From positions 1 through 32,500 of the forward strand of contig JACVTC010000105.1 of assembly GCA_016946835.1 (NCBI GenBank): DNA of 32,500 bases, in the 5' to 3' direction. Origin of the DNA: Neocallimastix lanati (nom. inval.) (taxonomy: Eukaryota; Neocallimastigomycota; Neocallimastigomycetes; Neocallimastigales; Neocallimastigaceae). A program made the position numbers and the translations under genes. Each line of letters starts with the position of its first letter. Position 1 is the first letter of the stretch. This document shows, one piece after another, positions 1 through 32,500 of the stretch. Below the pieces are notes generated by a model. That model had not been told where the DNA came from. It saw nothing but the letters and a program-made list of their open reading frames with translations, and searched no databases.

Positions 1-244
1 CAATACACAAGCGCCACTTTCCATTGTGTTTTAGAATGAGTACTACTGGAGATGACCATTCTGAACAGGATGGTTCTATCAATCCTTTCTTAATAAGCTT
101 TGTAAGTTCTTCTTTTAAGATATCTGATTTTAATTTAGTTAACCTATAACTTCTTAATTTTACTGGCTTTGCATTTGCTTTCAAACGGATCTTATGTGGT
201 GAAAGTTTAGAAGGAGTTAGTTCTTCTGTTGAGTGGCAACTATG
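1..244 (-). pseudogene. Ty3/Gypsy reverse transcriptase, N-terminal part, cut by window edge
   Basis: This is the start of the reverse transcriptase region of the LTR element; the full enzyme would copy the element RNA into DNA. The minus-strand frame is open for 81 codons from position 244 to the window edge. It reads STEELTPSKLSPHKIRL, the usual linker before RT. It then gives IEPSCSEWSSPVVLILK and NGKWRLCI, matching the first conserved block of Metaviridae RT (IxPSxSPWSSPVVLVxKKDGxWRxCxDYR). The YxDD catalytic block would lie outside the window. RT directly after protease, with no integrase between, argues for Ty3/Gypsy and against Ty1/Copia. This frame differs from the upstream pol frame and starts right after a stop, so it cannot be translated continuously with pol. 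It is marked as a pseudogene for that reason, although sequencing indels could also explain the break. Confidence 0.85.
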
Positions 245-318
245 TCAATCATTTCTTTGAGAATTTTAATAATTTGTTCTTTATAATCTTATTTAAGGTA
301 CTTAAAAATTCATCACTC

Positions 319-1683
319 TCAATAAATTTCCATTGGAGTTAATTCCTTTATAATTTCCTTTTCATTATTCGTTTCTTTAACTTTTCTAATAGTGCAAATT
401 ATACTTTCTTCATCATAATATTGATTATTTATTTTAGCTATTTCTTCGTATTCACTTTCTGACAAAAGTTTACATAAACTGTTTAAGGTCGGATGAATAA
501 ATAAACAATGATCGATTTGAGTTTTAAAGTTTATTAACATATCATAAAATGAGTCTTCTTTCTCAATAATTCTAAAGTCCGCATTAAATTCATAATTATT
601 AATTTTTACTGGTAATTGAACAATAATTCCTTCCGAGTATTCTTCATCTTGTGTTGCTAGTTGGATTCTTCCACGACTTTTTCCAACTGTTTCATATTCA
701 CCAGGTAATTTATCAAAATACTGCTTAGTAACGATGCTTAGGTTACTACAAGAATCAATTAAAAGTTTTCCTAGTACTCCGTCAACACTTGCATCAACCA
801 TTGCTAAGTCTTCTTCGGCTACTTCATTACTTTTACTTATGTAGCTATGATCATAGTTATTCACTAATAAAGTTCGTGCTATTACATTGTCTACAGTTCC
901 AATTATTTTAGATTTTTCTAACTTTAAACCTTGAGTTAATTGTGAACGAATTTTCGGACATGCATTCAAGAGTTGACCTATCGTAATACTGGATTTAAGA
1001 TTATTTAAATCATCCATAATATTGTAAGGTTCTTTATTATTCATCATTTTGATATTCCTTTTTACTAACTGAGTATTTTCATTATTAGTTTCTTTAGTTT
1101 TTGTTGAAATTAATTTTTCCAAAGTATTAGTTTTATTTTGTTGATTATCTTTATTCATTTCTATATCTTCTATTTCATTATCGATTACAAGTATATCTTC
1201 AGATTCAACTTTTTTCTTTCCTTTTGATGAATAATTGTTGTTTTCTTCTTTACTTTCTCTTACTCTTGTTATATTTCTTAATTCCTTTTCTTTTTGTTTT
1301 TCTTTGTTAATATTTGGTTGAGTTAAAATTGAAGGAAGTATTTGATTTTTATAAACTTTATTTGGTTTATTATGTAGCTCATTTTCTTTCTTCTTTCTTA
1401 AAGCAGGAGTTGCGAAAGGACGTGGATTATCTTTTAAACTTTTATGTACTTTCTTGGAATTATTTTCTTCCTTTTCGCTGTTATTATCATTCATTTTTCT
1501 TTTTATAGCATTTATAATGATATTATCCTCACTTTCAGTTGTGTCACTAAAATCAGATTCTTCAGATTCTTTATTAAAGGAATTATTATCAATTGGGGTA
1601 TTCTTGGTAAAAGTATTATTTTGTAAATTATTTAATGAAGCTATTGTTTTGTCATTGGGAGTGCTTCTGCTCCCATTTAGAAG
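319..1683 (-). CDS. Retrotransposon pol frame with aspartic protease domain, expressed by -1 frameshift from gag
   Basis: The frame is open for 454 codons from the gag-pol slippery site to a TGA at 319-321. The first Met is at 1494, but the 63 codons before it (starting LLNGSRSTPNDK) are also open and continuous with the frameshift site, so the protein most likely begins as a Gag-Pol fusion. The first half is low-complexity, rich in Lys, Asn and Glu. Next comes a segment like those preceding fungal Gypsy proteases (NIMDDLNNLKSSITIGQLLN). Then follows a retropepsin-like domain: GKLLIDSCSNLSIVTKQYFD, with the putative catalytic Asp encoded at 754-756. The usual DS/TG triad reads DSC here (TGT at 748-750 instead of GGN). 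The frame stops just before the RT linker. Family membership is clear from order and motifs; whether the protease is active is doubtful. Confidence 0.8.
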   Translation of the reverse strand, partial: LLNGSRSTPNDKTIASLNNLQNNTFTKNTPIDNNSFNKESEESDFSDTTESEDNIIINAIKRKMNDNNSEKEENNSKKVHKSLKDNPRPFATPALRKKKENELHNKPNKVYKNQILPSILTQPNINKEKQKEKELRNITRVRESKEENNNYSSKGKKKVESEDILVIDNEIEDIEMNKDNQQNKTNTLEKLISTKTKETNNENTQLVKRNIKMMNNKEPYNIMDDLNNLKSSITIGQLLNACPKIRSQLTQGLKLEKSKIIGTVDNVIARTLLVNNYDHSYISKSNEVAEEDLAMVDASVDGVLGKLLIDSCSNLSIVTKQYFDKLPGEYETVGKSRGRIQLATQDEEYSEGIIVQLPVKINNYEFNADFRIIEKEDSFYDMLINFKTQIDHCLFIHPTLNSLCKLLSESEYEEIAKINNQYYDEESIICTIRKVKETNNEKEIIKELTPMEIY

Positions 1684-1689
1684 TTTAAA
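1637..1689 (-). promoter_or_regulatory. -1 programmed ribosomal frameshift signal (slippery heptamer plus pseudoknot)
   Basis: On the minus strand gag ends tct-tta-aac-ttc-taa, which contains the heptamer T_TTA_AAC (1689-1683) exactly in gag phase. A 7-nt spacer TTCTAAA (1682-1676) includes the gag stop. Stem 1 is TGGGAG (1675-1670) with CTCCCA (1661-1656). Its loop holds GAAGC (1667-1663), complementary to GCTTC (1641-1637) downstream, giving stem 2. Loop 1 is CA, a single A (1662) sits between the stems, and loop 3 is 14 nt and A-rich. Slipping back one base enters the open pol frame at CTT CTA AAT. Heptamer, spacing and geometry all fit classic retroviral -1 sites. Confidence 0.85.
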
Positions 1690-2582
1690 GACTTTTTGGA
1701 ATATATTTCTTTTTTATTTTTTTCCATAATCTTATTTAATTGAGGGCAATAGTATGAGTAATGACCTTCTTCCTTACAGAAGAAGCAAGTTTTAACAGAT
1801 AAATTTCTCATTTTCTGGGTTGATTCTTCTATAATATCTTGAGGTTTCAGTTTATTATTTGTTTGACTTGTTTGGAAAGTTTCGTTTCTTCTTTTAGGAT
1901 AAAGTCTTGAAGTAGTACTGTTTTGATTATTTTGATTATGCTGGGAATTATTAACATTATAGGTATTAATATTATTGTTCCTTACAGAAAGTCTATCTAC
2001 TTTCTCGGCAATTTTGAAAGCTTTCTCCATACTTATATCATCTTTAAGGGATAATTTCTTCCAGGCTTCATAATTATTTTGAATAGAGTCAATATAATCT
2101 AGTACACCAATGCGCTTTCTTCTCTTTTTATCAAGTTTAGTGTACAAAGTTCTATATCTTACATTAAAGTCTTTAATCTTTTCGTTTCTTTTAATTCGCA
2201 TTGCACGAAGTTCTTTAAGAAGTAAATTTTGGTCTTCTTTAATACCGTAAAAATTTTCAAGACTTGAAATAATTTTTTCAAGAGAAGGAAATTTATCATC
2301 ATCAACATTTTCTTCTTCATCATCTTCTTCTTCATCTGATGAATCATCACTTTCATCATCACTATCTTCTCCCAAATCTTCAATAACGCGTTGTACTTCA
2401 CCAGAGCTGGTAAGTAAACAAGCATTAAATATTGTTTCCGGATCTGTGATACCTTGTATCTTGATCCAAAGTTTTAATTCAGTAGCCCAGGACTTTATAT
2501 CTAAATTGTCCTTGCTAAGCTTCACTATGTCTCGTAATTCTTTCTTTAATTCTTTAAAACTTAAAGTACTTTTAGTAGACAT
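1677..2582 (-). CDS. gag: Retrotransposon Gag (capsid-nucleocapsid) with CCHC zinc knuckle
   Basis: This 301-residue protein is the structural protein of the virus-like particle. Residues 1-67 include a WATELKLWIKI segment typical of the capsid N-terminal part. Residues about 68-96 are a run of Asp/Glu/Ser, an unusually acidic insert. A second capsid-like helical part follows (LKELRAMRIKRNEKIKDFN, then WKKLSL). An Asn/Gln-rich linker leads to the nucleic-acid-binding knuckle CFFCKEEGHYSYYC at 266-279, which fits C-x2-C-x4-H-x4-C. The tail is basic. The ATG at 2580-2582 is the first in frame after the leader. The last codons carry the slippery site that gives Gag-Pol, so free Gag and fusion should be made in a fixed ratio. 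The frame is intact, unlike the RT region. Distant members of the family differ greatly in Gag, so this call rests on the knuckle, the length and the position before protease and RT. Confidence 0.85.
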   Translation of the reverse strand: MSTKSTLSFKELKKELRDIVKLSKDNLDIKSWATELKLWIKIQGITDPETIFNACLLTSSGEVQRVIEDLGEDSDDESDDSSDEEEDDEEENVDDDKFPSLEKIISSLENFYGIKEDQNLLLKELRAMRIKRNEKIKDFNVRYRTLYTKLDKKRRKRIGVLDYIDSIQNNYEAWKKLSLKDDISMEKAFKIAEKVDRLSVRNNNINTYNVNNSQHNQNNQNSTTSRLYPKRRNETFQTSQTNNKLKPQDIIEESTQKMRNLSVKTCFFCKEEGHYSYYCPQLNKIMEKNKKEIYSKKSLNF

Positions 2583-3120
2583 TTCGTTTTTAGTTAATAA
2601 TTTTTTTATTGTAAATTAACGAGGTTATTAAATACGAATAAATTTGAAAGTCCAACTTTAAAAATATAATTTAACAAGTAATTTAATATCGAATCAAATT
2701 TTAAAACAATATATCTTAGTAATTTTTGAAAATAATAATTTTATTTGCTTTCTTTAGTAAGTATAAGCTCGAAATCCTTATCGACAACTTAGTAGAAATT
2801 ATAAAGCACGAGGTTCTTTTCGACTACTTTTTTTAAGAATAATTTTAAGTTCGAAATCTTTATCGACAACTTAATAGAATAATTTTAAGTTCGAAATCTT
2901 TATCGACAACTTAATAGAATATTTTTCAAGCTCGAAATCTTTATCGACCACTTGAATTTTGTAATTTAGTATATTTGTAGTAATAAATTTAGAAGCAAAG
3001 TTTTATTTATTATTTTCACCTTTCAAAAATTTTTCTTTTTAAACGATAAATATTGTATTGTTATAGCTAATAAAATTATTAATTAATTATAATTATTAAA
3101 TACAAAAAAATAATCTTTAT
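2583..3120 (-). other. Retrotransposon 5' leader (untranslated)
   Basis: The stretch between the gag start and the presumed 5' LTR has no open frame. It holds four hairpin-forming repeats (2757-2960, listed separately) and is otherwise AT-rich. A leader of about 0.5 kb would be expected to carry the primer-binding and packaging signals. No TGG-starting primer-binding site is visible next to the presumed LTR end at 3121, so the priming mode is unknown (self-priming or an internal tRNA site are possible). Confidence 0.5.
2757..2960 (-). repeat. Four hairpin-forming leader repeats (about 40 bp unit)
   Basis: Four copies of a motif with core TCGAAATCTTTATCGAC lie in the gag leader. Units 2840-2879 and 2880-2919 are identical tandem 40-mers; the other two (from about 2766 and from about 2929) are diverged. 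Each can fold: in the tandem units TTAAGTT pairs with AACTTAA and CGA with TCG inside it. In the last copy the outer arms have become TCAAG and CTTGA, so one T-A pair is replaced by C-G. The conserved pairing points to an RNA structure, such as a packaging or dimerisation signal. That role is inference. Confidence 0.7.
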
Positions 3121-3777
3121 TGTCGTACAATCTGATAGTACACACTGTCTGACGTGCAGCTTACCTAATGGTGTCATGCCACGCGTGTGCCACGATTACT
3201 ATATTCAATATAAAATATAGCAGTTCAGAGCCCACTAGCCCAATTACTATGTAGGATAAACTTAATCCGATAATCTATGTACGGAATAAAAAAATTTTAA
3301 AAGTATTCAATAATATTTTTATTAACTAATAAAAATTAACTAAAAACACAATATTTTCAAAGTAAATTAAGATTCTATTACAGGAATTATATAACAAATA
3401 AAGTACCAGTAATAAAAAAAAAATAAAAAAAATTTAAATGGCGAAGTTAGCCAAAGTCTGATACTTTATATAATAAAGTGCCTTATAACTAGCACAAAGA
3501 AAAGTAAAAAAAATTATATAAAAAAAACAATCTTACGCCTTCGGTGACGTAAGCTCCTTATTCGCCAGTGCTTGGAAAGTACCCGCACCTTCGTGTGTTG
3601 AAACGTTGAAGGTTGAACTATTATTACCGGGTCGGTAACCAAATACCTTCGTCTACTTTCCAATTAATCTCCAAATTAACTACTATTCAATAACCTACTA
3701 TGAATAGAGTTAATTTGTTGCTATCTGAGAATACACTGTGTATGAGCTCTATCCGCTCCTTGTTATAATTTTACAAA
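3121..3777 (-). repeat. Probable 5' LTR of the Gypsy-like element (ends uncertain)
   Basis: This block is markedly less AT-rich than its surroundings and lies upstream of gag. On the plus strand it starts TGTCGTACAATC and ends ATAATTTTACA, so on the element strand it would run TGTAAAATT...GTACGACA, the common TGT...ACA form. A TATA-like stretch (plus-strand AATATAAAATATA, about 3207-3220) could be the promoter. A small stem CTTACG/CGTAAG lies near 3534-3555. The partner LTR would lie outside the window, so the ends could not be checked by comparison. An alternative outer end lies near 4019 (TGTTTCC on the element strand). Confidence 0.45.
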
Positions 3778-4273
3778 ATTTGTTTTTTTAGAATCTTAAT
3801 TTTACTTATTTAAAAAAAAAATTTTTTTTATATATATATATCAAACAAGCGCCATGGGTTAATCAAAGGATTAACGACTTACTTGTTTATCAATATAAAA
3901 TAAAAAAAAATTAAAAAAAAATCTATGTTATTTACTATTATTTCTATTTAATACCCCGATATCTCCACCATATAAATGTTAAGGTTTTAGAGAATTAAAT
4001 AAAAATAAAGTAAGGAAACACAAATTTTATTTATTTATTTATTATTTTTATTTATAAATTTATTTGATTTTATTTGATGATATTTAAAAATTAGTAGCAA
4101 AATTTACAACTATTTATACTTTTTTTTAAGGCATAAAAGTTGTTCTTGCCACTAAATTACATTTTATTTATTTTTTTTTTTTTAAAAACTATTAAATTTA
4201 AATTGATTTTTATAATTAATTATATAAAATTTAATTATAACAATATAAATAAAATACATTTATAATATTAATA

Positions 4274-4315
<42 letters not shown>

Positions 4316-4811
4316 CTATCTAAAATATTACTAATAAGAATTTATTTAATTGGCTAAAATTTTTATTACAATCTGTTAAAATATTCAAATAAAAATAAAA
4401 ATACTATTCTAATATAAAGGTTTTTAATAAAATAAAATATTTTTCAATATAAAATAAAACATTTCGATATAAAATTTTATAATAAAAAGTTAAAATATAA
4501 TATATAAATTTTTAATTATCAATATATAAAAATATTATTAATATAAATTTTCATTATTAATATAAAAAAAATAAGATTTATTATTAATATTGCTAATATA
4601 AGTTTTAAATATATAAAAATATTACTATTAATATAAGATTTAATATAAAAATATAAAGTTTAATATAATTTTTGATTTAATTTTTGATCTTTGGATTTAA
4701 AAATTTATTAAAGTACAAAAATAATAATGTACACATAATGTATTAGAAATAAATCGTAGATTTAATTAAGAATGCATTATTTAGTACATTCTTATCAAAA
4801 AAATATAAATT
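3778..4811. other. AT-rich intergenic stretch with one nested inverted repeat and a T33 tract
   Basis: No coding frame is seen. AAACAAG (3843-3849) and CTTGTTT (3882-3888) enclose a perfect hairpin GTTAATC/GATTAAC (3858-3864 and 3869-3875, 4-nt loop). A run of 33 T occupies 4278-4310. The rest is simple A/T sequence. Part of it may belong to the LTR if that ends near 4019. Confidence 0.6.
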
Positions 4812-4884
4812 ATCCGAATAGTGTAGTGGTTATCACGTTTGCTTTACACGCAAAAGGTCTCCGGTTCGAACCCGGGTTCGGGTA
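4812..4884 (+). tRNA. tRNA-Val (anticodon UAC)
   Basis: This 73-nt tRNA has all arms visible. The acceptor pairs ATCCGAA with TTCGGGT (one T-G pair), with discriminator A at 4884. The D arm is GTG...CAC. The anticodon stem TTTGC/GCAAA encloses loop TTTACAC, with anticodon TAC at 4845-4847, which decodes GUA valine codons. The T arm TCCGG-TTCGAAC-CCGGG holds the B box. There is no intron and no encoded CCA, as is normal for a eukaryotic gene; CCA would be added after transcription. The internal A box (TAGTGTAGTGG) and B box (GGTTCGAACCC) serve RNA polymerase III. In a genome this AT-rich the gene stands out as a GC island. Confidence 0.97.
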
Positions 4885-4887
4885 AAG

Positions 4888-4891
4888 TTTT
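4888..4891 (+). terminator. RNA polymerase III terminator of tRNA-Val
   Basis: A TTTT tract begins four bases after the discriminator base, the standard Pol III stop signal. Another TTTT follows within a few bases. Confidence 0.8.
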
Positions 4892-5989
4892 AATTTTATA
4901 TATTTTATGTATAAATAACAGTCAATATTCATTAATTAATAATCTAGGGTTTTTAATTTTTTTTTTTTTTTTGAATAGTATGAAATACTCTACTATTAAA
5001 CTTTTTTATTTTTTTATATTTTATTTTATTTTTTATTTTTTATTTTTTATTTTTTATTATTTATTTTTTAATTTTTAATTTTTATTTTTTATTTTTTATT
5101 TTATATTTTTTATTTTTTATTTTTTATTTTTTTGTTTAAATTTTAGTAAAATTTTTTTATAAAATTATTTCATTTATTAATATATATTAGATTAAATTCT
5201 AATATAGGATTAAATATGATATTAAATCAATTATATTCATTCATTAATATATTATGAAATATACTGTGATTATATATAATTTGTTCTTATTCCTCTTTAA
5301 ATTTATATTGAAACTATTGAAAAATTTAATAGAATTTTACTTTCCTTGGAATTGGTGGATCATCCATCCAACTTCTTATTCTACTATAATAAAATTAACA
5401 TTAAAATAATTTAAATTAAAATAATTAAAATAATTATAATAAAATTAAAATTAAAATTAAAGTTATAATTAAAATAATTATAATTATAATAAAATAATTA
5501 TAATAATTATTTTATTATAATTATTTTATTATAATTATAATTATTTTAATTATAATTCATTTGATTATAGTATAATTAAATATATAAGTGGATTATAATT
5601 TGTGATATTATTTTATTTATTTATTTATTTATATATTATTTGTTAATATTTTAGTTTTAATTATATAAAAATAATATTTTTTTTCTTTTATGTAAAAATA
5701 AATCTTCACGTCATTATTAGACGGGAGGTTTAACTTGGTTTAAATTTCTTAGATAGAAAATATTAATATTAATAAAATAATAATATAATTATACTAAATT
5801 AAAAAAAAAATAATAAGCATATCATTATTTTTAATCCTACTTTTTTTTCCTAATAAATTTTTTTTATCATTTTTTTAATTGTTTGCTTCTTAATTTTTAT
5901 TTTTTTGTGCCTTTAAATTATTTTTATTTTATTTATAATTAAAGTTTTTAATTTCATCATTAACAGAAAATATTTAATTATTTATTATT
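4892..5989. other. AT-rich intergenic stretch (simple sequence)
   Basis: No gene is seen. Contents are a TTTTTA/TTTTTTA simple repeat at about 4990-5130, a perfect long inverted repeat at 5463-5555 (listed separately) and A/T homopolymers. Two short less AT-rich patches (about 5335-5385 and 5705-5750) give no convincing reading frame. Confidence 0.6.
5463..5555. repeat. Perfect 44-bp inverted repeat with 5-nt loop
   Basis: Positions 5463-5506 are exactly reverse-complementary to 5512-5555, with loop TTATT. The arms contain only A and T and are built from ATAATTA-like motifs. Pairing stops sharply at both outer ends. It could extrude as a cruciform or fold as an RNA hairpin. A foldback transposon relic and a slippage product are both possible. 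Confidence 0.9.
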
Positions 5990-5999
5990 ATTATTTATT

Positions 6000-6520
6000 A
6001 ATAAATACTCTTTTTATTATTTATTATTTATTTTTTATTATTTATTAATAAATACTCTTTTTATTATTGATTATTTATTTATTTATTATTTATTATTTAT
6101 TATTTATTATTTATTATTTATTATTTATTAATAAATACTCTTTTTATTATTTATTATTTATTATTTATTAATAAATACTCTTTTTATTACTTATTATTTA
6201 TTATTTATTAATAAATACTCTTCTTATTATTTATTATTTATTATTTATTAATAAATACTCTTTTTATTATTTATTATTTATTATTTATTAATAAATACTC
6301 TTTTTATTACTTATTATTTATTATTTATTAATAAATACTCTTCTTATTATTTATTATTTATTATTTATTATTTATTAATAAATACTCTTCTTATTATTTA
6401 TTATTTATTAATAAATACTCTTCTTATTATTTATTATTTATTATTTGTTAATAAATACTCTTTTTATTATTTATTATTTATTATTTATTAATAAATACTC
6501 TTTTTATTATTTATTATTTA
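6000..6520. repeat. 40-bp AT minisatellite with 120-bp higher-order period
   Basis: The motif ATAAATACTC occurs 12 times, mostly 40 bp apart (6131, 6171, 6211, 6251, 6291, 6331 and on). Three unit variants (TTTTTATTAT, TTTTTATTAC, TTCTTATTAT after the motif) alternate, so 6121-6240 and 6241-6360 are identical 120-bp blocks. Each unit carries the palindrome TATTTATTAATAAATA. The same core recurs near 20,860 and 22,500. Confidence 0.9.
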
Positions 6521-6529
6521 ATTATTCCA

Positions 6530-7332
6530 TTATTTATCAGAAGAATTTAAAAAAAAATTTTTTTCTATAGTAGAATCTAAAATTAAAATTGGAGAAATTC
6601 AAATATTTTTTAAATTTTAATTTTAAATTTCATCATCATAAACTGCTTCAATATAAAATTATTTATTTATTTATTTATTCATCCATTTATTTATTTATTT
6701 AATTATCCATTTATTTATTCATCCATTTAATAGGAAAAAGAATTTTAAATTTTTAAATTTTTTAAATTTTTTTAATTTTTTTTTTTTTAGCAGATTTCTT
6801 TAATTAATTTTAATTTTTAAATTTTTAATTAATTAAATTTTTAATTTTTTTAAATTTTTAATTTTTAATTTTTTAATTAATTAATTTTAAATTTTTTAAT
6901 TTTTAATTTTTAATTTTTAATATTAAAATCGATTAAAACAGAAAATAAAAAAATAAAAAAAAAAATAAAAAAATAAAAATTTTTTTTTTAATAATTAAAA
7001 TTAAATCATTCATTCATAATCAAAATCAAATGAAAGAGATTTGAAATTAATGAAAAATTCTTTTATTTTATTTTATTTTATTATTTTTTATTTTATTATT
7101 TTTTATTTTATTATATTATATTTTATTATTATTTTATTATTTTTTATTATTATTTTATTTTATTTTATTTAATAAAAATAAATAATAAAATAAAGAAATT
7201 TAGGAAGAACAAAGGAATAGAAATCTTTTTATTATTATTTTTTTTAATTATTTCTTATTTTTATGAAATTTACTAAGCCACATTATTCAAAGTTTATAAT
7301 TAAATAATAAATAAATAAATAGTAAATAAATT
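6530..7332. other. Low-complexity AT stretch without a gene
   Basis: It is composed of ATTT/CATT simple repeats (about 6655-6735), AATTTTTAA-rich sequence (about 6750-6930) and TTTTATTA repeats (about 7060-7180). No reading frame or RNA gene was recognised. Confidence 0.6.
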
Positions 7333-7467
7333 GAATATGTGAACTATATTAAATAAGTGTCCAATGTATTTATAAGGTATTGAAACATATTGTATTAAAT
7401 TAAATGTATAAGTCACATTTGTTCATATAAATACATGTAAATTGTATAGAATTAGACCATAGTAGTT
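7333..7467 (+). repeat. Direct repeat A, left copy
   Basis: This begins GAATATGTGAACTATAT and matches 10431-10534 on the same strand. The right copy lacks two short segments (a few bases after CAATG and about 30 bases after AAATGTA). It marks the outer left side of a block of about 3.3 kb. Confidence 0.8.
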
Positions 7468-7647
7468 CTTGATTTAGATTTCAAAAATTTCATTCAGCGA
7501 GGATTAGGATTTCAGTAGATTTCTTCTTTAGTATTATGTATTGTCCGACAATGTCTTATGGTCTGCTAGGTAGCTCAATTTCAATTTTCAAAATAGTAAA
7601 TAACGTTATTTGATTTTCACGACAAGAGTCAATAAAATTTCTTAATC

Positions 7648-7730
7648 TATTAACAGTCAGTTCATTTAGTTTTATAATTATGTCAACTTTATTAATATAT
7701 TTTATGATAATAATTACTTAAAGAATTATC
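7648..7730 (+). repeat. 83-bp inverted repeat B, left arm
   Basis: The segment starts TATTAACAGTCAGTTCATTT and ends AAGAATTATC. Its reverse complement is at 10532-10614 with one mismatch seen. The arms are 2.8 kb apart, the layout of terminal inverted repeats of a DNA transposon. No flanking target duplication was recognised. Confidence 0.85.
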
Positions 7731-9320
7731 TTGAAATGGTGAAATTGAAATTTCAATAGTGAAATGTTAAATAAAATATAAATATGAAATTAAATATCGA
7801 AGGTGAAAATCGACATTTACGAATTGAAATTCAAACAATATTATTTTCAAAATAAAATGAATTTAAATATAAATTTTAATTTTTAAATTCAAATTTTGAA
7901 ATTAAATTTTAAAATTTAAAAATTTAGAAAATGTAAACAAACATTTTTTTAATATTTTATACCATCATAACTAAATTAATATTGAAATTTAAATTTATAT
8001 TTAAATAGCTAATTTAAATTCAATAAATAAAACCTTTATACCACAATATTATAATTTGGAGTATGAAATAAAAATATAAAGGACAATGAAAAGCAATAAT
8101 ATGAAAAGATATTATGAAAATAAGCAAACAGTTCAAATTTTAAAAAAAATATATATATATATTTTAAATATAAGCAAAATAGTTTTAATTCTGATAATAA
8201 CAATAATATTATATTCTAAGAGATTAAACAAGAACGTTAAATTAAGTAAACTTTGAGCTAATTAATTAAACTCTATGACTTGGAAATAATATAAATTGAC
8301 AAACAATTTTCATAAAGGTAGAAATCAGTATTATTTTATATTTTGAAAAAAATTTTAGAAAATAATTTAAATATAACACTTTTATCATATTAAAATATAC
8401 AACAATATATATACATATATATACATATAAAACTACTATATATAATTTAAATAAATTAAAAGAAAAAAAATTATAAAATGAAAGGAAAGGAAAGGTAATT
8501 AGAGAACTGTTGAAACCTCAAAAATTAGCCGACTTTACGTTATTCCGGTGATTCAAAGTGCTCTGGATTATCTTTTGAATTCATTAAAAATGCAAAGAAA
8601 GATGATCAATGTCCATCCTGTGGAAAATTAGTGAAAAACCATGATTTTAGCAATTATAAAATTAAAGTTGAGTGTTATTATAATTCAATTTTATAAAATA
8701 TATTTGCAATTTAAAGAATTACTCGTTATGTTTACTTAATAAAACCTCTACTAAAGTTATCACCCATTCCTACATATTTTCATATATATTACAAATTTAA
8801 TAAAAAAAAAAAAAAAATAGAGAATTATAAAATATATTACGAATTATGCCTCAATACAACATTATTTCAAATGAATTAATAAATACATATTATCCTTCCA
8901 CAATGTTTAATAGAAAAGTAAGAAAGAAAATTAACACCAATAGGATGAAATTCTAAAATATAGAAATATTAACTCACTAAAAGAAAATCACATTTAAACT
9001 TTAATTAACTATTCTATACACTAATAATATATATACGAAATAAGCTATTCTACTCCATCAATAGATCTAATACAATTCAACAATATATGTTATTTATAAC
9101 TTTTGGCAATCACACATTAAACAATGGTTATTTGCTCAACCCCAAAGCATATTATTTAAAGTATAGTTATTTTATTTTGCGCATTTATACATATCAAACA
9201 TATATATATAATAAATTAACAACAATAATGGAGGAGACACTATGTCAGAGAATCCCATACAAAAATAATTTAAAATATAATATCCTAAAAATTTAAGGGA
9301 AATACAATAGAATGAATAAT
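7731..9320. other. Interior of the inverted-repeat block, mostly unassigned
   Basis: Apart from the fragment at 8529-8696 no gene is recognised. A frame at 9087-9296 (69 codons, starting MLFITFGNHTLNN) has no recognisable motif and is probably chance. Base composition is a little less AT-rich than the simple-sequence tracts on either side. Confidence 0.4.
8529..8696 (+). pseudogene. Short coding-like fragment with CPSCG zinc-ribbon half
   Basis: A 55-codon frame, opened by a TAG and closed by TAA, has no ATG near its start but reads like protein. It includes YSGDSKCSGLSFEFIKNAKK followed by CPSCGKLVKNHDF, with cysteine spacing like half or all of a zinc ribbon (CPxCG). Codon use is less AT-biased than the flanks. 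It could be an internal exon or a broken gene; no splice signals were confirmed. The family is not recognised. It lies inside the block framed by the 83-bp inverted repeats, so it may be part of that element. Confidence 0.4.
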
Positions 9321-10170
9321 TCCCAGCGTGAAATGGGTGGATTCAAACAATAATAGTATTATTAAACCTAGAGTGAAATGGGTTTAGATAATTAACTAAT
9401 TTAATATTAATTTAATAAAAAACCTTCATAATGAAAGGTATAATATAATAAATATTAACCATGAGTTATATTTACAAATAGATGAGGTTTATCCATCTAC
9501 AAGCTATACTTATTGATTGCAAAATATTCATGAAGTTATAATTATTATTATTAAACTTATATATATTTAATATTTTTATGATGATGAGAAAATCCAAATA
9601 TATAAAATTCTTTTAGAAATTCGGATTTTAGGGGGAATAGTGAACGTAAAATATTAATGAAAGCTAAAAATGAAAGCTAACTAATTGGAATAAAATTAAC
9701 TCAATAATAGAAATTTAAACAAAAAATTAGCTTACAAAGAGAAATAAACTAAAACTATGAACCTTAGCAAAATATTACATAATTTACATTATTTACTAAA
9801 GGTCTAAATGTCTAGAATAATATAAAATTTACTATAAATGTAATCAATTTTTAATACCCAAGATTAAATTTTTATCAAGTACACCGGTATACAAATTAAC
9901 AAATATAATTAACCATTTATTTTAATAGTTATCGCTAAAACTACAAAGCGAATATATATAAAGTTAATGCTAATCTATAGAGCGATTAGAATTAAGAGTG
10001 ATGTAAAAACCCAATATTATGAGGTATTCACACAAATATAGATGGTATAATATCACCCTTCAAGCGAAAGGTTTTCCGTCATACAAAATGGTATATCTAA
10101 ACCATATAATAATATAAGAGATGCAATAGATATATCCAATAGCAATGGTGTATTTAATAATATTAAATAC
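9321..10170. other. Series of small spaced hairpins, non-coding
   Basis: At least eight short stems occur at intervals of roughly 20 to 250 bases. They include TAAACC/GGTTTA (9363, 9381), AGATG/CATCT (9480, 9494), AAAATCC/GGATTTT (9589, 9623), TCGCT/AGCGA (9932, 9947), CTAATC/GATTAG (9970, 9984), ATGGT/ACCAT (10088, 10101) and the 10-bp palindrome GTATTTAATA/TATTAAATAC (10150, 10161). Two adjacent loops share GTGAAATGGG (9328 and 9373). No long reading frame crosses the stretch. Confidence 0.5.
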
Positions 10171-10430
10171 TTTGTTTAAGGGGAATTTATTAGATGACAT
10201 ATTTATTTAAAATTATTTTAACAAAAATTCATATTAAGCTAGAAAATTAATATAAAATAAAAAAATATTTTATTCATGTAAAATTAAATGTTAGTTTAGA
10301 ATAGAAATAATTAGTTGATAATTTAAATTAAGTTAATATTATAAGAATAGGATAATTTTATATACACATATTCATCAGTAAACCAATTTTTTTTTTATAT
10401 CAAGAAAATTAGGTTTAAGGAGAAATGTTA

Positions 10431-10614
10431 GAATATGTGAACTATATGAAATAAGTGTCAAATGTAAGGTATTGAAACATATTGCATTAAATTAAATGTA
10501 AATTGTATAGAATTATACCATGGTAATTTGTGATAATTCTTTAAGTAATTATTATCATAAAATATATTAATAAAGTTGACATAATTATAAAACCAAATGA
10601 ACTGACTGTTAATA
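10431..10614 (+). repeat. Direct repeat A (right copy) joined to inverted repeat B (right arm)
   Basis: 10431-10534 repeats 7333-7467 in direct orientation. 10532-10614 is the reverse complement of 7648-7730. On this side A and B are contiguous, while on the left about 180 bases lie between them and B is flipped. Confidence 0.85.
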
Positions 10615-10639
10615 TAAATAAATAAATAAATAAATAAAT

Positions 10640-11940
10640 AAAATTCATTAAATAAATTTATGGATGCTGTGTGTAGAAGTAAAAAAAAATATAAATAAAT
10701 AATAAACATATAAATTAAAATTATTTGAATGAAATTTAATAATGAATTTATTAATTTTTTATAAAAAAAAAAAAAAAAAAAAAAAAATATATATTTTATT
10801 ATTTTATTATTTTATATTTTTATATATTTTATATTTTATATTTAAATATTTATTAATGATTATTTAAAATTAAGGTTTACTTGATAAAATTTTTATACAC
10901 GTTTTAAAATTATGTTAAAATAATTAAACATCACTTCTTTTTCTCAAAAAAAAAAAAAAAAAAAAAAAAAATAAATATTAAATTAGAACAGTATTAGTTA
11001 AGTCATATGAGTTGATACCACATTTATTTATTTATTTATTTATATATATATATTTAAGAAAAGAAACTTCATTTGCTTGTTTAGTACACACTTTTATTAT
11101 TATTATTATTATTTTTGTTTTTTGAGAAACAAACATTACTAGTGAAAAAAAAAAATTTTTTTTTTTATATTTATATAATATATTTTATAATAAAAAAAAA
11201 TATATGCATATATACATGATTTTTTTTAGATTATATATATAGTTATTATTTTATTATTATTTTTATTATATTTATATTTATTATTAATTATTTAAATAAT
11301 AATAATAATAATAATAATAATGTAATTATTATTATTAATATTTTAATTTTAATTTTAATTTTATTTTATTTTTATACTTTTCTTAAAATGAATTCCATTA
11401 GAAATTAGGACAGAAAATATATTAGGATTATTTAAAAAAAAAATATTATTAGAAAAGAAAGAAAAAGAAGAATTAAATAATATAAAGAGTTTTTTTAGAA
11501 ACAAATGAGAACATATTTAATAGTAATGATGTAAATAAAAGATGACTTTGATTTATTAATTTACCTAATTCATAGGAAGAGTTCAATAGAAATAATTCAA
11601 TTCATTATAAATAAAATGTGAGAAATATTCCTTTAATCATTAATTACGAAACCAAAAAAAAGGTGAAATTCCATTATTTTTTTTAACTTTCATTTAATGC
11701 TATTCAAAATAATTCAAAGACTAATGATTCATTATTCTTCAAAAAAATGAATATTATATGAAACTACTCAATCTTCTTGAGTGAAATGGAGACCAGCATA
11801 AATTATTGTTAAATAAGAAAGGAGAAAAACTTGCTAATTCATCTCTATAATAAAGAATTATTAAATATCGACTTATTAAAAAATTCTTCATTATAAGAAA
11901 AGAAAATTAATATTAGTTTATTTTTTTTTAGAAAAATTAT
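10640..11940. other. AT-rich stretch with homopolymers, no gene
   Basis: It holds an A tract at about 10764-10787, another near 10945-10970, ATTT and ATT microsatellites and an AAT/ATT run at about 11299-11340. From about 11400 the composition becomes less extreme and may already belong to the decayed locus that follows, but no ankyrin motif is visible there. Confidence 0.5.
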
Positions 11941-11954
11941 ATAATGCCTAATCT

Positions 11955-14900
11955 GACCATGACCATGATGATAGTAGCGATAGTGAAAATACCATTCTAT
12001 TTGGTCGGGAATAGGAATACCTATATAAAAATGATTTTGAAAACTATAGAAACTATTTAAATAAAGGTTGCTCTAACCAACTGTCATTCATATCATTATA
12101 ATGGAAAAAAAATTTTTTTATTATGAGAATGCTGGAAATGTACAAAAAAAAAAAAAAATAAAAATGAAATTTCAGATAAATCAATTGAAATTTATTCCTA
12201 ATTTTCATAAGAGAGATGGAATTCAACTCTTCATTATTCCTTTTGAATATTTCAATGAATTAATTGAAAGTGGAAAAATCATGACTTTTAAATTATTTAT
12301 TAGATACTACTATTAGAATCCTTAATAATAAATATACCTTAAACTTATAATTACTTATCAACGTTCTAATGAGTATTTAAAAAAAAAAAAAAAAATTAAA
12401 AAAAAAGTGAGACTAGTTAACCATGTTTATTTTCTATAGTATGAATGACCTAAGATCGATGCATTCAACAGCATGACTTATGAAGAAGGCTAATTTCATT
12501 TTTAGATCAAGGATTTAATTTTAATTATGATCTTCATAAATGGTGTACTGTCACTAATTTTATTAAAGCCTGTAAAGATAAAAACGAATGAAGAGGGCAA
12601 TATAAGATATTTAGTGGAATATGGAGCAAGCATGAATCATACCACCTATTGTTGTTTGTAGAAATGACCGACAACCCTTAAACTTAAATGTCATGGATAA
12701 ATTCAGAATAAAGAGGAAATGATGATTTCTTAAAAAGTACAGTTAAATATTTTATAAAATCATAGCTCTCGATTTTCCATTCATTTTGATTATAAATTTA
12801 AATTTATTCAGGATGAAGTAATTTAAAAAAAAGTATAAAGTAGGGAACGTGGATAATCGTCCCAATATTTTATTTAAAAAAAAAAAAGTTCAAAAAGGAT
12901 TATTGTAAAAAATTAAATACTTAATGGATTGTACAAATGAAATGAATGAGGTTGAATCCTATCCAATCAATTAATGATTATATCAAAGATGAAAAATCAA
13001 AAATTAATTAGATTATGTCCTGAAAGATAAAGACTATCACTATAAATTTCTTTTTTATATAATAAGCCTTTATTATACTATCTTTATTCTAATAATCAAG
13101 AAAGACTTAAACCAAAATATTTAATTGAAAGGGGGAATGAGTGTCAATAGCATGACCGAAAAAAAAAAAAAAAAAAAAAGTAAAGACATTGTTCTATAAG
13201 GCATGCAAACTCAATGATCTTGACATGGTGAAATATTTAATAAAGGAAAAGGGTGCTAATAAAATAAAATTACAATGAATTAATGAACTCCCGGTCACTT
13301 CTGTTAATGAAAAAAAAAATGCATTTATCCTTTTGTTTCGAAAGAAAAAAAATTTTTTTTTTTATTTTTTTTTTGAAATCACTAAAATATTTTCTTGAAA
13401 ATTTATCAGACATTAAGTTGAATTCTAGGCATGATTTCTCAGGGAAATTCACCCGTTTTTTAACTGTTATTTAAAACATGGTGGTGACCATGAATTTAGT
13501 GCTTCCTCTTATAGAATATAGAGCCCAAATTAATATTAAAAAATAAATAAAGATGGGATTACCCCCCATAATGATGACTAGTAAAAAAAAAAAAAAAAAA
13601 AAAAGGATTTTATGATAATTGTTCGGTATCCTGGTAGAATATGACCAAAAAAAAAAGGTGAATAGTAATGTAAATAAATTAATTGTAAAAATTCTGCTTT
13701 GGTGAAATGCTTCTGAAAAAAGGGAGATCCTGATGTCATCCAAAAAGTCTTTCAAATATTAATTATTAATCAAAAAAAAAAAAAAATAAAATAACCAAAA
13801 AACAATATGGCATTAATGATGACTAGTAAAAAAAAAAAACGGTCACTTTTGACATGGTTCAATCATCTAATCTGGTGAGAGCATAGCATGGTGCAAAGAT
13901 GATGAACGTCAAGAAAAATCAATTTCATTACGACGACTCCCTTTTTTTTTTAATAATCTTTACCTGCCTAAATAAAACAAGTTGGATAGGGTTCAGTACC
14001 TTCTTGATCACGGTGGCTGTGTCGATATTCATTGTGAAAATAATTATGGTTAGACTTCTTTTTTTAAAAAGATTTTCCCTCCTTAAAATAAAAAAAAAAA
14101 AAAAAAAAAAAAAAATAAACGATCAACTTACCCAATATTTCATTGACCATCATCCTAAGGATACTTCCTACCATGACAGTAATAATAGTCATAAATAATT
14201 AAAATGAATGGGAAAAAAAAAATTTTTCAATGATTCCAAAATAAAAAAAAAAATATTTAGATGAGTACGATTCCATCCTTAAAATATCCTTTAAATAATG
14301 AAATTTGATACGATCTGAATTTTTATCAATATAATGTAATGAACTGACCATTGCCTGTATTGATCAATAACGTCAAGCTTTGCCCATATATGATATTGAA
14401 AATTGGGGAATGATCCAAATGTTGTCAATAGTTACAGATCAGTCTGGACTTGATGACATTCTCTGATGAAATCGTTTGTATTTATAATAGTTTTGATTAT
14501 CATTACTTTGTTAGTGGAACATCATGCCGACGTCAATAAAAAAAAAATAAAATACCCTAAGCAGAATCTTCCTAATTATAGTTATCCGTTTTCATTTCTA
14601 AATTTAATATTGACTCTGAAACCTTCCAAAAAAAAAAAAAAAAAAAATTAAATTCTCCTAATTCATTTTCTTTTTTTTTCCTATCACCAAAGTTTTAAGA
14701 AGTATTCACTATTTAAAATTGATCATGGAAGCGATGGTGACCAAAAAGTTTTTTTTTTTTTTCTTCCACGGAAAAAAACAAAAAAAGTTATTAATTATCT
14801 ATATTAAAATGAATTCCTTCAAATATGAAATTTTTTTTACTTCAATGAATAGATAAAGGAATAAAAATTATAAAAAAAAAAAAAAATTATGAAATTATGA

Positions 14901-17560
14901 TAAGGATGGCTATTTTAATTAAAGAACTATTTTAGAAGAAGAAAAAAACCTTTTTCGAAAATCAAAAGTACTTTATCGGTTATAAGGGAATTAAAAAAAA
15001 AAAAATAGAACCTTATCTCTCTCTCAAAAAAAAATTGTCATGCTCCTCCCGTAAAAAAAAAAAAAAAAAAAAAAGAGAGGAGGGTGATACGAAGTTTATA
15101 AAGTATCTACATGGAAACAAAGACAACTTTTCACTGGACGACCAATTGTTTGAGGGGGGGGAAGGGAGGGAGGGAAATTTTTTAAGATATTTTAAAGAGG
15201 ATACCTCTAACAACAGAAAATATTTTCCTTGGAAACTTCTTGAAAGTGCTTGTCCATTATTTAAAAAAAAAAAAAAAAAAAAGTAAATTAATTTTTTTTT
15301 TTTTTTTAATTTTTAAATAATCGAATTTCTGAATTTAAAAAAAAAAAAGAAGAAGAAGAAGATAAAAAAAATAGTCCCAGGCTCACTCAATTTTTTTAAA
15401 TATTCATCTTTTCAAATATTGATAATACAAAAAAAGAGAGAGAGACCTTGACCTCTTGAGAGTATTTAAAACTAAAAAAAAAAAATTAAAAAAAAATATT
15501 TATATCAATATCTATAAAATGGTAAAAAGAAGAAAAAAAAAAAAAAAAGAAAAAAAAAAAAAGAAAAAAAAAAATTTTTTTTGCTGATGGAGGGGGTCAA
15601 TGAGTGAGGAGAAAACAATCTCTAATTTTTTTTTTTTTTTTTTATAGTATCCAATGAATAAGTGGCTTGAAGGAAAAGAAGGATCATGGACTTTCAAGTT
15701 TCATTGGAATTTTTAAAAAAAAAAAAAAAAAAAATTTTTTTTTTTTTAAACAATGATGAGTTGGCTTAATAGCGTAGATATGAACTTCTCTCAACTAACG
15801 CTCACCACTGCTCTGTTGGAACGATACTCTTAATGAAATGGTAGTAGCCTGTGAACCATGGCTAATCTTGACATGGTTAAAAAAAAAAAAAAAAAAAAAA
15901 AAATATTTTATTTCATTGAAATTTCACTGTGATCACAATAAATAAAAAAAAGAAATAAAGAAATAAAGAAATAGGGAATAGGAAATGACTTCACCGCCCT
16001 CAGCAAAACCTGTATGAATGAATGTATACGGAACCTACTGAAATATTTATTTATTTAATTGAATTGAATTGAATTGAATCTGGAGCAAGTATTTAAAAAC
16101 GTTCATATGATTAATTAAGGGAAATCGTTATTTAATGTTGACCTGTCTTTTTAGATGGGCAACCAGAGAAAAAATGGTAAAATAGTTAGTGAACTCTATG
16201 ATATGATTTTAGTCATTAAAAATTAAAAATTAAAAAAAAAAAAATAAAAAAAAAAATGGATTCAAAAGGGAAATCAATAGGGTTAAATGAAAATAAAAAA
16301 AAAAAGGAATGAGGATGGACCTTGGTTGGATGGACACTTGCCAAAAGAGGAAATTACAGGACATGGTAAAAAAAAAAAAAGGTTGGGTGGAATCCTCATC
16401 AGGCGGACATTTCGAATTTTATAGAGCAAGTATGAGTATAAATGAAACTATGGCGGTTAAACTATGGCGGTTCAAGGTAAGTAGTAGTAGTAGTAATGAA
16501 AAGATTTATTGTAATTTTTTGTAATTTTTTTGTAATTTTTTTTTTTGAACAAGGTGTCGATTCAAAAAAAAAGAAAAACTTGAATCCTTTCAAAAAAAAT
16601 ATATATATATATATTCCATTGATCATTTAGAAGGTGAAAAAAAAGTTTTAAGTTTCAACGAACGATCATCAATTTTCTTGAAGTAAAAAAAAATGAAAAT
16701 GAATTTATAGTGGTAAAAGAAGATACTAATTATAAAAATGATAATAAAAATTAATAATAAAAATTATTTAAATGAGGTATTATTGGAAGTCTTGTCTAAA
16801 AAAAAGGAAAATATGAATAAAATACAAAACATTCCCTTCATCAACAACAGCTTAAAAATAGTCAAGCCTTTAATATAAATTTAGTACGGATAAATATAGA
16901 AGGAAGGACTGCCCTTAGTATATAGCGTAGTTGGCAAAAAAGGAAATTTAGAAATGGTTAAATTATTAATTAGTAGAAAAAGGAACCGATATTAAATATT
17001 TTTTAATAGGAATAAATACAAACTCCGTTAAAAATGACCTTCTGTAGAAACTGGATCATTGTTTATTGTTAAAAAAAAAAAAAAAAAATAACTTAAATCG
17101 TACCATGGTTCAGATGATCGTATCGTATCATGAATCAATTTAGAGAATCTAGTCAGCCCATATTTACCTATCATTATGAAAGCTTTTTTTTTTTAAAATT
17201 GTACGGTATCTTATCTAACCGACCATGGTTTTTCGACATTAACAGTCGAGGAAAAAAATATGACAACTTCCTTATATTAATATGAAGGATGACCTGTGTA
17301 AAAAAAAAAAGGGACATCTCATCCATCGATGTCCACTATTTTCTCTATCAAAAAAAAAAAAAAAAAAAAGGAGCGGATGTGAACCATTAAAATGATCTCT
17401 TGGGGACACCGCTTTAATTTATGTCTCTGAACATGAACAAGGGATACCTTAGTACCTTAGTTTAGGGTTGAAGCCTTAATTCAATAGGGAGCCACCACCC
17501 TCCCCTAATTATACCAATAAATTAGGGGAAACCGCTTTAACGAATTACTTTCACCAAATG
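11955..17560 (+). pseudogene. Decayed ankyrin-repeat locus, interrupted by poly(A) tracts
   Basis: This stretch is clearly less AT-rich than its flanks. It contains many short plus-strand fragments in all frames that match the ankyrin consensus. Examples are RYLVEYGASMNH (near 12608), KYLIERG (near 13110), DLDMVKYLIKEKGAN (near 13219), VQYLLDHGGCVDIHCENN (from 13991), LLVEHHADVNKK (near 14508), NLDMVK (near 15868), GNLEMVKLLI (near 16941) and GADVNH (near 17371). An acidic start-like piece, DHDHDDSSDSEN, lies near 11957. Frame breaks are frequent, and A runs of 10-25 sit inside or beside the motifs. Working relatives would mediate protein-protein contacts, with unknown partners. There may be one large gene or several. 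The sequence differs from the three copies after 18 kb, so it is a separate subfamily. Sequencing indels cannot be excluded as part of the damage. Confidence 0.65.
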
Positions 17561-17589
17561 AAATTATAGGTCTTACCACCTATTTAAAA

Positions 17590-18449
17590 TTTCAAGGAGT
17601 TCAATAAATAAAGTTTTTTTTTTTTTTTTTTTAAAAAAAATAATATGTATATATAAATATATATAAATATATATAAATATATATATATTTGTAATAATTA
17701 GTATAAATAGAAATATATAAATATTTGGAATATGTATATTAATATACTTACATATATAATAAATATTTAAATACATATATATATATAAATATTCGTTATA
17801 ATTAATTCAAATATATATATATAAATATCAAATATAAAAAAAAAAGAAATTATTATCTAATTTATTCTTTCCATTTAAATATATTCATGGAGAGGATAAA
17901 AACATATAAATTAAAAATAAAAAAAAAATTATATCTTTTTTTTTTAATACTATTTTAAACTTAAACATGTTATCCTAATTTATTATAATTAATTAAAATA
18001 TTTAATTATGTATTTATAAAAAATATATATATATAGTTCTTTTTTTTTTTTTTTTTTTTTTATGAATAAAATAATTAAATATTTTAATAAAAAAAAAAAA
18101 TAAAATATATATATATATTTTTTTATAATTTATAATATATATTTCTTTATTAATTTAATATATATTTTTTAAAATATTTTAAATTCCATTTCAACCTATT
18201 TTTTTTTTTTTCTTTATCTTACCCGTCTTCCAATTAATATATGAAAATATATACTATATATACTTATATATATTTATTGAATATATATACAAATTAATTA
18301 TTTAAAAGTAACATAAATGTAATATTATTTATAATTATCAATTACATTAATATATTATTTATAATTATTATTTATTTTTATTTCTATTTTTTATTTCAAT
18401 TTTTATTTCTAAATTTTTATTTTTTATTTGATAATTAAAAGTAATTACT
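17590..18449. other. AT-rich spacer, ATATAA-type simple repeats
   Basis: This is dominated by ATATATAAAT repeats at about 17640-17840, T runs near 17612-17631 and 18040-18060, and short AT palindromes. No gene is recognised. Confidence 0.6.
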
Positions 18450-18476
18450 AAAAAAAAAAAAAAAAAAAAAAAAAAA

Positions 18477-18532
18477 GATATAAAGAAATTGTAATGTCCA
18501 TAAACAATTTAGACTTTATTGATATTAATTCC
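18477..18532 (+). repeat. Short dispersed A-flanked element, copy 1
   Basis: A unit of about 55 bp starting GATATAAAGAAATTGTAATG, containing GTCCATAAACAATTTAGACT and ending ATTAATTCC, lies between an A27 run and an A-rich tail. Related copies are at 18617-18662 (tail A42, 18663-18704), about 22674-22720, 28892-28946 (opposite strand) and 30191-30230 (diverged). Confidence 0.6.
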
Positions 18533-18550
18533 AAAAATAAAAAAAAATAG

Positions 18551-18555
18551 CCAAT
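18551..18555 (+). promoter_or_regulatory. Possible CCAAT box upstream of ankyrin copy 1
   Basis: AATAGCCAATCCAATTA here matches AATAGCCAATCAAATTA at 30235-30251, upstream of ankyrin copy 3. Conservation in an otherwise simple A/T context suggests a shared promoter element. Distance to the coding region is about 250-360 bp. Confidence 0.35.
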
Positions 18556-18661
18556 CCAATTATTAAAAAAAAAAAAAAAAAAAAAAAAAGAGGAAAAATT
18601 TAAAAAAAAATTTTTTAAGTCCATAATCAATTAGGATTATGGATTTAATTAATATTAATTC

Positions 18662-18708
<47 letters not shown>

Positions 18709-18800
18709 GAATCAAATTAATAGTTTAAATAATATAAAAAGAATAGGATATTTTAATAAAATAGGATATATTAATAATTCAAAAGAATCAAATAATAATA

Positions 18801-18893
18801 GCTTTAAAATTGAATTATTTATAAAAGATATATAGATAATGGAAATTTAGAAATATTGAAAACTTACAATAAATAATATCAATAAAAATCATT

Positions 18894-18926
<33 letters not shown>

Positions 18927-19966
18927 CCTTTGGAGATTTATAAAAATGACTTTCTTACGCCTAATCGATTAAATTTCATAATAAAAAAAAATTGTAGCGA
19001 TAATCTATACTTGTCTTCTTCTTTACTAAAAGAATTAATAAAATATAATGAAACTCAATTATTAAGAATTATTTTTGATGACTCTAAATTTAATGATAAT
19101 GAATTCATTAAAATGTTACTTAATCACTATAAAAATAAAAAGTCAACTTCTGTCACTAAATTAAATGGAATAATGTCATAATATTCAATATATAATTTCA
19201 ACAGATTATTCTACAGAAAATTTTCAAGATTATTTTTGTAAGTGTATGCGAATATGGAAAAGAAAATATAATTAAAGAGTTAATTGAACATGGAGCTGAT
19301 ATAAATAAAAAAAAAGTAGGTTTGGAGATAACACCATTATGTTGTGTATACAGAATAGGAAATGAAAAAGTATCAAAAATATTTAATTGAGAATGGAGCT
19401 GATCTAAATAAAGAAGGATAATTATTAATGATACATCATTATGTCGTGCATGCAAAATGGGAAATGAAAAAAATAGCAAAAAAAATATTTAATTGAACAT
19501 GGGTGCCAATATAAAAATAGCAGAATAGGAAGGGTTATTCACCTTTGTTTATGGCATGCCTTTGTGGAAAATGAAAATTTAGTAAAAAAATATTTAATTA
19601 AATTAGGAAGCAGATTTAAATAAAATAAATAAAAATAAGGAAACCCCTTTATTTATGGCAGGTAAAAGTAGAAATGAAAATCTAGTAAAATATTTAATTG
19701 AAGAAGGAGCAGCTATAGTAATAGAAAATACACATAGTGAAACAGCTCTACTTATTGCATGCAGGGATAGAAATGAAAAAATGGTAAAATATTAAATTGA
19801 ACAAGGAGCAGATATATATGAAGTAATGGATGTAATTAATTCTTCTGAAAAGGAATTACCATTTTTTTTTTGGAAATAGGAAAACATGGACTTACAAGAA
19901 AGAAGGAAGAAATAATAAATTATTTAGTTGAACTTAAAGTTAATATAAATTTAGAAAAAAAAATAT
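18801..19966 (+). pseudogene. Ankyrin-repeat gene, family 2, copy 1 (broken)
   Basis: The N-terminal domain begins FKIELFIKD, followed by the longest intact piece at 18930-19181: EIYKNDFLTPNRLNFI, then SSSLLKELIKYNETQLLRII. About six ankyrin repeats follow in shifting frames. They include IIKELIEHGADINKK (from about 19270), NENLVKYLIEEGAA (near 19676) and SETALLIACRDRNEKMVKY (near 19737). A non-ankyrin C-terminal tail (YEVMDVINSS, then a Lys-rich part) matches that of copies 2 and 3. Breaks include a TAG in the N-terminal part, a 24-A run (18895-18918) where the other copies have six A, and several indels in the repeats. An intact protein would be a cytosolic-type ankyrin scaffold with no signal peptide visible; its partner is unknown. 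Confidence 0.8.
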
Positions 19967-20384
19967 AAAGGAACCTATAATAAAGAAAAAAAATAATAAA
20001 TTATTTAGATGAAATATTTAAGATTATATAAATATTATAAAAGAAAAAAATGAATTTAAAGAATAATATGAATATGGATGAAATTGATTTTTTTTTTTTT
20101 TTTTTTTTTAAGATAATAAATGATATTATATAAAAATTATAGGAGGAAAAAAACGGTATAAAATATATAAAATATATATAAATATTTTTTAACAGTCATT
20201 AAAAACATAAAACAAACAAGCAAGCTAATAAAATAATAAATATTAAATATTAAAAAAAATATATATATATATAATAATAATTATATTAATAATAGTCTTC
20301 TTAATATATTAAAATAAAAATAATATAGTATTAAATAATATAACAGAGATTAAATTAAAATAAAATAAAAGAAAAAAAAATTTA

Positions 20385-20600
20385 AGAATTATATAATAAT
20401 GAATAATTTAAGAAAGATTTTAATAATAGAAACATTGAAATATTAAACAGTTTAATAAATAATATTTATAAAAATAAATTCGAAAGAAAAAAATAGTATA
20501 GTTTTTATGAATATTTATAAAAAAAAAAAAAAAAAGGTTTTATTATATAATTTAAACAAATCATTATATAATAAGGCTTCATAATTATATATATAAAGAT
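20385..20600 (+). pseudogene. Relic of another ankyrin-family N-terminal domain after copy 1
   Basis: This matches, with many differences, the sequence found at the same place behind copies 2 and 3 (for example GAAATATTAAACAGTTTAAT beside GGAAATATTTATTAATTTAA, and ATAAAAATAAATTCGAAA beside ATAAAAATAAATCAG). It is too decayed to translate. The conserved order gene-then-relic suggests the unit that duplicated held two genes. Confidence 0.45.
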
Positions 20601-20855
20601 ATAAAAAAATTTTAATAAATCAATTTTTTAATATTTTATTCTAATTTCAAAATTTTTTAATTTACAATTTTGTTGTATTATGCTTTATTTATTTTACTAT
20701 TAATTTTTTTTTTGTTAATGGTTTTATCTAATTTTGTTATATAGTTCTAAATTTTATTATCAATATTATTATATATTATTTATTATCTATTTTTTTTTCA
20801 TTTTTCTTAATTATTTTAATACATTAATATTATTTATTATTTATTACTATTCAAT

Positions 20856-21000
20856 TATTTATTATTTATTAATAAGTACTTCTTTTTATTTTTTATTATT
20901 TATTAATAAATACTTCTTTTTATTATTTATTATTTATTAATAAATACTTCTTTTTATTTTTTATTATTTATTAATAAGTACTTCTTTTTATTATTTACTA
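20856..21000. repeat. Minisatellite related to the 6-kb array
   Basis: Four copies of TTTATTAATAA(A/G)TACTTCTTT lie at a spacing of about 35-40 bp. The palindromic core is shared with the array at 6000-6520. Confidence 0.75.
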
Positions 21001-22250
21001 TTTTATTATTTATTATTATTTATTATTTCTATTATTATTTATTATTTCCATTTTTATTTTTATTTCTATTTTTATTTAATAATTAAAATAATTAAATAAA
21101 AATAAAAAAAAATAGATGGATATCCTCTTACTTATCCTTTAAATATTTTTGACTTTAAAATTATTATTAATTTTAAAAAAATAAAATAAAAATAAAATAA
21201 AATAATAAAATAAATAATAAAAATAATAAAATAAAAAAAATAAAATAATAAAATAAAAATAATAAAATAATAAAAAATTTAATTATTAATTTAGAAGATT
21301 AATTTATGAATAGTTTTATGATTACTTCCACTAAAAAAATAAAATAAAATAAAATAAGAGGATCCAATCAAATTCATTGTTTCTATTGGAATCTTTAATT
21401 GCTAATATTTATTTTATTTTGATTTATTTGGATTTTGATTTATTTTATTTTATTTGGATTTATTTTATTTGGATTTATTTTGATTTATTTTGATTTATGG
21501 CTTGAAATAGTTGGAATGAAAGAATATAAAAAAAAATTTAAATAGTTAATAGAGTTATATAGAGTTATATAGAGTTATATAGTTAATAGAGTTAATAGAG
21601 TTAAATATATCTATCTATCTATCTATATAGTTGTATAGAGTTAATAATAGTTAATATATTAATGAATAAATTCTAAAAAAAAAAAAAATAATAATTAAAA
21701 ATGATTATTCATAAAACTTTTATTCTATTTGATTTGATTTGATTTGATTTGATTTTAGTTCTTTTTTTTCTTTTTTTTATTAATTATTAATTATTTAATA
21801 ATTTTAAATTATTATATTTTAAATTATTATGTTGTGTTTTTTTTTTTTTTTAAATAAATAAATAAATAAATAAATTAACTTTTTTTTATTTTTATTTTTT
21901 TTACTTTTTTTTACTGGAATATTTATAAAATATTTCGTTAATTATAAAATATTTATTTGAAATTTAAAGATTTTATAAAATACTTGGAAAGGATTTTAAA
22001 GGTGTAAAAATGATCAATTAAATTATTTAAATATTATTTTTTAATCTTTATAATAATTATTTTTAATCTTTATATTTTAAATTATTATCTTTTGAAACCT
22101 TTTAAATTTTTAATACTTAATTTTTTTATAGATCTATAAAATTATTAAATATATATATTTTTAAAAATTTATAAATCGTTTAAAACGAATGATAAAATAT
22201 TTTATTTTTTTTTTTTAAAACTTTAATTCTAATAAATATTTATTATTATA
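21001..22250. other. Low-complexity AT stretch without a gene
   Basis: It contains AATAAAA repeats (about 21180-21280), a GGATTTATTTT-type repeat (about 21415-21500), ATAGAGTTAT repeats (about 21540-21605), TCTA repeats (about 21608-21626), GATTT repeats (about 21730-21755) and T runs. No gene is recognised. Confidence 0.6.
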
Positions 22251-22253
22251 TAA

Positions 22254-22412
22254 TTAATATTCATTGGAATATTAATTACATTGTATGCTGCCCTTCCAGA
22301 CGACTTCATCATTGAATCAAATAGGATCATTTACTATGGAAAATGGAATGAAAGAGTGGAACACTTAAAAAAAACCTACCATTCCTCACTTAATATATTT
22401 GAAGGAATTTAA
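22254..22412 (+). pseudogene. Short coding-like fragment, family unknown
   Basis: A 52-codon open stretch without an ATG start reads YAALPDDFIIESNRIIYYGK and then WNERVEHLKKTYHSSLN before a TAA. It is far less AT-rich than the sequence around it, which suggests a gene remnant or an exon. No family is recognised and chance cannot be excluded. Confidence 0.3.
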
Positions 22413-22494
22413 AAAGCAAAACAATAAAAAAATAAAAATTATGTTACCTATAATTTTCAAATAAAATATAATTTATATTTATTATTTATTATTC

Positions 22495-22615
22495 CATTAT
22501 TTATTAATAAATACTCTTTATTATTATTTAATTATTATTTATTATTTATTATTTATTAATAAATACTCTTTATTATTATTTAATTATTATTTATTATTTA
22601 TTTATTTATTTATTA
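22495..22615. repeat. Third locus of the ATTAATAAATACTC minisatellite
   Basis: Two units with TTATTAATAAATACTCTTTA lie about 55 bp apart, followed by TTATT-rich sequence. The core is the same as at 6000-6520. Confidence 0.7.
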
Positions 22616-22941
22616 TTTTTTTCATCCATTTCATATATTCTAACAATTATAATAAAATATAAAATAAATTTTATGTCCATGTCCATAAACAAGTTTTGAC
22701 TTTAATTTGTATTGTTACTATACTATGAATTAAATAATAGTAAATTAAATTCATATTTATATTTATATTTTATTAAATATTTAATAGTAAATGAAATCGT
22801 TATTAAAATCATCTTATTTTATTATATAGAGAAGAACTTTTGATGAAATCTAAGAGTAATAATTGACGTGTATGGATTTGGGGTATCTAATGTATTATGG
22901 CTAGACCAATGGTTTATTAGTAATAGATGTAAATACCATGC

Positions 22942-23092
22942 AAAAGTATCTATAAAAATAAAAATATACCTCTTTAATATTAATAGTATTATTAATAATA
23001 ATACAGTAGATGTTATGGAAAAGTATCTATAAAAATATACATCTTTAATCATATTAATATTAATATTAATATTAATATTAATAATAATACAG
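22942..23092. repeat. Tandem duplication of about 75 bp
   Basis: 22942-23006 and 23019-23092 both begin AAAAGTATCTATAAAAATA and end AATAATAATACAG. The second contains an expanded ATTAAT microsatellite. Confidence 0.75.
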
Positions 23093-23099
23093 GTGTTCT

Positions 23100-24060
23100 A
23101 AAATAAAGTAAACTAAAAAAAATAAAATATAATGATGTTATGTTTATAAAATATTCTTTATTTAATAATTTATTAAAAAGAATTTCAATCATCAAAATTT
23201 ATTAAAAGAAAATTATTGAATATTGTCAATGAAATGTTAAATTTACATATATTAATGTGATTAATATCATATGATATTTATACGCCACATTCATTTTTAC
23301 ATTTCAACCTAATTTTTATACAATTTTATTATTTAAGAAAACTTTTATTATTGATTATATTCTATTATATTCTATTATATTTAAACTTTTATCTATTATT
23401 GATAATATTTTATTATATTTTATTATATTTTATTATATTTTATTATATTGATTAAACTTTTTTTCTAATATATTTAAATCTAAAAAAAAAAAAAATGGAA
23501 AAATTGGTCTATTTTTTATTTTTTATTTCTATTATTTATTTTCTATTTTTATTTCTATTTTTTATTTTCTATTTTATTTTTTATATTATTTCTATTATTT
23601 ATTTTCTATTTTTATTTAATATTATGATTAAAGTGTGTTAAATTGTCCAGAAATATTTTTTAATGAGATGTTTTTTATTTTTAATTTTATTAGTAAGAAA
23701 ATTCGGAATTAAAAAAGAAATACAAATTAAAAAAAATAAAATTTAAAAAATTTAAAAATATTTAAAAATTTAAAAATTTAAAAATTTAAAAAAAATAATT
23801 TTTAATCATGTCACAGTCACTTACTAATAATTAAATTAAATTAATTATTTTTTATTTAATAAAATAAAAATAAAAATAAAAAATAAATAATTTATATATA
23901 AATAAATAAATATAAAAAAAATTTTTTTATTTTTCTTCATTTTAGTTTATTTTATTTTAAAATAATTATATTAAATAAAAATATATATAGAATATATTAA
24001 AATATATAAAAAATATATAAAAAAATAGGTTAAATATTTATTATTCAATTTAAAAATAAA
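23100..24060. other. AT-rich spacer before ankyrin copy 2
   Basis: It contains TTTTATTATA repeats (about 23405-23455), TTTTTATTTCTATTATT-type sequence (about 23510-23610) and AATTTAAAA repeats (about 23740-23790). The part at about 23940-23985 (TTTATTTTATTTTAAAATA) resembles 30420-30440 upstream of copy 3. No gene is recognised. Confidence 0.5.
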
Positions 24061-24072
24061 TTAAAAAAAAAA

Positions 24073-25781
24073 ATGGCATTATCGACAAATAGAAAAATCA
24101 AAAATATAATAAATGAAAATAAAAAAAAAATAAAAATGACTTCATCACAAAATAATAAAATAAATAATTATATAAAAGAATTAAATATTCACTTTAAAAT
24201 TGAATTATTTATAAAAGATTTAGATAATGGAGATTTATTTAGAAATATTAAAAACTTCAATAAATAATAGCAATAAAGATAATTCAGAAAAAATTGATAT
24301 CCCGTTGGAGATTTATAAAAAATGGCTTTCTTAACTCCTAATAGATTAGATTTTATAATGAAAAATTGTAACGATATTTTATAGATATCTTCTTCTTTAC
24401 TAAAGATATTAATAAAAAAAAAATGAAATTCAGTTATTACGAATTATTTTTGATAACTCTAAATTTTATGATAATGATTTCATTAAACATTTACTTTATC
24501 AATATAAATATAAAAAGGTCAATTTTTGTCACTGACTTAAATGAAATAATATCAAATAATCAATAGGTAATCTCAATAAATCAGAATATAAAAAAAAATT
24601 TCAAAATTATTTTACAAGAGTATGCCATGAAGAAAAAGAAAATATCATTAAATTTTTAATTAGAAATGGAGCCAATGTAAATAATTCGAATAAAGATCGT
24701 AAAACACCATTAGGTTGTGTATGTGAAAAAGGAAAAGAAAAAAATAACAAAATTTTTTAATTGAACATGGTGCTAAAATAGAAAAAGCTTATTGGCCCAG
24801 TTATTTACCTTTATTTATGGCATACAAAGAGTGGAAATGAAAATCTAGTAAAATATTTAGTTGAAATTGGAGCTGACGTAAATAAAAGTATCAACTATGG
24901 GTGATACACCATTGTTTTTTTGCATGCAGAAGTAGAAATGAAAATCTAATAAAAAATATTTAATTGAACTGGGAGCAGATGTAGAAAAAAATTAAATAGC
25001 AATGGAGATACACCTTTATTCGATGAGTGCTACAGTGGAAACGAAAATCTTGTAAAATATTTAGTTAAAATAGGAATAGAATAGATGTAAAAAAAAAAGT
25101 TAAATAAAGTATGGTGAAACACCTTTATTTGATGCGTGCTACAGTGGAAACGAAAATCTAGTAAAATATTTAGTTGAAAATGGAGTAGATATTAATAAAA
25201 AAAATAGATGGGCTAAAACACCACTATTTATTGCATGTGAGAAAAGAAATGAAAAAATAATAAATTATTTAGTTGAACAAGGAGCAGATGTTAATGAAGG
25301 AAATAATTGGGCTGAAACACCTCTTCATAATGCATGTAATAATGAAAACGAAGATATGATAAAGTATTTAGTTGAAAATGGAGCGGATATTAATAAAAAA
25401 GATAGATGGGCTAAAGCACCACTACTTATTGCATGTAATAAAGAAAACGAAAATATAATAAAGTATTTAGTTGAAAAAGGAGCAGATATTAATACGGAAA
25501 ACGAAAAGACTGAAACACCTCTTCTTGTTGCATGTAGGAATGGAAACGAAAATATCATAAAGTATTTAGTTGAACATGGGGCAGATATATATAAAGTAAT
25601 TGATATACTTAATTGTCCTATAAAACGATATGTTCCACGTAGAGGATTAAGTAAAAAGAAAGGGTATATTAAAAAATTATTAGTTGAACTTAAAGATAAT
25701 ACTAATGACAATAAAAAATATAAGAGAAAACTAGTTACCTATAAAGATTTTAAAATCACTAAAAAAAACAAAAACAAATGA
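24073..25781 (+). pseudogene. Ankyrin-repeat gene, family 2, copy 2 (N-terminal half broken, C-terminal half open)
   Basis: The ATG at 24073 opens a 64-codon frame. It has a Lys/Asn-rich start and then the family domain FKIELFIKDLDNGDL, and ends early through what looks like a 4-bp TTTA duplication near 24237. The rest of the N-terminal domain and the first five or so ankyrin repeats are in changing frames. From 25104 to 25781 the frame is open: about four repeats of 33 residues (pattern TPLxxACxxxNExxIxYLVExGADIN), of which two form an internal 198-bp duplication. A basic tail follows, with NCPIKRYVPRRGLSKKKGYI, then LVELKD, KLVTYKDFKI and a Lys/Asn end. The first Met in that open part is at 25356, inside a repeat, so it is not a natural start. 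Without the breaks, the product would be an ankyrin scaffold of about 500 residues. Confidence 0.85.
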
Positions 25782-25939
25782 AAAAAAAATAAATAAAAAA
25801 ATAAAAATATAAATATTAAAATATTATAATAATAATTATAATATTATTAACAATTTTAATACGTTATAATAAAAATAATATCATATTTAATAATAAAATA
25901 AAAATTTGATTAAAAAAAAAAAAAATACTAAAAGTTATA

Positions 25940-26290
25940 TAATAATGTATAATTTATGAAAGAAATTAATTTTGGAAATATGGAAATATTTATTAATTTA
26001 ATCAATAAAATTATATAAAAATAAATCAGTAAATAGAAATATTATTGTTTTTTAGAAATATATATAAAAAAAAAAAGATTTTATTTCTTTTTAATAGATA
26101 AAAATTTTTTTTAATAGAAAATTGTTAACAATTCTCCAGACATATCTTATTCTTTATTAAAAATAATTAATAAAAATAAAAAATGATAAAATTCAATTAT
26201 TGAGCATTATTTATAATAATTTTAAATTTTATGACAATAATTTCATAAAATGATTTCTTTTTCAATATAAATAAATTCTTGTTAACCTAA
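25940..26290 (+). pseudogene. Relic of an ankyrin-family N-terminal domain after copy 2
   Basis: The segment at about 26125-26265 (AATTCTCCAGACATATCTTA, then AAATTCAATTATTGAGCATT and TTTTATGACAATAATTTCAT) follows the same order as the functional-type domain in copy 1 at 18996-19110 (YLSSSLLK...ETQLLRII...NDNEFIK). Stops and indels break it. It belongs to the block shared with 32190-32500. Confidence 0.6.
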
Positions 26291-26420
26291 ATTTACAAAT
26301 ATCACTATATATATATATATATATATTCAAAAAATCATAATATTATAATGTTTTATGATTATATATAAGTAGACATAAAAAATTATAATATATCATTTTT
26401 TTTTTTTTATATTTTATATT

Positions 26421-26437
26421 GATAAAGTCTTCCGGTT
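26421..26437 (+). other. Fragment resembling the 3' half of tRNA-Val
   Basis: TAAAGTCTTCCGGTTCGAT resembles AAAGGTCTCCGGTTCGAAC of the tRNA-Val gene (variable loop and T arm), with one base gained and one lost. The 3' T-stem strand is absent, so it is not a tRNA gene. Confidence 0.45.
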
Positions 26438-26440
26438 CGA

Positions 26441-26610
26441 TATCATTATTTATTAATTTATTTATTTTGTATTATATCATTATTTATTAATTTATTTATT
26501 TTGTATTATATCATTATTTATTAATTTATTTATTTTGTATTATATCATTATTTATTAATTTATTTATTTTGTATTATATCATTATTTATTAATTTATTTA
26601 TTTTATATTC
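26441..26610. repeat. Five tandem copies of a 34-bp unit
   Basis: Units start at 26441, 26475, 26509, 26543 and 26577 with TATCATTATTTATTAATTTA. The first four look identical and the fifth differs only at its end. The array starts directly after the tRNA-Val-like fragment. Confidence 0.92.
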
Positions 26611-26619
26611 GTTCCATCT

Positions 26620-27631
26620 ATATATCCCTTTGGTTTATTCTTTTTAGTATTTAAATAATTATATTTAAATTTTTTTTATTTAATAATTATTTGCTCTTTT
26701 CATCTATTAGTTTCACTACTATCTATTTTTAGTTCTTCCATTTTGTTAAATATTTTTTAGTTAATTTTCAATTATTCAATCTTATTAAATATATTTAATT
26801 ATATAAATTTTAAATAAAATTTAGCTTATTTTTTTAATTTTTATATTGATTTTTTTTAATATATAGTTTTATAAAAATCCTTTTTAAAATTATTTCATTT
26901 TTTTTAATATTTAATATCTAGATATTTAAAAGTTTTATTTTTCGAATAATAAATAATTAATTATTATTTTTCACAAATAATCTATTTTTAAAAGAAATGT
27001 TTATTATGAATATTTAAAGATCTTAAAGAACCTTTCTTTAATGATTATTAAATTTTATTATTATATTATTAATTTTTAATTTTTTGATTCAATAATCTAT
27101 GAAAAAAAAAAAAAAAAATTATTGATTAAAAAATTTTTTTTATTCAATAAATTATAAAATAATAAAATACATCAAAATTTTTTTAAATTAAAAATAAAAA
27201 AAAAAAAAAATTAGTATTTTTAAAAAATTTATTTGTTTAATTTATTTATTTATCTTTTACTTATTAATAAGCACATATAATAAAAATTTAAAACAAAACT
27301 TTCATGAAATTCTCAGTCGGTAAAATATTGAGACTCTTAATCTGTTAAAAAACAAAATTAAGAGACACTCAATTTTAATAAAACATGTTAAAAGAATTAT
27401 GTTAAAGGTATAATATTATTTAATATATTTTTTATTATCACGTTTTATTTTATATTATATTATTGTTGTTATATTATTTAAAAAAAAAAAAAAAACAAGA
27501 TATATCCTTCTATCTTTATACTTTTTTTATTATCCAATAAAATTTATTTCAATGTTTATTTTATTTTATATTATAAGTTTAATTTATTTATAGTATGATC
27601 AATCATTATTTTTAACATATTGAACAAGGAG

Positions 27632-27662
<31 letters not shown>

Positions 27663-28767
27663 TATTGGATTTATATTAATTCCTATGGAGAACAATTTCC
27701 ATAGGTAATTTTTGGAATTTATAAGAACAAAAATATAAAAAATATATATTTGAATAACTTAAACTAATATAAATAAAGAATAAATGTATAAAAGAAAAAA
27801 TATTAAAAATACAAAAACATATAATTATATTTATTATATTTTTAAATATTTAAAATCAAAATTATGTTATTTCTTCTTTTTATATTTTATTAAAAAAATT
27901 TTTTTTGGATTTTTAAAATTAAAAAGCATTAATAAAATTTTTTTTTTTTTTTTAAAAAAAAAAATATATATATATAATTATTATAGATTTTAATTTTTAA
28001 ATATATTATATTATTAAAAAAAAAATATATGAAAAAAGTATATATAATAAAGTAAAAAAATAGCATTAATATAAAATATATATATCTATACATATAATAA
28101 AGAAGTACTATAAAAATTTTTTTTAAATAAAATTATTAAATGTAATTATAGTAATAATAATATAATATAATTATATACTTATTATTTATTCTCATTTGAT
28201 ATTATAATATTATAACTATATAAAATAGTAATAATGATTATATAAAATAGAAATTTATTTTTTTTTTTAATTTACAATAATGTTATAAATATTGTAATTA
28301 TTTTATACTTAATAATGACAACAATAAACATTTTTTTATTTTTAAATTTTTTTTTTTTTTTTAGAAAAAAACAAAAGAAAAAAAAAATTAAAATAAAAAA
28401 AAAAATAAATTTAAAATAACTCCCTTTAAATAATTATAAAATAAAATCAAAAATCTAAACTTGAGTTAAATATAATATAATAAAACTAAATAAAAATAAT
28501 CAAAATAACAATAATAATAATAATAATAATAATAAAATCAATAAAACATAATAAGAATAAAAAAATAAATACATAATGTTAGAAATAAGAATAAAATATA
28601 AAATGTAAAAAAAAAAAAAAAAAAAAAAAGTTCATATTTAAATATAATTAATATTTATATTATTCTTTTATTAAAATATGAATTTTATATTTTATTTTAT
28701 GTTTTGTTTCTATTTAAAATTTTAATTATTTTTATTTTTTTATATCTTTTTTTTTTTCTTTTTTTTT

Positions 28768-28800
<33 letters not shown>

Positions 28801-28859
28801 TTAATTCCAAATAAGTATAAAACTATATTACTATTTTAAAAAAAATATTAATTAATTTG

Positions 28860-28890
<31 letters not shown>
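26620..28890. other. AT-rich stretch with scattered relics
   Basis: Most is simple A/T sequence. Recognisable items are a tRNA-Lys-like fragment (27312-27375, listed), an ankyrin-like piece HIEQGVDL running into an A22 tract (about 27615-27660), a hairpin CCTATGGA/TCCATAGG (27682-27689 and 27698-27705), an AAT microsatellite near 28508-28535, A runs near 28609-28630 and a T31 tract at 28861-28891. A 69-codon frame at 27784-27993 is Lys/Phe/Tyr-rich and looks like chance. Confidence 0.5.
27312..27375 (+). pseudogene. tRNA-Lys(CUU)-like 5' fragment with inverted copy of its anticodon arm
   Basis: CTCAGTCGGTA followed by TGAGACTCTTAATCT matches the D arm and anticodon arm of eukaryotic tRNA-Lys(CUU). 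Anticodon CTT is at 27336-27338. The D-stem partner and the 3' side of the anticodon stem are damaged and there is no T arm. Nineteen bases on, ATTAAGAGACACTCAAT (27358-27374) is nearly the reverse complement of ATTGAGACTCTTAAT (27327-27341), so the region can fold back on itself. Confidence 0.6.
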
Positions 28891-28891
<1 letters not shown>

Positions 28892-28894
<3 letters not shown>

Positions 28895-28946
28895 GAATTA
28901 ATATAATTAAAGTCAAAACTGTTTATTGACATACGATTTCTTTATA
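28892..28946 (-). repeat. Short dispersed A-flanked element, inverted copy
   Basis: On the minus strand it reads TATAAAGAAATCGTATGTCA and then AATAAACAGTTTTGACTTTA before an A31 tail (T31 at 28861-28891 on the plus strand). It matches 18477-18532. Confidence 0.6.
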
Positions 28947-28959
28947 TTTTTTTTTTTTT

Positions 28960-29450
28960 ATGAATTATTATAAATAAAAATAATAATAATGAATAACAAA
29001 TAATAAATAGAAATAGAAATAATGAATATTAAATTTTTAATAATAAATATTAAATACTAATAATAATAAAAATAATAATAATAATTATAAATAATAGATA
29101 AAAGTAATAATTATTAAAAATAATAAATAATAATAATTAATGATAATAATAAATAATAATAAAAAAAATCTAGAAATAAAAAATTATAATAAAAAAATCT
29201 TTAGATATAAAAAAAATAAAATAAAAAAAATAAGAACATTAAATAGAAACAAAACATAAAATAATGATAAAAAGAATAATATAACTATTGATTATATTTG
29301 ATGATAGACTTTTTTTTTTATTTATTATTTTATATTTTTTTTATTTATTTTTTTATATAATATTTTATTAATTTTATTATATATATATATTTTATTAGTT
29401 TTTTTTTTTTTTTTTTTAATTTTTATTATATAATTATATCAACAGATTAC

Positions 29451-29481
<31 letters not shown>

Positions 29482-29511
29482 GATATACAACTCAAAAGTT
29501 CGATGTACTTT
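28960..29511. other. AT-rich spacer with AAT and ATT microsatellites
   Basis: AATAAT-type sequence fills about 28975-29165, and an ATT run lies at about 29454-29479. No gene is seen. Confidence 0.6.
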
Positions 29512-29719
29512 TGTTGGGATTTATTTATTAAATTTATTAGTTTATTATTTATTTATTTAATTAATTTTATTTAAAACTACATATATTTAAAAAGACTATT
29601 TAACAGCTTTCTTATACTTTTAATTACAAACTAACTTAACATTACTAAACATAATATAACTTTTAATCTTAACTTTTACTCAACAACACTTCTCTTAATT
29701 CAGAGAAATGCTTTATTTT
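29512..29719 (+). repeat. 208-bp direct repeat, left copy (TRIM-like or LTR-like)
   Basis: It begins TGTTGGGATTTATTTATTA and ends CAGAGAAATGCTTTATTTT. An almost identical 208-bp copy starts at 29929, with about 209 bp between. TGTTGGG is a common LTR start, and the dimensions fit a terminal-repeat retrotransposon in miniature. No TGG-type primer site or target duplication was found, and the end is not CA, so the class is uncertain. Confidence 0.6.
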
Positions 29720-29928
29720 TATGTTATTTAGTTATAATTAACTATTTTTTTAATTGTTCTTGTGATTAGAATAAACTATTAATAATTATTATTTAAGGAA
29801 ATATTTAATAACTATATAAATATAAATATAAAATAATAAGAATATAATTAAAACATTGATTTATGCTATAAATTTATTATTAATTATAAATATAATTAAT
29901 ATATAGAAATCAAGCCACATATTGAAAT

Positions 29929-30136
29929 TGTTGGGATTTATTTATTAAATTTATTAGTTTATTATTTATTTATTTATTTAATTTTATTTAAAACTACATA
30001 TATTTAAAAAGACTATTTAACAGCTTTCTTATACTTTTAATTACAAACTAACTTAACATTACTAAACATAATATAACTTTTAATTTTAACTTTTACTCAA
30101 CAACACTTCTCTTAATTCAGAGAAATGCTTTATTTT
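29929..30136 (+). repeat. 208-bp direct repeat, right copy
   Basis: It has the same length and ends as 29512-29719, with only about two or three base differences seen (for example TAATTTTAAC for TAATCTTAAC). The high identity implies a recent origin or gene conversion. Confidence 0.85.
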
Positions 30137-30238
30137 AATTTTATTTCTATTTTTATTTGATAATTAAAATAATTAATAAAAGAATTTTTAGGTCCAAGAA
30201 TAATTTTGATTTTAATTATTTTAATTCCAAAAAAATAG

Positions 30239-30243
30239 CCAAT
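30239..30243 (+). promoter_or_regulatory. Possible CCAAT box upstream of ankyrin copy 3
   Basis: CCAAT in AATAGCCAATCAAATTA is shared with copy 1 and lies about 355 bp before the copy 3 ATG at 30596. It follows a diverged copy of the short dispersed element. Confidence 0.35.
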
Positions 30244-30595
30244 CAAATTAATAAGTTTATTGGAATAATAATATATTTATTGTAGATTGATTTGGAATTA
30301 ATATAAAAATAAAATAAATATAATATTAAATAATGCTAATTTAATTTAAAAAATAAAAATAAAAAAAAAATTATTAATAAGATAAATTTTTTTTTTTTTT
30401 TTATTTTATTTTTGTTTTTATTTATTTTATTTTAAAATACTTGTAATTAATAAAAAATTATATAAAAATTTATAAAACATTTAGCTTAATTGTTTTTTTT
30501 TTATTTTATAAAATTCTAGTGTTTATTATTAAATTTAAATATAAATTAAAAAAAATAGGTTCTTCTCAAAATAAAAAAAAAAAAAAAAGAGAAAA

Positions 30596-32051
30596 ATGGC
30601 TTCTTCAAAAAATAAAAATAATAGGAATAGTGATGTCAAAGAATCAAATAACAACTTTAAAATTGAATTGTTTATAAAGGATTTAGATAATGGAGATTTA
30701 GCAATATTTAAAACTTCAATAAATAATATCAATAAAGATAATTCAGAAAAAATTGATATTCCATTGGAGATCTATAAAAATGGCTTTCTTAACTCCTAAA
30801 AGATTAGATTTTATAATAAAAAAAATTGTAGTAATATTCTATATATATCTTCTTCATTACAAAAGACATTAATGAAAAATAATGAAATTCAGTTATTAAA
30901 TTTTTAATTTTGATAACTTTAGATTTTTTACGATAATGATCTCATTAAAACTTTACTTAATAAATATAAATATAAAAAGGTCAATTTCTGTCACTAACTT
31001 AAATAGAAAAATATCTATTGTTCATTATCAAATATTACTAACAAAACATTTTATAGAAAGTTTTCAGGATTATTTTATGGGCCTATACCAAGATGGAAAA
31101 AAAAAGTAAATATAATTAAATATTTCATTGAACATGGAGCTGATATAAATAAAAAAAAAAAAAAAAGTAGATCTGGGGATACACCATTAGGTTATTTAAT
31201 GTCGAAAAGGAAATGAAAAAAGTATTAAAATGTTTAATTGAACATGGAGCTGGTGTAAATAAAGCAAATGATAATAATGAAACAGCATTGCATTGTGCAT
31301 GTGAAAAAGGAAATAAAAATAGAGTAAAATATATTTAATTGAACATGATTGCCAATATAAAAAATAGTAGATATACACGGTGATTCTCCTTTATTGATGG
31401 CATGCGAAAAATAGAAATGAAAATATAGTAAAATGTTTAGTTGAAAATGGAGCGGATATTAATAAAAAAAAAATAGATGGGATAAAACACCCCTATGTAT
31501 TGCATGTGAGAAAAGAAATGAAAAAATAATAAAATATTTAGTTGAACAAGGAACGGATGTTAATAAAGGAAATAATAGGGCTGAAACACCTCTTCATGAT
31601 GCATGTAATAATGAAAACGAAGATTTAATAAAGTATTTAGTTGAACATGGAGCAGATATTAATAAAGAAAATATCAATAATGAAATACCGCTATTTATTG
31701 CATGTGAGAGAGGAATTGAAAAAATAATAAAATATTTAGTTGAACATGGAGCAGATATTAATAAAGAAAGTTAAGAGAATGAAACACCTCTTCTTGCTGT
31801 ATGTAGGAATGGAAACGAAAATATAATAAAGTATTTAGTTGAACATGGGGCAGATATATATAAAGTAATTGATATACTTAATTGTCCTATAAAACGATAT
31901 GTTCCACGTAGAAGATTAAGTAAAAAGAAAGGGTATATTAAAAAAATTATTAGTTGAACTTAAAGATAATATTAATGACAATAAAAAATATAAGAGAAAA
32001 CTAGTTACCTATAAAGATTTTAAAATCACTAAAAAAAACAAAAACAAATGA
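30596..32051 (+). pseudogene. Ankyrin-repeat gene, family 2, copy 3 (broken)
   Basis: The ATG at 30596 starts a 65-codon frame: a short Ser/Lys/Asn head, FKIELFIKDLDNGDLAIFKT, and INKDNSEKIDIPLEIYKNGF. The frame then stops at LNS because of one extra A in CTTAACTCC, a base also present in copy 2. About eight ankyrin repeats follow (near 31110 to 31870), several with indels. An in-frame TAA lies at AAAGTTAAGAG (near 31770), where copy 2 has an open codon. The C-terminal tail is about 98% identical to copy 2 but has one extra A near 31947 that breaks the LLVELKD segment. Nonsense change plus indels make a true pseudogene likely. The repeat number differs from copy 2 by at least one, consistent with unequal exchange inside the array. 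Confidence 0.85.
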
Positions 32052-32189
32052 AAAAAAATAAATAAAAAAAGTAAAATATAAATATTAAAATATTATAATA
32101 ATAATTATAATATTAATAACAATATTAATACATTATAATAAAAATGATATAATATTAAATAATAAAATAAAAATTTGATTAAAAAGAAA

Positions 32190-32500
32190 AAATACTAAAA
32201 GTTATATAATAATATATAATTTATGAAAGATATTAATTATGGAAATATGGAAATATTTATTAATTTAATCAATGAAATATATAAAAATAAATCAGAAAAT
32301 AGAAATATTATTGTTTTTTAGAAATATATATAAAAAAAAATATATATTTTATTTCTTTTAATAGATAAAAATTTTTTAATAGAAAATTGTAAATAATTCG
32401 CAATACATATCTTATTTTTTATTAAACAATTAATAAAAAAATGATAAAACTAAAATATTGAACATTATTTATAATAATTTTAAATTTTATGACAATAATT
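32190..32500 (+). pseudogene. Relic of an ankyrin-family N-terminal domain after copy 3, cut by window edge
   Basis: This is nearly identical to 25930-26240 behind copy 2, including GGAAATATGGAAATATTTAT and TTTTATGACAATAATT at the very end of the window. The duplicated block therefore covers gene plus downstream relic and continues beyond the window. Confidence 0.65.

Follow-up and report, generated by a model that had tools for sequence, protein, structure and literature searches.

A predicted programmed −1 ribosomal frameshift signal of pseudoknot type between gag and pol of Ty3-order LTR retrotransposons in the gut fungus Neocallimastix lanati

The gag-pol junction of a Ty3-order LTR retrotransposon of Neocallimastix lanati is, with a probability of about 0.93 judged from comparison of sequences, a programmed −1 ribosomal frameshift signal. 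The junction was studied in a window, i.e. the whole analysed stretch of 32,500 nt, which lies at the start of a contig in the 199-Mb assembly. In four clades of related elements of this genome (A, C, D and E), the arms of the putative second stem are unrelated in sequence yet complementary. Stimulation by a hairpin alone, reinitiation and splicing are less likely and are considered below together with the evidence that bears on them.

All parts of the junction are located on the minus strand of the window. The slippery heptamer U_UUA_AAC (TTTAAAC, 1683..1689) stands in gag phase and is followed by the 7-nt spacer TTCTAAA (1676..1682) carrying the gag stop TAA at 1677-1679; the gag frame reads AGT TTA AAC TTC TAA. 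The first stem (S1) consists of the 5' arm TGGGAG (1670..1675) and the 3' arm CTCCCA (1656..1661), both assigned from the sequence and from S1 covariation. Between them lie loop 1 (L1, CA, 1668..1669), the 5' arm GAAGC of the second stem (S2, 1663..1667) and a single A at 1662 in the wedge position between the stems. The A-rich loop 3 (L3, 14 nt, 1642..1655) leads to the S2 3' arm GCTTC (1637..1641). The loops and the single A were placed by the junction alignment, and the S2 arms by the alignment, the S2 permutation test and pattern searches of the genome. The preliminary description of this DNA had drawn the junction (1689-1637, minus strand) correctly base for base, including heptamer, spacer, S1, L1, S2, the single A and L3. 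Thus, an in-phase X_XXY_YYZ heptamer is combined with a downstream −1 ORF, and the expected structure about 5-9 nt downstream of the heptamer is found as S1 after the 7-nt spacer.

In the proposed mechanism, the H-type pseudoknot would pause gag-translating ribosomes with tRNA-Leu on UUA and tRNA-Asn on AAC, and a minority of the ribosomes would slip back one base onto UUU and AAA. The slipped ribosomes would read on into pol, producing Gag-Pol at a presumed ratio to Gag. The unslipped ribosomes would add one residue (UUC) and stop at UAA. The slippage may depend on S2 to some degree. Alternatively, pol could be produced without slippage, by termination-reinitiation or internal initiation past the gag stop, and an AUG directly follows this stop in the window (UAA AUG). 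However, this AUG belongs to the gag frame rather than to the pol frame, and it is missing in several related junctions (e.g. L076, L104, L108). The first Met of the pol frame is codon 64, the heptamer is retained, and conservation extends to the pol-frame residues preceding the Met (G[SR]..[ST]P in the majority of junction rows), which makes initiation past the gag stop very improbable. The same observations are in line with the earlier suggestion that the first pol Met is not the real start. The −1 frame itself was confirmed by ORF reading in the window to be open for the 454 codons previously given.

The gag ORF (1677..2582, minus strand, from the first ATG) encodes 301 aa followed by a stop and contains one CCHC zinc knuckle (Pfam zf-CCHC, E 0.0047, below the curated cutoff). 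The pol ORF, entered at the slip site in the −1 frame, comprises 454 codons and a stop (319..1683, minus strand); a weak aspartyl protease match (E 0.12, below the cutoff) is the only pol domain seen in the window copy. The pol frame of the window ends at 319, whereas in the close relative L043 it runs on without a stop for at least 913 codons, as far as the fetched sequence reaches. Since the window begins at the contig start, the remainder of the element is absent there. The pol of the relative L042 contains protease (228-319, weak, below the curated cutoff), reverse transcriptase (RT, 488-648), RNase H (711-840) and an integrase zinc domain (915-967), and the Ty3/gypsy (Metaviridae-like) order of protease, RT, RNase H and integrase was established via this relative. 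In L043, a copy of the window type, RT (560-720) is followed by RNase H, and the fetched stretch ends before any integrase. An LTR of the TG...CA type lies upstream of gag (3977..4797, minus strand), its boundaries being inferred from where copies cease matching, and it is the upstream LTR only that falls within the window. The adjacent primer-binding-site-like sequence TGGTGGAGATATCGGGG, 6 nt inside the LTR (3954..3970, minus strand), was read directly from the sequence and would pair with a tRNA whose 5' end begins GGAGATA. The element is best read as a Ty3-order LTR retrotransposon of this anaerobic gut fungus.

The usual form of the retropepsin active site is D-S/T-G. Among the junction types of the present elements, a retropepsin-like D-S/T-C motif was found in 21 of the 23 types with a motif (clades A and B), and D-S/T-G was found in the clade C type L041 and the clade D type L040; 5 of 28 types gave no match. 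In the window, 13 bp separate the end of the upstream LTR from a tRNA-Val(TAC) gene (4811-4885). When 40 of 1,347 candidates were scored, the match extended into the tRNA for some 26 nt or more in 11 of the 39 other full-length copies, and 9 of these 11 stopped matching at the same base. The pattern looks as if the copies had been inserted beside tRNA genes with a similar 5' half, the alternative being duplication of one locus, and suggests Ty3-like targeting of tRNA genes. Of 30 loci scanned, one (L047, clade B) has a tRNA-Gly gene, which lies some 2.1 kb upstream of its heptamer. Elsewhere in the window, ankyrin-like repeat ORFs were recognised by eye from the translations at 25104-25781 and 31466-31774 (plus strand), and a long AT-rich tandem repeat rich in TTATTAATAAATACTCTTTTTATTAT was noticed in the sequence by eye at about 6000-6540.

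Related junctions were gathered either with the pattern TTTAAAC N7 TGGGAG, which fixes the S1 5' arm, or by gag/pol protein similarity, which is independent of the stems. For the latter, 44 short places were hand-picked from many matches for diversity and for reaching the junction. The 120 sources (119 loci and the window) resulted in 117 located junctions, 53 of them distinct; in the decayed partial matches L072, L073 and L074 no junction was located. L046 was dropped as a chance pattern match outside an element, with no gag frame and 1 of 6 S1 pairs. The remaining 52 distinct junctions gave 43 distinct 34-nt rows, of which 19 had been picked by the pattern with TGGGAG.

All the 44 chosen protein-located junctions carry the heptamer TTTAAA[ACT] and the same gapless layout of a 7-nt spacer, a 6-nt arm, an 8-nt loop and a 6-nt arm. 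The 25 distinct junctions among them have six S1 pairs in 16 cases, five in 8 and four in 1. Gag terminates at the first or second codon past the heptamer in 20 of the 23 distinct pattern-located junctions. The clades sharing this layout are distant from each other: the pol identity between the window type and clade B was 42% over the aligned region, the identity of the RT segment between clades A and C was 46%, and the gag identities over the aligned parts were 28% (A vs B) and 25% (A vs C).

In the 43 rows, 94.6% of the S1 cells were paired, compared to 39-66% when the 3' arm was slid by 1-3 columns. Ten cells had changed on both sides, and the covariation score was 0.196 against a shuffled mean of 0.102; neither value was reached in any of 500 shuffles. 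The two-sided change was confined to the first pair (UA 25, GC 4, AU 3, CG 3, UG 3, unpaired 5), and the fourth pair was GC in 30 rows, GU in 11 and other in 2. The number of S1 pairs with two-sided change and the number of pair types showed no excess over the shuffles (455 and 142 of 500, respectively). The first S1 pair occupies a third codon position and a first codon position of pol, therefore protein conservation would be a poor explanation for it.

The codons in which S1 is written are uncommon ones. GGG (8% of Gly codons) and CCC (11% of Pro codons) hold the stem in 7/7 clade A representatives, and the Gly codon GGG does so also in 16/16 clade B representatives; in the clade B rows L068 and L070, outside these 16, AGG replaces GGG. 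In the codon null the amino acids were kept fixed and the codons were drawn by the usage in 20 loci from outside clades C and E. Where all six S1 pairs are present, the p values for S1 were mostly 0.002-0.035, with 0.06-0.07 in L005, L039 and L049. With an imperfect S1 they were mostly higher, e.g. 0.13 in L116-L118 and 0.25 in L040.

In the case of S2, the paired sequences differ from clade to clade. Clade A, to which the window belongs, has GAAGC/GCUUC, which is extended to 6 bp if U is the last base of the loop. The pairing in clade C is GCAAU/AUUGC, with 6 bp in L091, 7 bp in L041 and one G-U pair in L100, and clade D has GAACGUU/AACGUUC. Clade E has UGUACU/AGUACA in L088 and only AGUG/CACU in L083-L087. 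Different but complementary loop and downstream arms, as expected for an H-type pseudoknot, are consequently found in A, C, D and L088, weakly in L083-L087, and in none of the 13 tested clade B junctions. When the loops and downstream stretches were permuted among single representatives of A, C, D, E1 and E2, the native combination ranked best of 120; clade B was omitted from this set because it has no clear S2. The p values by shuffling were 0.0055, 0.0015, 0.0035, 0.25 and 0.019 for A, C, D, E1 and E2, respectively. Under the codon null they were 0.06 for the window, 0.058 for L041, 0.006 for D, 0.17 for E1 and 0.002 for E2. The window S2 taken alone is thus borderline under the codon null and the 4-bp S2 of E1 is not significant by shuffle or by codons, so the case for S2 rests on the clades jointly more than on the window. 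The check put forward in the preliminary description, a search for covariation of S1 and S2 across related elements, was thus passed overall.

The signal is present in many copies across the genome, and reversed patterns in the same genome were used as controls. TTTAAAC+N7+TGGGAG was found in 646 copies (reversed control 1), and TTTAAAY+N8+GGGAG+NN+GAAGC+N+CTCCC, which combines heptamer, S1 and loop, in 712 copies (reversed control 0). Nearly every GGGAG+NN+GAAGC+N+CTCCC motif (712 of 720) has the heptamer at the exact spacing. GAAGC+N+CTCCC+N15+GCTTC, which includes the S2 partner, occurred 752 times (reversed control 0). Among the matches listed, the first 100 places for each pattern, 80 places with heptamer, S1 and loop fell inside the range listed for the GAAGC-to-GCTTC pattern; the partner GCTTC stood at the exact distance in 74 of these 80 and was absent in 6.

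Chance was estimated on the heptamers. TTTAAAC itself is not rare, with 14 occurrences in the window against 29.7 expected. Counting both strands, the window holds 3,610 X_XXY_YYZ heptamers. A perfect 6-bp S1 combined with an in-range 5-bp S2 was found at one of them, namely at this junction, and at none of 147,302 heptamers in 60 simulated second-order Markov windows. The plain nested hairpin fold of the junction did not reach significance (z −1.09, with 30 of 200 shuffles folding equally well). It contains S1 and lacks S2, which nested folding cannot represent. In Rfam no family was matched by window positions 1500-1800 at E up to 10.

Clade B comprises 20 distinct junctions, in which S1 is retained with tolerance of G-U pairs. 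Most rows read TGGGAG AAGGNNNA CT[TC]CC[AG] with CAAACC downstream. An S2 was sought in the downstream stretch, and in 13 of the 20 distinct junctions none was above chance (p ≥0.23); L002, L044, L045, L063, L068, L069 and L070 were left out of this test. The exceptions in the clade are complementarities of 6 bp in L044 (GGAATA/TATTCC), 5 bp in L045 and 4 bp in L071. Those of L044 and L045 gave codon-null p values of 0.017 and 0.023, respectively, and both junctions have an S1 mismatch and short pol frames. In some clade B relatives pol is open for at least 500 codons. The lack of an S2 above chance in the tested clade B junctions indicates that the full pseudoknot is not universal and is not needed in every relative. 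The earlier expectation that relatives keep heptamer and stem complementarity accordingly held for the heptamer and S1, and it failed for S2 in the clade B junctions tested.

The retention of S1 in clade B without an S2 above chance in the 13 junctions tested, and the borderline p value of 0.06 for the window S2, would both fit a genuine −1 frameshift stimulated by the S1 hairpin alone, with S2 being incidental. This is unlikely, as the S2 arms of clades A, C, D and E are complementary though unrelated in sequence, their native combination was the best of all the permutations tried, and the S2 partner is kept in most of the checkable places listed. In addition, the S2 arm of 7/7 clade A representatives uses AGC, which accounts for 6% of Ser codons.

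A frameshift signal with a pseudoknot may have taken a reduced form in clade B. The only constant S2 candidate in most rows is GG/CC, a contact which at +0.8 kcal/mol is unstable by itself. The codons holding this GG and CC are nearly fixed, with AGG in 15/16 (usage 13%) and ACC in 15/15 Thr codons (usage 14%), and the following Asn codon varies (AAT 6, AAC 5). Shared descent could explain part of the AGG/ACC fixation. A tentative and rather doubtful reading is that the clades form a series with a fixed 7-6-8-6 frame, in which S2 was repeatedly re-invented with unrelated sequence and in a shifted register, and in clade B shrank to the 2-bp GG:CC contact. If true, this contact would, to our knowledge, rank among the smallest frameshift pseudoknots. 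The S2 of the luteoviral frameshift pseudoknot is given as 3 bp (PMC3835772).

Relatives beyond this genome were compared as proteins, and the stem comparison covers one genome. A search of 5.8 billion proteins resulted in 62 gag relatives, of which 49 have the CCHC knuckle and 13 were set aside. In 44 of these 49 the protein terminates in LN or LNx at 19-27 residues past the knuckle, as expected if UUA AAC stands at the end of gag. Six gag relatives have source names: Piromyces sp. E2, Orpsp1 (two), Neocallimastix lanati (two) and Neocallimastix sp. 'constans'. Orpsp1 is presumably Orpinomyces. None of these six has the LN end; four have no recognised knuckle and two (P0027, P0054) end otherwise. 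No relatives were found in IMG/VR when it was scanned by protein and by pattern.

In the database gene models of two relatives, P0061 and P0052, gag looks to be connected to pol-frame residues with some parts left out, the kind of gap that predicted introns would produce. Such joins would be expected if gag and pol were connected by splicing, and the frame offset could also be an artefact of decayed copies: the −1 frame comprises at least 500 codons in 12 of the 23 distinct pattern-located junctions and is shorter in 11, mostly in broken copies. Both explanations are highly unlikely, since the offset does not differ between young, nearly identical copies and clades whose gags share 25-28% identity, and the fixed uncommon codons and covarying stems would be unexpected in decaying DNA. 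The two gene models may be annotation artefacts to which the frameshift gave rise. The gag copies are in line with the separate gag and pol frames of the preliminary description. The search with the C-terminal part of gag gave 1,857 candidates, of which 150 were scored, all with 99-100% identity. In none of the 150 scored copies did the gag frame run into pol, and the longest open frame was 350 aa.

The geometry of the predicted −1 signal is best read as close to that of betaretroviral gag-pro pseudoknots. According to Table 1 of PMC3835772, SRV-1 has a spacer of 7, S1 of 6, S2 of 6, L1 of 1, a linker of 0 and a long loop of 12, and MMTV has a spacer of 7, S1 of 5, S2 of 7, L1 of 1, a long loop of 8 and one A between the stems. 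The corresponding values of clade D, compared to SRV-1, are 7, 6, 7, 1, 0 and 11. The window has a spacer of 7, S1 of 6, S2 of 5, L1 of 2 and L3 of 14, with one base between the stems as in MMTV. The likeness to the gag-pro sites of SRV-1/MPMV and MMTV, as these are tabulated, thus lies in the 7-nt spacer, the S1 of 5-6 bp and the short L1, with an S2 of 6-7 bp there. It is a match of element lengths; the signal would work in the betaretroviral manner, and kinship is not claimed. The heptamer is UUUAAAC/U/A here, in contrast to GGGAAAC or AAAAAAC in betaretroviral gag-pro, and there is one gag-pol shift in the present Ty3-order element versus two shifts in betaretroviruses. A role of loop-stem triples in the SRV-1 pseudoknot is described in PMC5175198. 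Corona-, toro- and arteriviruses share the UUUAAAC heptamer and the downstream pseudoknot in the same Table 1 of PMC3835772; the S1 listed for them usually spans 10-14 bp and the spacer usually 3-6 nt, unlike here, and no relationship is claimed.

Frameshifting between gag and pol is itself well documented. In the survey of PMC5009743, pol was in the −1 frame in 28 of 51 animal LTR elements, many of them with a heptamer; the same source gives a pseudoknot at the PEG10 frameshift site and shifts in both directions for fungal LTR elements. Animal Ty3/gypsy elements and PEG10 have gag-pol in −1 as here, but in another host kingdom, and in the present work several clades of one genome were compared. 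Yeast Ty3 also recodes gag-pol in a fungus, but by a +1 shift at GCG_AGU_U, and its 3' stimulator is regarded as independent of pairing (PMC5009743). In Candida Tca2, as presented in PMC2194720, gag and pol are separated by a UGA stop, with a potential pseudoknot 3' of it. In the top-ranked results from the open-licence literature, no report of frameshifting in Neocallimastigomycota elements was found. Gag-pol recoding is said to have been treated by Gao et al. in 2003. The earlier emphasis on novelty was somewhat strong, as shifts to −1 are widespread among the LTR elements of animals and have been described in those of fungi, going by the account in PMC5009743. The mechanism is already known; the novelty lies in the group of hosts, in the covariation and in clade B.

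The comparative evidence, which goes beyond any single fold, points to retrovirus-like −1 pseudoknots being kept in LTR retrotransposons of an early-diverging gut fungus. Several hundred copies of the signal are found in one genome, and the gag C-termini of most knuckle-bearing database relatives fit the same signal. The clades provide ready-made variants of the signal, differing in the sequence and length of S2 and in the linker, with clade B nearly without S2, which may serve for questions about the minimal pseudoknot. The frameshift signal may also account for the odd gene models of such elements.
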